Shown here one piece after another: positions 1 to 64,000 of a stretch of DNA of 64,000 nt (its first letter is position 1; every line of letters begins with the position of its first letter). This DNA comes from Agromyces cerinus subsp. cerinus (GTDB lineage Bacteria; Actinomycetota; Actinomycetes; Actinomycetales; Microbacteriaceae). The translations under genes and the position numbers were made by a program. A model generated the notes under the pieces. It saw only the letters and a program-made list of their open reading frames with translations. It was not told the DNA's origin and did not search any database. The stretch covers positions 1 to 64,000 of the forward strand of contig NZ_FSRJ01000002.1 in assembly GCF_900142065.1 (NCBI RefSeq), written 5' to 3'.

Positions 1-94
1 AACGCCCGGACACATTCCGAACCCGGAAGCTAAGACTCGCAGCGCCGATGGTACTGCAGGGGGGACCCTGTGGGAGAGTAGGACACCGCCGGAC
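1..94 (+). rRNA. rrf: 5S ribosomal RNA, 3' part
   Basis: The window begins inside a 5S rRNA gene. The conserved run ACATTCCGAACCCGGAAGCT and the closing helix around GGGAGAGTAGGACACCGCC are those of bacterial 5S rRNA. The 5' end and the 16S/23S genes lie left of the window. The 3' end is placed near base 94 by analogy with other actinobacterial 5S genes. Two strong hairpins follow, as expected at the end of a ribosomal operon. Confidence 0.93.
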
Positions 95-104
95 ATAATT
101 TCGA

Positions 105-141
105 AGAGAGCCGCCCAAGGTTGGGCGGCTCTCTTTGGTTT
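105..141 (+). terminator. Intrinsic terminator of the rRNA operon
   Basis: A perfect 14-bp stem (105-118 with 121-134) is followed by TTGGTTT, about 11 bases after the 5S rRNA 3' end. It is the likely main terminator of the ribosomal operon. Confidence 0.9.
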
Positions 142-193
142 AACACCAAAGACGCATGCTGGTCAGCGCGCACTGTGTGTGCGCACGTTCAGA

Positions 194-224
194 CCACAGG
201 GCCGCCCGAAGGGCGGCCTTGTGG
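194..224 (+). terminator. Second hairpin downstream of the rRNA operon
   Basis: A 14-bp stem with one G-T pair (194-207 with 211-224) closes on a 3-nt GAA loop and is followed by a T-rich stretch (GTGTTCTTCTTCC). It probably backs up the first rRNA terminator. It could also serve the leftward gene ending at 319, but the T tract favours rightward use. Confidence 0.7.
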
Positions 225-318
225 GTGTTCTTCTTCCATCTTCAGGCCTGCGTTATGGTCTACGAGGTGTTCTACGCCCTCGCGCACGCGGCGGTTCCGC
301 GCGTCGCCGCGCCGGGGG

Positions 319-759
319 TTAGAGCACGACGCGCGTCAGCTTGAACACGGGGATCAGGCGCTCGGTCTTCTCCTGGTAATCGGCGTAGGGCGGGTAGGCC
401 TCGACGGCGCGCGCCCACCAGACCTCGCGCTCCTCGCCCTCGAGCTCGCGGGCCTCGTAATCGTGCTTCTCGCCGCCGTCCTGCAGTTCGACGTGCGGGT
501 GCTTCTTCACGTTCCAGTACCAGACCGGATGCTTCGGGGCCCCGCCGAGCGAGGCTACGGCCGCGTACTCCCCGTCGTGCTCGACGCGCATGAGCGCGGT
601 CTTGCGGAGCTTGCCCGACTTCGCGCCGACCGTGGTGAGCACGATGATCGGCATGCCCCTCAGGGTGTTCGACGACTCGCCGTGCGACGCCTCGAACGCC
701 TCGGCCTGCTTGCGCGCCCAGGCCGACGTGCCCGGCTCGTACTCGCCTTCCAATGGCAT
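319..759 (-). CDS. Nitroreductase/quinone reductase family protein (F420-type, PF04075-like)
   Basis: A 146-residue protein starting [12 protein letters not shown]. The central part ([18 protein letters not shown], then [12 protein letters not shown]) matches the deazaflavin (F420H2)-dependent nitroreductase family typified by mycobacterial Ddn, a small split-barrel family of actinobacteria. Its members reduce quinones and nitroaromatics with reduced F420. The open frame extends to 1002, but ATG 759 is chosen because GAGGAGG lies just upstream and family similarity begins there. It is a single gene next to the convergent rRNA end. The family is well supported; the substrate is unknown. Confidence 0.85.
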
Positions 760-854
760 GGATCCTCCTCGATGTGCTGTCTGTCGACGATAACCCGGCG
801 CCGCACCGGGGCATTCCACAGGGTGGTGCCCCTGCACCTCCGGCGCGGGCCGGC

Positions 855-2291
855 TCAGCGGTCGAGCGCCCGGATCGCGAGCCACGCGGCGGTGCGATCG
901 TCGGGGTTGCCCATCGAGAGGCCGGTGAGCTCCTCGACGCGGTGGATGCGGTTCGTGAGGGTCTGCCGGTGCACGCCGAGCTGCTCGGCGGCCACGCCCC
1001 ACGAGCCGTGCTCGGCGAGGTAGACGCGCAGCGTGCGGGTGAGTTCGGCGTGCAGGCCGTCGTCGCCGCGCAGCGGGTCGAGCACTTCGGCGAGTCGGGC
1101 GTTGTCGCCGGGGTCGAGCCGATCGAGCACGAGGGCGACCGTGGGCAGCGCGCGGTACCGCGACACGGTGAGGGCGTCGGTCACGGCCACGTCGAGCGCC
1201 TGCCTCGCCTCGGCGGCGGTGCGGGCGAGTGCGTCGGATGCCGCGGGGGAGCCGAGCCCGAGACGGAGCGGAGTACGGGCGTCGGCCGTGACGTCTTCGA
1301 CGCGGCGCACGAGGTCGTCGACGCGGTCGTCACGGAGGAAGCCGAGCAGATGCCCCGGCTCCTCGGTGATGAGGTGCACGCTGCCGAGCTCGTCGAGCCA
1401 GCGGGTCACGAGGCGTTCGAGGTCGACCGACTTCGACCTGGCGGTCAGCGCGAACCCGGTGAGTGAGCTCTCGTGCACGCCCCAGCGGCGCAGCAGCGCG
1501 GCTGCGGCCGGGCCGCCGTCGAGGAGGGTGTCGATCATCACCTCGCGTCCGAGCCGTTCGGTCGTGGTGCGGTCGTGCGTGCGCAGGATGAGGTCGAGCA
1601 GGGCGGCCGCCTGCGAGGCGAGGTCGCGGCCGCGGCTCATCGACGCCTCCCGCGAGGAGATGACGAGGTAGGCGCTGAGGTCTTCGCCCGTGCCGACGGG
1701 GTGCACCTGCAGGCCCGGATGCCGCACCCGCACCGGCCTGCTGAACGCGACGGCGACCGCGTCCTGCACGTGCAGCCCGCCGGCGCCCGCGGTCGAGATG
1801 ACCTGGCCGTGCGGGTCGAGCAGCACCGCCCAGCCGTCGATGCGGCGGGCGAGCTCGGCGACCACCGCGCCGACGCCGCCGCGTCGCGCGACCTGGGTGA
1901 GCACCTTCGTGCCCGTGGTCACGAGCCGGTCCTCTGCGGCCTGGTCGGTCGCGAGCAGGGCGACGAGCAGCGGATGCAGCACGGCATCGGATGCCTCGGC
2001 GCCGACGATCGCCGTGGCCCCCGTCGACTCGACCGCCCGTCGAAGCGCCCGGGTCGCGCCGTGGCTGACGAGCACGGTGCCGCGCAGCGCGTCGGCGCGC
2101 GGGCCGCCGGCGGTGAGGGCGGTCGCAAGGGGTTCGGCACCGGCGACGACGAGGGTCGCGAAGCCGGGGTGGCCGACGACGCTGAACTCCTCGAGCCGAA
2201 GGGCGGCGTCGACCGGTGTCGCCGGCGCGATGCCGTCGCCGATGAGCTCGCCGCCGAGTACGCGGGCGATGGAGAGCACGTCACGAGCCAT
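855..2291 (-). CDS. PucR family transcriptional regulator
   Basis: A 478-residue regulator. The last 60 residues hold the PucR C-terminal helix-turn-helix ([18 protein letters not shown], then [12 protein letters not shown]), and the middle is the GGDEF-like sensor region common in this family. PucR proteins control purine, amine and other nitrogen-compound catabolism in Gram-positives. It is divergent from the alcohol dehydrogenase/APC permease pair starting at 2411, with 119 bp between them, so it probably controls that pair. The start has only a weak ribosome binding site (GATGG). The effector cannot be read from the sequence. Confidence 0.88.
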
Positions 2292-2410
2292 GCCATCGAG
2301 TGTACGAAATGCCGCGGCATCCGCTCATCGTTCGACATTCTTCGCAGTGACTCGAGGCGTCGAGCCTGCCTAGCATCGGGCGTACCCCAGCACTGATCCA
2401 AGGGAGCATC

Positions 2411-3508
2411 ATGAAAGCCATCGTCTTCCGCGCACCGGAGACGCCGATCGAGGTCGCCGATGTCGAGCTCGCCGCCCCCAAGGCCGGCGAAGTCCGCGTC
2501 AAGATCGCGGCGGCGGGCGTCTGCCACTCCGACCTGCACGTGAAGCGAGGGGAATGGGACGCCCCGGCTCCGCTCGTCATGGGTCATGAGGGGTCGGGCG
2601 TGGTCGTCGAACTCGGCGAGGGCGTCACGTCGCTCGCCGTCGGCGACCACGTGGTGCTCTCGTGGGTGCCGCCGTGCGGCGAGTGCCGCTATTGCCGCTC
2701 GGGCCACGAGGCCCGCTGCCAGAAGGTCGCCACCGTCGTCGCGCCGAAGGGCGTGCTCTTCGACGGCACCTCGCGCCTGTCGCAGGGCGAGGAGTCGCTG
2801 CACCACTACCTCGGCGTCTCGTCGTTCGCCGAAGAGGTCGTCGTGCCGGCATCCGGCGCCGTGAAGGTGCGCGACGACGCCCCGCTCGACGTCGTCGCGG
2901 TCGTCGGCTGCGCCGTCGCGACCGGCGTGGGCGCGGTGCTCAACACCGCCGCCGTCGAGCCCGGCTCGACCGTCGTCGTCATCGGCTGCGGCGGGGTCGG
3001 CCTGAACGTCGTGCAGGGCGCCCGTCTCGCGGGCGCCGAGCGCATCGTCGCGGTCGACGTGCGCGCCGACAAGACCGCGCTCGCGGTGCAGTTCGGGGCC
3101 ACCGACCAGATCGACGCCTCGCAGGTCGACGCGGTCGAGGCCCTCTTCGCGCTCATCCCCGACGGCGTCGACTACGCCTTCGACGCGATCGGGCGCACCT
3201 CGACGACCGAGCAGGCGATCCGCATGCTGGGCCTCGGCGGCGCCGCCGTGATCGTCGGGCTGCCGCCGACCGGTGCCAAGGCCTCGTTCGAGCCGCTCGT
3301 GCTCGCCGAGGCCGACCAGCGCATCCTCGGCTCGAACTACGGCTCCGTGCGCCCCTCGATCGACATCCCCGCGCTCGTCGACCGCTACATGGACGGCCAG
3401 CTGAAGCTCGACCCGCTGATCTCGGCCCGCCGCCCGCTCGCCGAGGCCGCCGAGGCGTTCGAAGACCTCGAATCCGGCGAAGCGCTCCGCACGCTCCTCA
3501 TCCCCTGA
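2411..3508 (+). CDS. Zinc-dependent alcohol dehydrogenase (MDR superfamily)
   Basis: A 365-residue medium-chain dehydrogenase. The catalytic zinc site is C38, H59 and E60 (GVCHSDLH, MGHEGSG). The structural zinc site is C89, C92, C95 and C103. The NAD-binding Rossmann motif IGCGGVGLNVVQGA lies near residue 190. The fold resembles class III-type enzymes that oxidise alcohols or formaldehyde adducts with NAD. AGGGAG sits 7 bases before the ATG. The gene is first of a pair with the APC permease at 3544 and divergent from the PucR regulator, suggesting uptake and oxidation of an amino-alcohol or amine-derived substrate. Zinc-ADH is sure; the substrate is inferred. Confidence 0.9.
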   Translation: MKAIVFRAPETPIEVADVELAAPKAGEVRVKIAAAGVCHSDLHVKRGEWDAPAPLVMGHEGSGVVVELGEGVTSLAVGDHVVLSWVPPCGECRYCRSGHEARCQKVATVVAPKGVLFDGTSRLSQGEESLHHYLGVSSFAEEVVVPASGAVKVRDDAPLDVVAVVGCAVATGVGAVLNTAAVEPGSTVVVIGCGGVGLNVVQGARLAGAERIVAVDVRADKTALAVQFGATDQIDASQVDAVEALFALIPDGVDYAFDAIGRTSTTEQAIRMLGLGGAAVIVGLPPTGAKASFEPLVLAEADQRILGSNYGSVRPSIDIPALVDRYMDGQLKLDPLISARRPLAEAAEAFEDLESGEALRTLLIP

Positions 3509-3543
3509 CCGCTGCAGCACCCGACTCACTGGAGAGTTCCCCC

Positions 3544-4989
3544 ATGACCACCACTTCCGAAGCGCCGGCTGCCCGAGCCGACGCCCCCACCGACGCCGGC
3601 CTCCGCCGCGGCGTCATGAGCGGCCCCGAGCTCGCGGCCCAGGCGATCGCCAACATCGCCCCGAGCGCGGTCATCGCGTTCACCGCGGCCGGCATCTTCA
3701 TCGGCGCGGGCAACGGCACGATGCTCTCGTTCGTGCTCGCCACGATCGTGATCCTCGCGGTCGGCTACTGCGTCGCCGTCTTCGCCAAGAAGCACGCGTC
3801 GGCGGGCTCGCTCTACACCTATGTCGCCAAGGGCCTCGGCCCGTTCGGGGCGTACCTCGCCGGCGTCGCGCTGCTCATCGGCTGCTGGGGCATCGCCGCC
3901 GGCTCGCTCGGAGGCTCGGTCTCCTACATCAACCAGTTCCTGCTGCTCATCGGCGTGCCGTTCGAGGGCGTGTTCGCCCAGATCACGCTCGCGATCGTGC
4001 TCGGCGGACTCGCGACGCTCTTCACGATCCGGGGCATCCGCCTCTCGGCGCGCGTCTCGCTCGTGCTCGAGCTCGTCTCGGTCGCGATCATCCTCGTGCT
4101 GCTCGTGCTCGCGCTCGTGTGGGCCGGCCCGAACGCGTGGGACCCGGCGCAGTTCTCGCTCGAGGGTGTGCCGTTCCAGGGCGTCGCCGCGGGCATGGTG
4201 CTCGGCATCCTCGGCTTCGTCGGCTTCTCCTCGGCCGATGCCCTCGGCCGCGAGGCGAAGAACCCGTACAAGGCGATCCCGCGGGCGATCATGTGGAGCG
4301 CCCTCGGCGTCGGCGTGCTCTACGTCTTCTCGGCGTACACGCAGATCGCGATCCTCGGCGACGACCTCGCGACGGTCGCGAGCCCGCTCGAGGCGATCTC
4401 GGCGCAGATCGGCATGCCCGCCTGGTTCGGCCCAGTGCTCACCTTCGGCGTCGGCGCCTCGTTCTTCGCCGTCGTCGTGGCCCCGCTCAACGTCGTCGGC
4501 CGCATCATCTACGTGATGGGCAAGGAGGGCGTCGTCGCCGAGCGATTCGGTCGTACCCACGAGCGCCACCTCACCCCGCACCGCGTGCTGCTCGTCGCCG
4601 GACCCGCCGCGATCGTGCTCGACGTCGTGCTGCTGGCGATCGGCGTGCACCCGATGGACATCGTCGTGTGGGTCGACACCTACGGCACCTACGGCTACAT
4701 GGTCGCCTACGCCCTCGTCGCGATCGCGTGCGTCGTCTACACGCGACGCGAGAAGATGCGCAACGGCCTGGTCTGGGTGTGCGCCACGGTCGCCGTCGTC
4801 GCCATGGTCTACGTGTTCTTCGCGAACGTGTGGCCGGTGCCGGCGTGGCCGCTCAACGTCATCCCCTACCTGTTCCTCATCACGATGATCGCCGCGCTCG
4901 CCTGGTACCTGCACCTCGCCAAGCGCCGCCCCGAGGTGATCGCGAACATCGGCAACACCGAGACCGACGCGCTCGAGGGCGTCGGCTAG
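3544..4989 (+). CDS. APC family amino acid/amine permease
   Basis: A 481-residue integral membrane protein with about twelve hydrophobic segments and the N-terminal APC signature (AAQAIANIAPSAVIAF, then AGSLYTYVAKGLGPFGAYLAG). It follows the alcohol dehydrogenase by 35 bp, with GGAGAG before the start, so the two are probably one operon. The open frame runs further upstream but only overlaps the dehydrogenase. Its last 58 bases are duplicated exactly at 5711-5768, beyond the next gene. A strong hairpin at 5057-5099 ends the unit. Substrate not determinable; amino acids, polyamines or ethanolamine are all possible. Confidence 0.88.
   Translation: MTTTSEAPAARADAPTDAGLRRGVMSGPELAAQAIANIAPSAVIAFTAAGIFIGAGNGTMLSFVLATIVILAVGYCVAVFAKKHASAGSLYTYVAKGLGPFGAYLAGVALLIGCWGIAAGSLGGSVSYINQFLLLIGVPFEGVFAQITLAIVLGGLATLFTIRGIRLSARVSLVLELVSVAIILVLLVLALVWAGPNAWDPAQFSLEGVPFQGVAAGMVLGILGFVGFSSADALGREAKNPYKAIPRAIMWSALGVGVLYVFSAYTQIAILGDDLATVASPLEAISAQIGMPAWFGPVLTFGVGASFFAVVVAPLNVVGRIIYVMGKEGVVAERFGRTHERHLTPHRVLLVAGPAAIVLDVVLLAIGVHPMDIVVWVDTYGTYGYMVAYALVAIACVVYTRREKMRNGLVWVCATVAVVAMVYVFFANVWPVPAWPLNVIPYLFLITMIAALAWYLHLAKRRPEVIANIGNTETDALEGVG
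4930..4987 (+). repeat. 58-bp direct repeat, copy 1 (3' end of the APC permease gene)
   Basis: Identical to 5711-5768. It covers the last 19 sense codons of the permease and most of the stop codon. Weaker similarity continues for about 45 bp past each copy. The pair brackets the gene at 5134-5679. Confidence 0.95.
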
Positions 4990-5056
4990 GTCGCGTCCAC
5001 CAGTTCCCGGGCCTCGCCGTCGCCTCAAGCCCGACGGCGGGGTTCCGGCACCGTAC

Positions 5057-5099
5057 CCGCGCCTCCCTGGGCTCCCCTACAGCCATCAGGGAGGCGCGG
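5057..5099 (+). terminator. Intrinsic terminator after the APC permease
   Basis: A perfect 13-bp stem (5057-5069 with 5087-5099) with a 17-nt loop, followed by TTCTGT. It separates the dehydrogenase/permease operon from the next gene. Confidence 0.82.
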
Positions 5100-5133
5100 T
5101 TCTGTCGGAGCGGGCGTCGCCTAGGCTTCGAGG

Positions 5134-5679
5134 ATGTCGCTCGACGCATCGGTACGTCCCGAGGCCGCCATCATCGCTGCCGTGTCGCGGCTGCACGAGC
5201 TCGGATTCCAGGGGGTGCGGGTGGCGGCGAACTACTACGCCACCGGGCACTGGCGGTGTCGCGTTCTGGTGCCGGAGCCGGGCGACTCGATCGGCTGGGC
5301 CGGCGAGCGGAACATCCTCCTGGCGTACACGAACGCCTCGGGTCAGGACGTCTTCCGGGATGGCCGCACCGACTGGGGCGTCGTCGCGCTCGCCGACCGG
5401 CTCGCCCGAGCGGCTCAGGAGGTTCCTTCGGCCGTACGGCCGGACCCGCAGTACGCCGCCTGGCTCGCCGAGCTGCGGCGCCGCACGGCGGGCGGCTGGT
5501 TCGTGATGTGGGAAGACGCATACCTGCCGGAGCAGATGTGGGAAGCCCGAGGACTGGTGAGGTTGGTCTATGCCGATCGCGCCGCCGCAGAGGCGGACGC
5601 CTCCGATCCGGCGCATTTCAGCGTGGACGAGAACGGCTGGTCGCTCTCCGGCACGATGCCGGCACCGCCCATGCCGTGA
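5134..5679 (+). CDS. Hypothetical protein
   Basis: A 181-residue soluble protein that I do not recognise. It is rich in Trp and Tyr (ANYYATGHWRCRVLVP, GWFVMWEDAYLPEQMWEARG) and acidic near the C-terminus, with no signal peptide or membrane segment. The start at 5134 gives a compact frame, but the upstream ribosome site is poor (CGAGG). The gene sits alone between two copies of the 3' end of the preceding permease gene, so it looks like a later arrival. Codon use is high-GC like its neighbours, so a distant source is not indicated. Confidence 0.7.
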   Translation: MSLDASVRPEAAIIAAVSRLHELGFQGVRVAANYYATGHWRCRVLVPEPGDSIGWAGERNILLAYTNASGQDVFRDGRTDWGVVALADRLARAAQEVPSAVRPDPQYAAWLAELRRRTAGGWFVMWEDAYLPEQMWEARGLVRLVYADRAAAEADASDPAHFSVDENGWSLSGTMPAPPMP

Positions 5680-5710
5680 GCGATCCGAGTCGGAGTGACC
5701 GCCGATCGAT

Positions 5711-5768
5711 CCCGAGGTGATCGCGAACATCGGCAACACCGAGACCGACGCGCTCGAGGGCGTCGGCT
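5711..5768 (+). repeat. 58-bp direct repeat, copy 2 (orphan permease tail)
   Basis: An exact copy of 4930-4987, 781 bp downstream and detached from any permease gene. The reading frame of the permease tail runs through it but the stop codon is lost (GGCTCG instead of GGCTAG). Either it is the remnant of a second permease copy, or it is the far end left when the gene at 5134-5679 was inserted. Confidence 0.93.
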
Positions 5769-5828
5769 CGGTTCCGTCGACCGGACTCCGGGGCCTCGTC
5801 GCCGCTTCAAGGCCGGTTTCCGGCTGCG

Positions 5829-6698
5829 TCAGAGCTGCGGCCGCAGCACGTCGTACGCCCAGGAGGCGAGCGTCGTCGGCGTGGTGCTCTGCGCGGATCG
5901 CGGCTGCTCGGGAACGAAGCCGTCGCGGAGGCCGGTGGACATGCCCATCAACGCGTCGACGAGGGTGCCGGGCATCCCGTCGCCGCGCATCCCGTCGCGC
6001 ATTGCGTCATCCGGGATCCGTTCGACGCGGAGTGGTCGGCCGGTCGCCTCGGACAGGATCTCGGCCACCCGTCGCCAGGTGAGATCCTCCGGCCCGTGCA
6101 CGGCCTGCACGTGCCGGCCGCTCCACCCCGTCGAGAGCAGTCGGGCGACCGCGACCTCGGCGATGTCGCGCGGAGCGACCCAGGCCATCGGGTGATCCAG
6201 GGGGAGGATGACCTGCAGGCTGCCCGATCGCACCTGGTCGAGCTGGAGTTCGAGGTTGCTGAAGAAGTACCCGCAGCGCAGATGGGTCACCGACGCCGCG
6301 GTGCCGTCGAGCGCGACCTCGGTGGCGGCGAGACCGTCGATCTCACCTGCGCCGTGACGCTTCTCGGCACCGACACTGCTCTGGAGGACCACGCGCGCGA
6401 TGCCGTTGTCGTCGACGGCTCGCACCACGCTGGCGGTGGCGCGACGGTAGTCGTCGAGCGGATCGGCGCTCGCCGCGGGCGGGTCCACCCAGTAGAGCGC
6501 GTCGACATCGGATGTCGCTGCGCTCACCGCCTCGGCATCGAACTGGTCGACCGCGAACGCGTCCACCAGCGGCCGGATCTCAGGGTCGAGCCGCTCGGGG
6601 TCGCGGGCCAGCACGAGAGGTCGCACGCCCGCGCGAACGAGCATGGCGACGACGTGGCGACCGACCCTGCCGGTCGGGGTGGTGACGGCGATTCGCAT
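5829..6698 (-). CDS. NmrA-like NAD(P)-binding oxidoreductase
   Basis: A 289-residue atypical short-chain dehydrogenase. The N-terminus is a Rossmann motif (MRIAVTTPTGRVGRHVVAML) and the body follows the NmrA/NAD(P)H-quinone reductase pattern (VVLQSSVGAEKRHGAGEID, then a CGYFFSNLE-like segment). The Tyr-x3-Lys pair of classical SDRs is absent, as usual for this subfamily. Members act as redox sensors or quinone/azo reductases. The longer open frame to 7307 is rejected because AAAGGACT precedes ATG 6698 and the homology starts there. Divergent from the WYL regulator at 6786, which probably controls it. Confidence 0.86.
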   Translation of the reverse strand: MRIAVTTPTGRVGRHVVAMLVRAGVRPLVLARDPERLDPEIRPLVDAFAVDQFDAEAVSAATSDVDALYWVDPPAASADPLDDYRRATASVVRAVDDNGIARVVLQSSVGAEKRHGAGEIDGLAATEVALDGTAASVTHLRCGYFFSNLELQLDQVRSGSLQVILPLDHPMAWVAPRDIAEVAVARLLSTGWSGRHVQAVHGPEDLTWRRVAEILSEATGRPLRVERIPDDAMRDGMRGDGMPGTLVDALMGMSTGLRDGFVPEQPRSAQSTTPTTLASWAYDVLRPQL

Positions 6699-6785
6699 GA
6701 GTTGAGTCCTTTCGTCGAGATGATCGACCCACCGTAGCGACGGAGGCGGACAGATCCTGGCCGCCATTACCCGCACAATGGAGGA

Positions 6786-7487
6786 ATGGAGAGCGATCCG
6801 ACCGCGCGTGCCCTGTCGCTGCTGTCGGTGCTCCAGACGGGCGCCGACTGGAGCGCGGCCGCGCTCGCCGAGCGGCTCGGGGTCAGTGCGCGAACCGTGC
6901 GGCGAGACGTCGATCGGCTCCGCGGACTGGGGTACGCGATCGTCGCCCGACCGGGGCCGGGGAGCGTGTACCGGCTGGGCCCTGGGTCGACGATCCCGCC
7001 GCTGCTCTTCACCGCCGATGAGATCGGGGCGATCGTCGCGGGGCTGCGGCTGATCGCCCCGCGTCTGCAGGGGGACGAGAGTGCCCGAGTCGCACTCGCG
7101 AAGCTCGAGCAGGTGCTGCCGCCCGGGCTTCGCCGTCGAGCCGATGCGATCGACCTCGCCACCGAGGTACTCGAAGAGGATCATGCCGTCGCGGCGCAGG
7201 ACGTCGGCATCGTCGCCGATGCGGTGGCCGAGGGCGGACGCATCCGGTTCGCCTACCTCGACCGCAACGCGGCCTCGTCTGCCCGGCTCGTCGACCCGTA
7301 CCGACATGTGCTCAGGGCTGGTCGGTGGTACCTCGTCGGCTTCGATCTCGATCGTGAGGAGTGGCGCACGTTCCGCTTCGACCGCATCTCCGACGTCGAG
7401 CGAGTTCCGGGCACCTATCGGCGTCGGGACTTCCCTGATGCCTCGATCGGCCGCTGGTTCGCCACGGACTTCGGCAGGCTCGGCTGA
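6786..7487 (+). CDS. HTH (DeoR-like) WYL-domain transcriptional regulator
   Basis: A 233-residue protein with an N-terminal winged HTH (SAAALAERLGVSARTVRRDV, residues about 18-40) and a C-terminal WYL domain (VDPYRHVLRAGRWYLVGFD). WYL proteins bind nucleic acids or small ligands, and many of this size regulate an adjacent oxidoreductase. It is 87 bp from, and divergent to, the NmrA-like gene, which is the likely target. GGAG lies 4-7 bases before the ATG. The family call is firm. Confidence 0.88.
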   Translation: MESDPTARALSLLSVLQTGADWSAAALAERLGVSARTVRRDVDRLRGLGYAIVARPGPGSVYRLGPGSTIPPLLFTADEIGAIVAGLRLIAPRLQGDESARVALAKLEQVLPPGLRRRADAIDLATEVLEEDHAVAAQDVGIVADAVAEGGRIRFAYLDRNAASSARLVDPYRHVLRAGRWYLVGFDLDREEWRTFRFDRISDVERVPGTYRRRDFPDASIGRWFATDFGRLG

Positions 7488-7511
7488 ACGATGCCGTCAT
7501 CGGCGGCGCGT

Positions 7512-8582
7512 TCAGCGGTTCGCGGGCTCCCAGCCGAGGCTCGGCGCGACGTGCTCGGCGAAGGCCGCGATCATCCGCAGGTTCAACTCGACGCCGAGCT
7601 GGCTCGGGATCGTGAGCATGAGGGTGTCGGCCTCGCGGATCGCCGCGTCGCGCAGCAACTGCTCGACGAGCTTGTCGGGCGTGCCCGTGTAGGTCTTGCC
7701 GAACGTCGAGCGCATGCCGTCGATGTAGCCGACCCCGTCGCCGTCCTGGCGGCCGCCGAAGTAGAGCTCGTCTTCGGCCGTCGTGATCGGGAAGATCGAA
7801 CGGCTCACCGAGGTGCGCGGTTCGCCCGGGTGGCCGGCCTCGCGCCAGGCCGCGCGGAACGTCTGGATCTGCTGCGCCTGCAGCTCGTCGAACGGCAGGC
7901 CGCGGTCTTCGGTGAGCAGCGTCGACGACATGAGGTTCACGCCGCGACGCCCGGCCCACTCCGCCGAGTCGCTGTTGCCGGCGCCCCACCAGATGCGCGA
8001 ACGCAGGCCGGGGGAGTACGGCTCGATGCGCTGCAGGCCGCTGCCGCCGCCGAACGGCGACGAGGCATCCGCTTCGGCTATGCCCTTGCCTTCGACGGCC
8101 TCGAGGAAGCGGTCGAAGTGCTCGCGGGCGATGTCCGCGCCGCGGGGGTCCTGCGAGCCCGTGTAGCCGAATGCCTCGTAGCCGCGCACGACCGTCTCGG
8201 GTGATCCCCGGCTGACGCCGAGTGCGAGCCGGCCGCCCGAGATGAGGTCGACGGCAGCCGCCTCCTCGGCGAGGTGGAGCGGGTTCTCGTAGCGCATGTC
8301 GACGACGCCGGTGCCGACCTCGATGTGCCTGGTGCGCGCCGCGATCGCCGCGAGCAGCGGCATCGGCGACGCCTGCTGGCGGGCGAAGTGGTGCACGCGG
8401 AAGTACGCGCCGTTCACGCCGAGCTCGTCCATGCCCTGGGCGAGGTCGATCGCCTGCAGCATGGAGTCGGCGGCGGAGAGTTCGCGGCCGCCGCCAAGGG
8501 GGCCGTAGTGTCCGAATGAGAGCGTTCCGAAGCGTTGCACGACTGGTGGAACGATCGGGCGCCAGCCTCTATTCCTGTGCAT
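7512..8582 (-). CDS. LLM class flavin-dependent oxidoreductase
   Basis: A luciferase-like monooxygenase of up to 356 residues. It shows the family's N-terminal strand (FGTLSFGHYGPLGGG), the segment ARTRHIEVGTGVVDMRYENP, and ALGVSRGSPETVVRGYEAFG, which contacts the FMN phosphate. LLM enzymes use reduced FMN or F420 to oxidise small organics. Family similarity begins at GTG 8540 (VQRFGTLSF), so the first 14 residues from ATG 8582 may not be translated; neither start has a strong ribosome site. Substrate unknown. Confidence 0.84.
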   Translation of the reverse strand: MHRNRGWRPIVPPVVQRFGTLSFGHYGPLGGGRELSAADSMLQAIDLAQGMDELGVNGAYFRVHHFARQQASPMPLLAAIAARTRHIEVGTGVVDMRYENPLHLAEEAAAVDLISGGRLALGVSRGSPETVVRGYEAFGYTGSQDPRGADIAREHFDRFLEAVEGKGIAEADASSPFGGGSGLQRIEPYSPGLRSRIWWGAGNSDSAEWAGRRGVNLMSSTLLTEDRGLPFDELQAQQIQTFRAAWREAGHPGEPRTSVSRSIFPITTAEDELYFGGRQDGDGVGYIDGMRSTFGKTYTGTPDKLVEQLLRDAAIREADTLMLTIPSQLGVELNLRMIAAFAEHVAPSLGWEPANR

Positions 8583-8612
8583 GGATGCCTCGCGGTGCCG
8601 TCTCCGGCCGCA

Positions 8613-9362
8613 TCACCTCGGCTCGGGGATCGCGTTGATGAGCGCGGCGAGGTCAGCGCCCGCGTCGAGGAGGGCGAGCGATCGCGTCGCGATTCGATCG
8701 AGGCGCCGTCGCAGGATTCGAGTCGCCTCGTCGGCATCCTCGAACGATTCGAACGATTCGAGCGCCCCGAGGAGCTCACGGACGGTCGGGATGCCGGTGC
8801 CGGCGTTGCGAAGCGCCACCACGATCCGGGCGGCACGAATCGCTGGGACCTCGTAGCGACGCGTTCGATGCGAGGTCACTCGATCCGGCCGGACGAGCCC
8901 CTCCTGTTCCCAGAACCGCAGCGTCGACGTGCGCACGCCGAGCGCGCCCGCGAGCTCAGTGATCGTCATCGCGTCACGATCCGGTTCGCGCTCCAGCGCC
9001 TCCGGTTCACCGCTGATCGCCATGATCGCCTGCCCGGCTCGCAACGTCTCGGCCCGTTCGCGTGCGAGCGTCGCGTGAGCGGCATCGATCGTCGCCACGC
9101 GTTCGGCGACGCCCTCGGTTCGAAACGCCGCCATCGTGCTTCGCGCGCTCACCGGGCCGGCCGCGCCGGCGAGTGCCCGGTAGCCGCGGAGAGCCGCGAC
9201 ATGGATCGGCCCGTACGAGCGGTAGCCGTTCGCGGAGCGAACGGCAGGCGGGATGACGCCGAATCGCTCCAGGTCGCGGACCTGCTGCACCGAGTAGCCC
9301 GATGCGCGGGCGACATCGATGGTCCGGAGCACGGGACCGGTGGCGCTCTCCGGCTCGTTCAT
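8613..9362 (-). CDS. Double-MerR-domain transcriptional regulator
   Basis: A 249-residue regulator with two MerR-type DNA-binding domains in one chain. The first is at about residues 12-65 (RTIDVARASGYSVQQVRDLE...GVIPPAVRSANGYRSY). The second is at about 133-190 (MTITELAGALGVRTSTLRFW...EGLVRPDRV). A helical C-terminus follows. Such tandem MerR proteins occur in actinobacteria. ATG 9362 is preferred over GTG 9383 because GTGGGG is placed well for it. Divergent from a DUF6194-like gene; the 41-bp gap carries the direct repeat 9381-9401. Confidence 0.82.
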   Translation of the reverse strand: MNEPESATGPVLRTIDVARASGYSVQQVRDLERFGVIPPAVRSANGYRSYGPIHVAALRGYRALAGAAGPVSARSTMAAFRTEGVAERVATIDAAHATLARERAETLRAGQAIMAISGEPEALEREPDRDAMTITELAGALGVRTSTLRFWEQEGLVRPDRVTSHRTRRYEVPAIRAARIVVALRNAGTGIPTVRELLGALESFESFEDADEATRILRRRLDRIATRSLALLDAGADLAALINAIPEPR

Positions 9363-9380
9363 GGCTGAACCCCACAGAAG

Positions 9381-9401
9381 CACTTGAAGGTGACACTTGA
9401 A
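9381..9401. promoter_or_regulatory. Direct repeat CACTTGAA x2, candidate MerR operator
   Basis: CACTTGAA occurs at 9381-9388 and again at 9394-9401, a 13-bp period, in the 41-bp gap between the double-MerR gene and the divergent gene at 9404. It overlaps the ribosome binding site of the latter. Two half-sites in tandem would suit a protein carrying two DNA-binding domains. The sequence is visible; the function is inferred. Confidence 0.5.
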
Positions 9402-9403
9402 CC

Positions 9404-9862
9404 ATGAGTATGCAGCAGATCATCGAGAAGGTTCGGACGTTCGACGGCGTGCTCGTGGTGCAGCCCGGGCCCGACAGCGGGCTCCCGGAGCTGGCCTGGG
9501 GTGACGCGTTCTTCTACTACGCACCCGATGGGCGGATGCCCACGAACGTGCAGCCGTACGGCACCATCGTCACCAAGGACTATCCCGACGACACCTCTTC
9601 CGAGCTCGGCGACGGCCGGTGGCGGGTGAACGTCCACGTCGGCCGCGCGACGTTCGTCGAACTCGCGGGCGAGGACCCGCGACGCCTGAGCCGAAGTCGT
9701 GACCTCGCGGCCGTCGATGTGGTGATGCCCCACCCGGTCTACGGCGAACTCGGCTGGCTCGCCGTGGTGAACCCGGGTGCCGCGACACTGGAGCTGGTCG
9801 TCCGGCTGCTCACCGAGGCGCATGCCGCAGCGCGCGCCCGTTTCGAGCGACGCCGTACCTGA
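9404..9862 (+). CDS. DUF6194-like hypothetical protein
   Basis: A 152-residue soluble protein with the pattern of the actinobacterial DUF6194 group: an MxxIIxxVxxFDGVLxxxPxP start, GDAFFYYAPDGRMPTNVQPY, TIVTKDYPDD, and a late HPVYGELGWLAVVNP segment. The function of this group is not known to me. It is divergent from the double-MerR regulator and its start region overlaps the direct repeat proposed as operator, so it is the probable target of that regulator. Confidence 0.72.
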   Translation: MSMQQIIEKVRTFDGVLVVQPGPDSGLPELAWGDAFFYYAPDGRMPTNVQPYGTIVTKDYPDDTSSELGDGRWRVNVHVGRATFVELAGEDPRRLSRSRDLAAVDVVMPHPVYGELGWLAVVNPGAATLELVVRLLTEAHAAARARFERRRT

Positions 9863-9864
9863 CC

Positions 9865-10566
9865 TCAGCCCCGCGCGAGCACCAGCGAGAACTCGATGAC
9901 CCCGTCGGGCTCGACCGAGACGAAGCCGAGGTTCGGCGCCTCGACGCCGAAGTCGGCGAAGGTGATCGGGATGCTGCCGGCGACCTGGCCGTCACCGCCG
10001 TTCCAGACCGCGTCGAGGTCGACGGTGACCGCACGCGTGACGCCCGCGAGGGTGAGCTCGCCGGTCGCCTGCACCGTCTGCACCCCGCCGACCACGGGCG
10101 TGGTGTCGACCGTGATCGGCTCGGTCAGCACGAAGGTCGCGGTGGGGAATTCGTCCGTGCGCAGGGCGGTCGAGCGGAAGTACTCGTCGCGGTTGCCCGA
10201 GTCGGTCGCGATCGACGCGACGTCGACCTCGAGCGAGGCGGCGGTCAGGCTCAGCCCGTCGACGGTGAAGGAGCCCGTCACGTCGGAGGTGCGCCCGGTC
10301 ACCGTCACGTCGGTGCCGTTCAGCATCTCGTCGACGCGGTAGCCGGCGAACGAACCGCCCGCCACGATCCACTCGCCGGTGAGATCGGATGCCTCGGTGC
10401 CCGCCTCGGCCGTCGCGGGCGGCGCCGCCGTCACCGACGGTGCCGACTCGGCCTCGCCGACGATGAGGTCGCGGTAGACGATCGGTCCTGCGATGGCGGC
10501 GGTCGCACCGAGCGCGAGCACGCCGGCGACGATCGAGGCGGTGATGATCTTCGTGCGCTTCTGCAC
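9865..10566 (-). CDS. YceI-like polyisoprenoid-binding protein, membrane-anchored or secreted
   Basis: A 233-residue protein with an N-terminal hydrophobic segment (ITASIVAGVLALGATAAIAG), a Thr/Ala/Pro linker to about residue 58, then a YceI-type lipocalin-like barrel. The YceI pattern is visible as VTGSFTVDGLSL, SGNRDEYFRSTALRTDEFP, ATGELTLAGVTRAVTVDL and FADFGVEAPNLGFVSVEP. YceI proteins bind long isoprenoid chains outside the membrane and often relate to stress or quinone handling. The start is GTG 10566 with GAGGAG upstream. The family is firm; the ligand is assumed. Confidence 0.88.
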   Translation of the reverse strand: MQKRTKIITASIVAGVLALGATAAIAGPIVYRDLIVGEAESAPSVTAAPPATAEAGTEASDLTGEWIVAGGSFAGYRVDEMLNGTDVTVTGRTSDVTGSFTVDGLSLTAASLEVDVASIATDSGNRDEYFRSTALRTDEFPTATFVLTEPITVDTTPVVGGVQTVQATGELTLAGVTRAVTVDLDAVWNGGDGQVAGSIPITFADFGVEAPNLGFVSVEPDGVIEFSLVLARG

Positions 10567-10674
10567 TGCGGCTCCTCGGGGTCGGGCTTCGAGCTTCGCC
10601 GATCACGGTATGAGAACGCAGTGAATGCGTCGCGACACTGTCGAGATGACGGCGGATGACGCAGACTGTCGTGC

Positions 10675-11181
10675 ATGAGCGACCCCGATGACGCGATCGA
10701 CTCCCACCTGCTCGGGCCGGACCTGCTGCCCACGCCGTTCACCGCCGACGAGATTCGGAACGCGAGCGGCTCGGGCACGACCATCCGCATCCTCGTCGAG
10801 GAGCCAGACGGCGGCGCGTTCGAGCGCGTCAACCGCTTCAGTGACTGCGACGACGACGGCGCGATTCTCGAACGCTGGCGCGTCGCGCCGGGCGGCGGTG
10901 TCGATGGGGAGGTCGCACGCGGCCGGGTGACGTGGCGCGAGCTGCAGGGGCACGCCGCATTCCCCGCGGCGACCACGAGCCGGCGCGAGGAGATGCTCGA
11001 TCTGCCGATCGGCCGGGTCGAGTGCCTGCGCTTCGACACTCGCGACGACGAGGCTCCGGATGCCCCGGTCGAGACGTTCTGGTTCGCCCGGGCCCTTCCG
11101 GGCATGCCGGTGCGGTTCGAATCGCCCACGCCCGCCGGAGTCGTGCGCACCACGGTGCTCGCCGTCGAGGTCGTGCGCTGA
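10675..11181 (+). CDS. Hypothetical protein
   Basis: A 168-residue acidic soluble protein with no signal or membrane segment that I do not recognise. Notable stretches are LLPTPFTADEIRNASGSGTT near the N-terminus, RGRVTWRELQGHAAFP in the middle and TFWFARALPGMPVRFE near the end. The latter arrangement recalls small actinobacterial proteins that score an ester- or lipid-like ligand, but I cannot name a family. No ribosome site is evident before the ATG. It stands alone, divergent from the YceI-like gene. Confidence 0.62.
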   Translation: MSDPDDAIDSHLLGPDLLPTPFTADEIRNASGSGTTIRILVEEPDGGAFERVNRFSDCDDDGAILERWRVAPGGGVDGEVARGRVTWRELQGHAAFPAATTSRREEMLDLPIGRVECLRFDTRDDEAPDAPVETFWFARALPGMPVRFESPTPAGVVRTTVLAVEVVR

Positions 11182-11296
11182 CGGCCGCGGGTCTCGCGGA
11201 CTCCGGCCGATTGCTGGCGGGCCACGGGGCATCCGTCTAGCGTGAGGTTCGGGGGAGATTCGGCGCGGAAGCCGGAATACCAGCCCTCTCGACAAA

Positions 11297-11317
11297 GTTG
11301 AGTTAAGTACACTCAAG
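11297..11317. promoter_or_regulatory. HAIR operator (HspR binding site) of clpB
   Basis: GTTGAGT-N7-ACTCAAG is a 13-of-14 match to the HspR-associated inverted repeat CTTGAGT-N7-ACTCAAG of actinobacteria. It lies 22 bp before the clpB start codon. HspR, with DnaK as co-repressor, keeps dnaK and clpB operons off except in heat stress. The site is seen directly; the regulator's identity follows from known HspR biology. Confidence 0.88.
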
Positions 11318-11338
11318 TTTTGAACGAAGGGAGAGCCT

Positions 11339-13505
11339 GTGGCCAACATGCAGGGTGCGCCGAGCACGCAGGAGGAGCAGAAGTCGGCGCTCGAACAGTA
11401 CGGCGTCAACCTCACCGAAATCGCGAAGGCGGGCAAGCTCGACCCCGTGATCGGGCGCGACTCCGAGATCCGCCGCGTCAGCCAGGTGCTCGCGACGCAC
11501 GAAGAACAACCCCGTGCTCATCGGCGAGCCCGGCGTCGGCAAGACCGCCGTCGTCGAAGGACTCGCCCAGCGCATCGTCGCGGGCGACGTCGCCGAGTCG
11601 CTGAAGGGCAAGCAGCTCATCTCGCTCGACATCTCGGCGCTCGTCGCCGGTGCGATGTACCGCGGCCAGTTCGAGGAGCGGCTGAAGGCCGTGCTCAAGG
11701 AGATCAACGACGCCGAGGGCGAGATCATCACCTTCGTCGACGAACTGCACCTGCTCATGGGTGCGGGCGGCGGCGAGGGATCCGTCGCGGCCTCCAACAT
11801 GCTGAAGCCCATGCTCGCCCGTGGTGAGCTGCGGCTCATCGGCGCGACCACGCTCAACGAGTACCGCGAATACATCGAGAAGGATGCCGCGCTCGAACGC
11901 CGCTTCCAGCAGGTGTACGTCGGCGAGCCGAGCGTCGAAGACACGATCGCGATCCTCCGCGGACTCAAGGGCCGCTACGAGGCCCACCACGGGGTCACGA
12001 TCTCCGACGCCGCGCTCGTGGCGGCGGCATCCCTGTCGAACCGCTACATCTCGGCGCGCCAGCTGCCCGACAAGGCGATCGACCTCGTCGACGAGGCCAT
12101 GTCGCGCCTCAAGATGGAGATCGACTCGAGCCCCGTAGAGATCGACCAGCTGAAGCGGCAGGTCGATCGCATGAAGCTCGAGGAGCTCGCCCTCAAGAAG
12201 GAGAAGGACGACGCGTCGAAGGAGCGGCTCGCGAAGCTGCGCGAGACGCTCGTCGAGCAGGAGCGCGAGCTCGCCGGCCTCGAAGCCCGCTGGGCGCGCG
12301 AGCGGATGTCGCTGAACCGCGTCGGCGAGCTGAAGAAGCAGCTCGACGAGGCCGTCACGCAGCGCGACCGCGCCATGCGCGAGGCCGACTACGCGAAGGC
12401 CTCGAAGCTCGAGTACGAGACGATCGCCCGGCTGCAGCGCGACCTCGAGGAGGCCGAGCGGGCCGAGCAGGCCCCCGATGAGCCGCGCATGGTCAACGAG
12501 CAGGTCACTGAAGAGGACATCGCCCAGGTCATCGCCGCGTGGACGGGCATCCCCGTCGGTCGGCTGCTGCAGGGAGAGACCGAGAAGCTGCTGCACCTCG
12601 AGCAGGAGCTCGGCAAGCGACTCATCGGCCAGAAGCGCGCCGTCGCGGCGGTCGCCGACTCGGTGCGCCGCTCGCGCGCCGGCATCAGCGACCCCAACCG
12701 GCCGACCGGGTCCTTCCTGTTCCTCGGCCCGACGGGCGTCGGCAAGACCGAGCTCGCGAAGGCGCTCGCGGAGTTCCTCTTCGACGACGAGCACGCCATG
12801 GTGCGCATCGACATGTCGGAGTACGGCGAGAAGTTCTCGGTCTCCCGGCTCGTGGGCGCGCCCCCCGGGTACGTCGGCTACGACCAGGGCGGCCAGCTCA
12901 CGGAGGCCGTGCGTCGTCGCCCCTACTCGGTGATCCTCTTCGACGAGGTCGAGAAGGCGCACCCCGAGGTCTTCGACGTGCTGCTGCAGGTGCTCGACGA
13001 CGGGCGTCTCACCGACGGCCAGGGCCGCACGGTGGACTTCAGGAACACCATCCTGATCCTCACGTCGAACCTCGGCTCGCAGTACCTCGTCGATCCGAGC
13101 CTCAGCTGGGACGAGAAGGAGCAGGCCGTGCTCCAGACCGTGCGGCAGGCGTTCAAGCCCGAGTTCGTGAACCGGCTCGACGACATCGTCGTGTTCTCCG
13201 CGCTCAGCGAGGAGGAGCTCGGCGAGATCGTCAACCTCTACATCGACCGGCTCTCGTCGCGGCTGCACGAGCGGCGGCTCCAGCTCGGGGTCACCCCCGA
13301 TGCCAGGGCCTGGCTCGCCGAGCGCGGATACGACCCGCTGTACGGCGCGCGGCCGCTGCGCCGGCTCATGCAGCACGAGATCGACGACCGGCTCGCCCGG
13401 GCGCTGCTCACGGGCGAGGTGCGCGACGGCGACACCGTCGTGGTCGGGCTCGCCGACGATGGCGACTCGCTCACGGTGGCACGGGCCGACGCCTCGGCCG
13501 ACTAG
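11339..13505 (+). pseudogene. clpB: ATP-dependent chaperone ClpB, frameshifted
   Basis: ClpB disaggregase without the N-terminal domain. The GTG start (AGGGAG upstream) leads straight into the linker and NBD1 ([19 protein letters not shown]). NBD1 Walker A is GEPGVGKT. The coiled-coil M domain spans roughly residues 200-330. NBD2 has [16 protein letters not shown] and [20 protein letters not shown]. The frame breaks near 11491: GTGCTCGCGACGCACG replaces the expected GTGCTCTCGCGACGCACG ([10 protein letters not shown]), a 2-base loss in a CTCTCG run. Downstream the frame is open to 13505, about 663 codons. Without correction, the product stops at 11827 and loses both ATPase sites. Sequencing error or a true lesion are both possible. 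An HspR site lies upstream. Confidence 0.88.
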
Positions 13506-13514
13506 GCGAACACC

Positions 13515-13552
13515 ACGCGGCATCCGTTCGACGCATCGAGCGGATGCCGCGT
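13515..13552. terminator. Bidirectional terminator between clpB and an MFS gene
   Basis: A perfect 12-bp stem (13515-13526 with 13541-13552) with a 14-nt loop sits between the convergent clpB and MFS genes and can serve both strands. The arms contain GGCATCC/GGATGCC, an oligomer that recurs across the window. Confidence 0.82.
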
Positions 13553-13559
13553 TCTGCTG

Positions 13560-14834
13560 TCACTCGACGGCGACGTCGCTCTCGGGCTCGGGCGCACGCA
13601 CGCCGTTCGCGCTCTCCGGGATGCGGCGCTCGAGGGCGAGCGCAAGCGCACCGATGCCGAGACAACCGATGACCATCACGGCGATGTACACCGCGTCGAG
13701 GTCGTGGTCGAGCAGCAGGCCCGCGGCGATGGGCCCCGCGATCGCGCCGCCCTGGAACGCCGCCGAGTTGATCGCGTTGTAGCGGCCGCGATTGTGGTCG
13801 GAGGCGAGGTCGTTGTAGATCGCCGGCACCGTCGGCTGCAGGAGGGTCTCGCCGAACGCGAAGACGCCCATGAACGCGAGCACGCCGATGGCCGCGGCGA
13901 GGGTGTCGGGCAGCAGCCCGGCCGCGCCGAGGATCAGCCACGAGGTCGCCCAGACGCCGGCCATCACCCACATCACCCGAGTGCGCCGCTTGCCGCTGAT
14001 CTTCGCGAGCACGGTGAACTGCAGCAGCACGATGACCGCGGTGTTCACCGCGAACGAGAGCCCGATGACGCGGGTCGAGACCTCGGCCACCTGCCGCGCA
14101 TATGCCGGGAAGCCGGCCTCCATCTGGCCGTAGCCGATGAACATGGCGATGAACGTGAGGAGCGTGAGCCACAGCACCGCGGGCTGACGGAGGATCTCGC
14201 GATAGCCACCGGCGGCGACCGACTCCTCGGTCGGCTCGGCCTGGGTGCGCACATGGCGGAGCGGGCCGAGCAGGAGCGCCATGGGGATCAGGGCGCTGGC
14301 GGCGTCGATGAGGAAGATCACGGTGAAGGTCTCGGGAGAGTCGACGTCGACGTAGAACCCGCCGATGATGCCGCCCACGCCGATGCCGAGGTTCACGAGC
14401 GCGAAGTTCACGCCGAAGTACTGCTGCCTGAGGTCGCCCGAGACGACTGCCGCGATGAGCGCGTTGAAGCCGGGCCAGGAGACGCCGAAGTTCACGCCGA
14501 TGAGCACGAGGGCGACGGCGGCGACGGCCGGATGCGTCGCGAACGCGAGCAGCGTGCAGCCGGCGATCATCGAGACGAGGCCCGCGAGCAGCACCGCCTT
14601 CGCGCCGAAGCGGTCGATGAGCGTGCCGCCGGGGCCGGTGACGATGAGCCCGACCACGGCGATGAGGCTCATGAGCGCGCCCGAGAGCCCGAGATCGAAG
14701 CCGCGCACCTCGTGCAGGTAGATGATCGTGAACGGCAGCGTGAGCCCCCGGCCGAGCGTCTGGATGGCGACGGTCGAGAGCAGCCACCGGCCCTCGGTGG
14801 GCAGGGCACCCCAGAACGTCCTCGCGCTGATCAC
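13560..14834 (-). CDS. MFS transporter
   Basis: A 424-residue, twelve-helix major facilitator protein. The loop 2-3 signature is visible (GPGGTLIDRFGAKAVLLAG), as are regular hydrophobic segments (VAAVALVLIGVNFGVSWPG, TAVIVLLQF). It resembles drug:H+ antiporters of the DHA1 type. The frame is open far upstream to 15845 without plausible protein sequence, so GTG 14834 is taken as start (MISARTFWGALPTEGR), just before similarity begins; its ribosome site is weak. Convergent with clpB. The substrate cannot be inferred. Confidence 0.82.
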   Translation of the reverse strand: MISARTFWGALPTEGRWLLSTVAIQTLGRGLTLPFTIIYLHEVRGFDLGLSGALMSLIAVVGLIVTGPGGTLIDRFGAKAVLLAGLVSMIAGCTLLAFATHPAVAAVALVLIGVNFGVSWPGFNALIAAVVSGDLRQQYFGVNFALVNLGIGVGGIIGGFYVDVDSPETFTVIFLIDAASALIPMALLLGPLRHVRTQAEPTEESVAAGGYREILRQPAVLWLTLLTFIAMFIGYGQMEAGFPAYARQVAEVSTRVIGLSFAVNTAVIVLLQFTVLAKISGKRRTRVMWVMAGVWATSWLILGAAGLLPDTLAAAIGVLAFMGVFAFGETLLQPTVPAIYNDLASDHNRGRYNAINSAAFQGGAIAGPIAAGLLLDHDLDAVYIAVMVIGCLGIGALALALERRIPESANGVRAPEPESDVAVE

Positions 14835-14949
14835 TTCAGCATTCTGTTCGAGACGGCCGACATTCCGCCACTCGCCCGGGCAGGCTCTTCCGCCGCTGCC
14901 GCTCGCAGCGCTACTGTGGCGACAGCAGTTCGATCCCGGGGGAGGCGAC

Positions 14950-15453
14950 ATGTCTGCAGTGAGTGGAGACGACATCGGCGAGGTCGTGCTGACGCACGGC
15001 CAGCGACGAGGCATCCGATTGATCGGATTGGCCGGCGTGATCGGCGGCATCCTGTTGATCGTCGTGGCGATCATCGCCTGGATCGGGGTCTCGAACCAGC
15101 TCCGCGCCGAGAACATCACGATCCCCGACGACTCCCCGTACTTCGCGGGCAAGACCGTCGACGGCCCGGTCGACGCCTTCATCCAGGCGGGCGTCATCAA
15201 CGCCCACGCGCTCGAGGCGAGCGGCGGCAAGACGTACGCCGAACTCGACCAGGACGACCCCGTGCGCGAAACCGTGATGCAGGCGTCGTTCCTCCGGGCC
15301 TCGCTCTTCACCTCGGTCGTCTCGTTCGGCGTCGCGCTCTTCGCGGCAGGGGTCGGCGTGATCTTCGTGCTCTTCGGGTGGGCGCTGCGCATGCTCGTGC
15401 CCTCGCCGGCGAGGGTGTCGGCGAGAGCCACGGCTCCGCCCGCAGCGGCCTGA
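14950..15453 (+). CDS. Small two-helix membrane protein (often mislabelled LigA)
   Basis: A 167-residue protein with two membrane segments, at about residues 22-42 (IRLIGLAGVIGGILLIVVAI) and 125-150 (SVVSFGVALFAAGVGVIFVL). The extracytoplasmic loop between them contains SPYFAGKTVDGPVDAFIQAG and the conserved SGGKTYAELDQDDPVRETVM. Actinobacterial relatives are commonly listed as aromatic ring-opening dioxygenase LigA; nothing here supports an enzyme of that kind. GGGGGAGG precedes ATG 14950. Function unknown. Confidence 0.75.
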   Translation: MSAVSGDDIGEVVLTHGQRRGIRLIGLAGVIGGILLIVVAIIAWIGVSNQLRAENITIPDDSPYFAGKTVDGPVDAFIQAGVINAHALEASGGKTYAELDQDDPVRETVMQASFLRASLFTSVVSFGVALFAAGVGVIFVLFGWALRMLVPSPARVSARATAPPAAA

Positions 15454-15495
15454 CAGTGCCCCGTCCGTTCATGAGACGGGCGTAGGCTCCCTGAC

Positions 15496-17067
15496 ATGCT
15501 GCTGGGGACAGGGGTGCAGGTCGATCGCGCACTCGTCGTCGAGACCGAGACGGGCGCGGTGCGCGGGGTGCGTCGGCACGGCGTGCGCTGCTGGCGGGGC
15601 ATCCCGTATGCGGCGTCGACGGGAGGTGCCGCTCGTTTCCGCGCCCCTCGGGCGGCTTCGGGCTGGGACGGAGTGCGCGATGCCGTCGAGTTCGGGCCCG
15701 TGGCGCCGCAGAAGCGCAAGGGACAGTTCATCGGCGCGGCGCCGGGCCTCGTGCGCAGCGAGGACTGCCTGAGCGTGAACGTGATCGCGCCCGACGAGTC
15801 GGCCGAGACGGTCGGGTCGTCCGGCCGACCGGTCATGGTGTTCATCCACGGCGGCGCCTACAGCGTCGGTTCCTCGGGGGAGTACCCCCGCCAAGGCGAA
15901 CGGCTCGTGCGCGAGCACGGCATCGTCTACGTCAGCATGAACTACCGGCTCGGAGCGCTCGGCTGGCTCGACTTCCGCACCTACTCGACGCCCGAGCGCC
16001 CGATCGAGGCGAACCTCGGGCTGCGCGACCAGGTCGCCGCCCTCGAATGGGTGCGCCGCAACATCCGCTCGTTCGGCGGCGACCCCGACCGCGTGACCCT
16101 CTTCGGCGAGTCGGCCGGGGCGAACTCGGTGACCACGCTGCTCACCGTGCCCGATGCCGAGGGCCTCTTCGCCCGCGCGATCGCGCAGAGCTCGCCGGCG
16201 AACGCCGTCTACCTGCCCGAGACGACGGCGAGATGGGCCCGCGAGTACGTGCAGCTGCTGAGCCGCGTGGTCGACGACGACGACCTCGAGAGCGAATCGG
16301 TCGAGGATGCCGCGGCGATGCTGTGCGCCGCAGACGCCATGCAGCTCGCCGAGGCGACCACCGCCCTCACGATCCGCACCCCCGACCAAGATCCCGGCAC
16401 GATCAGCCTCGCGCCCGTCATCGACGGCGAGTTCCTGCCGCACCGTCCGCTCGACGCGTTCCGCGACGGGCTCGCGCACCGGGTGCCGCTCATCATCGGC
16501 ACCAACGATCGCGAGGGATCGCTCTTCGAGGGGCGCATCAGCATCCTGCCCACGACGAAGCCGCGCATCCGCGCGATCTTCGCGAACACGAGGAAGAAGT
16601 CGCGCAAGGCCATCAAGCGTCAGTATCCGGGACTGCCAGAGCGACGGCCGGCGGCCGACTTCGCCGGCGACTTCACGTTCTGGTTCCCGTCGGTGAAGGT
16701 GGCGGAACGGCATGCGCGGTATGCACCGACGCACATGTACCGATTCGATGCGGCGCCGCGGATGCCGCGGCTCCTCGGTCTCGATGCGACCCACGGTCTC
16801 GAGCTCTTCGCGCTCTTCGAGAAGTTCGACACGCTGACGGGTGCGGGGCTCACGATGCTCGGCGGGCGTCGCATGTTCCGTGCGGTCGGGCGGCGCATGC
16901 AGGCGCACTGGGTCGCGTTCGCGGCATCCGGTGCGCCGCTCGACGACTGGCCGCGCTACGACGAGGTGGTCAGGCGCACCCTCGTCTTCGACCGGACCGA
17001 CCGCATCGAACTCGACCCGCGGCGCGACAAGCGGCTCGCCTGGCAGGAGTTCGTGCCGCACGTGTGA
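15496..17067 (+). CDS. Type-B carboxylesterase/lipase
   Basis: A 523-residue alpha/beta-hydrolase of the carboxylesterase type B family. The oxyanion hole is HGG (118-120), the nucleophile is S206 in GESAGAN, and the acid/base residues lie in the C-terminal half, with a likely His in LDATHGLELF. Conserved EDCLSVNV (residues 89-96) supports the family. No signal peptide, so cytoplasmic ester hydrolysis is likely. ATG 15496 has a poor ribosome site; GTG 15514 (VQVDRALVVETETG) is an equally good start. It stands alone with unknown substrate. Confidence 0.88.
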   Translation: MLLGTGVQVDRALVVETETGAVRGVRRHGVRCWRGIPYAASTGGAARFRAPRAASGWDGVRDAVEFGPVAPQKRKGQFIGAAPGLVRSEDCLSVNVIAPDESAETVGSSGRPVMVFIHGGAYSVGSSGEYPRQGERLVREHGIVYVSMNYRLGALGWLDFRTYSTPERPIEANLGLRDQVAALEWVRRNIRSFGGDPDRVTLFGESAGANSVTTLLTVPDAEGLFARAIAQSSPANAVYLPETTARWAREYVQLLSRVVDDDDLESESVEDAAAMLCAADAMQLAEATTALTIRTPDQDPGTISLAPVIDGEFLPHRPLDAFRDGLAHRVPLIIGTNDREGSLFEGRISILPTTKPRIRAIFANTRKKSRKAIKRQYPGLPERRPAADFAGDFTFWFPSVKVAERHARYAPTHMYRFDAAPRMPRLLGLDATHGLELFALFEKFDTLTGAGLTMLGGRRMFRAVGRRMQAHWVAFAASGAPLDDWPRYDEVVRRTLVFDRTDRIELDPRRDKRLAWQEFVPHV

Positions 17068-17120
17068 GTCCGGGCAGGTTCGACCGCCGCAGCCGGGGGC
17101 AGCGCGCGTAGGCTCGGAGC

Positions 17121-18170
17121 ATGCTCGCCACCGTCATCCACGCGCCCCGCGACATCCGTGTCGAAACCGTCGCCGACCCAGTGCTCTCCACCGGTGCCGA
17201 CGCCATCGTGAAGGTCGTCGCCGCGTGCGTCTGCGGCTCCGACCTCTGGCCGTACCGGGGCGTGACCCCCACGCACGAGCCGCATCGCATCGGGCACGAG
17301 TTCATCGGCGTGGTCGAGGCGATCGGCGAGGAGGTCACAGTGGTCGCCGTCGGCGACTTCGTGATCGCACCCTTCTACGTGTGCGACAACACGTGCGCGA
17401 ACTGCCGCAACGGCGTCTCGACCTCGTGCCTGAACGGCGGATGGTGGGGCTCCGACGACCGCGTCGGCGGCTTCGCCGACGGCGGTCAGGGCGAGCGGGT
17501 GCGCGTGCCGCTCGCCGACGGCACCCTCGTGGTCGTGCCCGGACCGGTCGGCGACGACGAGGTGCCGGGTCTGCTGAGCCTCGCCGACGTCATGGGCACC
17601 GGCCACCACGCCGCGGTCTCTGCCGGCGTCTCGGCGGGCGACTCGGTCGCCGTCGTGGGCGACGGTGCGGTCGGCCTCTGCGCGATCATCGCGTCGAAGC
17701 GACTCGGCGCCACGACGATCATCGCGATGTCGCGGCATCCCGAACGGCAGGCGCTCGCCCGTCGGTTCGGCGCGACCCACATCGTCGAGGAGCGCGGCGC
17801 CGAGGGCGTCGCGCGTGTGCAGGAGCTCACCGGGGGCATCGGCGCCGACCGGGTGCTCGAATGCGTCGGCACGAAGGAATCGATGGACCAGGCGATCCGT
17901 TCCACCCGCCCCGGCGGCATGGTCGGGTACGTCGGTGCGCCGAACGGCGGGCCGGAGCTGCCGGTGCGCCCGCTCTTCAACCGCAACGTCGGCGTCAACG
18001 GCGGCGTCGCGCCCGTGCGCGGCTACATTGAGGAGCTGCTGCCCGATGTGCGGTCGGGGGCGATCGAGCCCGGGCTCGTGTTCGACCTGGAGCTGCCGCT
18101 CGCCGAGGCCGCGGAGGCGTACGCCGCGATGGACGAGCGCCGCGCCACGAAGGTGCTGCTGCGGCCATGA
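17121..18170 (+). CDS. Zinc-dependent alcohol dehydrogenase family protein
   Basis: A 349-residue MDR dehydrogenase. The catalytic zinc ligands are C38, H59 and E60 (ACVCGSDLW, RIGHEF). The structural zinc cysteines are C88, C92, C95 and C103. The dinucleotide site VVGDGAVGLCAIIASKRLGA starts near residue 175. It is nearer to the formaldehyde/sorbitol-type branch than the enzyme at 2411. Its stop overlaps the start of the next gene (ATGA), so they are translationally coupled. Substrate unknown. Confidence 0.88.
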   Translation: MLATVIHAPRDIRVETVADPVLSTGADAIVKVVAACVCGSDLWPYRGVTPTHEPHRIGHEFIGVVEAIGEEVTVVAVGDFVIAPFYVCDNTCANCRNGVSTSCLNGGWWGSDDRVGGFADGGQGERVRVPLADGTLVVVPGPVGDDEVPGLLSLADVMGTGHHAAVSAGVSAGDSVAVVGDGAVGLCAIIASKRLGATTIIAMSRHPERQALARRFGATHIVEERGAEGVARVQELTGGIGADRVLECVGTKESMDQAIRSTRPGGMVGYVGAPNGGPELPVRPLFNRNVGVNGGVAPVRGYIEELLPDVRSGAIEPGLVFDLELPLAEAAEAYAAMDERRATKVLLRP

Positions 18171-18640
18171 GCGAGCTGCTCGAACGGCTCGTCGCCGAAG
18201 CATCCGAACTGCAGTTCGACCGGTTCACCCTCGACGACGCCTGGCTGGTCGGAGGGAAGCTGCGAGCTGCCGCCGCCGAGGCGGGGCATCCGGTCGCGAT
18301 CGCGATCTGGTTCGGCTCGCAGCGGGTGTTCCATGCCGCACTGCCGGGCGCGACCGCCGACAACGATGCCTGGCTCGATCGCAAGCACCGGGTCGTCGAT
18401 CGTTACGGGCAGGCCTCGATGCTCGTCGGCGAGGAGTTCCGCGCGAAGGGCGAGGACTTCGACGTGCACGCCCGCCTCGACCCGCGCGAGTTCGCGGCGC
18501 ACGGCGGGGTCGTGCCGATTCGCATCCGCGAGGTCGGGGTCATCGGCGCCGTCGGCGTGTCGGGGCTGCCCGAGTTGGCCGATCACGAGTTCGTCGTGGC
18601 GCAGTTGCGTGCGCACCTGCGCGAGCAGCGCGCCGGCTGA
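18167..18640 (+). CDS. Heme-degrading-domain (UPF0303/GlcG-like) protein
   Basis: A 157-residue protein with the UPF0303/GlcG-HbpS fold pattern: helical N-terminus, then GHPVAIAIWFGSQRVFHAAL, a WLDRKHRVV segment, FAAHGGVVPIRI, and a C-terminal GVIGAVGVSGLPELADHEFVV. This family includes heme-binding HbpS-like proteins and proteins of unknown role. It overlaps the alcohol dehydrogenase by 4 bases, so it may be an accessory of that enzyme. Activity is not established. Confidence 0.82.
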   Translation: MSELLERLVAEASELQFDRFTLDDAWLVGGKLRAAAAEAGHPVAIAIWFGSQRVFHAALPGATADNDAWLDRKHRVVDRYGQASMLVGEEFRAKGEDFDVHARLDPREFAAHGGVVPIRIREVGVIGAVGVSGLPELADHEFVVAQLRAHLREQRAG

Positions 18641-18704
18641 CACGTCGTCGGTGATGCCGGCGCCGGCCGTGACGCAGGTCAGTTCGAGCGTCGCGCGTGC
18701 GCGG

Positions 18705-19211
18705 TCACGCGTCGATGTCGTCGAGGCGCGCGATGACGACTTCGAGCAGGCGCGCGAGCTCGGCGCGTTCGGTGTCGCCGAGGTCTTGCAGCACGTCGGA
18801 CTCGACGACGTCGGAGTCGCGGATGGCCTGACTGAACAGTCCCCATCCCTGCTCGGTGAGGCTCACGAGGATGCGGGTGCGGTTTTCGGGATCGGCTGCG
18901 CGCTCGACGAGGCCCCGCTCGGCGAGCTTGTCGAGCCGATGCGTCATCGACGACGGCGCGACGTTCGTGAGCTCGGCGAGCTGGCTCGGGGTGAGCGCCT
19001 CTCCGGCCTTCGCGAGCGAGGTGACGACGGCCCACTCGCCCGAGCTCACGTCGAGGTCGGTGAGCTGCCTGGCGTACCACTGGTCGAGCTTCTTCGTGAG
19101 CCCCTGCACGGCGGTGATGACCCGCTGCACGGACTCCTCGCCGCCTGCGGCGACGTAGGTCGCGACGGCGCGGCGGTGCAGTTCCTGCGCTGACGGGGTG
19201 CGTTTGGCCAT
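18705..19211 (-). CDS. MarR family transcriptional regulator
   Basis: A 168-residue winged-helix regulator. The DNA-binding core is TPSQLAELTNVAPSSMTHRL followed by the wing LVERAADPENRTRILVSLTE. MarR proteins are dimeric repressors of efflux or catabolic genes that respond to phenolic ligands. It is divergent from an MFS gene starting 140 bp away, and the gap contains two palindromes (19249-19275) suited to MarR dimers, so self- and transporter regulation is likely. Confidence 0.9.
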   Translation of the reverse strand: MAKRTPSAQELHRRAVATYVAAGGEESVQRVITAVQGLTKKLDQWYARQLTDLDVSSGEWAVVTSLAKAGEALTPSQLAELTNVAPSSMTHRLDKLAERGLVERAADPENRTRILVSLTEQGWGLFSQAIRDSDVVESDVLQDLGDTERAELARLLEVVIARLDDIDA

Positions 19212-19248
19212 ACGGGAATTGTCGCACGCGAAGTTCGGTTGCTAATAT

Positions 19249-19275
19249 TTCGATATCGAATAGTTCGTATTCGAA
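19249..19275. promoter_or_regulatory. Paired palindromes, candidate MarR operator
   Basis: TTCGATATCGAA (19249-19260) is a perfect 12-bp palindrome. TTCGTATTCGAA (19264-19275) is a near-copy whose centre is 15 bp away. Both lie in an AT-rich patch between the divergent MarR and MFS genes. Confidence 0.7.
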
Positions 19276-19350
19276 TCATCGCCTCCCCTCCGATCGCCCC
19301 GCGGGTGAGGCATCCGTCTCGTTCGAGACCATCGACTCCGGAAAGGTGGC

Positions 19351-20622
19351 GTGCCCATGCGCGCGAAGCTGCTCATTCTCGCATCGAGCATCGGCATGCT
19401 CGGGTGGGGCGCCGTGCTCCCGTACCAGTACGCCTACGCGGCCGACACGCGTGGCTGGGGCGCGCTCGTCGCGGCCGCGGCGTCATCGCTCTTCTCGGTG
19501 GGCGCGCTCGTCGCCGCGCCGATCGCGGGCCGGCTGGCAGACCGGCACAACCCCGTGCACGTCGCCGTCGTCGCGCAGCTGCTCGGCGCAGCCGGAGCGG
19601 CATCGCTCATCCTCGCCGACAGCCCCGCCGTCTTCCTCGGCGGCATGCTCGTGTTCGGCCTGGGCCTGGCCGCCGCGGTTCCCGCCAAGCAGGTGCTCGC
19701 GCTCGAGTGGTCGTCGGCCGACGACCGACGCAAGGTCTTCGCGTACAAGTTCACCGGAGAGGCCCTCGGCATGGCCGCCGGCGCGTTCCTGGCCGGGCAG
19801 ATCATCGACCTCGGTCGGCACGACGGACTCGACATCGGCTTCCTCATGGCCGCCGCCGGCTTCGCGGTGTCGTCGGCGATCATCGCACTCGCCGGTCGTG
19901 GTGTTCGCCGCAGCTCGGAGTTCGCCGCCGATGCGGTCGCGGGCCTGAGCGATGAGCGACGCCCCGGCGCCTTCGGCCTGGTGTTCGCGAACCCCGCGCT
20001 CCGCTGGACCTCGGTCGTCATGATCGCGCTGGCGCTCGGGTTCTACGCGCAGTTCGAGTCGGGTATTCCCGCATTCGGCATCACCGTGCTCGAGGTCGAC
20101 CCCGTGGCGGTCGGCACCGCGGCGGCCGTGAACTGCATCGTGATCGTGGCCCTGCAGGTCGTGGTCGTACGACTCACGGCGAAGGTCAGCGCACCCGCCC
20201 TGCTCATGGCGGTCGGCGGCATCTGGGTGGTCGCGTGGCTCGTGCTCGCGAGTGCCCAGCTCGCGCCTGGTGTCGCATCGGCGATGTTCGTCATGACCTA
20301 CGGCATCTTCGCGGTCGGCGAGACGATCTACAGCCCCGTGTTGAACCCGCTCATCGCCTCGCTCGCACGCAAGGGCATGGTCGGTAGCACGCTCGGTGCG
20401 ATGTCGGCGCTGCAGACGGCGTTCACCGCGGCCGGCCCGCTCGTCGCCGGGGTGCTGCTCGGCGCCGGTCTCGGCGACGCGTTCCTCGGCATGCACCTCG
20501 CACTCAGCGTGCTCGCGGTCTTCGCCGCGTGGCGTCTGCAGCGCGTGATCGCCGCGATGCCGTCGGTGCGGCACGAGCCGCCGACGCGCCCGATCTCGGT
20601 CGTCGACCCGGTCGACGCCTGA
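19351..20622 (+). CDS. MFS transporter, putative target of the MarR regulator
   Basis: A 423-residue, twelve-helix major facilitator protein with the loop 2-3 motif GRLADRHNPVHVAVVAQLLG and a mirrored second half. It resembles drug-efflux MFS proteins of actinobacteria. GTG 19351 is used because GGAAAGG lies at the right distance; ATG 19357 is nearly equivalent. Control by the divergent MarR gene is expected from the operator-like palindromes. Its last 49 bp are repeated at 24502-24550, beyond the next gene. Confidence 0.86.
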   Translation: MPMRAKLLILASSIGMLGWGAVLPYQYAYAADTRGWGALVAAAASSLFSVGALVAAPIAGRLADRHNPVHVAVVAQLLGAAGAASLILADSPAVFLGGMLVFGLGLAAAVPAKQVLALEWSSADDRRKVFAYKFTGEALGMAAGAFLAGQIIDLGRHDGLDIGFLMAAAGFAVSSAIIALAGRGVRRSSEFAADAVAGLSDERRPGAFGLVFANPALRWTSVVMIALALGFYAQFESGIPAFGITVLEVDPVAVGTAAAVNCIVIVALQVVVVRLTAKVSAPALLMAVGGIWVVAWLVLASAQLAPGVASAMFVMTYGIFAVGETIYSPVLNPLIASLARKGMVGSTLGAMSALQTAFTAAGPLVAGVLLGAGLGDAFLGMHLALSVLAVFAAWRLQRVIAAMPSVRHEPPTRPISVVDPVDA

Positions 20623-20662
20623 GCAGAGCGCCGCGAGTCGTGTTCCGACTCGCGGCGCTCAG
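20574..20662 (+). repeat. Direct repeat source: MFS gene tail plus terminator
   Basis: 20574-20622 recurs at 24502-24550 with one mismatch, and 20608-20662 recurs at 24595-24649 with one mismatch. Together they carry the last codons and stop of the MFS gene and the following hairpin. The copies bracket the large discoidin gene. Confidence 0.93.
20626..20660. terminator. Terminator between the MFS and discoidin genes
   Basis: A perfect 15-bp stem (20626-20640 with 20646-20660) with a TGTTC loop lies between two convergent genes. An identical hairpin is found at 24613-24647. Confidence 0.82.
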
Positions 20663-20666
20663 CGGA

Positions 20667-23600
20667 TCAGTCGACTCCCGGGACGAGCACTCGCAGCGCG
20701 ATCAGACTCGGGTCGCCCTCGGTCCACTCGGTGGTCAGCGCCACGTAGCGGGCCGTCGCGTCGACCTTCACCGAGCCGCGCGTCGTGCCGGCCTTGATCG
20801 ACCCGATATCGCGGAACGTGATGCCGTCGTCGCTCACCGACACGGTCGCCGCCGGGGCGCTGTCGTCGTTCCACAGCGTCGAGACGGTGCCGATCGGCTG
20901 CGCCGAACCGAGGTCGGTGACCATGCGGCCGTTCGCCCCCGGGGTCCAGGCGGTGCGGGTGTCGTTGTCGACGGCGCGCTGCGGCGAGTTCATGCCCTCG
21001 GGCAGCACGGACGCCGGGAACGTGAGCGTGCTCAGCGCCAGGTCGGGCACCGGGAACGGCGTCGCGCCCGGGAACGACGTGGCGGCCGCGACCTTCGGCT
21101 TCACCACGGGCACCGTCCGCGTCCGGCCGGTCTCGACGTTCGTCACATCGAGCGTCGGCGCGGCGGCGATGCCGGCTGCCTCGCCGCGGGCATCCCCGCC
21201 GTCGAGCCTCGCGACACGCAGCGTGCGGCCGTCGAGCACCGACACCGAGACGCCGGCCGCCTTCGCGGCCGCGGTCGGAACCGTGGCGCGCGGAGCCAGC
21301 ACGACGGCGTCGCCCGCGGGCACCGTGACGGTGAGCTGCGAGGCATCCCGTCCGAGCACCTGATCGCCGGCGTACAGCGCCACGGTGTCGCCCACGTAGG
21401 GAACCGTGACGTCGGTCGTGACGTCGGCGCCCGTGAGGTTGAAGGCGGTGAGGTAGCCGTCGAGCGAGCTCACGAGCAGTCCCTCGGCGCTCGGCTGCGG
21501 CGCGGCATCCTGCGCGGCCGTCGCTGCGGCATCGCCCGGCACCATCTCGACGAGCATCGGACGGTCTCCACCGCCGAGGCGGACGGTGTTGATCCCCTCC
21601 TTCTCGCTCGACACGGTGATCGGGGCCTGCCCGCCGCGCACGACGTAGCCGGCCGTGCCCTCGACATTGAGCCACGACCCCTCGGTCGTGGTGACCTGGT
21701 CCCCGGTGTAGCGGAAGCTCGCGGCATCCTGCCAGGTCTCAGCGTCGGCGGACACCTGGATGCGGTACTCGCGACCGGCCGAGGCCTCCCAGCCCAGCTG
21801 CACCTGCGTGATCGCGGTGGGCGCGCCGAGGTCGACCTGGATCCAGGAGTCGGCCCGGGTGCGGTCGGCACGCGACACGGCCCAGCGGGAGGCGGGGTCG
21901 CTGTCGGTCACGCTCGACGGGGCGCGACCCGCGTCCGAGCTCGATGCCGTCGCAGGCTTGCCCGCCGCTGCGTCGACGCCGGTCGCCGTCAGCGCGCGCA
22001 TCGAGTAGAGGGAGTAGCCGTAGGCGGGGTCGCCCTGCACACCCTGCATCCGCACGAACCTCGCTTCGACCGGAGCCGGGGCGGTCGCTCCTGCCGGCGT
22101 CAGGTCGACCGTGTCGAGGCGTGCGACGTTGGCGTCGGCACTGCCGGTGTAGGCGGCCTGGGTGGTCCAGGTCTGGCCGTCCGACGAGGTCTGCACGAGA
22201 TAGCGCTCGCCGGCGCTCGCCTCCCAGGCCAGACGCACCGAACCGACGGGCTTCTCTGCGCCCAGATCGACCTGGATCCACGAGTCCGCACGCGTGCGCT
22301 CGGCGACGGCGACGGCCCAGCGAGTGGCGGGGTCGGCATCGGTGACCGTCGAGGCCCGGCGGGCCGGGTCCTCGCTCGATGCGGTCGCGGGGTGCCCGGC
22401 GGCCAGGTCGGTCGTGGCCTCGTCATCCGTGCCATAGGCGTGCACTGAGTACAGCGAGTAGCCGTACCGGGCGTTGCCCTGTTGCCCCTGGATGCGCACG
22501 AAACGCGCCGCCACCGGGTCGAAGGACAGGTCGTCGATGCGGGCGGCGTTCGCGTCGGCCGGGTTCGGCGGCGTCACGACGGGCAGGGTGGCGGTGGCCG
22601 ATCCCTCGGCCGTGTAGTAGGTGCGCGACCCGTCGAGGCCGTTGTAGCCGCCGAGGTCGAGGTTGCGCACTGAGACGGTACCGTCCTGCCAGCCGGCGCC
22701 GGTCGAGGCATACAGCGCCGCGCCGCTCGGCAGCGTCACCTGGCCCGCGTAGCCGTCGCCGATGCGGAAGACGGATGCCGTGCCCTCGAAGCCGTCGCGC
22801 GGCCCGGTGTAGGTGCTCGTGTTCCGGGCGGCGACCGTCGCTGAGGAGTTCGGGTACAGGTACGGCGTGGAGCCCGACAGCGCGAACAGCCACGAGTCAT
22901 GGCCAGGAACCCACGGGAACTTCAGGAAGCCCTTCTTGCTGGATGCCGCCGCCCACGCGTTCGAGGACTGCTGCACCGAGAGGCCGGGTCCGGCGCCGAA
23001 GTCGCGCACGCCGGCGAGACGGGCGAAGAACTCGTCCTGCGGTGTGGCCTGAACGACCCCCTCCGCCGATTCGGCGGCCTCGACGTGCAGCAGATACGAG
23101 ATCGCGATCTCGGCGCGCGCCTCGGGTTCGTACTTCGGCTCTCCCGAGAACTTGGCGAGCCGGTCGACCGGCGCGTACGCCTGGTAGGCCTCGAGCGACG
23201 CGGCCATGTTCGCCTCGGCGCGCACGGCGTCGGGGTCGCGCAGCACCTGACCGAGGAAGGCCATCGGAATCACGTCGCGGCCGTAGAGGTACTCGCGGTC
23301 GTTGACCATCGGCATGAACGGCTCGCCCTGATTCGACATCGTCATCTTGATCGACCGCCAGAGCTCGGCCGAGTTCGGCTGGTGCTTCAGGTACTCGGGG
23401 ATCGGCTGATCGTTCAGGATGAACTGGATCGCGTTGCGCCCGCCCGAGCGCCAGATGTCGGACTGGTAGTGCGGGCCGAACGACCCATGGTTCTCGACGA
23501 GGTACGTGTCGTAGATCGTCTGCATCGTGTTCGTCGACACCGGCTTCCCGGCGACGACGGCGGGGTTGTTGAGGTCGGCGGTGGGCTGGCCGGCGGCGTT

Positions 23601-24365
23601 GCGCGCCCAGTCGCCGAGCTGCTCGTTCCAGCGAGCAGCATCGGCATTGTCGGGTGCCCAGGCGAGACCGGGCGCGAGCGCCTGCGTGTACACGCCTGCC
23701 TCCTCCTGCGCGGTGTCGCCCTCGTGCTTGCCGGTGGGCCAGTCGGCTGTCCACGAGCCCGACAGCGGGTCGTTGCCGTAGTCGAGGTCGGACGTGTAGG
23801 CCGACTGCCCTACGGCGATCGTCTCGAGGTTCTTCTGCGTCGTGGCGTCCAGCTGGTCCCACAGCACGCGTCCCGCGTCGAGGAAGTAGGACTGGAACGT
23901 GGAGTCCCAGAACATCTTCTTGCCCCAGGTGCCGTTCGGGTCGACGAAGCGGTTCTTGGCGGCGTAGTAGCGGATCGTGTCGATCGTGCGCTGGGTGAGC
24001 TGGTCCTTCGAGACGCCAGTGATCTCGGCGTCGTATTCGCCGTGCGTGACGATCACGGCGTTGCCGAGCACGACCGCGAAGTTGAAGTCCTTGAACTGGT
24101 AGGCGTTGATCGCCGGGTCCCACACCGTGTTCACCCAGCGCGTGTGGCGCAGCAGGGCGGCGTAGTAGTCGGCCGCGATCTCGTCGGGGGCGCCGAAGGC
24201 GGTCTTCACGACGGGAGCGGCGGATGCCTGGGCTGCGGGTGCGAGGGCAGCGGGCGCGAGGGCGGCGAGCGGTGCGGCGAGGGCCGCCGCCAGGGCGAGG
24301 CCGACGGCGCGGCGTCGTCGGGGCGTCGTCGCGTGGCGATCGGGGGTGGGGCCGGAGCGGGCCAT
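20667..24365 (-). CDS. Large secreted discoidin-repeat protein, possible polysaccharide lyase/hydrolase
   Basis: A 1232-residue exported protein. An Arg-rich N-terminus and long Ala/Leu segment (RRRRAVGLALAAALAAPLAA) form a signal peptide. Residues about 55-480 look like an alpha/alpha-toroid of the lyase type (ENHGSFGPHYQSDIWRSGG, WVPGHDSWLFALSG), followed by beta-rich sequence. Three F5/8 type C-like units sit near 640-765, 780-885 and 1115-1230; the first two are an internal duplication (SWIQVDLGA, WEASAG, YGYSLYS in both). ATG 24365 follows AGGAGA. It is flanked by direct repeats and has a LacI-type operator upstream. A polysaccharide substrate is likely; the catalytic family is not identified. 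Confidence 0.78.
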   Translation of the reverse strand: MARSGPTPDRHATTPRRRRAVGLALAAALAAPLAALAPAALAPAAQASAAPVVKTAFGAPDEIAADYYAALLRHTRWVNTVWDPAINAYQFKDFNFAVVLGNAVIVTHGEYDAEITGVSKDQLTQRTIDTIRYYAAKNRFVDPNGTWGKKMFWDSTFQSYFLDAGRVLWDQLDATTQKNLETIAVGQSAYTSDLDYGNDPLSGSWTADWPTGKHEGDTAQEEAGVYTQALAPGLAWAPDNADAARWNEQLGDWARNAAGQPTADLNNPAVVAGKPVSTNTMQTIYDTYLVENHGSFGPHYQSDIWRSGGRNAIQFILNDQPIPEYLKHQPNSAELWRSIKMTMSNQGEPFMPMVNDREYLYGRDVIPMAFLGQVLRDPDAVRAEANMAASLEAYQAYAPVDRLAKFSGEPKYEPEARAEIAISYLLHVEAAESAEGVVQATPQDEFFARLAGVRDFGAGPGLSVQQSSNAWAAASSKKGFLKFPWVPGHDSWLFALSGSTPYLYPNSSATVAARNTSTYTGPRDGFEGTASVFRIGDGYAGQVTLPSGAALYASTGAGWQDGTVSVRNLDLGGYNGLDGSRTYYTAEGSATATLPVVTPPNPADANAARIDDLSFDPVAARFVRIQGQQGNARYGYSLYSVHAYGTDDEATTDLAAGHPATASSEDPARRASTVTDADPATRWAVAVAERTRADSWIQVDLGAEKPVGSVRLAWEASAGERYLVQTSSDGQTWTTQAAYTGSADANVARLDTVDLTPAGATAPAPVEARFVRMQGVQGDPAYGYSLYSMRALTATGVDAAAGKPATASSSDAGRAPSSVTDSDPASRWAVSRADRTRADSWIQVDLGAPTAITQVQLGWEASAGREYRIQVSADAETWQDAASFRYTGDQVTTTEGSWLNVEGTAGYVVRGGQAPITVSSEKEGINTVRLGGGDRPMLVEMVPGDAAATAAQDAAPQPSAEGLLVSSLDGYLTAFNLTGADVTTDVTVPYVGDTVALYAGDQVLGRDASQLTVTVPAGDAVVLAPRATVPTAAAKAAGVSVSVLDGRTLRVARLDGGDARGEAAGIAAAPTLDVTNVETGRTRTVPVVKPKVAAATSFPGATPFPVPDLALSTLTFPASVLPEGMNSPQRAVDNDTRTAWTPGANGRMVTDLGSAQPIGTVSTLWNDDSAPAATVSVSDDGITFRDIGSIKAGTTRGSVKVDATARYVALTTEWTEGDPSLIALRVLVPGVD

Positions 24366-24433
24366 GGTGTCTCCTGGATTCAGCGGCCTTCGGGGTGCCG
24401 CGTGTGGATCGACAGGAGTCATGTCGGTCTGGA

Positions 24434-24447
24434 TGACAACGCTGTCA
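24434..24447. promoter_or_regulatory. LacI-family-type operator
   Basis: TGACAACGCTGTCA is nearly palindromic around a central CG, the layout of LacI-family sugar-repressor operators. It lies about 69 bp upstream of the discoidin gene. No LacI gene is in the window. Confidence 0.5.
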
Positions 24448-24501
24448 GAATGGTTGCGGGAAGGCTAACCCGGGGGGAGGCGGGGTGTCAAGAGCCACGT
24501 G

Positions 24502-24550
24502 CGAGCCGCCGACGCGCCCGATCTCGGTCGTCGATCCGGTCGACGCCTGA
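24502..24550 (+). repeat. Copy of the MFS gene tail (49 bp)
   Basis: Matches 20574-20622 with one mismatch and includes the same stop codon. It is an orphan tail in the 318-bp gap between the discoidin gene and the nitroreductase gene. The rest of that gap holds the LacI-type site, this copy and the repeat at 24595-24649; I see no gene. Confidence 0.92.
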
Positions 24551-24594
24551 TCGATCCGATGGCCCACTGATCGGCCCGGTCGTCCACGGGTGAT

Positions 24595-24649
24595 CCGGTC
24601 GACGCATGAGCAGAGCGCCGCGAGTCGTGTTCCGACTCGCGGCGCTCAG
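24595..24649 (+). repeat. Second partial copy of the MFS tail with terminator (55 bp)
   Basis: Matches 20608-20662 with one mismatch. It carries the 15-bp-stem hairpin at 24613-24647, which here sits just past the 3' end of the leftward nitroreductase gene and probably terminates it. Confidence 0.92.
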
Positions 24650-24683
24650 GTCGAGGATTCGGCGCTACTCACCGTGCTCGGCG

Positions 24684-25277
24684 CTACTCGCCGACGAGCA
24701 CGAGCTCCGAGAGGGGCTTGCGCAGGCGCGGGGCGCTCTCGCGCTCGCGGAGCGCCTCGGGCAGCGCGTCGACGTCGCCGAGCACGCCGATCGTGGTGAT
24801 CGAGACGACCTCGAGGTTGTCGGCGAGGTCGAACGCGGCGTGCAGCGCGGCGGCGTCGAAGCCGCCCATCTGGTGCGTGTGCAGGCCTTCGTGCTGGGCC
24901 TGCACCGTGAGGTGCGCGACCGCCTGGCCGAGGTCGTAGCGGGCCCACGGGCGGGGCTTGCCGTCGGCGTCGGCGGTCTCGGCGATGTTCAGCACGAGCG
25001 CGGCGGCGGAGTCGGCCCAGGCCTGGTTGAAGCCCAGCATCGCGTCGTGCGCGGTCGTGAACGCGGGGGTTCCGCGGCGGGCGACGATGAAGCGCCACGG
25101 CTGCGAGTTGTTCGCCGACGGCGCCCAGCGGGCGGCCTCGAGGATGGTGCGCAGCGTCTCGGCGTCGACGACGGCGTTCGGGTCGAAGGCGCGGGGGCTC
25201 CAGCGGTCGACCAGCGGGTCGATCAGCTGGGCGGTGGTGTCGGCCTTGCGGGATGTGAGGTCGGTGACGAGCGTCAT
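24684..25277 (-). CDS. Nitroreductase family protein
   Basis: A 197-residue FMN-dependent reductase. The N-terminal FMN-binding pattern RWSPRAFDPN, then ARWAPSANNSQPWRFIVARRG, is typical of nitroreductases. The C-terminal LSELVLVGE closes the family. Such enzymes reduce nitro compounds, quinones or enals using NAD(P)H. ATG 25277 is chosen as the point where similarity starts (MTLVTDLTSRK); the frame is open to 25358. Divergent from the TetR-type gene at 25451, a possible regulator. Confidence 0.88.
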   Translation of the reverse strand: MTLVTDLTSRKADTTAQLIDPLVDRWSPRAFDPNAVVDAETLRTILEAARWAPSANNSQPWRFIVARRGTPAFTTAHDAMLGFNQAWADSAAALVLNIAETADADGKPRPWARYDLGQAVAHLTVQAQHEGLHTHQMGGFDAAALHAAFDLADNLEVVSITTIGVLGDVDALPEALRERESAPRLRKPLSELVLVGE

Positions 25278-25450
25278 CGTGCGACTGCTTTCTCTGGAGG
25301 GACGGGTGCCGGGGCGCCGTCGTCCCGTTCCATTGCAACGCATGGACCTGTGAGGCATTCCCAGAAAGTCCCTCGATGACGACCTCGGGTGCGGATCCGG
25401 CGCGCCGGGCCGGAATCCGGACGAGGTCGCCGCCCTCGTACGATGGGCGG

Positions 25451-26005
25451 ATGATCACCCTCGAGGGCCCGGCCGCCCGAGTCCTCTCCGCCTACACGCA
25501 TCTCATGGTCGAGCGCGGCATCCGCGGTGCGACCCTCGAGGGCGTTGCGGCCCGGGCCGGCCTCTCGAAGTCGGGGGCGCTGCACCACTTCGCGTCCGTG
25601 AGCGCGCTGCAGGCCGCGCTGTTCATCGAACTGCGGGCGCAGGCCCGCCGAGATGCCGACGAGATGCGCACTGCGCCCGAGGGTGTGGTGCGGTACTACA
25701 TCGTGTCGTCGCTCGATCGCGACAGCGAGCTCGAGCTCCTCATCGAGGCGGCGTACCGCATCGCGCAGACCGGTCACGAGGCGGCGCTCGAGGTGCTCCG
25801 CGAATGCCGCCGCGAGTGGCTCGACGTGCTCGCCGCCGCGACCGGCGACGAGCGTCTTGCGCGCATGGTGCTGTTCGCTGGCGACGGCATGAATCACAAC
25901 GCACTCATGGACCTGCCCGTCGGCGAGGACGTGCTCACCCCCGAGCACGTCGAGGAGCTGATCGTCGCGTTCGAGGCGATGCAGTCCGGCGGCACCGCGG
26001 CCTGA
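25451..26005 (+). CDS. TetR/AcrR family transcriptional regulator
   Basis: A 184-residue protein with an N-terminal TetR HTH (GIRGATLEGVAARAGLSKSG, then ALHHFASVSALQAALF). The C-terminal helices form a ligand and dimer domain with no assignable ligand. ATG 25451 has a GGGCGG upstream; an alternative start at 25376 would add 25 residues. It precedes an APC permease gene by 136 bp, and the gap contains a perfect TetR-type palindrome (26048-26067), so it most likely controls that permease, and possibly the divergent nitroreductase. Confidence 0.86.
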   Translation: MITLEGPAARVLSAYTHLMVERGIRGATLEGVAARAGLSKSGALHHFASVSALQAALFIELRAQARRDADEMRTAPEGVVRYYIVSSLDRDSELELLIEAAYRIAQTGHEAALEVLRECRREWLDVLAAATGDERLARMVLFAGDGMNHNALMDLPVGEDVLTPEHVEELIVAFEAMQSGGTAA

Positions 26006-26047
26006 GCGGCACGGCGGGTCGGAGGCGGTCGCGGCGGCGCACCCGGT

Positions 26048-26067
26048 GACCGACCGTCTGGTCGGTC
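26048..26067. promoter_or_regulatory. TetR-type operator upstream of the APC permease
   Basis: GACCGACC-GTCT-GGTCGGTC is a perfect inverted repeat with 8-bp arms, resembling widespread TetR/AcrR operators. TACACT at 26072-26077 just after it could be the -10 element of the permease promoter, so a bound repressor would block it. Confidence 0.72.
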
Positions 26068-26141
26068 TGTGTACACTTGGACCTCGCGCCTGTCGGCCCC
26101 GCCCGCATGCGTCTCCATCCTCGAGGGCGAGAAGGTACCTG

Positions 26142-27653
26142 ATGAGCACTCCAATGGTCGGCACAGCACCCGCCATCGATCCAGCGCCCACGAAGGGCCT
26201 CGCGATCGGCAAGCTCGGGCTCTGGGGCTCGACCGTCATCGGCATCGCGTCGACCGCCCCCCTGTTCTCGCTCGCCGCGACCCTCGGCTATGTGATCATC
26301 GCCGTGGGTGCGCAGGCCCCGATCGCGTTCATCCTGGCCTTCGTGCCGATGCTCTTCACGGCCTTCGCCTACCGAGAGCTCAACAACGACGTGCCCGACT
26401 GCGGCACCGTGTTCACCTGGGCGGCGAAGGCGTTCGGCCCGCGCACGGGCTGGATGGCGGGCTGGAGCATCGCCGTGGCCGGCGTGCTCGTCATGGCGAA
26501 CCTCGCCGAGATCGCCTCGGTGTACCTGCTCAGCCTCATCGGCGACGGCTCCCTGGCCGAGGATCGCGTCCTCGTCACCGGCTTCGGCTGCGTCATCATC
26601 GCGGCCATGACCTGGGTGTCGCTGCGCGGCGTCGAGATCGGCGAGCGCATGCAGCAGGTGCTGCTCGCGATCCAGTACCTCGCGATGGCCGCGTTCGTGG
26701 TCGGCTGCCTCATCGGCTTCTTCAGCGGCAACGCGCCCGACGCGACCCCGGTGTCGCTCGACTGGTTCAACCCGTTCCTCGCCGACGGCACCGGCATGGT
26801 GCAGGCGATCCTGCTCGCGCTCTTCATCTACTGGGGCTGGGACACCTGCCTCGCCCTGACCGAGGAGACGAAGGACCCGCGTCGCACCCCGGGTCGCGCA
26901 GCGACGCTCACCACGGTGATCCTGCTGGTCACGTACGTCGGCATCACCGTCGTCGCCATGATGTACGCCGGCCTCGGCGACACCGGCACGGGCCTCGCGA
27001 ACGAGGCGCACGCCGACGACGTGTTCTCGGGTCTCGCCGCGATGGCGATGGGGCCGATGGGCTGGTTCCTCGTGATCGCCGTCGCGATCTCGGCGCTCTC
27101 CTCCTCGCAGACCACGATCCTCCCGACCGCCCGCGGCACCTTCGCCATGGGCGTCTACCAGGCACTGCCCGCGCGGTTCGCGAAGGTGAGCGAGGCATCG
27201 AAGACGCCGACCTTCTCGACGACCCTCGTCGGCGTCATCGCGATCGTCTACTACGCGGGGATGAACCTCGTCTCGACCGACGTGCTCGCCGACTCGCTGC
27301 TCTCCATGGGCCTCGCCATCGCGTTCTTCTACGCCATCGCGAGCTTCGCGTGCGTCTGGTACTTCCGACGCACCCTCTTCGCCAGCCGACGGAACGTCTT
27401 CTACCGTCTCGTCTTCCCGCTGCTCGGCGGACTCTTCATGGCGTGGGCGTTCGTGCAGTCGGCGATCGACATGCTCGACCCCGACTACGGCTACTCGCAG
27501 CTCGCCGGGGTCGGCGGCGCCTTCATCGTCGGCGTCGGCTCGCTGCTGCTCGGCGTGGTGCTCATGTTCGTGTGGGCGCTCTTCCCGGGCTCGCGCGACT
27601 ACTTCCAGAAGCGCTCGCTGAACCGCGACACCGAGGTGCTCGCGCCCGAGTAG
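26142..27653 (+). CDS. APC family permease
   Basis: A 503-residue permease with about twelve membrane segments. It shows the N-terminal GSTVIGIASTAPLFSLAATL and FVPMLFTAFAYRELNNDVPD, a DCGTVFTWAAKAFGPRTGWM segment, and the middle YWGWDTCLALTEETKDPRRT, as in actinobacterial amino acid/amine permeases. ATG 26142 follows GAGAAGGTACCTG; the open frame starts earlier at 26046 inside the operator region. Control by the upstream TetR protein is likely. The gene ends just before a GC-rich tandem repeat. Substrate unknown. Confidence 0.88.
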   Translation: MSTPMVGTAPAIDPAPTKGLAIGKLGLWGSTVIGIASTAPLFSLAATLGYVIIAVGAQAPIAFILAFVPMLFTAFAYRELNNDVPDCGTVFTWAAKAFGPRTGWMAGWSIAVAGVLVMANLAEIASVYLLSLIGDGSLAEDRVLVTGFGCVIIAAMTWVSLRGVEIGERMQQVLLAIQYLAMAAFVVGCLIGFFSGNAPDATPVSLDWFNPFLADGTGMVQAILLALFIYWGWDTCLALTEETKDPRRTPGRAATLTTVILLVTYVGITVVAMMYAGLGDTGTGLANEAHADDVFSGLAAMAMGPMGWFLVIAVAISALSSSQTTILPTARGTFAMGVYQALPARFAKVSEASKTPTFSTTLVGVIAIVYYAGMNLVSTDVLADSLLSMGLAIAFFYAIASFACVWYFRRTLFASRRNVFYRLVFPLLGGLFMAWAFVQSAIDMLDPDYGYSQLAGVGGAFIVGVGSLLLGVVLMFVWALFPGSRDYFQKRSLNRDTEVLAPE

Positions 27654-27666
27654 GGTCCGGCGAGCC

Positions 27667-27785
27667 GGACGGCCCGGACGGCCCGGACGGCCCGGGCGGT
27701 CCGGCCGAGCCCACGGCCCGGCAAGGGGTCCGGCCGAGCCCACGGCCCGGCGAGGGGGTCCGGCCGAGCCCAGGACCCGGCCGGT
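27667..27785. repeat. GC-rich tandem repeats between convergent genes
   Basis: First, GGCCCGGAC repeats three times at about 27669-27697. Then a 29-30-bp unit starting GGTCCGGCCGAGCCCACGGC occurs three times at 27698, 27727 and 27757, the last diverged. It lies between the APC permease and the threonine aldolase, which end against each other. Slippage-prone DNA; a terminator role is possible but not evident. Confidence 0.85.
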
Positions 27786-27790
27786 ACGCG

Positions 27791-28864
27791 CTACGCCGCT
27801 GCGAGCTCCTCGCGGATGCCGGCGACGAACGCGTCGATGTCGGCTTCGCTCGTGTCGAACGAGCACATCCAGCGCACCTCGCCGCGTGCGGCATCCCAGT
27901 CGTAGAAGCGGAACCGCTCGCGGAGCCGGTCGGCCACGCCCGCCGGGAGCGTCGCGAAGACGCCGTTGGACTGCGTCTGCTGCGAGAACCCGAGGCCGGG
28001 CAGCTCACCGGCCGCGATGCCCGCGTCGAGCGCGTCGCGGAGGCGCCGGGCCATCGCGTTCGCGTGGCGCGCGCTGTCGATCCAGAGGTCGCCCTCGTAC
28101 AGCGCGATGAGCTGCGCCGAGGTGAAGCGCATCTTCGAGGCGAGCTGCATGTTCAGCTTGCGCAGGTACTTGAGACCCACGGATGCCTCGGGGTTCAGCA
28201 CCACGATCGCCTCGGCGCCGAGCGCGCCGTTCTTGGTGCCGCCGACGCTCAGCACGTCGACCCCGGCGTCGCGCGTGAAGGCGCGGAGCGGGAGGTCGAG
28301 GGATGCCGCCGCGTTCGAGAGGCGCGCGCCGTCCATGTGCAGGGTCATGCCGCGTTCGTGCACGTGATCGGCGATCGCGCGCACCTCGTCGGCGGTGTAC
28401 GCGGTGCCGAGCTCGGTGGTCTGCGTGATCGACACGACGAGCGGCTGCGCGCGGTGCTCGTCGCCCCAGCCCCACGCCTCGCGGTCGATGAGGTCGATCG
28501 TGAGCTTGCCGTCGGGCGCGGGAACCGTGAGCAGCTTCATGCCGCCGACCCGCTCGGGTGCGCCGCCCTCGTCGGAGTTGATGTGCGCGGTGCTCGCCGA
28601 GATCACGGCGCCCCAGCGGGGGAGCATCGACTGCAGGCCCGTGACGTTCGCCCCCGTGCCGTTGAAGACGGGGAACGCCTCGACGCCCTCGCCGAAGTGC
28701 CGCGCGAAGACCTGCTGCAGGCGCTCGGTGTACACGTCTTCGCCGTAGGCGACCTGGTGGCCGTCGTTGGCGGCGGCGATCGCCGCGAGCACCTCGGGGT
28801 GCACGCCCGAGTAGTTGTCGGAGGCGAATCCGCGGACGGTGGTGTCGTGGAGCTGTTCAGTCAC
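27791..28864 (-). CDS. Low-specificity L-threonine aldolase (beta-eliminating lyase family)
   Basis: A 357-residue fold-type I PLP enzyme. The cofactor lysine is in SVGGTKNGALGAEA. The N-terminal GFASDNYSGVHPEVLAAI and VFNGTGANVTGLQ, and the MDGARLSNAAASL segment that positions PLP, fit threonine aldolases, which cleave threonine or allo-threonine to glycine and acetaldehyde. GTG 28864 has GAGGATGG upstream; the open frame continues to 28954 inside a long inverted repeat. It stands alone downstream of the ABC-2 exporter genes. The family is firm, stereochemistry is not. Confidence 0.88.
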   Translation of the reverse strand: MTEQLHDTTVRGFASDNYSGVHPEVLAAIAAANDGHQVAYGEDVYTERLQQVFARHFGEGVEAFPVFNGTGANVTGLQSMLPRWGAVISASTAHINSDEGGAPERVGGMKLLTVPAPDGKLTIDLIDREAWGWGDEHRAQPLVVSITQTTELGTAYTADEVRAIADHVHERGMTLHMDGARLSNAAASLDLPLRAFTRDAGVDVLSVGGTKNGALGAEAIVVLNPEASVGLKYLRKLNMQLASKMRFTSAQLIALYEGDLWIDSARHANAMARRLRDALDAGIAAGELPGLGFSQQTQSNGVFATLPAGVADRLRERFRFYDWDAARGEVRWMCSFDTSEADIDAFVAGIREELAAA

Positions 28865-28913
28865 CGAACCATCCTCGCATTGCTGCGGAGACTCCGCGTC
28901 GCGCGCTCGAGAC

Positions 28914-28959
28914 GACGCGTGTTGTCGGAATCGGGCGCTGGATTCCGACAACACGCGTC
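28914..28959. terminator. Long perfect inverted repeat (18-bp stem)
   Basis: 28914-28931 pairs perfectly with 28942-28959 around a 10-nt loop. It lies between the end of the ABC-2 permease gene (29009) and the start of the threonine aldolase gene (28864), both leftward, so termination of the exporter operon is the simplest reading. A second role as operator is possible. Confidence 0.72.
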
Positions 28960-29008
28960 CGTTCGCGCCTCGTGGTGCTGCGCGTGGAGCAGGAGGAGAG
29001 CCCCGTGC

Positions 29009-30139
29009 TCAGCTCTTCAGCGCCTCGCCCCACGGCACGCGCGCGCCGGTCTTCAGCAGCGAGCTGCGGTAGATGCGCTCGCCGATCACGACCGCGAGCG
29101 CCGCAGTGGCGAGCAGGATCGCGAGCGACACGAACGGCTCCCACCACTCGGCGCTGCCGAGGAAGACCCGCATCGGCATGCCCACGGGTGCCGAGAACGG
29201 CACGTAGCTCATGATGGCGAGCACGGTCGGGTTGTCGTTGAAGAAGATCACGAGGAAGTAGGGGATCATCACGAGCATCGTCACGGGCGTCGTGACGGTG
29301 CCGATGTCCTCGGCCCGCGAGACGAGCGCCGCCGTCGCCGCGAACAGGGCGGCGAGCATCACGAAGCCGATCGCGAAGAAGACGATGAACCAGATGACCG
29401 ACGGGCCGAGCCCGCCGAGCAGCACCCGCTGGCCGGTGAGCATGAGCCCGAGCAGTGCGAGCACCGCGATCGCGAGGATCTGCCCGAATGCGAGCACGCT
29501 GTTGCCGATCACCTTGCCCGTGAGGAGCGCACGAGCCGACACGGTCGAGAGCAGGATCTCGACGACACGGGTCTGCTTCTCCTCGACGACCGACTGCGCG
29601 ATCGTCGTGCCGAAGGTGAGCGCCGACATGAAGAACACGATGCCGAAGCCGAACGCCACGAAGTACGCGAGCATCGGGTCGACCGCGGCCGGATCGAGCA
29701 GCTCGACCGTCGGGCTCACCGAGAGCGCGGCGACGACCTCGTTCGGCGTCGACTCGAGCCCGAGCACCACGATGCCGAGCGGTTCGGATGCCGCGGGGGC
29801 CACGATCGCCTCGACGTCGCCGTCGCGCAGCATCTGCTCCGCGGCATCCTGATCGGCGGCGGGCACCGCCTCGAGCGCCGGGTTGCCTTCGACGACGTCG
29901 GTCGCGCCGGCGACCACGGCCACCTTCGGCAGCTCGGACTGGGAGCCGAAGACGCTGCCGAGCACGACCGAGGCGAGCACGGCGAGCATGAGCACGCCCG
30001 TCGAGATGAGGAACGCCTTGCTGCGCATGCGCATCGTGATCTCGCGCCCCGAGATGAGCCTGACGGTCTCCACGAAGCCGGGGGTGCTGCGGTCGTCGCT
30101 TCGGCCGCTGGTGCGCGTTGCGCTGGTATCGAGAGTCAC
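29009..30139 (-). CDS. ABC-2 type transporter permease (NatB-like)
   Basis: A 376-residue permease. After a basic N-terminus, the first helix (FLISTGVLMLAVLASVVLGS) is followed by a large extracytoplasmic domain and a C-terminal block of about five helices. The conserved VVEEKQTRVVEILLSTVSAR motif of the NatB/ABC-2 group is present. It works with the ATPase encoded just upstream; GTG 30139 overlaps that gene's stop codon (GTGA). This type of exporter extrudes sodium, peptides or drugs. The longer open frame to 30319 is antisense-like and rejected. Confidence 0.86.
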   Translation of the reverse strand: MTLDTSATRTSGRSDDRSTPGFVETVRLISGREITMRMRSKAFLISTGVLMLAVLASVVLGSVFGSQSELPKVAVVAGATDVVEGNPALEAVPAADQDAAEQMLRDGDVEAIVAPAASEPLGIVVLGLESTPNEVVAALSVSPTVELLDPAAVDPMLAYFVAFGFGIVFFMSALTFGTTIAQSVVEEKQTRVVEILLSTVSARALLTGKVIGNSVLAFGQILAIAVLALLGLMLTGQRVLLGGLGPSVIWFIVFFAIGFVMLAALFAATAALVSRAEDIGTVTTPVTMLVMIPYFLVIFFNDNPTVLAIMSYVPFSAPVGMPMRVFLGSAEWWEPFVSLAILLATAALAVVIGERIYRSSLLKTGARVPWGEALKS

Positions 30140-31020
30140 TGCACGACCTCCGTGAAGATCTGGGCGAGCGTCGTGTGCTCGCGGGTGAAGCTGATGACGT
30201 CGCCGCGGGTGACGGCTTCGGCGAGGGCGGCCCGCCGTGCGGCATCCGACTCGGACTCGAAGACGGCCCAGCCGCCGTCGAAGTCGGCGACGCGGATGCC
30301 GGGCTGCTGGCGCAGCCACCCGAGATCGCCCGAGGTGAGGAGCTCCCAGCGATCGGAGCCGTGCTCGGCGCGGAGGGAGTCGCGACTGCCGGCCGCGGCG
30401 ATGCGGCCGCCCGCGATGATGACGAGGTCGTCGCAGAGCCGCTCGACGATGTCGAGCTGGTGCGAGGAGAACAGCACGGGGGCGCCGGATGCCGCGGCAT
30501 CCGCCAGCACGCCCTGCACGGTCTCGACGGCCATCGGGTCGAGGCCCGAGAACGGCTCGTCGAGCACGAGCACCTCGGGGCGGTGCACGAGCGCCGCCGC
30601 GATCTGGGCCCGCTGCTGGTTGCCGAGCGAGAGCGACTCGATCGTGTCGTTCGTGCGCTCGCCGAGGCCGAGTCGCTCGAGCAGCTCGAGGGCGTTGCGG
30701 TGTGCGGCGGCCGCGCTCCAGCCGTGCAGGCGGGCCAGGTAGACCGTCTGCTCGAGCACGCGCATCTTCGGGTAGAGCCCGCGCTCCTCGGGCATGTAGC
30801 CGAAGCGGCGACGGTCGGCGCTCGTCAGCGCCTCGCCGCCGAGCGTGACGGTGCCGCCGTCGGAGGCGAGCACGCCGAGGACGATGCGCATCGTCGTGGT
30901 CTTGCCGGCGCCGTTGCCGCCGACGAAGCCGGTGAGCCGGCCGTCGCCGACGGTGAAGCTCACCTGGTCGAGGGCGAGGCGCTCGCCGTAGCGCTTGGTG
31001 ACGTCGTGGAGTTCGAGCAT
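30136..31020 (-). CDS. ABC transporter ATP-binding protein (NatA-like)
   Basis: A 294-residue ATPase with Walker A GGNGAGKTTT, signature LSLGNQQRAQ, Walker B VLVLDEPFSGLDP and a switch His in SSHQLD. The C-terminal 80 residues follow the DUF4162 pattern common to exporter ATPases. It forms a two-gene operon with the permease at 29009. Upstream is the Lrp/AsnC gene in the same direction, 116 bp away, probably a separate unit. Confidence 0.9.
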   Translation of the reverse strand: MLELHDVTKRYGERLALDQVSFTVGDGRLTGFVGGNGAGKTTTMRIVLGVLASDGGTVTLGGEALTSADRRRFGYMPEERGLYPKMRVLEQTVYLARLHGWSAAAAHRNALELLERLGLGERTNDTIESLSLGNQQRAQIAAALVHRPEVLVLDEPFSGLDPMAVETVQGVLADAAASGAPVLFSSHQLDIVERLCDDLVIIAGGRIAAAGSRDSLRAEHGSDRWELLTSGDLGWLRQQPGIRVADFDGGWAVFESESDAARRAALAEAVTRGDVISFTREHTTLAQIFTEVVQ

Positions 31021-31136
31021 GGCTCCACGGTACGGATGGCGCGCGCTCGCGGCATCCGTCGTGCGGCGGGTTCTCGGACGTCGCGCCGCTCGCGACTCGC
31101 CCGTGCGGGGGAGGCGCTCGCCGCGAGTGGGCCCCC

Positions 31137-31613
31137 TCAGGCCGAGCCGGTGAGCGGGCGGGCCTCGAAGAGGGTGCGCAGCACGATCGTCGCGCGCACC
31201 TGTGCCGGGAGGGAGGTGCGCAGGCGCACGAGCAGGTCGGCGAGATCGGCGGTCGTCGCCATCCGGGCGACCGCGAGGTGGCCGGCGTCGCCCGAGACCG
31301 CGTAGCAGGACTCGATCTCGGGGTAGGCGCCGAGCCGGGCGCCGAGGTCGCCGACGGACGCGGGGTCGAGCACGGAGATCTCGAGGAAGGCGGACACCGG
31401 CAGGCCGACCGCGTGCGGGTCGATGACTGCGCGATAGCCGGTGATGACGCCGCGCTGCTCGAGGCGCTGCACGCGCGACTGCACGGCCGAGGTCGAGAGG
31501 CCGGTCAGTGTCGCGAGTGTGGCGAGCGTCGTGCGGCCGTCGACGGCGAGCGCCGAGACGATGCGCTGGTCGATGTCGTTGTCGAGACGTGGTGTCGCGG
31601 TCGGCTCGCTCAT
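31137..31613 (-). CDS. Lrp/AsnC family transcriptional regulator
   Basis: A 158-residue regulator. The N-terminal HTH is LATLATLTGLSTSAVQSRVQ followed by RLEQRGVITGYRAVID. The C-terminal AsnC/RAM domain (FLEISVLDPASVGDLGARL, then ESCYAVSGDAGHLAVARM) binds amino acids. ATG 31613 has GGAG upstream; the frame is open to 31676. It faces away from the peptide-importer operon that begins at 31990, so it is a candidate controller of the island, sensing an imported amino acid. No direct proof. Confidence 0.88.
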   Translation of the reverse strand: MSEPTATPRLDNDIDQRIVSALAVDGRTTLATLATLTGLSTSAVQSRVQRLEQRGVITGYRAVIDPHAVGLPVSAFLEISVLDPASVGDLGARLGAYPEIESCYAVSGDAGHLAVARMATTADLADLLVRLRTSLPAQVRATIVLRTLFEARPLTGSA

Positions 31614-31989
31614 GCGCTCCACGATAGTGCGCGGAACCGGTGAGGGCTTCGGCGGGGTTCGTCTCGTTCGGCGCATGAGATAGGGTTCAGATGTTCAGCC
31701 TGGAGCAATGGAGCCCGGCTCGACCGACCCGAGGATCGAGCGGCCCCCTCCGCGATATGCGGCAGATGTGCTCCGGGTTGATTGTGATGCCATCCGAGTG
31801 GCAATTTTCCGACGAGAGCTCCGGTATCTCGGATTTTCGCCGCACCCAGCAGGGATCGCGCGGATTGTTGCCGTTCGGTAAATTCCGATACGAATCGTAT
31901 CTTCGTTGTTGACTATTCATCTCCTCATCATGTTCCCTTGCTAGAGATCCGAGTTCTGCATCACATGTCCGACTCATCAGCGAAGGAAT
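31614..31989. other. Divergent regulatory region, 376 bp, no gene
   Basis: The gap between the Lrp/AsnC gene and the solute-binding-protein gene. From about 31770 it is clearly less GC-rich than the rest of the window, as expected for promoters. It contains the palindrome at 31888-31900 and a TTGACT at 31909-31914 that could be a -35 element, although no good -10 follows at the normal distance. I see no open frame with real protein character. Confidence 0.6.
31888..31900. promoter_or_regulatory. Island palindrome, site 1 (ATACGAATCGTAT)
   Basis: Flanking G and C make a 15-bp inverted repeat (7-bp arms, 1-nt centre) about 90 bp before the solute-binding-protein gene. The same consensus (ATAYGAAKCRTAT) recurs at 42022 and 42109, upstream of the other two units of the island. 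Confidence 0.65.
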
Positions 31990-33864
31990 ATGAAACGTAT
32001 GCGTGCTACACCAGCCCCCAGAAACGGGAAGGCGCGACGCCGGTTGTCCACCGTCGCCGCGGTCACCCTCGCGGCGTGTCTCGCGATCGGCCCGGCCGCG
32101 ACCGCGTTCGCGGCACCGGTCGTCGCTGAAGCGAGCCCTTCGGCGACGGAGAGCGCCGACGCCAAGACGTTGCGCATCGCGACGGCCGGCTTCGTCGACA
32201 CCTTCAACCCGTTCATCTCGATCTACCTGACGCCGACGAACATCATCCGGTACGTCTACGAGAGCCTCGTGCAGAACGACGCCGAAGACGGTTCCCCGAC
32301 CGCGGGCCTCGCAGAGGAATGGGAGGCCAGCCCCGACGGCATGACCTGGACCTTCACCCTGCACGAGGGCATGAAGTGGTCCGACGACGAGCCGATCACC
32401 TCGGCCGACGTGAAGTACACCTACGAGTCGATGATGAACGACCCGATGCTCGGCACCGCCAACGGCAACCTCGTGGCGAACTTCGAGAGCATCGAGACGC
32501 CCGACGACCTCACCGTCGTCATCAACCTCAAGACGCCGCAGGCGCCGAACCCCGGCACCGAGATCCCCGTGCTCCCCGAGCACATCTGGTCCGAAGTCGA
32601 CGATCCGACGACCTTCGCCAACGACGCCGACGTCGTGGGCTCCGGGCCGTACACGCTCGAGAGCTACTCGGCGAACCAGTCGATCATCCTCAAGGCGAAC
32701 CCCAACTTCTGGCGGGGCGCCCCCAAGATCGACGGCATCCAGTACATCTACTACACGAACTCCGACGCCCAGATCCAGGCGCTGCGCGCCGGCGAGGTCG
32801 ACCTCGTGACCGGGCTCACCGACACCCAGATGACGGCGCTCGAAGGCGAAGAGGGCATCACGACCCACGCCGGCACGGGCCGTCGCTTCACCTCGATCAG
32901 CGTGAACGCCGGAGCCGAGACGCCCGAGGGCGTCGCCTACGGCACCGGCAGCCCTGCCCTCAAGGAGCCCGCCGTGCGCGAGGCGATCCGCCTCGGCATC
33001 GACCAGGAGTCGCTGCTGAAGAACGTGCTGGGCGGCTACGGCGCTCCCGCCACGAGCTTCATCCCGATCGCGTTCGAGAAGTGGCACCTGCCCGACGACG
33101 ACGAGGCGATCGTGTCGTTCGATCCCGACGCCGCGATGGCCAAGCTCGATGACGCCGGCTGGGTCGCCGGCGCCGACGGCATCCGCGAGAAGGACGGGAA
33201 CCGACTCTCGATCCGCCTGCTCGCCGACGCGGAGGACATCGTCGAGATGTCGACCGCCGAGTACCTCGTGCCCTGGATGGCGAACATCGGCGTCGAGCTG
33301 AAGCTCGAGACCACCGACAGCGACACGATCTCGGACCGCACGGCGGTCAGCGACTACGACCTGTACTTCTCCGGGTGGAGCGTCAACCCCGACCCCGACT
33401 ACCAGCTCGGCATCAACCTGTGCTCCTCGCGTCCCGACGCCGAGGGCAACGGCGCCACGAGCCAGGACGGCTACTGCAACCCCGAGTTCGACGCCCTCTA
33501 CGCAGAGCAGCACTCGGAGCTCGACGAGGCCAAGCGCGCCGAGATCGTGCACGACATGCTGCGCATGCACTACGAGGACGTCGCGCAGATCACCCTCTGG
33601 TACGGCCAGTCGCTCGAGGCGTACCGCTCCGACCGCTTCACGGGCTTCACCACGCAGCCCGCCGACAACGGCATCATCGCGAACCAGGCCGGCTACTGGG
33701 GCTACTACACGGTGGAGCCCGTCGTCGACGAGGCTTCGTCGGCCGCTGAGCAGTCCGGCCCGGGTGCCGCGCTCTGGATCGGCCTCGGCGTGCTCGTCGT
33801 CGCCGCCGGTGTCGTGGCGATCGTGATCGTGCGACGGCGCAAGACCGCGGGCGACCGCGAGTAG
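31990..33864 (+). CDS. Oligopeptide ABC transporter substrate-binding protein (SBP_bac_5)
   Basis: A 624-residue extracytoplasmic solute-binding protein. The signal sequence (TVAAVTLAACLAIGPAATAF) has both a possible lipobox LAAC at 27-30 and an AFA-A cleavage site. The mature part fits family 5: an AGLAEEWEASPDGMTWTFTL stretch, VSFDPDAAMAKLDDAGW, and SGWSVNPDPDYQLGINL near the end. Unusually there is also a C-terminal membrane helix (LWIGLGVLVVAAGVVAIVIV) with a basic tail, which would anchor it. First gene of the importer operon; the next gene follows a hairpin at 33878-33914. Peptides are the likely cargo. Confidence 0.9.
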   Translation: MKRMRATPAPRNGKARRRLSTVAAVTLAACLAIGPAATAFAAPVVAEASPSATESADAKTLRIATAGFVDTFNPFISIYLTPTNIIRYVYESLVQNDAEDGSPTAGLAEEWEASPDGMTWTFTLHEGMKWSDDEPITSADVKYTYESMMNDPMLGTANGNLVANFESIETPDDLTVVINLKTPQAPNPGTEIPVLPEHIWSEVDDPTTFANDADVVGSGPYTLESYSANQSIILKANPNFWRGAPKIDGIQYIYYTNSDAQIQALRAGEVDLVTGLTDTQMTALEGEEGITTHAGTGRRFTSISVNAGAETPEGVAYGTGSPALKEPAVREAIRLGIDQESLLKNVLGGYGAPATSFIPIAFEKWHLPDDDEAIVSFDPDAAMAKLDDAGWVAGADGIREKDGNRLSIRLLADAEDIVEMSTAEYLVPWMANIGVELKLETTDSDTISDRTAVSDYDLYFSGWSVNPDPDYQLGINLCSSRPDAEGNGATSQDGYCNPEFDALYAEQHSELDEAKRAEIVHDMLRMHYEDVAQITLWYGQSLEAYRSDRFTGFTTQPADNGIIANQAGYWGYYTVEPVVDEASSAAEQSGPGAALWIGLGVLVVAAGVVAIVIVRRRKTAGDRE

Positions 33865-33877
33865 CGTTCTCGCACTG

Positions 33878-33914
33878 CCCGGTCGGGTGCCGCACCCCGC
33901 GGCATCCGACCGGG
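33878..33914 (+). terminator. Intercistronic hairpin after the binding-protein gene
   Basis: A 14-bp stem with one G-T pair (33878-33891 with 33901-33914) lies between the solute-binding protein and the first permease gene, with no T tract. Such hairpins commonly reduce read-through or protect the upstream mRNA so that the binding protein is made in excess. Confidence 0.6.
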
Positions 33915-33953
33915 CGACCGACGTCGGGCGCAGGAAGAAGGAGACGGAGCGCA

Positions 33954-34997
33954 ATGACAGACACGATCACCCCCGTGAACGCGGAGGTGCACGACGAGAA
34001 GCTCGCCGAGGAATCGCCGACGCGTTCCTCGTTCCTGGGCTACTTCGGCACCAAGCTCGGCGGGGCGCTCATCAGCCTCGTCATGGTCGTGCTGCTCGGC
34101 TTCTTCGCGTTCCGAGTGCTGCCGGGCGACCCGGTGCGGCGCATCGCGCAGGAACGCCCGATGAGCCCCGAGCAGATCGCGGAGCTCCGCAGGCAGTACG
34201 GCCTCGACAAGCCCGTCACGCAGCAGTTCCTCGACTACCTGGTCAACATCTTCACCGGCAACCTCGGCGAGAGTTACGTGTACCGCACCCCGGTGAGCGA
34301 GCTGATCGGGCAGTACCTCGGCCCGACCCTCCTGCTCACCGGCACCTCCGCGATCATCGCGATCGCACTCGGGCTGTGGCTCGGCCAGCGCGCTGCCTGG
34401 CGCAACGGCTCGCTCTTCGACAAGATCGCCACCGGCACCTCGCTCACCCTGTGGTCGGTGCCCACGTTCTGGCTCGCGCTGATCCTCCTCATGATCTTCG
34501 GCGGCACACTGCGCTGGTTCCCGACGGGCGGCATGGTCAGCCCCGGCGTCGAGCCGGGCACCTTCGACTACGTCGTCGACGTCGCCCGCCACATGGTGCT
34601 CCCCGTGGTCACGATGGTCGCGGTGGTCTTCGCCCAGTACCTCATGGTCATGCGCGCGTCGCTCCTCGAGGAGAAGTCGTCCGACTACCTGACGACCGCG
34701 CGGGCGAAGGGCCTGCGCGACGACCTCGTGCGTCGCCGGCACGCGGTGCCGAACGCGCTGCTGCCCACGGTCACCCTCGTCTTCATGCACATCGGCGGTC
34801 TCGTGGCCGGCGCCGTCACGGTCGAGACGGTCTTCTCCTGGCCCGGTCTCGGCAAGCTCACCTACGAGGCCATCAGCGGCCCCGACATGCCCCTGCTGCA
34901 GGGCACCTTCGTCGTCTTCTCGACGATCATCATCGTCATGAATCTCATCGCCGACCTCATCTATCGGCAGCTCGACCCGAGAGTGAGGCGCGCATGA
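33954..34997 (+). CDS. Oligopeptide ABC transporter permease (DppB/OppB type)
   Basis: A 347-residue permease. The N-terminal helix (LISLVMVVLLGFFAFRVLPG) leads into the conserved DPVRRI segment; EQIAELRRQYGLDKPVTQQF is typical of the DppB branch. The permease EAA-like loop is YLTTARAKGLRDDLVRRRHA, and about six helices are present. GGAGACGGAGCGCA precedes the ATG. Its stop overlaps the start of the second permease (ATGA). Confidence 0.9.
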   Translation: MTDTITPVNAEVHDEKLAEESPTRSSFLGYFGTKLGGALISLVMVVLLGFFAFRVLPGDPVRRIAQERPMSPEQIAELRRQYGLDKPVTQQFLDYLVNIFTGNLGESYVYRTPVSELIGQYLGPTLLLTGTSAIIAIALGLWLGQRAAWRNGSLFDKIATGTSLTLWSVPTFWLALILLMIFGGTLRWFPTGGMVSPGVEPGTFDYVVDVARHMVLPVVTMVAVVFAQYLMVMRASLLEEKSSDYLTTARAKGLRDDLVRRRHAVPNALLPTVTLVFMHIGGLVAGAVTVETVFSWPGLGKLTYEAISGPDMPLLQGTFVVFSTIIIVMNLIADLIYRQLDPRVRRA

Positions 34998-35920
34998 GCA
35001 CCACCGAACAGGCGCGGCCCGTCGCCCCGATGACGACCCGGCAGGTCGCGAGCCGCCGGCGCCGGGCGTCCGCCGCGAAGCTGTGGCGCGAGTTCCGCGC
35101 GAGCGCCTCGGGAATGTCGGGGCTGATCTTCCTCGGCGTCGTGATCCTCCTCGCGATCCTCGCCCCGGTCATCGCCGACCGCTCGATGCTCGACGTCACC
35201 CAGCTCACCGATCAGCCGCGCTTCGCGCCGCCGTCGTGGGAGCACCCGATGGGCACCGACCACCAGGGTCGCGAGTTGTGGGTGCGCATGATCTGGGGCG
35301 CTCGCACCTCGCTCCTCGTCGGCGTCGCCGCCACGGCGATGTCGATGATCATCGGCACCCTCGTGGGCATGGCCGCGGGCCACTTCACCGGGGTCGCGGG
35401 CGGCGTCATCATGCGATTCGTCGACTTCTTCCTCGTGCTGCCCTCGCTCGTGCTCGCCATCGTGCTGTCGTCGGTGCTGAGCCGCGGCGTGCTCACGATC
35501 GTGATCGCGATCGGCGTGACCTCATGGGCGGCCACCGCCAGACTCGTGAGAGCCCAGACACTCGCGGTCGAGGCCCGTCCGTACGTCGAGCGCTCCCAGG
35601 TGCTCGGCGCCGGGCACTGGCACATCATCGGCAAGCACCTCTTCCCCGCCGTGCTGCCGCTCGTGCTCGCCAACACGACGCTCACCGTCGGCTCGGCGAT
35701 CATCGCCGAATCGACGCTCGCCTTCCTCGGTCTCGGCGATCCCACGCAGCAGTCGTGGGGCACGATCCTGAAGGACTCGATGGACGTCTCGGCCGCGACG
35801 AGCGGCTACTGGTGGTACGTCGTCATCCCCGGTCTCGCGATCGTGCTCGTGGTGCTCGCGTTCACCCTGGTCGGGCGCACCTTCGAAGCCATCGTGAACC
35901 CGACCCTCAGGAGCCGTTGA
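34994..35920 (+). CDS. Oligopeptide ABC transporter permease (DppC/OppC type)
   Basis: A 308-residue permease with an extended basic N-terminus typical of DppC. It has the GTDHQGRELWVRMIWGARTS segment after helix 1 and the LVRAQTLAVEARPYVERSQV EAA loop, followed by FPAVLPLVLAN. ATG 34994 overlaps the DppB-like stop by 4 bases. The frame is open far upstream, but only as an overlap with the preceding gene. It pairs with the DppB-like permease as the import channel. Confidence 0.9.
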   Translation: MSTTEQARPVAPMTTRQVASRRRRASAAKLWREFRASASGMSGLIFLGVVILLAILAPVIADRSMLDVTQLTDQPRFAPPSWEHPMGTDHQGRELWVRMIWGARTSLLVGVAATAMSMIIGTLVGMAAGHFTGVAGGVIMRFVDFFLVLPSLVLAIVLSSVLSRGVLTIVIAIGVTSWAATARLVRAQTLAVEARPYVERSQVLGAGHWHIIGKHLFPAVLPLVLANTTLTVGSAIIAESTLAFLGLGDPTQQSWGTILKDSMDVSAATSGYWWYVVIPGLAIVLVVLAFTLVGRTFEAIVNPTLRSR

Positions 35921-35922
35921 GC

Positions 35923-37647
35923 ATGCCCGATCTCGTTTTCGACGACGTTTCCATCACCTATCGCACGGCCGCGGCGCGAGGTCGCGGCGACATCGCCGCC
36001 GTGCGGAACGTGAGCCTCTCGCTGCCGGCCGGCGGCACGCTCGGCATCGCCGGCGAGTCGGGCTCCGGCAAGTCGACGCTCGCGATGAGTGCACTGCGCC
36101 TGCTTCCCGACAACGCCGTGATCGACGGCCAGGTGCGCGTCGGCGACCGGAGCGTCGCCGACCTGAGCTTCGGCGAGCTGCGCGCCCTGCGCTGGTCGGA
36201 GGTCGCGATCGTCTTCCAGGGGGCGATGCACTCGCTGAACCCCGTGCGCACCGTCGGTCAGCAGATCATCGAGGCGCTCGAGCTGCACGTGAAGGACGGC
36301 TGGCGCACCGCCGAGGCCCGCAAGGCGCGCCTCGCGGAGCTGATGGACCAGGTCGACCTGCCGATCGCGAAGGCGGCGTCGTACCCGCACGAGCTCTCGG
36401 GCGGCCAGAAGCAGCGCATCATGATCGCGATGGCGCTCGCGTGCGAGCCCGACATCATCGTCGCCGATGAACCGACGACCGCGCTCGACGTCATCGTCCA
36501 GGGCCAGATCCTCGAGGTCGTGAAGGACCTCGTGACCCGACGGGGCATCTCGCTCCTCATGATCAGCCACGACCTCTCGGTGCTCGCCACCGCCTGCGAG
36601 CGCATCGCCGTCATGCGCAACGGCGAGCTCGTCGAGGTCGGCGAGTCGCAGCAGATCTGCACCGAGCCGCGCGAGGCGTACACGAAGCAGCTCGCCGACG
36701 CCTTCCCGACGATCGGCGACCCGGCTTCGCGGCTGAAGCCGGTCACGCGTCGCACCGACTCGGCCAGGACCGGCTCGATCGACGCGATCGACGCAGCGGA
36801 TGCCTCGGCGCCCGCGCGCACGGCGGTCGAGGGCGACGCGTGGTCGACCGGCGAGGTGCTGCTGGAGGCGCGCAATCTCAGCGTGACGTTCCGCTCGCGA
36901 GGCAAGAGCGTTCGGGCGGTGCGCGGGGTCGACCTCGCGTGCCGCCAGGGCGAGATCGTCGCGCTCGTCGGGCAGTCGGGTTCGGGCAAGACCACGCTCG
37001 CCCGCACGCTCCTCGGTCTCGAGGCGCCCGACCAGGGCGGGCAGGTGCTCTTCCGCGGCAAGCCGCTCGGGCGTTCGACGAAGCGGCTCCGCGAGTTCCG
37101 TCGCCAGGTCCAGCTCATCCTGCAGGACCCGTCGGCCGCCCTGAACCCGAAGCTCAGCGTCTACGAGTCGGTCGCCGAGGGGCTCCGCATCCAGCGCTAC
37201 CCGGGCGACGAACGCGCCCAGGTCGCCGCGAGCCTCGAGAACGCCGAGCTGATGCCGCCCGAGCACTTCTTCGAGGCCATCCCGCACGAGCTCTCGGGCG
37301 GGCAGCGCCAGCGCGTCGTGATCGCGGGCGCCCTCGCGATGAACCCGCAGATGCTCATCGCCGACGAGCCGGTCGCCTCGCTCGACGCCTCGGCGCGAGG
37401 CGAGATCCTCGCACTCATGCTCCGCCTGCGCGACGAGCTCGGCCTCTCCGCGCTCGTCATCACGCACGACCTCGGACTCGCATGGAACATCGCCGACACG
37501 GTCGCCGTGATGTACCACGGCGAGATCGTCGAGCGGGGTGCCACCGAGACGGTGCTCCTCGACCCCCAGCACGAGTACACCAAGAAGCTCCTCGCCGCGG
37601 CGCCGAAGATCGTGGGGCGCGAGGGCGTGCTCGCGACGGCCCGGTGA
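35923..37647 (+). CDS. Fused double ATPase of the peptide ABC transporter (DppD-DppF type)
   Basis: A 574-residue protein with two complete ABC domains. The first has Walker A GESGSGKST, signature LSGGQKQRIM and Walker B IIVADEPTTALD. The second has GQSGSGKTT, LSGGQRQRVV and MLIADEPVASLD. A variable, Ala/Asp-rich linker sits at about residues 270-305. One polypeptide replaces the usual DppD and DppF pair. AGGAG lies 11 bases before ATG 35923. It completes the importer with the two permeases and the binding protein. Confidence 0.92.
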   Translation: MPDLVFDDVSITYRTAAARGRGDIAAVRNVSLSLPAGGTLGIAGESGSGKSTLAMSALRLLPDNAVIDGQVRVGDRSVADLSFGELRALRWSEVAIVFQGAMHSLNPVRTVGQQIIEALELHVKDGWRTAEARKARLAELMDQVDLPIAKAASYPHELSGGQKQRIMIAMALACEPDIIVADEPTTALDVIVQGQILEVVKDLVTRRGISLLMISHDLSVLATACERIAVMRNGELVEVGESQQICTEPREAYTKQLADAFPTIGDPASRLKPVTRRTDSARTGSIDAIDAADASAPARTAVEGDAWSTGEVLLEARNLSVTFRSRGKSVRAVRGVDLACRQGEIVALVGQSGSGKTTLARTLLGLEAPDQGGQVLFRGKPLGRSTKRLREFRRQVQLILQDPSAALNPKLSVYESVAEGLRIQRYPGDERAQVAASLENAELMPPEHFFEAIPHELSGGQRQRVVIAGALAMNPQMLIADEPVASLDASARGEILALMLRLRDELGLSALVITHDLGLAWNIADTVAVMYHGEIVERGATETVLLDPQHEYTKKLLAAAPKIVGREGVLATAR

Positions 37648-37654
37648 TCCGCGG

Positions 37655-38764
37655 GTGACCGTTCACGAGAACGCTCCGGTGTCGGGCCTGCCCTGGATCG
37701 TCGTCACGGGCGACCGCGAGACGGTCTTCCGCGAGCTCGGCGCGCACTTCGCCGAGCGCATCCGCGACATCCGCTCGCACGCCGACGCCCAGTGGTCGGC
37801 GCTCATGACCCGTGTCGAGCAGGAGGTCGTGGGCGAGCGCATGCGGCGCATCGAGGCGTCCACGCGCCGGCTCTGCCCGGTCGAGTCGCGCGAGCTCGAC
37901 CTCCTCGCCGAGGGCGCGGGCGTGCCCGCGTTCGACCTGTGGGTCTACAACCTCCGCGGCGACCTCGGCCGGGACGGCACCGGGTGCAGCGACGTGTCAC
38001 TCGCGACATCCGATGCCCTCGTCGTCGGCCACAACGAGGACGGCGCAGGCGATTCGGCCGACGACGTCTGCCTCGTCACCCTCGTGATCGAGGGCGACCC
38101 GAGCATGACGGTCGTCTGGTATCCGGGCTTCCTGCCCGCCAACTCCTTCGTCGCCACCGAGGCGGGCACGGTGTGGGGGCTCGACCACCTGCCCGTCGTC
38201 GAACCCGATGAGAACGGGGCCGGACGCCACTTCGTCGCCCGGCACGCACAGCGGAGCCGCTCGGGTCGCGAGGCGATCGAACGCGTCCGGTCCGTGCCGT
38301 GCGCCGGCGGGTTCTCGTTCAACATCGGCGACCGCGAGACCGGTCGCGCCGTCATGATCGAGAACGCTGCGGGCATGGTCGTGACGACGGATGCCTCGGC
38401 CGACGCCCCCTGCCTCTGGCACACGAACCACCTGCGGTTCGTCGGGGAGCCGGGGCCCGGCCTGCAGCCGGCGGCGGGCGACGAGTCGCTCGTCGAGAGC
38501 CGCACGCGCGGTGAGCGACTGAGCGGGCAGCTCGACGAACGGCAGGCCGGGCGGCAGGGCGCCGTGCTCGACGCGGAGTCGGTGTTCGCGGCCCTCCGGT
38601 CCGACGGCGTGCTGAACCGCTCGACCGGCCTCTGGACCTTCACGACGACGGTGGCCGATCTGGCGAACGACCGCATCATCGTGCAGGGGCGCGGCGAGCC
38701 GACGACCTTGGGGCTCGGTGCCTTCGCGGCCGGCCGAGTGCTCGAGACCGAGGCGCGGGCATGA
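37655..38764 (+). CDS. Peptidase C45-type Ntn hydrolase (acyl-CoA:6-APA acyltransferase family)
   Basis: A 369-residue protein of the N-terminal-nucleophile hydrolase fold. The likely self-processing Cys is C111 in GTGCSDVSL, followed by the family's DALVVGHNEDG. Later blocks are GTVWGLDHLPV, FSFNIGDRETGRA and CLWHTNHLRF. Family members include fungal isopenicillin-N acyltransferase and bacterial enzymes acting on amides, beta-lactams or acyl-amino acids. No signal peptide, so it would act on imported compounds. GTG 37655 starts 7 bases after the ATPase stop, so it belongs to the importer operon. Confidence 0.82.
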   Translation: MTVHENAPVSGLPWIVVTGDRETVFRELGAHFAERIRDIRSHADAQWSALMTRVEQEVVGERMRRIEASTRRLCPVESRELDLLAEGAGVPAFDLWVYNLRGDLGRDGTGCSDVSLATSDALVVGHNEDGAGDSADDVCLVTLVIEGDPSMTVVWYPGFLPANSFVATEAGTVWGLDHLPVVEPDENGAGRHFVARHAQRSRSGREAIERVRSVPCAGGFSFNIGDRETGRAVMIENAAGMVVTTDASADAPCLWHTNHLRFVGEPGPGLQPAAGDESLVESRTRGERLSGQLDERQAGRQGAVLDAESVFAALRSDGVLNRSTGLWTFTTTVADLANDRIIVQGRGEPTTLGLGAFAAGRVLETEARA

Positions 38765-38777
38765 AGGGGGCGCGGGC

Positions 38778-39605
38778 ATGACGCGGGGCGGAACGGGGGA
38801 GCGCATGGAGTTCGCGACGGGATCGGGCATCACCTGGTCGGCCAAGGCGGTCGACCTCGACTCGGGCCACGTGCTCTTCGAGCAGGGCGAGGACCTCGCC
38901 CTCGACACGGCGAGCATCGGCAAGGTGTTCCTGCTGCACACGGTGCTCGAGCTCGAGCAGCGCGGCGAGCTGCGTCTCGACGAGCCGGTGACTCGCCGCC
39001 CGAGCGAGTGGATGGACAACTCGGGACTCTGGTACCTGCTGCAGGCGGACACGCTCAGCATCTACGACCTCTGCGCCCTCATCGGCGCGGTGAGCGACAA
39101 CGCGGCCACGAACACGATGTGCCGCCGGGTCGGGCTCGATGCGGTGCACGCGTCGACCGCGGCCCTCGGCTACACCCGGAGCTCGCTCGACGACATCGTG
39201 CGCTGGCCCATTCCGACGGGCTTCCCTCCGAACCTCTCGACCGGCAGTGCCCGAGAGCTCACGGACTTCGTCGCGCGCGTCGCGAAGAACGAGGTGCTGA
39301 CCGAGGCCGGGTGCGACACCCTGCGCCGGTGGCTCGGCGCCGGCATGGACTGCTCGATGGTGGCGGCGGCCTGGGGCCTCGACCCGCTCGCGCACTACTT
39401 CTACGACCGCGACATCTGGATGTGGAACAAGACCGGCACCACGAGCCGCGTGCGCGGCGACATCGGCGTGGCGATGTCGCCGAAGCGCCGCGTGGCGTAC
39501 TCGGTGCTCGCGAACTGGGAGCGGGGCTCGGATCACCGCGACGAGGCGCTCGCGACGATGCGCGAGGCCGGCGACGTCATCCGCGACCATCTCCTGCACG
39601 GCTGA
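38778..39605 (+). CDS. Class A beta-lactamase-like serine hydrolase
   Basis: A 275-residue serine hydrolase with three active-site motifs of class A beta-lactamases and penicillin-binding enzymes: S46-x-x-K49 (TASIGKV), S106-D-N108 and K218-T-G. The Glu-x-x-Leu-Asn motif that deacylates beta-lactams is not recognisable, and there is no signal peptide. An intracellular esterase or D-stereospecific peptidase therefore fits better than resistance. ATG 38778 is preceded by GAAGGGGG; ATG 38805 with GGGGGAG is also possible. It lies between the C45 and C39-like genes in the importer operon. Confidence 0.8.
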   Translation: MTRGGTGERMEFATGSGITWSAKAVDLDSGHVLFEQGEDLALDTASIGKVFLLHTVLELEQRGELRLDEPVTRRPSEWMDNSGLWYLLQADTLSIYDLCALIGAVSDNAATNTMCRRVGLDAVHASTAALGYTRSSLDDIVRWPIPTGFPPNLSTGSARELTDFVARVAKNEVLTEAGCDTLRRWLGAGMDCSMVAAAWGLDPLAHYFYDRDIWMWNKTGTTSRVRGDIGVAMSPKRRVAYSVLANWERGSDHRDEALATMREAGDVIRDHLLHG

Positions 39606-39618
39606 GACGGGGAATCGG

Positions 39619-40860
39619 ATGGCACGGCATGTGCAGTTCAGTGAGGTGCGCGGGGCGACCGGGTTCTCCCGGGGAACGTTCGAGGGCACCGTCGTCGACG
39701 AGGCGGCTCGCCTGAGGCCGGCGCCTGCGGGCCATGCCGCTTCGGCGCCGCCGCCGCACCGGTGGACCTCCGCCGCCGTCGAGGTGCCGTTCCCGGCGAC
39801 CGAGGCGATCCTGTCGTGGCACGCGATCACCCCGCCGGGCACGTGGATCGAACTCGAGCTCAGCGTCCGGAACGCCGACGGGTCGTGGACCGCCTGGTTC
39901 GTGCTCGCCCGGTGGACGGAGCGCGACGATGCAGCGGGGGGCATCCGGCGCACGACCGTTTCCGGGCAGCGTGACGCGGATGCATCCGTACACGCCGACA
40001 CCTTCGTCGCCGCCCAGGGTCGGGCGTTCACCGCGTACCGGCTTCGCGTGACCTTCGCCCGCGGTGACGAGGTCGAAGCTGAAGTCGATGCCTCGCTCGT
40101 GATGGTGGGGGCGATGGTCTCGGCGATCGACGACCCGACGCCCGAGCCTCAGCCATTCCACGACGGGCACGGGCATGGGAACGACGACCACGCCGACCAC
40201 GCCGACCACGACGACCACGCCGACCGGCTCGGCGCCCGCGGCATGGCGCTCGACGTGCCGCGGTTCTCGCAGCAGCTGCACCGCGGAGCGCGCGTGGACC
40301 TCGGCGGGGGCGGGGAGGCCTGGTGCTCTCCGACCTCGACCGCCATGGTGCTCGGCTTCTGGGACCGACTGCCTTCGGACGACGCCCTGACCGGCATCGA
40401 GGCGCCGAACGGCGACCCCCAGGTCGTCTGGGCCGCCGCCGGGTGCTACGACCACGGGTACGCCGGCACGGGCAACTGGGCGTTCAACGCCGCATTCGCC
40501 GCACGGAACGGGCTCGAGTCGTTCGTCACCCGGTTGCGCTCGCTCGACGAGGCCGAACGGTTCATCGCCGCGGGCATCCCGCTCATCGCCTCGGTCGCGT
40601 TCACTCGTGACGAGCTCCCCGAGGCCGGGTACGTCACCGAGGGGCATCTGCTCGTCATCGCCGGGTTCACGGTCGATGGCGACGTCGTCGTGAACGACCC
40701 TGCGGCGCCCGAGAACACGGCCGTTCGCCGGAGCTATCCGCGCGCGGCATTCGAACGCGCCTGGTTGCGAAGCGCCGGCGGCAGCGGCGGCGTGGTCTAC
40801 GTGATGCGCCCCGCCGACGTGCGCCTGCCGGCCGTGCCCGGTGAGGAACGCAACTGGTGA
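39619..40860 (+). CDS. C39-like cysteine peptidase with His-rich linker
   Basis: A 413-residue protein. Residues 1-175 form a beta-rich N-terminal domain of unknown type. Residues 181-203 are a His/Asp/Gly-rich linker with ten His. The C-terminal half is a peptidase_C39_2-like papain fold with C236 (AWCSPTSTAM), H343 (EGHLLVIAGF) and D360 (VVNDPAAP) as likely catalytic triad. No signal peptide, so it is probably cytoplasmic. GACGGGGAAT precedes the ATG. Last gene of the importer operon and only 7 bp from the convergent M20 gene. The role of the His-rich part, perhaps metal binding, is a guess. Confidence 0.8.
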   Translation: MARHVQFSEVRGATGFSRGTFEGTVVDEAARLRPAPAGHAASAPPPHRWTSAAVEVPFPATEAILSWHAITPPGTWIELELSVRNADGSWTAWFVLARWTERDDAAGGIRRTTVSGQRDADASVHADTFVAAQGRAFTAYRLRVTFARGDEVEAEVDASLVMVGAMVSAIDDPTPEPQPFHDGHGHGNDDHADHADHDDHADRLGARGMALDVPRFSQQLHRGARVDLGGGGEAWCSPTSTAMVLGFWDRLPSDDALTGIEAPNGDPQVVWAAAGCYDHGYAGTGNWAFNAAFAARNGLESFVTRLRSLDEAERFIAAGIPLIASVAFTRDELPEAGYVTEGHLLVIAGFTVDGDVVVNDPAAPENTAVRRSYPRAAFERAWLRSAGGSGGVVYVMRPADVRLPAVPGEERNW

Positions 40861-40867
40861 GCGGGGC

Positions 40868-42004
40868 TCAGCCGGCGAGCACCGCCGTGAGCAGCTCGAT
40901 GCGCGCTCGCAGCGACGACAGCAGCAGGTGCTCGGTCACCGCGTGGGCGCCGCCGCCGCGGGGACCGAATCCGTCGATCGTCGGGACACCGAGCGAGCCG
41001 ACCAGGTTCGTGTCGCCGGCTCCGGCGGCGGGCCGGCCGCTCGCCGACTGCTCCAGCGCGGATGCCGCGCGCCCGACCTCCTCGAGCAGCGCCTCGTCGC
41101 CGACGCCCGCCTGCCAAGCCGGGCGGCTCGTCAGCACGACCGCGCGCACGACCGCGCCCGAACGGATCGGTTCGAGCCGGGCGAGCGCGTCGAGCACGTG
41201 GCGCTCCGATCCGCCGTCGACGAAGCGCAGCCCGATCTCGGCGGAGGCCGCGTCGGGCACCACGTTCGCCCTCGCGCCGCCCGAGACGGTGCCGACGTTG
41301 CAGAGCACCGGCGTGGTCGCGGAGGCCTCGGCCACGATCTCGCGCACGACGAGCAACTGGTCGACGAGCTCGTCGATGGCCGAGACGCCGTTGTCGGGGT
41401 CGAGCGCCGCGTGCGCCGCCCTGCCCTCGACCTCGAGCCGGAGCCGCGTGCTGCCCGCGCGCCCGACCTTGAATGCGCCGTCGGGGTGCGGCGACTCGAA
41501 GCCGATGACGCCGGCGACGCCGTCGAGCGCCGCGCGCACGAGCTCCTGCGAGGTGGGCGAGCCGACCTCCTCGTCGCAGTTGACGAGGATCCGCACGGTG
41601 CGCCTCGGGCGATTCCGCAGGATCTCGAGCGCCGTGAGCATGATCACGAGCCCGCTCTTCATGTCGAAGACGCCCGGGCCGCGCACGACATCGCCGTCGA
41701 CCGACCACGGCACGTCGCCGGTCAGCGATCCGTGGTCCCACACCGTGTCGGAGTGGCCGAGCAGCAGGAGCGGCGCCGCATCACCAGTGCCGGGAACGTC
41801 GATGACCAGGTGCGTGCCCGCCTCCGTGACGACGGCCCGCACCTCGCTCGCGAGCGGCTCGAACCACTCCGTGAGCAACCGGGCGATGCGCGCGCTCGCC
41901 GCCGCGTCGAACGAGGGGGTCTCGATGCGGACGAGCTGCTCGAGCCGCTCGAGCACCGTGTGCCACGCGGCATCCACCGCTGCCCCGACCTCTGCTGGCG
42001 TCAT
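40868..42004 (-). CDS. M20 family metallopeptidase (CPG2/N-acyl-amino-acid deacylase-like)
   Basis: A 378-residue di-zinc amidohydrolase. Likely metal ligands are H84 (LGHSDTVW, with D86), D114 (GPGVFDMKSG), E145-E146 (NCDEEVGS) and a late His in GGGAHAVTEH. The pattern is closest to glutamate carboxypeptidase/CPG2-type enzymes, which cleave N-acyl amino acids or C-terminal Glu. In NSAR-containing operons elsewhere, an M20 member is the N-succinyl-L-amino-acid desuccinylase. ATG 42004 has AAGGAGCG upstream. Divergent from the GNAT/racemase operon, with which it shares an operator region. Confidence 0.86.
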   Translation of the reverse strand: MTPAEVGAAVDAAWHTVLERLEQLVRIETPSFDAAASARIARLLTEWFEPLASEVRAVVTEAGTHLVIDVPGTGDAAPLLLLGHSDTVWDHGSLTGDVPWSVDGDVVRGPGVFDMKSGLVIMLTALEILRNRPRRTVRILVNCDEEVGSPTSQELVRAALDGVAGVIGFESPHPDGAFKVGRAGSTRLRLEVEGRAAHAALDPDNGVSAIDELVDQLLVVREIVAEASATTPVLCNVGTVSGGARANVVPDAASAEIGLRFVDGGSERHVLDALARLEPIRSGAVVRAVVLTSRPAWQAGVGDEALLEEVGRAASALEQSASGRPAAGAGDTNLVGSLGVPTIDGFGPRGGGAHAVTEHLLLSSLRARIELLTAVLAG

Positions 42005-42021
42005 GTCGCTCCTTGTCGAAG

Positions 42022-42034
42022 ATATGAAGCATAT
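42022..42034. promoter_or_regulatory. Island palindrome, site 2 (ATATGAAGCATAT)
   Basis: ATATG-AAG-CATAT ends 18 bp upstream of the M20 start codon. It matches the consensus ATAYGAAKCRTAT shared with sites at 31888 and 42109, in a position to repress M20 transcription. Confidence 0.65.
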
Positions 42035-42094
42035 GGTAGCAACACCGTCGAGCAATGGGCGAAGAATTCCGGGCGAAGAACGCGCTGATTTCGC

Positions 42095-42131
42095 TGGACG
42101 AGTCAATTATATGATTCGTATAATGAACAGC
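42095..42131 (+). promoter_or_regulatory. Sigma-70-type promoter of the GNAT/racemase operon, probably leaderless
   Basis: TGGACG (42095-42100), an 18-bp spacer, and a perfect TATAAT (42119-42124). Seven bases after TATAAT comes GTG 42132, an in-frame start of the GNAT gene, so transcription and translation would begin at the same base. No convincing Shine-Dalgarno sequence exists for the alternative starts. Confidence 0.7.
42109..42121. promoter_or_regulatory. Island palindrome, site 3 (ATATGATTCGTAT)
   Basis: The complement reads ATACGAATCATAT, matching sites at 31888 and 42022. Extended to 42106-42124 it is a 19-bp near-palindrome (ATTATATGATTCGTATAAT) that includes the TATAAT -10 element, so a bound protein would block this promoter. 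Confidence 0.68.
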
Positions 42132-42899
42132 GTGACTGAAGCACAGGCGCGAGACCGCGGGGTGGGCGAGCCGCTGACCACCCATGAACTCTCGAGGTAC
42201 GAAGACTTCCAGCAGGCGAGTGCGCTGTACCGACGCGTCTTCGGCTACTCCTCGGAGGAACTCGCGCTGAACAGCAACCTGCTGAGCGCCCTCGTGCGGA
42301 ACGGCGGGTCGGCGGTCGGCGTGCGTGGGGCCGACGGCGAGCTCATCGGCTTCGCCTACGGATTCCTCGGGTCCGATGAGTCGGGCGTCTTCCACTACTC
42401 CCAGGCCGCGGTCGTCGAGCAGCACGCCCAGGGCCGCGGCATCGGGCGCCTGCTCAAGCTGCGCCAGCGGGAGGTCGTGCTCGCCTCGGGGGTCTCGACG
42501 ATGCGCTGGGCGTTCGACCCCGCACTGGGGCGCAACGCACACTTCAACTTCGACATCCTCGGCGCGCACAGCGCCGCCTTCGTGCGCGACTACTACGGGC
42601 GACCCGGCACCGACCGGCTGCTCGTCGACTGGCCGCTGGCGGCAGGCGCCGACCCCTACGCCGAGGTTCGCGCCGAGCGTCCGCCCGCCTCGCTCGCGGG
42701 TGCGGAGCCCGGCGCGGCGATCGCGCACGGCGCCGGCCGGTGGGTGGTCGTCCCGACCGGCGAAGCGGGCACGGCCCGGCTGCACGACACCATGCAGCAC
42801 CTGCACGAGCAGGGCTTCGTGCTCGTGAGCTGCCAGCGCGTCGATGCGGATGTCTCGGCCTACCTCGCCGTGCCGGCGGCAGGCGGGCGGCTCCGATGA
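42132..42899 (+). CDS. COG3375-like GNAT acyltransferase (putative D-amino-acid N-succinyltransferase)
   Basis: A 255-residue GNAT. The acyl-CoA motif A is VEQHAQGRGIGRLLKLRQ. The block MRWAFDPALGRNAHFNFDIL then GAHSAAFVRDYYG is the hallmark of COG3375 proteins, which accompany N-succinylamino-acid racemases. In Geobacillus, such a GNAT succinylates D-amino acids before racemisation. GTG 42132 is chosen from the promoter geometry; ATG 42123 and ATG 42111 are alternatives. Its stop overlaps the next start (ATGA). The family assignment is strong; the donor and acceptor are inferred from context. Confidence 0.82.
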   Translation: MTEAQARDRGVGEPLTTHELSRYEDFQQASALYRRVFGYSSEELALNSNLLSALVRNGGSAVGVRGADGELIGFAYGFLGSDESGVFHYSQAAVVEQHAQGRGIGRLLKLRQREVVLASGVSTMRWAFDPALGRNAHFNFDILGAHSAAFVRDYYGRPGTDRLLVDWPLAAGADPYAEVRAERPPASLAGAEPGAAIAHGAGRWVVVPTGEAGTARLHDTMQHLHEQGFVLVSCQRVDADVSAYLAVPAAGGRLR

Positions 42900-43609
42900 C
42901 GATGCAGGCACGCAGCGACGAACAGCTCGAGCACGATCAGCTCGAGCACGAACTCAACCGCACGCTGAGTTCGCCCGAGGCCCGGTTCGGTGTGCGCATG
43001 CGCAAGAACCTCTCGGCCGAGGGGCTCCAGGACCGCGTGATGGAGACCGAGGCGGCCTCGCTCGAGAGCACGTTCGCGCACCTCCGCGCGAGCGCGGCCG
43101 TGCCGCAGGCGGCCGCGATCATCCTCGGTTCGCGTCGCAAGTTCATCGCGGGCGAGGGCAAGTCGGCGGCCTACGCCGCGCTTCTGAACGCCGACCTCGC
43201 CGCAACCGTGCCGAACGTCTACCTGATCGACGGGCACGCACTGAACCCGCTCGACGTGCTCAGCGACGTGCGCTCGACCGACGTGCTCGTGCTCTTCTCG
43301 CTGCGCCGCTACCGTCGCGAGACGGTCACGCTCGGCCGGCTCTTCAGCGAGGCGGGCGGTCAACTCGTCGTGTTCACCGACAGCGAGGCGGCGCCGCTCG
43401 CGCCCTTCGCGACCTCGCTCATCGTGCTGCAGACCGGATCCGCATCGTATGCCGACTCGCCGACCTCGGTCGCCGCCGTCTGCCACCTGCTCAGCACGCT
43501 CACGACCGCGAGCGCCAAGGGCGCCCGTCGACGGCTGGCCACGCGCGACGAGCTGAACCACGAGATGAACCTGTACTTCGACCACCGGAACGACGAGGAC
43601 GCACCATGA
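42896..43609 (+). CDS. SIS-domain protein, RpiR type without the HTH
   Basis: A 237-residue protein whose body matches the C-terminal SIS (sugar isomerase) domain of RpiR/MurR regulators: AAIILGSRRKFIAGEGKSAA, then STDVLVLFSLRRYRRETVTL and GGQLVVFTDSEAAPLAPF. RpiR proteins normally carry an HTH domain of about 75 residues first. Here only a 55-residue polar helix (like the RpiR linker) precedes the SIS domain. So it probably cannot bind DNA alone; it may sense a metabolite or work with another regulator. It overlaps both neighbouring genes by 4 bases. The role is open. Confidence 0.75.
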   Translation: MTMQARSDEQLEHDQLEHELNRTLSSPEARFGVRMRKNLSAEGLQDRVMETEAASLESTFAHLRASAAVPQAAAIILGSRRKFIAGEGKSAAYAALLNADLAATVPNVYLIDGHALNPLDVLSDVRSTDVLVLFSLRRYRRETVTLGRLFSEAGGQLVVFTDSEAAPLAPFATSLIVLQTGSASYADSPTSVAAVCHLLSTLTTASAKGARRRLATRDELNHEMNLYFDHRNDEDAP

Positions 43610-45630
43610 GGGTCACCCGCATCGAACTCTTCCAGGTGAGCCTGCCCCTCGTGCACGGCTTCCAGACGAGTTCGCACCGCAAGACCGGCCTCGAGCACAT
43701 CCTCGTGCGATTCACCGACGACACCGGCGCCACCGGATGGGGCGAGATCGCCTCGCCGAGCGACCCGTACTTCACGGCCGAGAACACCGAGACGGCCTGG
43801 TCGATCGCGACCCGCTACCTCGTGCCGCTCGTGCTCGACGCCGAGTGGGGGCACCCGGGCGAGGTCGACGCCCTCTGGGCGAAGATCCGCGGATACGAGT
43901 TCACGAAGGCGGGCTTCGCCGGCGCCGCGTGGGACCTCTGGTCGACCTCGCGCGGCATCCCGCTCGCCGAGGCGCTCGGCGGCACCCGCACCGAGGTCGC
44001 CGCCGGAGTTTCGCTCGGCATCGAACCGACCATCGACGAACTGCTCGCACAGGTCGCGGCGCAGCTCGACGCCGGCTACGCCCGGGTGAAGCTGAAGATC
44101 GCCTCGGGCTGGGATCTCGACCCCGTGCGCGAGGTGCGCCGCGCGTTCCCCGACCTGCTGATGCACGTCGACGCGAACGGTGCCTACCCGAGCGACGACG
44201 ACACGATCCAGCGGCTGGCGGCATTCGACGCCGAGTCGCTCAGCATGATCGAGCAGCCGTTCGCGCCCGGCGACTTCGTCGGCCACGCGCGCCTGCAGGA
44301 GCGCATCGAGACGCCCGTCTGCCTCGACGAGTCCATCGTGCGGCTCGACGACCTGCGAACGATGATCGCGCTCGGCTCGGGCCGGGTGCTCAACATCAAG
44401 GTCTCCCGCATGGGCGGTCTGACGGTCGCCAAGGCGGCGCACGACCTCGCCGTCGAGGCGGGCATCCCGGTGTGGTGCGGCGGCATGCACGAGTTCGGCA
44501 TCGGGCGAGCCGCGAACCTCGCCCTCTCCTCCCTCGAGCACTTCAGCTACCCCTCGGATGTCTCAGGGTCCGACAAGTACTACGCACGCGACGTGATCGT
44601 GCCGGCCGTGACCGCGCGCGACGGCGTCGTGAACGTGCCGACCGGGCCCGGCATCGGCTTCGAGGTCGACCTGGCCTGGATCGAGCAGAACCTCGAGCGC
44701 AGCTTCGATTCCGATGCGCGCGCCTCGCCGGACGACACGCGGGCCGGGGCATCCGCAGCCGTGCTCGTCATGGTCGACGACGCGGCAGAGGGCGGGCCGG
44801 TCGTGGAGACCCCGTTCCGCCGTGCCGACGTCGACGCGCCGCAGCTGGACGTGCGCGACCTGAGCGCGACCCGCGGCGACGGCATCTTCGAGACGCTCGG
44901 CGTGCACCGCGGCCGTCCGCAGGCGATCGAGGAGCATCTGCAGCGCTTCGCCCGCTCCGCCGCGCTGCTCGACCTGCCCGCGCCGAAGCTCGACGTGTGG
45001 CGCGACGCCATCCACGCCGCGATCGCGGCGCACGACAGCTCCGCCGACGGCTTCGTCAAGTTCGTGATGACGCGCGGCGTCGAGGGAGCCGGCGTACCGG
45101 TGGGCTGGGTCTACCTCGCCGATGCCGCCGACTTCACCGTGCCCCGCGAGCAGGGCGTCGCCGTCGTCACGCTCGACCGCGGCTACCGGCACGACGTCGC
45201 CCGCACCTCGCCGTGGCTGCTGCAGGGGGCGAAGTCGCTGTCGTACGCGGTCAACAAGTCGGTGCTGCGGGAGGCGGCACGCCGCGGCGCCGCCGACGTC
45301 ATCTTCACGAGCATCGACGGCTTCGTGCTCGAAGGGCCCTCCTCGACGGTGCTGCTGCGGTTCGGCGATCGCTTCGTCTCCCCGCCGAGTGACGACGGCA
45401 TCCTCGCCGGAACGACGCTCGCGAGCGCGATCGAGATGCTCGCCGCGCTCGGCCACGAGACGCACCGCGAGCCCGTGCGCGTCGAACAGCTCGCTTCGGC
45501 CGACGACATCTGGCTGCTCTCGAGCACCCGCTCGGCCGTCGCGGTCGCAGAGCTCGACGGCGTGCCGCGAGCCTTCGACGCCGAGCTGACGACCCGGCTC
45601 CAGACCCACCTGATCTCCCGAGACCACTGA
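43606..45630 (+). CDS. N-acylamino-acid racemase (NSAR/OSBS)-class IV PLP enzyme fusion
   Basis: A 674-residue fusion. Residues 1-370 are an enolase-superfamily NSAR/o-succinylbenzoate synthase: catalytic K162-x-K164 (VKLKIASG), metal ligands D189 (HVDANGAY), E216 (IEQPF) and D241 (CLDESI), and K265 (LNIKVSRMGG). Residues about 385-674 are a fold-type IV PLP enzyme like D-amino-acid aminotransferase or ADC lyase: GDGIFETLGV, K543 in GAKSLSYAVN, E576 in VLEGPSS, and ILAGTTLASAIEML. No stop or frameshift separates them. With GNAT and M20 genes alongside, conversion of D- to L-amino acids is likely, with transamination of D-amino acids by the second half. Confidence 0.85.
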   Translation: MRVTRIELFQVSLPLVHGFQTSSHRKTGLEHILVRFTDDTGATGWGEIASPSDPYFTAENTETAWSIATRYLVPLVLDAEWGHPGEVDALWAKIRGYEFTKAGFAGAAWDLWSTSRGIPLAEALGGTRTEVAAGVSLGIEPTIDELLAQVAAQLDAGYARVKLKIASGWDLDPVREVRRAFPDLLMHVDANGAYPSDDDTIQRLAAFDAESLSMIEQPFAPGDFVGHARLQERIETPVCLDESIVRLDDLRTMIALGSGRVLNIKVSRMGGLTVAKAAHDLAVEAGIPVWCGGMHEFGIGRAANLALSSLEHFSYPSDVSGSDKYYARDVIVPAVTARDGVVNVPTGPGIGFEVDLAWIEQNLERSFDSDARASPDDTRAGASAAVLVMVDDAAEGGPVVETPFRRADVDAPQLDVRDLSATRGDGIFETLGVHRGRPQAIEEHLQRFARSAALLDLPAPKLDVWRDAIHAAIAAHDSSADGFVKFVMTRGVEGAGVPVGWVYLADAADFTVPREQGVAVVTLDRGYRHDVARTSPWLLQGAKSLSYAVNKSVLREAARRGAADVIFTSIDGFVLEGPSSTVLLRFGDRFVSPPSDDGILAGTTLASAIEMLAALGHETHREPVRVEQLASADDIWLLSSTRSAVAVAELDGVPRAFDAELTTRLQTHLISRDH

Positions 45631-45640
45631 GGACGGCGAC

Positions 45641-46708
45641 ATGCAGTACGAGCGATTCGAGATCCCGGTCTTCGACGGCCACAACGACCTGCCGTGGACG
45701 GCGCGCGCGGATAACGGCTACTCGGTCGAGGGACTCGACGGCACCGAGCCGACCCTCCTCCACACCGACATCCCGAAGCTGCGCCACGGCGGCGTCGCCG
45801 GACAGTTCTGGTCGGTGTGGGTCGACTCGGCGATCGAGGGGGCCGCGGCCGTGCGCGCGACGCTCGAGCAGATCGACTTCGTGCACCGCATGGCCGCCCG
45901 CTACCCCGAGACGTTCGAGCTCGCGACGACCGCCGAGACGGCGCGACGCGCGATGGGCGCGGGCAGGATCGCCTCGATGATCGGCGTCGAGGGCGGCGGC
46001 CAGATCGACGGCTCGCTCGCGGTGCTGCGCGAGTACGCCCGGCTCGGTGCGCGCTACATGACGCTCACCTGGACGTCGACGAGCGACTGGGCGGACTCTG
46101 CGACCGATGAGGCGCGGCACGGCGGGCTCACCGAGTTCGGCCGTGAGGTCGTGGCGGAGATGAACCGCATCGGCATGCTCGTCGACCTCGCGCACGTCTC
46201 GGTCGCGACGGCCGATGCGGCGCTCGACACCTCGACCCGGCCGACGCTCGTCAGCCATTCGAGTGCCGCGGCCCTGAACCCGCATCCGCGGAACATGCCC
46301 GACCGCATCATCCGCCGGGTCGCCGACGGCGGCGGCGTCTACATGGTCACCTTCGTGCCGTCGTTCCTCACGGCAGGCCGCCGCGACTGGGTCAACGCGG
46401 GGGAGACCGGACCGAAGCCGCCCGTCACCGTCGCCGACGCGGCCGACCATGTGGAGCACGTGCGCAACGTCGCGGGCATCGACGGTGTCGGCCTCGGCGG
46501 CGACTACGACGGCACCGACGACATGCCCGACGGGCTCGGCGACGTCTCGGGCTACCCGGTGCTGTTCGCCGAGTTGGCCCGCCGCGGGTGGACGGAGGCC
46601 GAGCTGCGCAAGCTCGGCACCGAGAACGTGCTGCGCGTGGTCGCGGCATCCGATGACGACTACCTGGGATTCACGGGTGCCGGCGCCAGCCGACCCGTCG
46701 AGATGTGA
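45641..46708 (+). CDS. Membrane-dipeptidase family (M19) peptidase
   Basis: A 355-residue di-zinc dipeptidase of the renal dipeptidase family. Ligands are H14-x-D16 (DGHND), E117 (GVEGGG), H185 (LAHVS) and H206 (SHSSA), and the GVGLGGDYDG block is present near residue 285. M19 enzymes are unusual in accepting D-amino acids at the C-terminal side of dipeptides. Bacterial ones are cytoplasmic; no signal peptide here. GGACGGCGAC precedes ATG 45641, 10 bases after the fusion gene. It would release D-residues that feed the racemase/PLP enzyme. Confidence 0.9.
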   Translation: MQYERFEIPVFDGHNDLPWTARADNGYSVEGLDGTEPTLLHTDIPKLRHGGVAGQFWSVWVDSAIEGAAAVRATLEQIDFVHRMAARYPETFELATTAETARRAMGAGRIASMIGVEGGGQIDGSLAVLREYARLGARYMTLTWTSTSDWADSATDEARHGGLTEFGREVVAEMNRIGMLVDLAHVSVATADAALDTSTRPTLVSHSSAAALNPHPRNMPDRIIRRVADGGGVYMVTFVPSFLTAGRRDWVNAGETGPKPPVTVADAADHVEHVRNVAGIDGVGLGGDYDGTDDMPDGLGDVSGYPVLFAELARRGWTEAELRKLGTENVLRVVAASDDDYLGFTGAGASRPVEM

Positions 46709-46722
46709 GAGCGAGAACCGAG

Positions 46723-47457
46723 ATGGAGACAGTGAACGACGGCCCGAAGGTGCTCGTGGTCGTGAACTCCCGCCCGAGCAGCCTGCGGCGCATGCGGCCG
46801 TGGCTCGAGGAGTCGGGGCTCGATCTCGTCGTGGTCGTCGGCGAGGAGGGGCTGCCCGACGACCTCGGCTCGTTCGACGGCCTGATCATGCTCGGCGGCG
46901 GGCTCATGCCCGACGACGACGATCGCGCCCCGTGGCTCGCCCGGGAGCGGGAGCTCGCCGCCGAGGCGATCGCCGGGGACATCCCGACCCTCGGGGTCTG
47001 CCTGGGCGCCCAGATCCTCGCCCATGTCGCGGGCGGCGAGGTGCGGGCCTCCTTCGGCACCCCCGAGCGCGGCGCGACGCCGGTCTTCGTCACGGAGCAG
47101 GGGCTCGATGACGCCGTGCTGTCGCCGCTCTCGCCGGTCGCGCACGTGATCGAGAACCATGAGGACATGATCACCCGCCTGCCCGATGACGCAGTGCTCC
47201 TCGCCTCGAGCGATGCCTGCGTCAACCAGGCCTTCCGGCTCGGCCGCCACGTGCGCGGGGTGCAGTTCCACCCCGAGGCGGGAGCGCTCGACCTCGAGAA
47301 GTGGGACGACGCCGCGCTCGCCGCCGCCGGCATCGACAAGCAGCAGCTCGTCGATGCGGCCCTCGTGCACGAGGAGGAGTCCGCGGCGCGCTGCGCCCGG
47401 CTCGCGACGGCGTTCGCGGCCGAGGTCGTCGCCTCGCGCGTCACGCGCGTCGGCTGA
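46723..47457 (+). CDS. Type 1 glutamine amidotransferase-like protein
   Basis: A 244-residue class I GATase-fold protein. The nucleophile C93 lies in LGVCLGAQ, and H183 with E185 lie in QFHPEAG, completing the triad. No synthetase domain is attached. Stand-alone members hydrolyse gamma-glutamyl amides or cooperate with separate synthetases. In this setting, a gamma-glutamyl (perhaps gamma-D-Glu) hydrolase role is attractive but unproven. GAGAGCGAG precedes ATG 46723; GTG 46705 overlaps the M19 stop as an alternative. Last gene of the island. Confidence 0.85.
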   Translation: METVNDGPKVLVVVNSRPSSLRRMRPWLEESGLDLVVVVGEEGLPDDLGSFDGLIMLGGGLMPDDDDRAPWLARERELAAEAIAGDIPTLGVCLGAQILAHVAGGEVRASFGTPERGATPVFVTEQGLDDAVLSPLSPVAHVIENHEDMITRLPDDAVLLASSDACVNQAFRLGRHVRGVQFHPEAGALDLEKWDDAALAAAGIDKQQLVDAALVHEEESAARCARLATAFAAEVVASRVTRVG

Positions 47458-47499
47458 GCACGTGTGGGCTGAGCCCGCGCCGTGTGAGTCGGGCGCCGC

Positions 47500-48060
47500 T
47501 CAGCTCAGCCGGTAGGTCAGGCCGAGGTGGCCGCTCGGGTGAGGGGCCACGTGGTCGAGTTCCAGCGGGCGATCACCGAGGTCCGCCGGGGTGAACGGGC
47601 GCCCGGCGCCGATCAGCACCGGCACGACGCGCAGGCGCAGCACGTCGACGAGCCCCGCCCGGAAGAGCGCGTCGGCCAGGGTGAGGCTGCCCCAGACGAC
47701 GATGTGCTCGTGCCGGGTCTTGAGGTCGGCGGTGGCCTCGGTCGCGGCGCCGCGGAGGATCTCGATCGATCCATCGCCCCACGGCGCCGCCTCGAGGGTG
47801 TTCGACATCACGAACTTCGGCAGGCGGTTGATCGGCTCGGCGACGACTTCGACCTCGGGGTCGGCGACCGGCCAGTACTCGGCGAACATCCGGTAGGTGT
47901 TCGCGCCGAGCAGGATCGCATCGACGTCGGCGAGGAAGGCGAGCTGATCGTGGTCGTTCGGATTGCCGCCCCGGGCGACGCCGATGAAGTCGAGGCCGCC
48001 GTCGAGGTCGGCCGCATACCCGTCGACACTGACGATCTGCTCGACGGTGAGCCGGCCCAT
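47500..48060 (-). CDS. Dihydrofolate reductase-family (RibD C-terminal-like) protein
   Basis: A 186-residue NADPH-dependent reductase of the DHFR/RibD-C group. It has an N-terminal VEQIVSVDGYAADLDGGLDF, then DAILLGANTYRMFAEYWP, and late GSLTLADALFRAGLVDVLRL. Such proteins are common companions of ArsR/SRPBCC genes in actinobacteria; their reaction is rarely known. Its start codon shares the base at 48060 with the stop of the SRPBCC gene, so the three genes 48867-47500 form one coupled operon. Confidence 0.85.
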   Translation of the reverse strand: MGRLTVEQIVSVDGYAADLDGGLDFIGVARGGNPNDHDQLAFLADVDAILLGANTYRMFAEYWPVADPEVEVVAEPINRLPKFVMSNTLEAAPWGDGSIEILRGAATEATADLKTRHEHIVVWGSLTLADALFRAGLVDVLRLRVVPVLIGAGRPFTPADLGDRPLELDHVAPHPSGHLGLTYRLS

Positions 48061-48533
48061 CAGCGCTGCCCTCCGTCGTCGACCGGGGTCTCGAGTCGCG
48101 CGTCGAGCACGTCGAAGGCGCTCGCCCAGCCGTCGTAGACGTTCTCGTCGCCCGGCACCCCGGCGATGCCGACGAGGTGGAACGTCATCTCGGTGCGTTC
48201 GCCGAGGTCCACCAGGGTCACCGTGATGAGCGGGGCGTCGTCGTCACCCGGCATGCCCCACGTGAAGACGAGCCGCTCGGGTTCGACGACCTCGCGGTAG
48301 ACGCCCGCCGTCGGGTACTCCGAGCCGTCGGGGGCGATCATCGTGTAGCGGTAGCGCCCGCCGGGGCGCACGTCGAGCTCCACGGACTCGCGCGGCGTGA
48401 CGACGCCGGCGGGGTGCCACCACGCCGCGGCCTCGTCGGGGTCTGTCCACGCGTGCCAGATGACATCGCGCGGCGCGTCGAAGACGCGCGTGATGGTGAA
48501 CTGCTTCGTCGCGGTGCCAGTCTGTTCAGGCAT
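48060..48533 (-). CDS. SRPBCC (AHSA1-like) domain protein
   Basis: A 157-residue START/AHSA1-fold protein: FTITRVFDAPRDVIWHAWTD, then EAAAWWHPAGVV and the strand RYRYTMIAPDGSEYPTAGVY, ending with VYDGWASAFDVLDARL. These small proteins have a hydrophobic cavity; the ligand is unknown. It overlaps the ArsR gene by 8 bases and is cotranscribed with it, a standard pairing in which the SRPBCC gene is under ArsR control. Confidence 0.88.
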   Translation of the reverse strand: MPEQTGTATKQFTITRVFDAPRDVIWHAWTDPDEAAAWWHPAGVVTPRESVELDVRPGGRYRYTMIAPDGSEYPTAGVYREVVEPERLVFTWGMPGDDDAPLITVTLVDLGERTEMTFHLVGIAGVPGDENVYDGWASAFDVLDARLETPVDDGGQR

Positions 48534-48867
48534 CGGTCGTTCCCTTCCTCGTGCGGAGGTGCTCGTCGAGCTGGTCGAAGCGCGCGTTCCATTCGCCGCG
48601 ATGGCGCTCGACCCAGGCGGATGCCTCGTCGAGCGGCTCGGTGCGGAGGGTGCAGGTGCGCCACTGGGCCGACGCGGTTCGCTCGATGAGCCCGGCGCGC
48701 TCGAGCACCTTGAGGTGCTGGGAGATCGCGGGCCGGCTCATCGCGAAGGGCTCTGCCAGTTCTCCGACGGTCGTCGGTCCGCCGCGCAGGCGCGAGAGGA
48801 TCTCGCGTCGCGTCGGATCGGCGAGCGCCTGGAACACGAGGCTGAGCTCGTCGGGCCCCTGCTGCAT
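48526..48867 (-). CDS. ArsR family transcriptional regulator
   Basis: A 113-residue winged-helix repressor: LSLVFQALADPTRREILSRL, TVGELAEPFAMSRPAISQHL and KVLERAGLIER. No metal-binding Cys cluster of the ArsR type is seen, so it is of the non-metal branch found with SRPBCC genes. AAGGAG lies 8 bases before ATG 48867. Its own start codon sits inside the inverted repeat 48867-48900, indicating autoregulation. Confidence 0.9.
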   Translation of the reverse strand: MQQGPDELSLVFQALADPTRREILSRLRGGPTTVGELAEPFAMSRPAISQHLKVLERAGLIERTASAQWRTCTLRTEPLDEASAWVERHRGEWNARFDQLDEHLRTRKGTTDA

Positions 48868-48900
48868 GTAAGCAACTCCTTAATTAATGATTTGCTTACA
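48867..48900. promoter_or_regulatory. ArsR-type operator (TGTAAGCAA-N16-TTGCTTACA)
   Basis: A perfect 9-bp inverted repeat (48867-48875 and 48892-48900) flanks an AT-rich centre containing TTAATTAA and the ArsR gene's ribosome binding site. It lies between the ArsR operon and the rightward cupin gene. Confidence 0.72.
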
Positions 48901-48959
48901 TTACGTCGACCACGCGCCCGCGTCAAGGGACACTCCGGAATTGCGAGGAGAATGACGCG

Positions 48960-49343
48960 ATGACCGACGATGTTCGCAACGAGCACGATGTGCGCAACCT
49001 GCAGGCCGCCCTCGATTCCTTCACCGAGCCCTGGCAACCCCACCGGCTCGCGAGCGTGAACGACTACGAGGTGAAGGTCTTCAAGGCGCAGGGCGAATTC
49101 ACCTGGCACACGCATCCCGATACCGACGAGTTCTTCATGGTGGTCTCGGGCCGACTCGTGATCCAGTTGCGCGACGGAGACGTCGAGCTCGGCGCGGGTG
49201 ACGTCTACGTCGTTCCGCGCGGCGTCGAGCACTGCCCGCGCGCCGACGGCGAGGTCTCGGCGATGCTCATCGAGCCGCGCGGCACCGTGAACACGGGTGA
49301 CACCCCGAGCGAGCGCACTGCGCAGCTGCGCGAGCTCGGCTGA
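48960..49343 (+). CDS. Cupin domain protein
   Basis: A 127-residue single-domain cupin. The metal-binding motif 1 is FTWHTHPDTDEFFMVVSG, with H-x-H...E; motif 2 is GDVYVVPRGVEHCPRA. Small cupins of this kind act as isomerases, dioxygenases or sugar-nucleotide enzymes, or have no known activity. GGAGAATGACGCG precedes the ATG. It stands alone, divergent from the ArsR operon. Confidence 0.86.
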   Translation: MTDDVRNEHDVRNLQAALDSFTEPWQPHRLASVNDYEVKVFKAQGEFTWHTHPDTDEFFMVVSGRLVIQLRDGDVELGAGDVYVVPRGVEHCPRADGEVSAMLIEPRGTVNTGDTPSERTAQLRELG

Positions 49344-49346
49344 GGG

Positions 49347-49589
49347 TCACCTCCACCAGGTCCGCGCTGCGACCTTGACGAAGACCGTTTCGAGGGCCGA
49401 TCTGATGAACTGCCGGTGGAACTCCGGATGCCAGGCCGGGTAGCCGTCGTCTCCGTCGACTTTGGAATCAGTCTCAGACCACGATCCGCCGTCCCACCAA
49501 CGAAGAATCCCCGGCGTCTCGGGGTCTGGGTACCATCCTTCTTCTGCCAGGCCGTCATCGGTCAGTGGCGGTGCGAGAGGCTCGGACAT
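49347..49589 (-). CDS. DUF2510 domain protein
   Basis: An 80-residue protein with the DUF2510 motif [20 protein letters not shown] at residues 18-37, a Trp-rich module common at the N-terminus of actinobacterial membrane proteins. Here no membrane segment follows, so it is unusually short. The C-terminus ([11 protein letters not shown]) ends 3 bases from the convergent cupin gene. It may be a remnant of a longer protein. Function unknown. Confidence 0.72.
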
Positions 49590-49648
49590 TCGGTGAGTAT
49601 GACACTTCCGTGTCCGGGAGTCGACGCGGCATCCGTAGGCTGGCAGTC

Positions 49649-50062
49649 GTGCTCCGGACCATGCTGAAGTCGAAGATCCACCGCGCCACCGTCACGCACG
49701 CCGACCTCCACTACGTCGGCTCCGTCACGGTCGACCGCGACCTCATGGACGCGGCCGACCTGCTCCCCGGCGAGCAGGTCTCGATCGTCGACGTGACGAA
49801 CGGCGCCCGACTCGAGACCTACGTCATCGAGGGCGAACGCGGCTCCGGCGTGCTCGGCATCAACGGTGCGGCTGCGCATCTCGTGCACGAGGGCGACCTC
49901 GTCATCGTCATCAGCTACGCGCAGTTCGACGACGCGCACGCGCGCACGTTCGAGCCGCGCATCGTGCACGTCGATGCCGCGAACGCCGTCGTCGCGCTCG
50001 GGAACGACGCAGGCGAACCGGGAGCGAGCGGAGCGCAGCGCTCGCCGCAGTCCGTCGCCTGA
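49649..50062 (+). CDS. panD: Aspartate 1-decarboxylase
   Basis: A 137-residue PanD, which decarboxylates L-aspartate to beta-alanine for pantothenate and coenzyme A. The proenzyme start [20 protein letters not shown] is nearly identical to that of actinobacterial PanD. The self-cleavage Gly-Ser is in [10 protein letters not shown]; cleavage makes the pyruvoyl serine. The substrate-binding [16 protein letters not shown] block follows. GTG 49649 is used rather than ATG 49661 because homologues begin with the same four extra residues. No other pan genes are nearby. Confidence 0.93.
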
Positions 50063-50074
50063 CGGAGCAGGCCG

Positions 50075-50779
50075 TCAGCGCCGGGCGCGTACGACCCCGT
50101 GCTCGTAGGCGTAGACGACGGCGTGCACGCGGTCGCGCAGGCCCAGCTTCATGAGCACTTTCGACACGTGGGTCTTCACTGTCGCCTCGCCTACCCAGAG
50201 CCGCTCGGCGATCTCGGCGTTCGAGAGGCCGGCGGCGAGCTGCTCGAGCACCTCGCGCTCGCGGTCGGTGAGGGTGTCGAGCTCGGGCGACGGCTTCGGC
50301 TCACTGCCGGTGGACTCCGCGCTGTCGGCGGGCGCCGCACTCGCGCGGCCGGCGCGGCTCGCCACGGCCTCGATCACGCGCCGCGTGACATCCGGCGACA
50401 GCAGCGCGTCGCCGCGCGCGACGACCTGCACCGCCTCGATGAGCTGCTCGGGGCTCGAGTTCTTCAGCAGGAACCCGCTCGCGCCCGCCTCGAGCGCGGC
50501 GAACAGGTAGTCCTCGCGATTGAAGGTCGTGAGCACGAGCACGGCGGCAGCGGATGCCTCGTCGGCGGTGATGCGCCGCGTGGCCTCGAGTCCGTCCATG
50601 CCGGGCATCTGCACGTCCATGCAGACGACGTCGGGCGAGAGCGCCGCGACTGCGTCGATCGCCTCCTCGCCGTTCGCGGCCTCGCCGACGACCTCGATGC
50701 CGTCTTCGGAGTCGAGGATCGTGCGGAATCCGCCGCGCACGAGCGACTGGTCGTCGACCACGAGCACCCTGATGCTCAC
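50075..50779 (-). CDS. NarL/FixJ-type response regulator
   Basis: A 234-residue response regulator. The receiver domain has D9-D10 (VLVVDDQ), the phosphorylation site D55 (CMDVQMPG) and Lys in FLLKNSS. A linker of about 35 residues leads to a LuxR-type HTH (LTDREREVLEQLAAGLSNAE, then EATVKTHVSKVLMKLGLRDR). GTG 50779 has GAGGAGGTGCGC upstream and overlaps the kinase stop codon (GTGA). It acts with the histidine kinase encoded just before it. Confidence 0.92.
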   Translation of the reverse strand: MSIRVLVVDDQSLVRGGFRTILDSEDGIEVVGEAANGEEAIDAVAALSPDVVCMDVQMPGMDGLEATRRITADEASAAAVLVLTTFNREDYLFAALEAGASGFLLKNSSPEQLIEAVQVVARGDALLSPDVTRRVIEAVASRAGRASAAPADSAESTGSEPKPSPELDTLTDREREVLEQLAAGLSNAEIAERLWVGEATVKTHVSKVLMKLGLRDRVHAVVYAYEHGVVRARR

Positions 50780-52164
50780 GCGCGCACCTCCTCGGTCCGC
50801 CGCAGCGGGAACTCGGCGCGCACGAGGTAGCCGCCGCGCGCCCGCGGTCCGAGCTCGAGTCGGCCGCCGGCCGCGGCGACCCGCTCGCGCATGCCCACCT
50901 GGCCGAGGCGGCGGCTCGAGGCATCCGCTGCCGAGTCGCTCGTCGGTCGCAGCACGGGGCCGGAGTTGGTCACCTCGATCTCGACCGACCCATCGGCCCA
51001 GCGCACCCTGACCTCGGCGGTCGCGGCGGCGCCCGCGTGCTTCCGCACGTTCGTGAGCGCCTCCTGCACGATGCGATAGGCGCTGAGGTCGACGACCGCG
51101 GAGACCGGGACCGGGTCGCCGACGATCGCGAGCGTCGTCGGCAGGCCGCTCGCCGCGCACTCGGCCACGAGCTCGTCGAGGCGCGCGATGCCCCGTGTCG
51201 AGGTGCTCGTGGTCGCGGGCTCGCGGTCATCGCCGGCCAGGCCGAGGGCGTCGTCGAGCACGGCGACCCCCGGCCCGGTCTCCGCGTCGCCGCGCAGGGT
51301 GCCGAGCAGGCCGTGCAGTTCGTCGACGGCGTCGCGGGCGCTCGACTCGATCGACGAGAGCGCGGTGGCAGCTGCGGCCGGATCCTTCGCGAGCACGCGT
51401 CGGGCGGCGCCCGCCTGCACGCCGATCACCGAGACGTGATGGGCGACGACGTCGTGCAGCTCGCGGGCGATGCGCAACCGCTCGATGGCGACGGCCTGGG
51501 CGCGGGTGCGCTCGCGCTCCGACGCGAGCTCGGCGGTGCGCTGCTCGAGCTCGGCGCGCGACCGCGCCGAGCGGTAGGCCGTGTCGCCGAAGTACCACGC
51601 GCCTCCGAAGTAGAGCAGGTTCGTGAGCACGTTGATGAGCCCGTACGCGAGGTAGGGCGAGAGGGTTCCCTCGCGGGAGAAGTCGGGCAGGTAGTCCTGC
51701 ACGGCGGAGTAGTAGACGAGGCCCCAGAAGAGCCACCCGAACATGCCGGCGACGATGATGCCGCGCACGATCGTCGCCCGACGGCGGCTGCGGCCCCACG
51801 CCCCGACCGTGTAGATCGCCACGAACAGGCAGATGTTGCTGAAGAGCGCATCGCCGACGGGCACGACGCCGCCGACGATGAAGGTGACGGATGCCACGAG
51901 CGCCACGATCTCGGGCTGCAGGCGGCGTGCTGCGAGCGGCAGCGTCATCGCCGCGATCCAGATCACCGACCCCCACCACGGGGCGGCTTCGCCCTCCCCG
52001 TCGCCCTCGCCCCAACCCGCGAAGCGGTAGAGCACCACCGTCGCGGCGGTACCGACGGCGAGCACGAGGGCGAGGATCACGTCGTTGCGGATGGCGTGAC
52101 GGCCCGGTCGCGGGCGTACCCACTCCACGCCCTCGACGACGGGGGGAGCGGTGTTCTCGGTCAT
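50776..52164 (-). CDS. Sensor histidine kinase (HisKA_3 type)
   Basis: A 462-residue membrane kinase. The N-terminal half has about six hydrophobic segments (VILALVLAVGTAATVVLYRF, and further segments to residue 185). The dimerisation/phosphoacceptor region is RLRIARELHDVVAHHVSVIG, with the His near residue 237. The C-terminal ATPase domain has YRIVQEALTNVRKHAG and a GQVGMRERVAAAGG G-box. This is the NarX/DesK-like branch that pairs with NarL-type regulators. The signal is unknown. It overlaps the response regulator gene and has no other attached gene. Confidence 0.92.
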   Translation of the reverse strand: MTENTAPPVVEGVEWVRPRPGRHAIRNDVILALVLAVGTAATVVLYRFAGWGEGDGEGEAAPWWGSVIWIAAMTLPLAARRLQPEIVALVASVTFIVGGVVPVGDALFSNICLFVAIYTVGAWGRSRRRATIVRGIIVAGMFGWLFWGLVYYSAVQDYLPDFSREGTLSPYLAYGLINVLTNLLYFGGAWYFGDTAYRSARSRAELEQRTAELASERERTRAQAVAIERLRIARELHDVVAHHVSVIGVQAGAARRVLAKDPAAAATALSSIESSARDAVDELHGLLGTLRGDAETGPGVAVLDDALGLAGDDREPATTSTSTRGIARLDELVAECAASGLPTTLAIVGDPVPVSAVVDLSAYRIVQEALTNVRKHAGAAATAEVRVRWADGSVEIEVTNSGPVLRPTSDSAADASSRRLGQVGMRERVAAAGGRLELGPRARGGYLVRAEFPLRRTEEVRA

Positions 52165-52218
52165 CCGTCCACGTTATCGACGCGGCGGAGCCACGGGATC
52201 CGCCATGCGACGGAGAAG

Positions 52219-53493
52219 TCAGTGCGGGTCGTCGATGGAGTCGACCCGTCGTTGCAGGAATGCCAGCTCCGCCGCGTTATCGGTCAGGATCTGCGCCTCC
52301 TCGTACGCGAGTCGCGCCTCGGTGCTGCGACCGAGACGCCGCAGCGCATCGGCACGTGCTGCCGAGAGGTAGGGGTAGCGCGCGAGTCGTGGGTCGGCGG
52401 CGAGCTCGTCGAGTTCGGCGAGCGCTTCGGCGGGGCCCTCGGCGAAGCCCAGCGCGATCGCCCGGTTGAGTCGCACCACCGGCGACACCCAGACGTCCAC
52501 CAGCAGGTCGTACAGGCCCAGGATCTCGACCCAGTCCGTCTCCGACCATGACGGGCTCTCGTCGTGCACCGCCGCGATGGCGGCCATCAGGGCGTACCGG
52601 CCCGGGGGTCGGGCCCGTAACGCCTCACGTACCAGGGCCGCACCTTCCGCGATCGCCCGCCGGTTCCAGCGCGAACGATCTTGTTCCTCCATGAGCAGGA
52701 CTTCGCCGTCGTCATCAAGTCGGGCGTCGAGGCGGGCGTCGGTGAGCACGACGAGGGCGAGCAGGCCCGCGACATCCGGATCGTCCGGCAGCAGCACCCG
52801 CAACAGGCGTGCGAGCTCCCGGCCGCGTTCGGCGAGGTCGCGGCGCATGAGCTCTACGCCGAACGGCGCGGTGTGGCCGGTTGTGTAGACGAGGTGCACG
52901 ACGGCCAGCACGCTCTCGAGGCGCGGGCCGAGTTCATCGGGAGACGGCACCCGATACGGGATGCCGGCGGTCGTGATCTTCTGCTTCGCCCGCGTGATGC
53001 GGGCGGCCATCGTGGCCTCCGGTACCAGGAACGCGCGCGCGACATCCGCCGTCGACAGCCCGCACACGAGGCGGAGCGTGAGCGCGACGCGCGCCTCGGC
53101 CGCGAGGGCGGGATGGCAGCAGGTGAAGACGAGCGCGAGCCGGTCGTCGGGGATCGACTCGCCCGTGTCGGCGAGCTCGTCGAGCGGCGGCGGCTCGGGG
53201 TCGACGAGCTTCGGCAGCGCTCGGCGGGCCGTGGCGTCGCGCCGACGTACGTCCAGGGCCCGGCGGCGTGCCGTCGTCGTGAGCCACGCGCCCGGATTCG
53301 ATGGGATGCCGCGGGCGCCCCAGATGGCGAGCGCGCTGGCGTACGCGTCCTGCACGGCCTCCTCGGCCGTGTCGATGTCGCCCGCCACCCGGATGGTGGC
53401 CGCCAGCACGAACGCCCACTCCCGGCGATGCGCCTCCGCGACCGCGGCGGCGACATCGGCGGGTGCGGGGGTCGGACTGGCGGCCGACGCCAT
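52219..53493 (-). CDS. ECF RNA polymerase sigma factor, ECF42/DUF6596 type
   Basis: A 424-residue sigma factor. Region 2 is VAGDIDTAEEAVQDAYASAL with RGIPSNPGAWLTTTARRRAL; region 4 is LRLVCGLSTADVARAFLVPE. A long C-terminal extension of about 230 residues with helical TPR-like repeats (VLLMEEQDRSRW, GRYALMAAIAAVH, RLNRAIALGFAEGP) identifies the ECF42 group. ECF42 factors lack an anti-sigma factor and are partnered by a YCII/DGPF protein, which is present upstream here with a one-base overlap. Its regulon is unknown. Confidence 0.92.
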   Translation of the reverse strand: MASAASPTPAPADVAAAVAEAHRREWAFVLAATIRVAGDIDTAEEAVQDAYASALAIWGARGIPSNPGAWLTTTARRRALDVRRRDATARRALPKLVDPEPPPLDELADTGESIPDDRLALVFTCCHPALAAEARVALTLRLVCGLSTADVARAFLVPEATMAARITRAKQKITTAGIPYRVPSPDELGPRLESVLAVVHLVYTTGHTAPFGVELMRRDLAERGRELARLLRVLLPDDPDVAGLLALVVLTDARLDARLDDDGEVLLMEEQDRSRWNRRAIAEGAALVREALRARPPGRYALMAAIAAVHDESPSWSETDWVEILGLYDLLVDVWVSPVVRLNRAIALGFAEGPAEALAELDELAADPRLARYPYLSAARADALRRLGRSTEARLAYEEAQILTDNAAELAFLQRRVDSIDDPH

Positions 53494-53825
53494 CAGCTCA
53501 CCAGCCGCACCGGCCGCACCTCGACGCCCGCGCCGGCCGGCACCTCCGACGCGATCGCGAGCGCCTCGTCGAGGTCGGCGGCCTCGACGAGGAAATACCC
53601 GCCGATGACCTCCTTCGACTCCGTGAACAGGCCGTCGGTCACGACGACCCTGCCGTCGTGGTCGTGCCGAATCGAGGTGCCGGAGGCGGGTGATTCGAGC
53701 GCCGCACCGCCGAGCAGTGAATCCGCACGGCGCTCCATGAACTCGCGGTAGGCCGGGTTGACCGTCTCGCCCTCCGACTGGGCGGCGTCATCGTCCTGGT
53801 AGATCAGGATCAGGTACTTGGACAT
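53493..53825 (-). CDS. YCII (DGPF) domain protein, partner of the ECF sigma factor
   Basis: A 110-residue YCII-fold protein: MSKYLILIYQDDDA, a central LLGGAALESPASGTSIRH, VVVTDGLFTESKEVIGGYFL and LDEALAIASEVPA. The D-G-P-F motif of the family appears as DGLF. Co-occurrence with ECF42 sigma factors is well known, and the sigma gene starts within the stop codon of this one. ATG 53825 has GAGAGGATG upstream; the frame is open to 53900 without a ribosome site. Confidence 0.9.
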   Translation of the reverse strand: MSKYLILIYQDDDAAQSEGETVNPAYREFMERRADSLLGGAALESPASGTSIRHDHDGRVVVTDGLFTESKEVIGGYFLVEAADLDEALAIASEVPAGAGVEVRPVRLVS

Positions 53826-53926
53826 GTCGTCATCCTCTCTCCTGCGGCACCGATTCGTGCCGTCACCATACCGACGCGCTCGTCGGCCGGGAATCGACAA
53901 TGCGCCCGAAACTCGTTCGGTCGAGG

Positions 53927-55633
53927 TCAGCCGCGAGACGTCTCAGCGCGACGCACGTGGCTCCGTGCGTGCTCGACCGCGGGGGCGAGCTCGTCGAAGA
54001 GGTGGTTCTGGTGCCGGAGCGAGGCGATCACGCCCACTCGCTCGGCGAGGCGCAGGTGCTGCGTCTGGATGCCCTTGACGAGCACGGTCACGCCCCGCCG
54101 TTCGAGTGCGGTGATGAGCTCGGTGATGACCTGTGCTCCGGTGGCGTCGAGGATCTGCAGCTGCGACATCCGGATGATGACGACCTCGATGCCCCGGATG
54201 TCGCCGACGCGCTCGAGCATGCGTTCGGCGGCGCCGAAGAAGAGCGCCCCTTCGAGTCGGAACAGGGCGATGCGTTCGTCGCCGGGCTCGGCCGGGCCCG
54301 GCAGCTCCTCGCGGTGCACACCGCTCGAGCGGGCGAGTGCGCGCAGGGCGAAGAACGCCGCGGCGGCGATGCCGATGAGCACGGCGTAGATGAGGTCGAA
54401 GCTCACCGTGATGATCGCGGTGACGCCGAAGACGATCGCGTCGGCCCGGGTCGACCCGACGATGGTGCGCACCGTCGCGATCGAGATCATGCGGAACGCC
54501 GTGACCATCAGCACGCCGGCGAGTGCGGCCAACGGGATCTCGGCGACGACCGTCGCGCCGAACGAGACGACGAGGAGCAGCAGCACCGCGTGGGTGATCG
54601 CAGCCAGCCGGGTGCGACCGCCCGAGCGCACGTTCACCGCGGTGCGGGCGATCGCCCCGGTCGCCGGCATCCCGCCGAAGAAGCCCGCCGCGACGGACGC
54701 GAGGCCCTGGCCGACGAGTTCGCGGTCGGCGTCGTACGGGCCGGTGTCGGAGATCGAGGCGGCGACGCGCGCCGAGAGCAGCGACTCGATCGCGGCGAGG
54801 GCCGCGACCGCGAACGCCGGACCGGCGAGGCCGGCGAGCGTCGCCCAGTCGGCGTTCGGCAGCGTGGGTGCCGGGAGGCCGACCGGCAGCTGCCCGATCG
54901 TGTCGACCGGCAGGCTGAAGCCGGCCGCGATCGCGCTGACCGCGACGATCGCGACGATCGAGCCGGGGAAGCGGGGATGGATGCGCGGCGCCACCAGCAT
55001 GATCGCCGCCACCACGGCGACGATGCCGAGGCTCCATCCGAGCTCCGGCCATGCGGCCGTGGGGATCGCCTCGGCGGCGGCGAGCGCCGCGTTCGGGCTG
55101 GGTCCGGGGGCGACGCCGAGCGCCGCGGGCACCTGCTGCAGGAAGATGATCACCGCGATGCCGAGCGTGAACCCCTCGATCACCGGCCACGGGATGTAGG
55201 TCACCGCGCGGCCGAGGCGCAGTACGCCGGCGGCGAGCACGATGAGGCCCGCGAACAGGCAGACCACCGCGAGCACACCTGTGCCGTGCGCGGCGATGAT
55301 GGAGCCGAGCACGACGACCATGGCGCCGGTCGGACCGGACACCTGCACGTTCGAGCCGCCGAACACCGCGGCGACGAACCCGGCGACGATCGCCGTCACG
55401 AGCCCGCTCTCGGCGCCGGCGCCGGAGCTCACGCCGAACGCGAGCGCGAGCGGCAACGCGACGATGCCCACGGTGACACCTGCGGCCAGGTCGCCGCGCC
55501 ACGTGCGACGGAGGTCGCGGTAGTCGGATGCCGCGGGCGCGAGGCTGCGCAGGTGGCGCACCGCCCGTCGCCACTGGCTCGCAGGGGCCGTCGTCGACCC
55601 GGTGGCGGGCAGGCCGGACGGCGTCGAACTCAT
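53927..55633 (-). CDS. SulP family inorganic anion transporter
   Basis: A 568-residue transporter with the SulP signature DLAAGVTVGIVALPLALAFG near residue 45 and about 12-14 membrane segments. It ends in a cytoplasmic STAS domain (residues about 440-560; IRMSQLQILDATGAQVITEL). SulP proteins move sulfate, bicarbonate or other anions. ATG 55633 overlaps the stop of the ArsR-type gene by 4 bases, so the two are cotranscribed. The anion cannot be deduced. Confidence 0.92.
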   Translation of the reverse strand: MSSTPSGLPATGSTTAPASQWRRAVRHLRSLAPAASDYRDLRRTWRGDLAAGVTVGIVALPLALAFGVSSGAGAESGLVTAIVAGFVAAVFGGSNVQVSGPTGAMVVVLGSIIAAHGTGVLAVVCLFAGLIVLAAGVLRLGRAVTYIPWPVIEGFTLGIAVIIFLQQVPAALGVAPGPSPNAALAAAEAIPTAAWPELGWSLGIVAVVAAIMLVAPRIHPRFPGSIVAIVAVSAIAAGFSLPVDTIGQLPVGLPAPTLPNADWATLAGLAGPAFAVAALAAIESLLSARVAASISDTGPYDADRELVGQGLASVAAGFFGGMPATGAIARTAVNVRSGGRTRLAAITHAVLLLLVVSFGATVVAEIPLAALAGVLMVTAFRMISIATVRTIVGSTRADAIVFGVTAIITVSFDLIYAVLIGIAAAAFFALRALARSSGVHREELPGPAEPGDERIALFRLEGALFFGAAERMLERVGDIRGIEVVIIRMSQLQILDATGAQVITELITALERRGVTVLVKGIQTQHLRLAERVGVIASLRHQNHLFDELAPAVEHARSHVRRAETSRG

Positions 55634-56001
55634 GCCGGCACGCTCACCGGCGGGATCTCGGGCAGCCCGCCCTGGTCGACGAGCTGGCGCTGGGTGGTCT
55701 CGAGGATCTCACCGAGCAGCGCGCGAGCCACGCGCAGCAGGTCGGCGACCTGGGGGTAGGCCAGCCGGTAGTAGACGAGGCTGCCGCGTCGGTCGGCCAC
55801 GACGAGCCGATTGCGACGGAGCACCGCAAGGTGCTGCGACAAGTGCGATGCCTCGAGCGAGGTCGCCGCGATGAGCTCCGAGACGGATGCCTCGGGCGCG
55901 GTCGAGAGCACCTCGAGGATGCGGATGCGGATCGGATGGGCGAGGCCCTTGAAGAGGCCGGCCTTCACCTCGTACAGCGGGCGGTTGGGGTCCGAGAGCA
56001 T
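55630..56001 (-). CDS. ArsR family transcriptional regulator (SulP-associated)
   Basis: A 123-residue winged-helix regulator: GLFKGLAHPIRIRILEVLST, SVSELIAATSLEASHLSQHL, and RRGSLVYYRLAYPQVADLL. No Cys, so not a classical metal sensor. ATG 56001 is preferred since GGGAG lies 7 bases upstream; ATG 56007 is too close and the open frame to 56040 runs through the operator. It lies upstream of and overlaps the SulP gene, as in several ArsR-SulP pairs of actinobacteria. A perfect palindrome at 56026-56039 is the likely binding site. Confidence 0.87.
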   Translation of the reverse strand: MLSDPNRPLYEVKAGLFKGLAHPIRIRILEVLSTAPEASVSELIAATSLEASHLSQHLAVLRRNRLVVADRRGSLVYYRLAYPQVADLLRVARALLGEILETTQRQLVDQGGLPEIPPVSVPA

Positions 56002-56025
56002 CGGCATCTCCCTGGGTTTATGGAT

Positions 56026-56039
56026 TGATGAAATCATCA
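56026..56039. promoter_or_regulatory. ArsR-type palindrome TGATGAAATCATCA
   Basis: 6-bp arms (TGATGA/TCATCA) around AA, 25 bp before the start of the ArsR/SulP operon, in a locally AT-rich stretch. A probable autoregulatory operator. Confidence 0.65.
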
Positions 56040-56093
56040 TGTCACACGGTCGCCGCTGCGTGGATGCCGCGCTCGCCGCTACGCTCTCGATCC

Positions 56094-56609
56094 ATGACTG
56101 CCGAACCGGGGCCCGTGCCGAACCTGCCGCTGCGTGAACGTCCGTTCGACTGGTTCTTCATCGTCGTCTTCTCGCTCTTCACGATCACGAGCCTGATCAG
56201 CGACATGCTGCCGACGCTCGGCGTCGACATCTCGTCGCCCTCGTCGAACTTCTTCGTGAACTCGAATTACTGGTACGCGAGCGACACCGACCCGCTCTTC
56301 ATGGAGCCGCCCGTGTGGATGCGCATCGTCACCGGGCTCTCGGCGTTCGTCTACATGCCGTTCTACATCGTGTTGGTGCTCTCACTGATCCGCGGGTGGA
56401 ACTGGATCCAGTTGCCGAGCGTCATCTACGCGACGATGATCTCGACGATCACGGGCATCATCGTGTTCGGCGTCGAGTTCTTCGGCGAGCCCGAGTGGCA
56501 GACGACGAACCCCGTGAAGTTCCTGGCGTTCAACCTGCCGTACGTGCTCATTCCGATCGTGTTGCTCGTGCGCATGCGGAAGCCCTCGCCGTTCACACGG
56601 CGGTTCTGA
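56094..56609 (+). CDS. EXPERA-domain (TMEM97/emopamil-binding-like) membrane protein
   Basis: A 171-residue protein with four membrane segments: DWFFIVVFSLFTITSLISDM, a central MRIVTGLSAFVYMPFYIVLV, YATMISTITGIIVFGVEFFG and FNLPYVLIPIVLLVRM. The spacing, the PFDW start and the YWYASDTDPLFMEPPVWMR loop resemble the EXPERA family (emopamil-binding protein, TMEM97), which in eukaryotes act on sterols. Bacterial members have no known role. ATG 56094 follows CTCGATCC, a weak site. Single gene, divergent from the ArsR/SulP operon. Confidence 0.75.
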   Translation: MTAEPGPVPNLPLRERPFDWFFIVVFSLFTITSLISDMLPTLGVDISSPSSNFFVNSNYWYASDTDPLFMEPPVWMRIVTGLSAFVYMPFYIVLVLSLIRGWNWIQLPSVIYATMISTITGIIVFGVEFFGEPEWQTTNPVKFLAFNLPYVLIPIVLLVRMRKPSPFTRRF

Positions 56610-56705
56610 GCGCAGCGGATGCATCGGCTCGCCGACACCCTGAGCGTCGCACCTCCAGCGAACCGTGACGGAGCCCGATGTGATCTCGAAGCCGCCCTCG
56701 ACCTG

Positions 56706-58161
56706 TCACGCCGTCTTGCGTTCAGGTGGAGCGTGGTCGTCGTCGAGTCGATCGGCGAGTCGGGTGGGTGAGGTGGTCGACTTGCGCCAGCTGCCGCCCG
56801 GGTCGAGCCACACGGGTGGCCGGATCTCGGGCACCCCGCGCCGCATGCGGATCGCCCATCCCGAGGTGTCGATCGTGCGGTGGTGGAACCAGCACAACAG
56901 CACACCGTTGTCGGTGTGAGTGGGGCCGCCGCGCGCGTCGGGGATGACGTGGTGGATCTCGCACCACGCGGCGGGCACGGTGCAGCCGGGGATGAGGCAG
57001 CCGCCGTCGCGAAGGGTGATCGCCCGTCGTTGGTGCGGGGTGAAGCAGCGTTCAGGTGAACCGAGGCGGATGATGCGGCCCGCGGCGTCGGAGATCACGG
57101 TCTGGATGCCGCCGGTGCAGACCATGTGCCGCACCGCGCGGAGTGAGATCGGCAGTTCGACGCCGTCGGCGTGCCCGGCACCGGAGCCGGTCTCGAGGTC
57201 GACTGCCCGAACGCTGACGAGCACCGTCGGTGCTGCGCCGCCGATGCTCGGGTGTTCGCCGGAGCGCGCCGCGGTGTCGATGATCGCGGCGAGCACGTCG
57301 TGCCGTTGCTGTTCGGTGGTGCGGGTCTCGGCCTGCACCGCGAGGTCGGAGCGTTCGGTGTCGGTGAGGAATCCGCCGCCGCTGCGGGGCGAGAGGTGCG
57401 CATCGAGGAGGCGCTTCAGCTTCGCCGCGACCTCGGGCAGCAACTCGCCCGAGATCTGGATGAGTCCGTCGCGTGCGCGCCCGACCCGGAACCCACGCCG
57501 GCGCATCGCGCGTTCGTCGTCGGGTTCTGGCCCGTCTTGATCCAGGAACACCGCCCACGCGCGGGCCTGCACGGCGAGCTCGTCGGCGCTGGCACGCACC
57601 GGTGCCGCGTCACCCGTTCCGGTCGCCTGGTCGACGAGCTCACGCTCGGCGACATCGAGTCGCGTGGGGTCGGCCACGGTGCGGGTGCGACCGAGTTCCC
57701 GAACGATCGTCGCTGCCGCGTCGAGGCCGAGCGAGCCTGCGACGAGTGCAGCGGCCACGTGCGGATGCGCCGCCGGCACGGGCTGCCCGGTCAGGCCGGT
57801 ATCGGCCAGGGTCGCCGTACCGACCGAGACTCTGCGGCGCGCTTCGGCGCCCGAGACCTGCGTGACCCGTTCGATCAGTTCGGCCGCAGACCGGCACCCC
57901 TTGCGCGTCGACAGGCGCCCGGCGCCGAGTTCGACCCGGCTGCGTTCGGCGACCTCACCGGCGAAGGCGGCACGGTGCGCGTCGAGCAACCGCCCGACGC
58001 CTTCGAGGGCCCCCCATCGCGACGAGCAGTTCGTCATCACCGAGTCCCCGCGGTGGGTCGAGATCGAGCGCGGCATGAAGCGCCGAGCGTACCTGCTCGA
58101 GCGCCTCGGGAATGCCTGCCATGTCGACCACACTGCCACCACCCACTGACATTCCAGTCAT
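56706..58161 (-). pseudogene. DUF222/HNH endonuclease domain protein, frameshifted
   Basis: An actinobacterial DUF222-HNH protein of about 485 residues. The first segment (58161 to 58016; MTGMSVGGGSVVDM, ALEQVRSALHAALDLDPPRG) and the rest (ALEGVGRLLDAHRAAFAGEV onward) are in different frames. The break is a run of six C (58010-58015); five would restore ATG GGG GCC CTC. The HNH motif is intact at the C-terminus (CLIPGCTVPAAWCEIHHVIP, HTDNGVLLCWFHH). AGGTG precedes ATG 58161. Such proteins are multi-copy in many actinobacteria and their role is unclear. A sequencing error or a real slip are both possible. Confidence 0.83.
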
Positions 58162-58350
58162 CACGAAAACACCTGCTCATCGGCTGTTTCGAACGACTCT
58201 TCCTCCACAGGGCCGCCGGGCGGGAGTTCTCCACAGGAGGTGGCCCGGCCGACGCGGAGCGCGAGCGGCTCGCCGCCGTGTGCTCGTTCATCGCCACACC
58301 GGAGAGGAGCTGCGCCGAATTCCGAATCCTGCTCAGTATCCTGCGTCCCC

Positions 58351-58385
58351 TTGCCAAGAGGAAGATATCTTCCTATTCTCTCCAC
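58351..58385 (+). promoter_or_regulatory. PadR promoter with palindromic operator, leaderless
   Basis: TTGCCA (58351-58356), a 17-bp spacer and TATTCT (58374-58379) form a good sigma-70 promoter. GGAAGATATCTTCC, a perfect 14-bp palindrome (58360-58373), fills the end of the spacer up to the -10 element. ATG 58386 is seven bases after the -10, so the transcript would begin at the start codon. The PadR protein probably binds the palindrome and represses its own operon. Confidence 0.78.
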
Positions 58386-58739
58386 ATGGCACGCAGACGC
58401 GAAGGACGGCTCGTCGACCTCGAGGTCGACATCCTCGCCGCCGGCATGGAGCTTCAAGGGGACGACGGCGAGTTCTACGGCTTCGCGCTCGCGAAGCGCA
58501 TCGCCGAACGATCGGATGCCGCTGCGCTCACCGCGCACGGCACGCTCTACAAGGCGCTGGCCCGTCTGAGTGAACGGGGCCTGCTCGAATCCGTCTGGGA
58601 GGATGCCGCGATCGGGGAGGCCGAGGGGCGGCCGCGGCGCCGCCTCTATCGCGTCACGGGTGCCGGTGAAGTCGCCTACCGCACCGAACTCGACGCCCGA
58701 CGTGTGGCCGCGGTGCATGGCAAGGCGGCGTTCGCATGA
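58386..58739 (+). CDS. PadR family transcriptional regulator
   Basis: A 117-residue winged-helix regulator: GEFYGFALAKRIAERSD, LTAHGTLYKALARLSERGLL, and RPRRRLYRVTGAGEVAY. There is no Shine-Dalgarno sequence before ATG 58386, and the promoter geometry suggests a leaderless mRNA. It overlaps the next gene by 4 bases (ATGA). PadR genes are often followed by membrane proteins they control, as here. Confidence 0.9.
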   Translation: MARRREGRLVDLEVDILAAGMELQGDDGEFYGFALAKRIAERSDAAALTAHGTLYKALARLSERGLLESVWEDAAIGEAEGRPRRRLYRVTGAGEVAYRTELDARRVAAVHGKAAFA

Positions 58740-59548
58740 CCGTCGAGCGCGTCGGCGTGGTGATCGAGGAGCGCGAGCCCGCGGCATCCGCTCAAGGAGG
58801 TGACCGTGACGTGCCCGGCAGCGACCGTGCCATGCATCGCAGCGACCGCGCCGTGCTCGCGTGGGGACGTTGGTACACGCGCGACCTGCCCGACGACGTC
58901 GCCGCCGACCGTCTCGCCGAGCTCGAGTCCGACGTCTTCGAGGAGCGCGCGGCCGCGGGCGGAGCGCAGGGTGCGGGCCGTTCGATCGTCGGCCGTGCGA
59001 TCCGCGGCGTTCCCGCCGACCTCGCGTGGCGGGTCGCCCGGCTGCGCGGCCTCTCGCTGACGGCGCCGAAGGGCACCTTCCCGCTCATGCTGCCCGCGCT
59101 CGCGCACGTCGCGACGGCGATGCTGCTCGCCTGGGGCGTGCTCATCGTCGTGCGCGTCGGGGCGGGGATGCTCGACGGCTCATGGGCCGGGGCATGGGAC
59201 CTCGTCGCCGCGGGTCTCGTCGGCCTCGGTCTCGCGCTCATCGGCTCGGCGTTGACGCTCGTGCCCGAGGCCCGATGGCTCGGCGCGCTCTGGCTCGCCG
59301 TCGCGAGCTACGTGCTGCTCCGCTTCGGCATGTACGCGCTCATCGCCACGAGCACCACGCTGAGCGCGTTCTACAATTCGGCGCTCATCGAGGCGATCCT
59401 CATCAATCGCGTGCTGTCCGCAGCCGGGGTGCTCTTCTTCGTCTCGATGGCCGCCTGGTGGCTGCCGTCGGCCAAGGCCCTGTGGGCCGCGCGACCCGAG
59501 CGGGTGCACCGCTCGCCCGTCATCGACCCGGAAGGAACCATCGCATGA
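58736..59548 (+). CDS. PadR-linked membrane protein, function unknown
   Basis: A 270-residue protein. The cytoplasmic N-terminal 100 residues include LAWGRWYTRDLPDDVAADRL and FEERAAAGG, the pattern of the short permease-prefix regions found next to PadR genes. About five hydrophobic segments follow (LALIGSALTLV, YVLLRFGMYALIA, AGVLFFVSMAAWWLPSA). No transport motif is seen. It overlaps the PadR gene before it and the secreted protein gene after it, so all three are one operon under PadR control. Confidence 0.78.
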   Translation: MTVERVGVVIEEREPAASAQGGDRDVPGSDRAMHRSDRAVLAWGRWYTRDLPDDVAADRLAELESDVFEERAAAGGAQGAGRSIVGRAIRGVPADLAWRVARLRGLSLTAPKGTFPLMLPALAHVATAMLLAWGVLIVVRVGAGMLDGSWAGAWDLVAAGLVGLGLALIGSALTLVPEARWLGALWLAVASYVLLRFGMYALIATSTTLSAFYNSALIEAILINRVLSAAGVLFFVSMAAWWLPSAKALWAARPERVHRSPVIDPEGTIA

Positions 59549-60420
59549 ACGTGCAACGCATCGCCGCGATCGCCGCGATCACGGGCGCAGTGCTCGGCGG
59601 AGCATCCATCGTCGCGCTCGGCGCGGCCGCGTACACCGCCGGCCAGCCGCAGGCCACGGCAGAGATCGTCTCCTCCGAGATCGACGACAGCGCCCGTCAG
59701 CAGCCCGACCAGACCTCGGCGGCCGCGCCGGCCGCGGCCGGCCACAGCTCGCAGCTCGCGGCCGCGTCGGGCACCGACACGAACGCCGCCGACTACAACC
59801 CGTACCTCGACCCGCTGAACGCCGACTACGTGACGCCCGAAGCCCGCTCCGAATGGCTCGGAAAGCAGGCCGTCATCCGCAAGTGCATGACCGACGCCGG
59901 CTTCGAGTACCTCGACTGGCAGTGGTGGCTCGGCAACGACGCGCAGCCGAAGGGGCTCGACTACGAGAGCTCGATCCTCTGGACGCAGGCGCTCTACGGG
60001 CCCGACATCTACAACCCGGGCGGCGGCTGCGCCGATGTGGGTTCCGCGGCCGAGGCCGCAGCCCGGGCTGCGGGGGAGCCGCTCAGCGCCCCGGTGCCCG
60101 AGGACGACCCGACCCTGCCGACCGAGCGGCAGGAATGGCTCGACTTCCAAGACCTCGTCCGCGCCTGCATGACCGAAGCCGGACAGGAGTACCTCTACTG
60201 GGAGTGGTGGAACCCCGAGTACGGTGCCCAGGCGGGCATCGCCGACCCCGAGGCCCCGCTCGCTCTGCCGGCGCAGCCCGCTGGGCTCAGCGAGTCCGAG
60301 AAGGCCGAGTGGTCGCTCGCCCTCGACGGCGATGCCGGGCTCGGCGCGGCCTACCGCTGGGAGGACGCGGGCTGCTGGGGCCGCGCCGTGCACGAGTCGG
60401 GCAACGACAACATGCACTGA
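59545..60420 (+). CDS. Exported protein with duplicated CM-EAG-WxWW module
   Basis: A 291-residue exported or anchored protein. An N-terminal hydrophobic segment (IAAIAAITGAVLGGASIVAL) is followed by an Ala/Ser/Gln-rich linker. Two copies of one module then follow: RKCMTDAGFEYLDWQWW (from about residue 114) and RACMTEAGQEYLYWEWW (from about 211). Each has a second Cys some 40-65 residues later (GGGCADVG; AGCWGRAV), perhaps a disulfide. The same module occurs once in the protein at 62441. It overlaps the membrane protein gene by 4 bases. No function is assignable; extracytoplasmic action is likely. Confidence 0.78.
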   Translation: MNVQRIAAIAAITGAVLGGASIVALGAAAYTAGQPQATAEIVSSEIDDSARQQPDQTSAAAPAAAGHSSQLAAASGTDTNAADYNPYLDPLNADYVTPEARSEWLGKQAVIRKCMTDAGFEYLDWQWWLGNDAQPKGLDYESSILWTQALYGPDIYNPGGGCADVGSAAEAAARAAGEPLSAPVPEDDPTLPTERQEWLDFQDLVRACMTEAGQEYLYWEWWNPEYGAQAGIADPEAPLALPAQPAGLSESEKAEWSLALDGDAGLGAAYRWEDAGCWGRAVHESGNDNMH

Positions 60421-60444
60421 GCACGCCTGCCCGCACCGGTCACG

Positions 60445-60479
60445 AGGCCTGAGCCAGGCGGATGCCGCGGCTCAGGCCT
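60445..60479. terminator. Bidirectional terminator between convergent genes
   Basis: An 11-bp perfect stem (60445-60455 with 60469-60479) lies between the PadR operon and the holin-like gene, and overlaps the last codons of the latter. The loop carries GGATGCC. Confidence 0.75.
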
Positions 60480-60858
60480 TGGCGCCCTTCACCTTCTCCT
60501 TGAGGAAAATGAGGGGCAGGAGCCAGGTGCCGAGCGCGGTGATGATCCAGATCGTGAGGGTCGCGAGCACCCAGGTCACCCAGCCGTCGATCGTGATGCC
60601 GCCCGGGAAGAGCGAGGCGATCAGCAGCGCCACGAACGTCGAGACGAGGCCGATGCCGCCGAGGATCGCGGAGGCGTGCTGTCGGGCGACGTTGAAGATG
60701 AACGGGCCGAGCACCGCCTGGGCGATCGTGAAGACGACGATCGCGATCAGGAACCCGCCCCACTCGATGTGGAAGTCAGGCAGGATCCACGAGGCGACGA
60801 GCAGGCCGAGGGCGACCGTCACGAGTGAGATCAGCGTGCGGATGAGGAAGCGGATCAT
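60472..60858 (-). CDS. Phage-holin-4-like membrane protein
   Basis: A 128-residue protein with four membrane segments (FLIRTLISLVTVALGLLVAS, FLIAIVVFTIAQAVLGPFIF, LGGIGLVSTFVALLIASLF, WVLATLTIWIITALGTWLL), matching the phage_holin_4_2 / YvlD group. Despite the name, chromosomal members are not phage proteins; they are small membrane proteins of unknown function linked to cell-envelope stress. ATG 60858 is the start of similarity; the frame runs on to 61002. No phage genes are nearby. Confidence 0.85.
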   Translation of the reverse strand: MIRFLIRTLISLVTVALGLLVASWILPDFHIEWGGFLIAIVVFTIAQAVLGPFIFNVARQHASAILGGIGLVSTFVALLIASLFPGGITIDGWVTWVLATLTIWIITALGTWLLPLIFLKEKVKGAKA

Positions 60859-60991
60859 GCCGCGAGCGTAGCGGGGCGACGGATGCCGCGTCGAGCAGCG
60901 CGCCGGAGCGGCATCCGCTCGCAGCGCGGCATCCGCTCGCACCGCGGGCCCGAACCGCCGACCGTGGCGGTGCGCGCGCGAAGCGAGCAAG

Positions 60992-62323
60992 ATGTGTCGC
61001 ATGGCCGAACGCGCGACGCGTGAGGAGCAGGCACCGAACCCGGCGGCGCGCCGGGTGCAGGCGGCCTACTTCACGCTGCTCATCGGCAACACGCTCGCCG
61101 CCTCGTTCATCTGGGGCGTCAACACGCTCTTCCTGCTCGACGCCGGCCTCACGAACTTCGAGGCGTTCGCCGCCAACGCCTTCTTCTCGGTGGGAATGGT
61201 GATCTTCGAGGTGCCGACGGGCGTCGTCGCCGACACGCTCGGTCGGCGCGTCTCGTACCTGCTCGGCACCGTCACGCTCGCCGTGACGACCGTGCTCTAC
61301 TACCTGCTCTGGGTGGCCCACTCGCCGTTCTGGATGTGGGCGATCGTCTCGGTGCTGCTCGGCCTCGGCTTCACGTTCTTCTCGGGCGCCGTCGAGGCGT
61401 GGCTCGTCGACGCGCTCGCCGCGACCGGCTACACGGGCGGGCTCGAACGGGTCTTCGGGCGCGGTCTCGCACTCGCGGGCGCGGCGATGTTCATCGGCTC
61501 GATCCTGGGCGGAGTGATCGCGCAGGCGACGAATCTCGGGGTGCCGTTCCTCATCCGCGCGGGCATCCTCGTCGTCATGTTCGTCGTCGCGGCGATCGTG
61601 ATGCACGACCTCGGGTTCACGCCGGCCGGGCGAGCGCACCCGATCCGCGCGACGAAGGAGGTCTTCGACGCCTCGGTGAAGTACGGGCTCGGCCGGCGCC
61701 CGGTGCGCTACGTCATGTTCGCCTCGTTCTTCACGACTGGCGTCGGCTTCTACGTGTTCTACGCGCTGCAGCCCTACCTCGTCGAGCTCTGGGGCGACAC
61801 CGGCGCCTACTCGATCGCGGGTCTCGCCGCGGCGATCCTGTCGGGCTCGCAGGTGATCGGCGGACTCGTGGCCCCGTGGGTGCGCCGTCGATTCCGCAAG
61901 CGCACGACGACGATCATCCTGAGCCTCGTCGTCTCGAGCCTCGTGCTGCTCGCTCTCGGCGTGAACCGAAACTTCTGGATCGCGCTCGTGCTGCTCACGG
62001 TGTGGGGGCTCGTCGACGCGGCCGCCGGGCCGGTGCAGCAGGCATACCTGAACGACATGATCCCGTCGCAGCAGCGCGCCACCGTGCTCTCCTTCGACTC
62101 GCTGCTCGGCAGTACGGGCGGCGCGGTGATCCAGCCGGTGCTCGGACGCTCGGCCGACCTGTGGGGCTACCCCGGCTCGCTGCTCGTCAGCGGCGGCATC
62201 CAGGCGCTCGCCGTGCCGTTCCTGTGGCTGAGTCGCCGGCAGGGGTCGCCGGCGGATGTCGCGACGGACGAGTCGCCCGAGCGACCCGAGGAGATCACGG
62301 AGTCGGGGCCGCCGGTCGGGTAG
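60992..62323 (+). CDS. MFS transporter
   Basis: A 443-residue, twelve-helix major facilitator protein. Helices 2-3 carry VGMVIFEVPTGVVADTLGRR, and the two halves are separated by a basic loop (FTPAGRAHPIRATKEVF). It resembles the tetracycline/efflux branch of the superfamily. ATG 60992 has GAAGCGAG upstream; ATG 61001 (MAERATREEQ) is equally possible. No regulator is adjacent and the substrate is unknown. Confidence 0.87.
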   Translation: MCRMAERATREEQAPNPAARRVQAAYFTLLIGNTLAASFIWGVNTLFLLDAGLTNFEAFAANAFFSVGMVIFEVPTGVVADTLGRRVSYLLGTVTLAVTTVLYYLLWVAHSPFWMWAIVSVLLGLGFTFFSGAVEAWLVDALAATGYTGGLERVFGRGLALAGAAMFIGSILGGVIAQATNLGVPFLIRAGILVVMFVVAAIVMHDLGFTPAGRAHPIRATKEVFDASVKYGLGRRPVRYVMFASFFTTGVGFYVFYALQPYLVELWGDTGAYSIAGLAAAILSGSQVIGGLVAPWVRRRFRKRTTTIILSLVVSSLVLLALGVNRNFWIALVLLTVWGLVDAAAGPVQQAYLNDMIPSQQRATVLSFDSLLGSTGGAVIQPVLGRSADLWGYPGSLLVSGGIQALAVPFLWLSRRQGSPADVATDESPERPEEITESGPPVG

Positions 62324-62440
62324 ATCAGGCGCTCATCGGCGATTTCCCGGGTTCGCCCCCCGTTCGGGGGGCGTGTACCATGGCTCGGACACGCCCGAGC
62401 GGTCGACCGGCCGTTCCCGAATCGCGGCGGGAGGTGCCCG

Positions 62441-63112
62441 ATGCGGAAGACCGTTGTCTTCAGTGCTGCCGTCGCGGCCCTCTTCGTCGGGTCGATCTTC
62501 ATCGGCGTCGCCGCCGCCACGACGGGAGCGCCGGTGCTCTACGACGCGCGCTCGCCGCAGCCCGTCGCGACGGGTTCCGACGGATTCGACGTCGACGCGG
62601 GCGAGGCTCAGGGCGGTGAATCGCAGGTTCCGGCCGATGGTGCCGACACCGACGACGCCCCGCTGCCGAGTCCGACCTCTCCGCCGAAGACGTCCCCACG
62701 ACCGACTCCTGCGCCGTCCCCGACGCCGGGCCCGACGAACCCGCCGGTTGCCGACCCCGTGCCGACGCCCGAAGAGCAGCAGGCATGGCTCGGCTTCCAG
62801 CAGCTGGTGCGCGAGTGCATGGTCGAGGCGGGCCACGAGTACCGCGAGTGGGAATGGTGGACCACCGAACCTCGCGACCCGACGTCGACGGCGCCGGCGA
62901 TGCCCGAAGGACTCACCGACGAGGGCGAGGCCGCGTGGCGACTCGCGCTCGAGGGCGACGGCGGCGAGAGCGACGGATGTCTCGGCGAGGCCGTTCGCGA
63001 GGACCAGGCTCACCCGGTCGTGCCCCCGGCCGCAGCGCCGCCGCCTCCGCCTGCCGCGACCGAGGCGCCGGAGGCGCCGACGCCCGACGCCGGAGCGGCA
63101 CCGACCGACTGA
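62441..63112 (+). CDS. Exported protein with one CM-EAG-WxWW module
   Basis: A 223-residue protein. The N-terminal signal/anchor (TVVFSAAVAALFVGSIFIGV) leads to a Thr/Pro-rich linker with a PSPTSPPKTSPRPTPAPSPT stretch. A single module follows: RECMVEAGHEYREWEWW (residues about 124-140), GLTDEGEAAWRLALEGD, and a second Cys in GCLGEAVRED. It is a paralogue of the two-module protein at 59545. A Pro/Ala tail ends the chain. GGGAGGTGCCCG precedes the ATG. It likely projects the module outside the membrane; function unknown. Confidence 0.78.
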   Translation: MRKTVVFSAAVAALFVGSIFIGVAAATTGAPVLYDARSPQPVATGSDGFDVDAGEAQGGESQVPADGADTDDAPLPSPTSPPKTSPRPTPAPSPTPGPTNPPVADPVPTPEEQQAWLGFQQLVRECMVEAGHEYREWEWWTTEPRDPTSTAPAMPEGLTDEGEAAWRLALEGDGGESDGCLGEAVREDQAHPVVPPAAAPPPPPAATEAPEAPTPDAGAAPTD

Positions 63113-63180
63113 CGTCGCGTATCGCGCGTCGCGTGAGGCGACCCCGCCCGGCCCGTCGGTGTCGGGCGCCCGGCTCCGGT

Positions 63181-63873
63181 TCAGGCCGACAGCGTCTCGA
63201 CGCGCCCGTTCAGCTCGGCGGCATCCGCTGCCCAGAGTTCGACGACGTCGGCGGCGAGCCGCTCCTCGAGGCCCGCGAGCGCCTGCACGCGGAAGGTGAC
63301 GGCCGCGGCGGTGTCGCCCGCCTTGCCGAAGCCCTGCGCGAGCGAGCGCATCCACGACTCGCTCGCCGCCTTGACGGCGGTGTAGTTCGCGCCGCCGGCG
63401 GTGGGGCGTTCGACGGTCGTCGACGACACGATCGCGATGCGGCCGGCAGGGGAGCCGACGAGGTCGTCCCAGAACGCGCGGCTGACGTAGCGCAGCGCGG
63501 TGAACGAGCGGTCGAGCACGCGGTAGTCCTCTTCGGTCTGGCCGGCGATGCCGCCGCCGCCGCGCCAGCCGCCGACGAGGTGCACGACCCCGTCGACGTC
63601 GCCCACTCGGGCGTGCACGCGCATCGCGAGTTCGAGCACGTCGTCGCCGTCGGTGAGGTCGGCGCGTTCGCCGATGACGCCGGGCAGCTCGGCCTCGAGC
63701 GCCTCGAGACGACCCTCGTCGCTGCCGACGGCGACCACGCGGGCCCCGGCGTCGAGCAGTGCACGGGCGACCGCACGGCCGGAGGCGCTCGTCGCGCCCG
63801 CGATCAGCACGGTGCGGCCGGCGAGGCGGGTGGCGTCGGAGGGGCCGGGGGTGTCGGAGGGCTGGTCGGTCAT
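63181..63873 (-). CDS. SDR family oxidoreductase
   Basis: A 230-residue classical short-chain dehydrogenase. The N-terminal cofactor motif is VLIAGATSASGRAVARALL, with HLVGGWRGGGG replacing the usual NNAG. The catalytic Ser is in IAIVSSTTVE and the Tyr-x3-Lys in NYTAVKAA. GGAG lies 8 bases before ATG 63873; the frame is open 12 bases further. Single gene. The substrate is unknown. Confidence 0.85.
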   Translation of the reverse strand: MTDQPSDTPGPSDATRLAGRTVLIAGATSASGRAVARALLDAGARVVAVGSDEGRLEALEAELPGVIGERADLTDGDDVLELAMRVHARVGDVDGVVHLVGGWRGGGGIAGQTEEDYRVLDRSFTALRYVSRAFWDDLVGSPAGRIAIVSSTTVERPTAGGANYTAVKAASESWMRSLAQGFGKAGDTAAAVTFRVQALAGLEERLAADVVELWAADAAELNGRVETLSA

Positions 63874-63912
63874 GTTCGGCTCCACTTCGAGCTCTCGGGA
63901 TCAGGCGAACGG

Positions 63913-63955
63913 ACGCTGCTCAGGACGGAATCCATGATCCGGTCCTGAGCAGCGT
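63913..63955. terminator. Inverted repeat at the right edge, probable terminator
   Basis: A perfect 14-bp stem (63913-63926 with 63942-63955) with a 15-nt loop lies upstream of the SDR gene. It probably ends a leftward gene that starts beyond the window: TCAGGCGTCGGC at the last 12 bases would read as a C-terminal Ala-Asp-Ala-stop, but too little is present to call a gene. Confidence 0.6.
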
Positions 63956-64000
63956 ACGTCGTCCTGACCCTCGGTGCGGGCGCGGGCGTCAGGCGTCGGC

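What the first reader, a model, noticed from the sequence alone, without database searches (positions are those of the whole stretch)
43606..45630. Racemase (NSAR/OSBS) fused to a fold-type IV PLP enzyme
One uninterrupted 674-codon frame joins an enolase-superfamily N-acylamino-acid racemase (K162/K164, D189, E216, D241, K265 all present) to a D-amino-acid aminotransferase/ADC-lyase-like domain (K543, E576). The two chemistries would give D-amino acids two exits: racemisation after N-acylation, or direct transamination to the oxo acid. I know of each family singly but not of this fusion. All catalytic residues that I can locate are kept, so neither half looks dead.
Basis: partly seen in the sequence, partly recalled or inferred. 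Interest (0 to 1): 0.85.

Follow-up and report, generated by a model that had tools for sequence, protein, structure and literature searches.

The report
Fused D-amino-acid racemase and transaminase
A few soil bacteria of the genus Agromyces have joined two neighbouring genes of a probable D-amino-acid salvage operon into one protein, which carries a racemase for acylated amino acids at one end and a D-amino-acid transaminase-like enzyme at the other.

Summary
Window 43606-45630 is one open frame of 674 codons: an NSAR/OSBS-type enolase half (about 1-360), a disordered linker, and a fold-type-IV PLP half (about 404-674). It is not an artefact: 4 of 60 genomes of the genus carry it, and dN/dS is low in both halves among the three closest copies. 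In relatives (Pseudoclavibacter, Microbacterium, Cryobacterium, Cellulomonas and others) the two genes are separate neighbours in the same operon. The fusion therefore most likely arose by loss of the stop codon between adjacent genes, once.

The operon holds a peptide ABC transporter, peptidases, an M20 hydrolase, a GNAT acyltransferase, a SIS protein, the fusion, an M19 dipeptidase and a GATase. M20-GNAT-NSAR matches the known N-succinylation route from D- to L-amino acids. The PLP half is closest to CpuTA1, a transaminase with measured D-alanine and (R)-amine activity, and keeps 15 of 17 inspected active-site residues. I judge it a bifunctional D-amino-acid salvage enzyme; activity of either half is inferred. 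The halves should share no direct intermediate, because acylation lies between them.

Menaquinone or folate roles are unlikely: the genome has a dedicated MenC and a separate aminodeoxychorismate-lyase-like gene. New variant of a known kind.

The parts
43606..45630 (+). Fusion gene, 674 codons: NSAR/OSBS-type racemase + fold-IV PLP enzyme
43606..44685 (+). N-terminal NSAR domain (residues about 1-360); K162xK164, D189, E216, D241, K265, R268
   Evidence: aligned with Amycolatopsis NSAR/OSBS 1sja; TIGR01928 272.6 bits over cut-off 200.65
44686..44814 (+). Linker (residues about 361-403), variable in length among fusions. Residue 382 aligns by eye with the start of the separate Pseudoclavibacter PLP protein; the nearest in-frame ATG (codon 389) has no Shine-Dalgarno match
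   Evidence: (373-423 pLDDT <50)
44815..45627 (+). C-terminal fold-type-IV PLP domain (residues about 404-674); R423, K485, K543, Y547, E576
42896..43609 (+). SIS-domain protein (no helix-turn-helix model matched), ATGA overlap with the fusion
42111..42899 (+). GNAT N-acyltransferase (start uncertain), predicted D-amino-acid N-acyltransferase
   Evidence: 9 of 9 orthologues match PF00583 at relaxed E-value, best 4.3e-8; the window's own copy is below the curated cut-off (18.2 of 20.7 bits)
40868..42106 (-). M20 metallo-hydrolase (start uncertain), predicted N-acyl-L-amino-acid deacylase
45641..46708 (+). M19 dipeptidase
   Evidence: PF01244 359.9 bits
46705..47457 (+). Class-I glutamine amidotransferase-like protein
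39619..40860 (+). C39-like peptidase-domain protein
38718..39605 (+). Beta-lactamase2/DD-peptidase-like serine hydrolase (start uncertain)
37643..38764 (+). C45 autoproteolytic acyltransferase/hydrolase (start uncertain)
31990..37647 (+). Peptide ABC transporter: SBP_bac_5 (31990-33864), two permeases (33954-34997, 34994-35920), double ATPase (35923-37647)

Best explanation
A bifunctional enzyme of a D-amino-acid salvage operon. Shown by sequence: the fusion, its active-site residues, the operon, and the separate neighbouring genes in relatives. Inferred: the chemistry and the pathway order. Peptides containing D-residues, for example from cell walls, are imported by the ABC transporter and cut by the peptidases, including the M19 dipeptidase. 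Route A: the GNAT acylates the free D-amino acid (probably with succinyl-CoA), the N-terminal half racemises N-acyl-D to N-acyl-L, and the M20 enzyme releases the L-amino acid. Route B: the C-terminal half transaminates D-amino acids to 2-oxo acids, with 2-oxoglutarate or pyruvate as acceptor. The fusion formed when the stop codon between two adjacent genes of one operon was lost. It fixes their ratio and keeps them together. No intermediate passes directly between the two halves.
For: Single frame and both domains. N-half closest to solved NSAR/OSBS with catalytic residues kept, including R268 aligned with R266, the residue changed to Q in 7s8w. C-half closest to CpuTA1 (264.7 bits) then Rv0812 (182.4 bits). 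CpuTA1 has measured D-Ala/2-oxoglutarate and (R)-amine activity (PMC5131300, passages); Rv0812 is a lyase and D-transaminase (PMC8105722, passages). Of 17 CpuTA1 positions inspected, the window keeps 15; E140 is A and V272 is T. Of the 80 named loci kept, 28 have the PLP gene adjacent and separate, 1 fused, 51 none seen (two of these 51, L110 and L163, hold under 1.5 kb downstream); GNAT in 78 of 80, M20 in 72 of 80. In 21 of 21 PLP loci with M19 downstream (the fused one included) the PLP part lies between NSAR and M19. In 18 of the 51 without PLP, a D-aminoacylase-type gene lies within the fetched flank, against 0 of the 29 with PLP (closest PDB chains N-acyl-D-glutamate deacylase and D-aminoacylase). 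The fusions are one clade on both trees (NSAR 95/92, in 93% of 200 bootstrap trees; PLP 100/97). dN/dS is low among close copies.
Against: No activity of any member of this operon was found. The PLP gene is absent from most of the loci seen, so it is accessory. TIGR01928 is named o-succinylbenzoate synthase, not racemase. dN/dS of the PLP half reaches 0.68 against the most distant copy. The GNAT is identified at fold level only: the window's copy is below the Pfam cut-offs, no PDB chain is found with it alone, and a profile gives only weak matches (best E 0.0082); its acyl donor and D-preference are guesses. In the AlphaFold2 monomer model residues 523-548, which include K543, have pLDDT below 50. 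Internal translation starts in the fusion are not excluded: GTG codons with weak Shine-Dalgarno matches lie in or after the linker.
Confidence: 0.65

Rival explanations
1. The PLP half mainly makes D-Glu or D-Ala for the cell wall (as proposed for Rv0812), and the operon recycles its own wall; salvage of foreign D-amino acids is secondary.
For: Rv0812 couples p-aminobenzoate and D-Ala/D-Glu supply (PMC8105722, passages); a Peptidase_S66 (LD-carboxypeptidase) gene lies in the related operon of G035 and near several others.
Against: No PLP gene seen in 51 of the 80 named operon loci, and the fused form is absent from 56 of 60 genomes of the genus; a separate PLP homologue is in the own genome and widespread in the genus; the operon is of uptake and degradation type.
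Confidence: 0.15
2. The PLP half acts on a non-amino-acid (R)-amine or another substrate, as CpuTA1 does in vitro, and its tie to the racemase is through a shared peptide or antibiotic source.
For: CpuTA1 converts (R)-1-phenylethylamine and (R)-1-aminotetralin; positions V272 and E140 of CpuTA1 are T and A here.
Against: Neighbour genes are peptide and amino-acid enzymes; the R51* and K117 equivalents, which in CpuTA1 point at a possible carboxylate, are kept.
Confidence: 0.12
3. OSBS fused to aminodeoxychorismate lyase, i.e. menaquinone plus folate synthesis.
For: Best NCBIfam names are o-succinylbenzoate synthase (over cut-off) and aminodeoxychorismate lyase (below cut-off).
Against: Dedicated MenC at C7:618231 (470.6 bits, cut-off 288), against 49.8 bits for the fusion. 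A separate PLP gene near C5:934.6 kb passes NF005886 (267.1, cut-off 253), while the fused half gives 238.4; it fails the two sister models. No menaquinone or folate gene among the operon genes scanned.
Confidence: 0.03
4. Assembly artefact or frozen read-through with one dead half.
For: Rarity; dN/dS 0.68 of the PLP half against the most distant copy.
Against: Four genomes, different linker lengths, low dN/dS in both halves among close copies, inspected catalytic residues kept.
Confidence: 0.02

Closest known systems
[quoted passage not shown] Deinococcus 1r0m)
   Same: Fold, KxK motif, metal ligands, second lysine, R266 equivalent; GNAT and M20 genes nearby as in the D- to L-amino-acid route of Sakai et al. 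2006 (title seen in a reference list; its content recalled)
   Different: Carries a PLP enzyme on its C-terminus; its substrate range is unknown
CpuTA1/MgiTA1 fold-IV transaminases (PDB 5k3w, PMC5131300)
   Same: PLP lysine, phosphate and carboxylate-facing residues kept; CpuTA1 is the closest solved relative
   Different: CpuTA1 was solved as a stand-alone 313-residue chain; here the enzyme is tethered to a racemase and belongs to its operon
Rv0812 (6q1q), lyase/D-transaminase
   Same: Next closest solved relative; R26 equivalent kept
   Different: R115 and R185 of Rv0812 align with D and S here; CpuTA1 lacks them too
D-aminoacylase (1m7j) and N-acyl-D-glutamate deacylase (3gip)
   Same: A relative lies after NSAR in other actinobacteria
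   Different: Hydrolase, not a transaminase; none found in this operon

Membership tests
NSAR/OSBS subfamily of the enolase superfamily | KxK plus second lysine bases and D/E/D metal ligands | tested here: met
   K162/K164, D189, E216, D241, K265
NSAR/OSBS subfamily of the enolase superfamily | Family profile over curated cut-off | tested here: met
   TIGR01928 272.6 over 200.65 bits
NSAR (racemase rather than OSBS) | Second-shell arginine R266 | tested here: met
   R268 aligned; 7s8w carries Q there; the role of R266 is known to me from a paper title only
NSAR (racemase rather than OSBS) | N-acylamino-acid racemase activity | not testable with these tools
   needs assay
NSAR/GNAT/M20 D- to L-amino-acid pathway | GNAT acyltransferase and M20 deacylase beside NSAR | tested here: met
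   GNAT by its orthologues; GNAT 78 of 80, M20 72 of 80 named loci
Fold-IV D-transaminase, CpuTA1-like | PF01063 and the CpuTA1 active-site residues | tested here: met
   15 of 17 inspected residues identical; same side of the PLP tree as CpuTA1, but with long-branch warnings
Fold-IV D-transaminase, CpuTA1-like | Transamination of D-amino acids | not testable with these tools
   needs assay
Canonical DAAT (TIGR01121) | Curated cut-off 277.45 bits | tested here: not met
   56.3 bits
Aminodeoxychorismate lyase PRK07849 (NF005886/7/8) | Curated cut-offs 253/278/273 bits | tested here: not met
   238.4/227.9/248.5 bits
MenC of the PRK02901 type (NF002782) | Curated cut-off 288 bits | tested here: not met
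   49.8 bits; another locus of the genome scores 470.6

The most novel reading that the evidence does not exclude
The fusion is a stereo-inversion hub. The PLP half gathers amino groups from many D-amino acids onto one D-amino acid (D-Glu or D-Ala). The neighbouring GNAT acylates that compound, and the tethered racemase half inverts it, possibly inside a complex with the GNAT, so that a narrow racemase can serve a broad D-amino-acid diet.
Probability: 0.2. Interest if true: 0.65.

Novelty: new variant of a known kind. Interest (0 to 1): 0.47.

Why it matters
It is a clear gene-fusion (Rosetta-stone) link between two enzyme families that had no obvious partnership, and it shows how stand-alone neighbours become one enzyme. 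It suggests a physiological context, D-amino-acid salvage, for promiscuous NSAR/OSBS enzymes and for CpuTA1-type transaminases, which were found in a search for biocatalysts (PMC5131300, passages). After NSAR some lineages have a transaminase gene and others a D-aminoacylase-type gene. That makes a testable prediction about which D-compounds each lineage uses.

Tried and rejected
Rejected: sequencing artefact; menaquinone/folate role; recent copy of the genus's stand-alone PLP gene (the tree places the fused domains outside that 18-row clade); fusion in Pseudoclavibacter sp. 13-3 (G191), suspected from equal open-frame lengths but shown to be two open frames parted by stops. Led nowhere: PDB search with the GNAT alone (no match) and with its profile (weak); Foldseek, whose 50 listed rows are all enolase-superfamily proteins and so say nothing on the C-half; Pfam on genes beside the stand-alone PLP gene, no folate gene; the Shine-Dalgarno comparison, which is weak evidence because several separate PLP genes (L084/L107, L085/L100, L145) show no match either. 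Paper searches for a printed description: searches list only PMC7431475, whose passages name engineered fusions of other enzymes; one search lists three papers that I did not open; none has a title on this fusion. Not resolved: how often the separate PLP gene joined or left the operon (at least 6 changes of the 'adjacent' label forced by well-supported branches of the NSAR tree; gene transfer untested). Divergent fusions could be missed: one search kept 80 of 247 loci, and searches used E <= 1e-110 on samples of 396 and 394 genomes.
Full report
OBSERVATION. Window 43606-45630 (+) is one frame of 674 codons. The start ATG overlaps the stop of the upstream gene and has AGGA 6 nt before it. By eye, residue 382 aligns with the start of the separate Pseudoclavibacter PLP protein; the nearest in-frame ATG, codon 389, has no Shine-Dalgarno match, nor have its counterparts in the other three fusions. 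Some in-frame GTG codons have weak matches (codon 400 in the window), so internal starts are not excluded. Pfam finds MR_MLE_C at 146-355 and Aminotran_4 at 426-649, both far over cut-off. NCBIfam gives TIGR01928 (o-succinylbenzoate synthase) over cut-off for the N-half and aminodeoxychorismate lyase PRK07849 models below cut-off for the C-half.

NOT AN ARTEFACT. One search covered 60 genomes of the genus (150 asked for). Four carry the fusion: G000 (own), G034 (94%), G045 (90%) and G005 (69% and 61% for the two halves) (sequences). Two more (G035, G020) have an NSAR gene of about 60% identity after a SIS gene with no PLP gene found after it (the G020 contig ends 1.5 kb downstream). Linkers differ in length and composition. 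Nei-Gojobori dN/dS (NSAR half, PLP half) is 0.20 and 0.11 (window-G034), 0.20 and 0.23 (window-G045), 0.21 and 0.16 (G034-G045), but 0.36 and 0.68 (window-G005); for the linker it is 0.23, 0.43, 0.38 and 0.90. The G005 figures are less comfortable; dS may be underestimated in such GC-rich genes.

N-HALF. The closest solved proteins are the Amycolatopsis and Deinococcus NSAR/OSBS enzymes; in Foldseek a Thermus homologue ranks first, with TM-score 0.96 by target length for it and most of the NSAR chains listed. K162/K164, D189, E216, D241 and K265 fall on K161/K163, D189, E214, D239 and K263 of the Amycolatopsis chain (my reading of the alignment; which of these are catalytic there is recalled). 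R268 aligns with R266; 7s8w carries Q there and is described as R266Q. That R266 helps determine racemase specificity I know only from the title of Truong et al. 2021, seen in a reference list.

C-HALF. The closest solved chain is CpuTA1 (5k3w, 264.7 bits), then Rv0812 (6q1q, 182.4 bits). In the passages read of PMC5131300, CpuTA1 transaminates D-alanine with 2-oxoglutarate and accepts (R)-amines, L-alanine is not accepted, and the active-site residues are listed. [quoted passage not shown] Of 17 CpuTA1 positions inspected, the window keeps 15 (E140 is A, V272 is T). Of the three Rv0812 trap arginines only R26 is kept; the others align with D and S, and CpuTA1 lacks them too. So the half resembles CpuTA1 more than Rv0812. 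Among the other operon PLP rows a few positions vary (T58 is V in L145 and S in L105/L146; K117 is R in L126).

OPERON. The order is: peptide ABC transporter, C45, beta-lactamase2-like, C39-like, M20 on the other strand, GNAT, SIS, fusion, M19, GATase. GNAT/SIS, SIS/fusion and M19/GATase overlap by 4 nt, and fusion and M19 are 10 nt apart. The GNAT has no Pfam match at E <= 0.001; scanned at a relaxed E-value, 9 of 9 orthologues match PF00583 (best 4.3e-8), while the window's own copy stays below the curated cut-offs. GNAT + NSAR + M20 is the set of the route in Sakai et al. 2006 (title seen, content recalled).

ROSETTA STONE. Of 398 family genomes sampled (its match list is cut at about 270 bits), 19 have a listed NSAR match at 54% or more, and all 19 were inspected: 1 fused (own), 6 with a separate PLP gene directly after NSAR (G121, G129, G180, G191, G243, G289), 12 without. 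In the named-genome scan (best 80 of 247 loci) 28 are adjacent and separate, 1 is fused (Root81), and 51 show none, two of these 51 with under 1.5 kb downstream. The adjacent ones include Microbacterium, Pseudoclavibacter, Leifsonia, Cryobacterium, Glaciihabitans, Cellulomonas, Gordonia amarae and Propionibacterium cyclohexanicum. In 21 of 21 PLP loci with M19 downstream, the fused one included, the PLP part lies between NSAR and M19. In the order sample (396 genomes, 5 with a match at E <= 1e-110) one more adjacent pair appears (G673; a stop lies inside the match); G534 and G560 matched in the NSAR part only and were not inspected further. In the class sample (394 genomes, 18 with a match at that threshold) no match other than the own one spans both halves.

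HISTORY. The four fusions form one clade on the NSAR tree (95/92, 96 rows, 93% of 200 bootstrap trees) and on the PLP tree (100/97, 66 rows), so one fusion event suffices. On the NSAR tree their neighbours are Pseudoclavibacter (adjacent genes) and Acidipropionibacterium (no PLP gene). The adjacent state needs 8 changes there, at least 6 forced by starred branches, so the PLP gene joined or left the operon repeatedly. On the PLP tree the fused domains lie outside the clade of 18 stand-alone homologues of the genus; long branches, Rv0812 above all, make its deeper order unsure.

THE SLOT AFTER NSAR. In named loci without a PLP gene, a D-aminoacylase-type amidohydrolase is found in the fetched flank in 18 of 51 (in 17 downstream on the same strand, in L156 on the other), against 0 of 29 with PLP. 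Over all rows, duplicates included, it is 19 of 64 against 1 of 39; the one exception lies 8.4 kb away on the other strand, beyond the flank of its named twin. A DcuC-like transporter gene accompanies it in 14 of those 19. The closest solved relatives of the one member searched are N-acyl-D-glutamate deacylase and D-aminoacylase. This supports a D-amino-acid role for the operon family.

MECHANISM. Shown: sequence, residues, operon, gene pairing. Inferred: D-residue peptides are imported and cut; free D-amino acids are either acylated (GNAT), racemised (N-half) and deacylated (M20), or transaminated (C-half). The substrate of the racemase is acylated, while the transaminase needs a free amino group. 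Direct channelling between the two halves is therefore not expected; equal dosage and co-location are the likely gains. The AlphaFold2 monomer model (mean pLDDT 81.4, pTM 0.61, 48-row alignment) has a low-confidence linker at 373-423 and a weak stretch at 523-548 that holds K543, so it gives no reliable mutual placement.

ALTERNATIVES. Menaquinone: a dedicated MenC scores 470.6 bits elsewhere, the fusion 49.8. Folate: the stand-alone PLP gene passes one of three lyase cut-offs (267.1 over 253), the fused half none. Wall D-amino-acid supply and amine transamination remain possible.

NOVELTY. Both families are known, and so is the route (recalled). I found no description of the fusion in the held library (passages of PMC7431475), which lacks most subscription journals. 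I call it a new variant of a known kind.

Noticed in passing
window 42896-43609: SIS-domain protein in which no helix-turn-helix model was matched; a SIS match lies beside NSAR in 71 of 80 named loci. It looks like the sensor part of an RpiR regulator without its DNA-binding part (recalled comparison).
   Followed up: partly
L047 6229-8021 (own genome, C8 near 49-51 kb): A second NSAR (43%) with a GNAT (39%) before it, downstream of a uricase-domain gene.
   Followed up: partly
L108 (same genome as L087): Pseudoclavibacter caeni has two PLP genes in tandem after NSAR, the second on a long branch.
   Followed up: no
L162, L168: Cellulomonas citrea and a MAG have a related PLP gene near NSAR but on the opposite strand.
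   Followed up: no
L138: In Microbacterium sp. Se63.02b the PLP, M19 and GATase matches are broken into pieces, perhaps frameshifts in the assembly.
   Followed up: no
L134 7150-10300 and similar loci: DcuC-like transporter plus D-aminoacylase-type gene after NSAR in Streptosporangium, Nonomuraea, a Kribbella, Saccharopolyspora and others.
   Followed up: partly
L041 3449-6495: The unfused operon of G035 carries prolyl-oligopeptidase and LD-carboxypeptidase (S66) genes where the fused one has C45, beta-lactamase2-like and C39-like genes.
   Followed up: no
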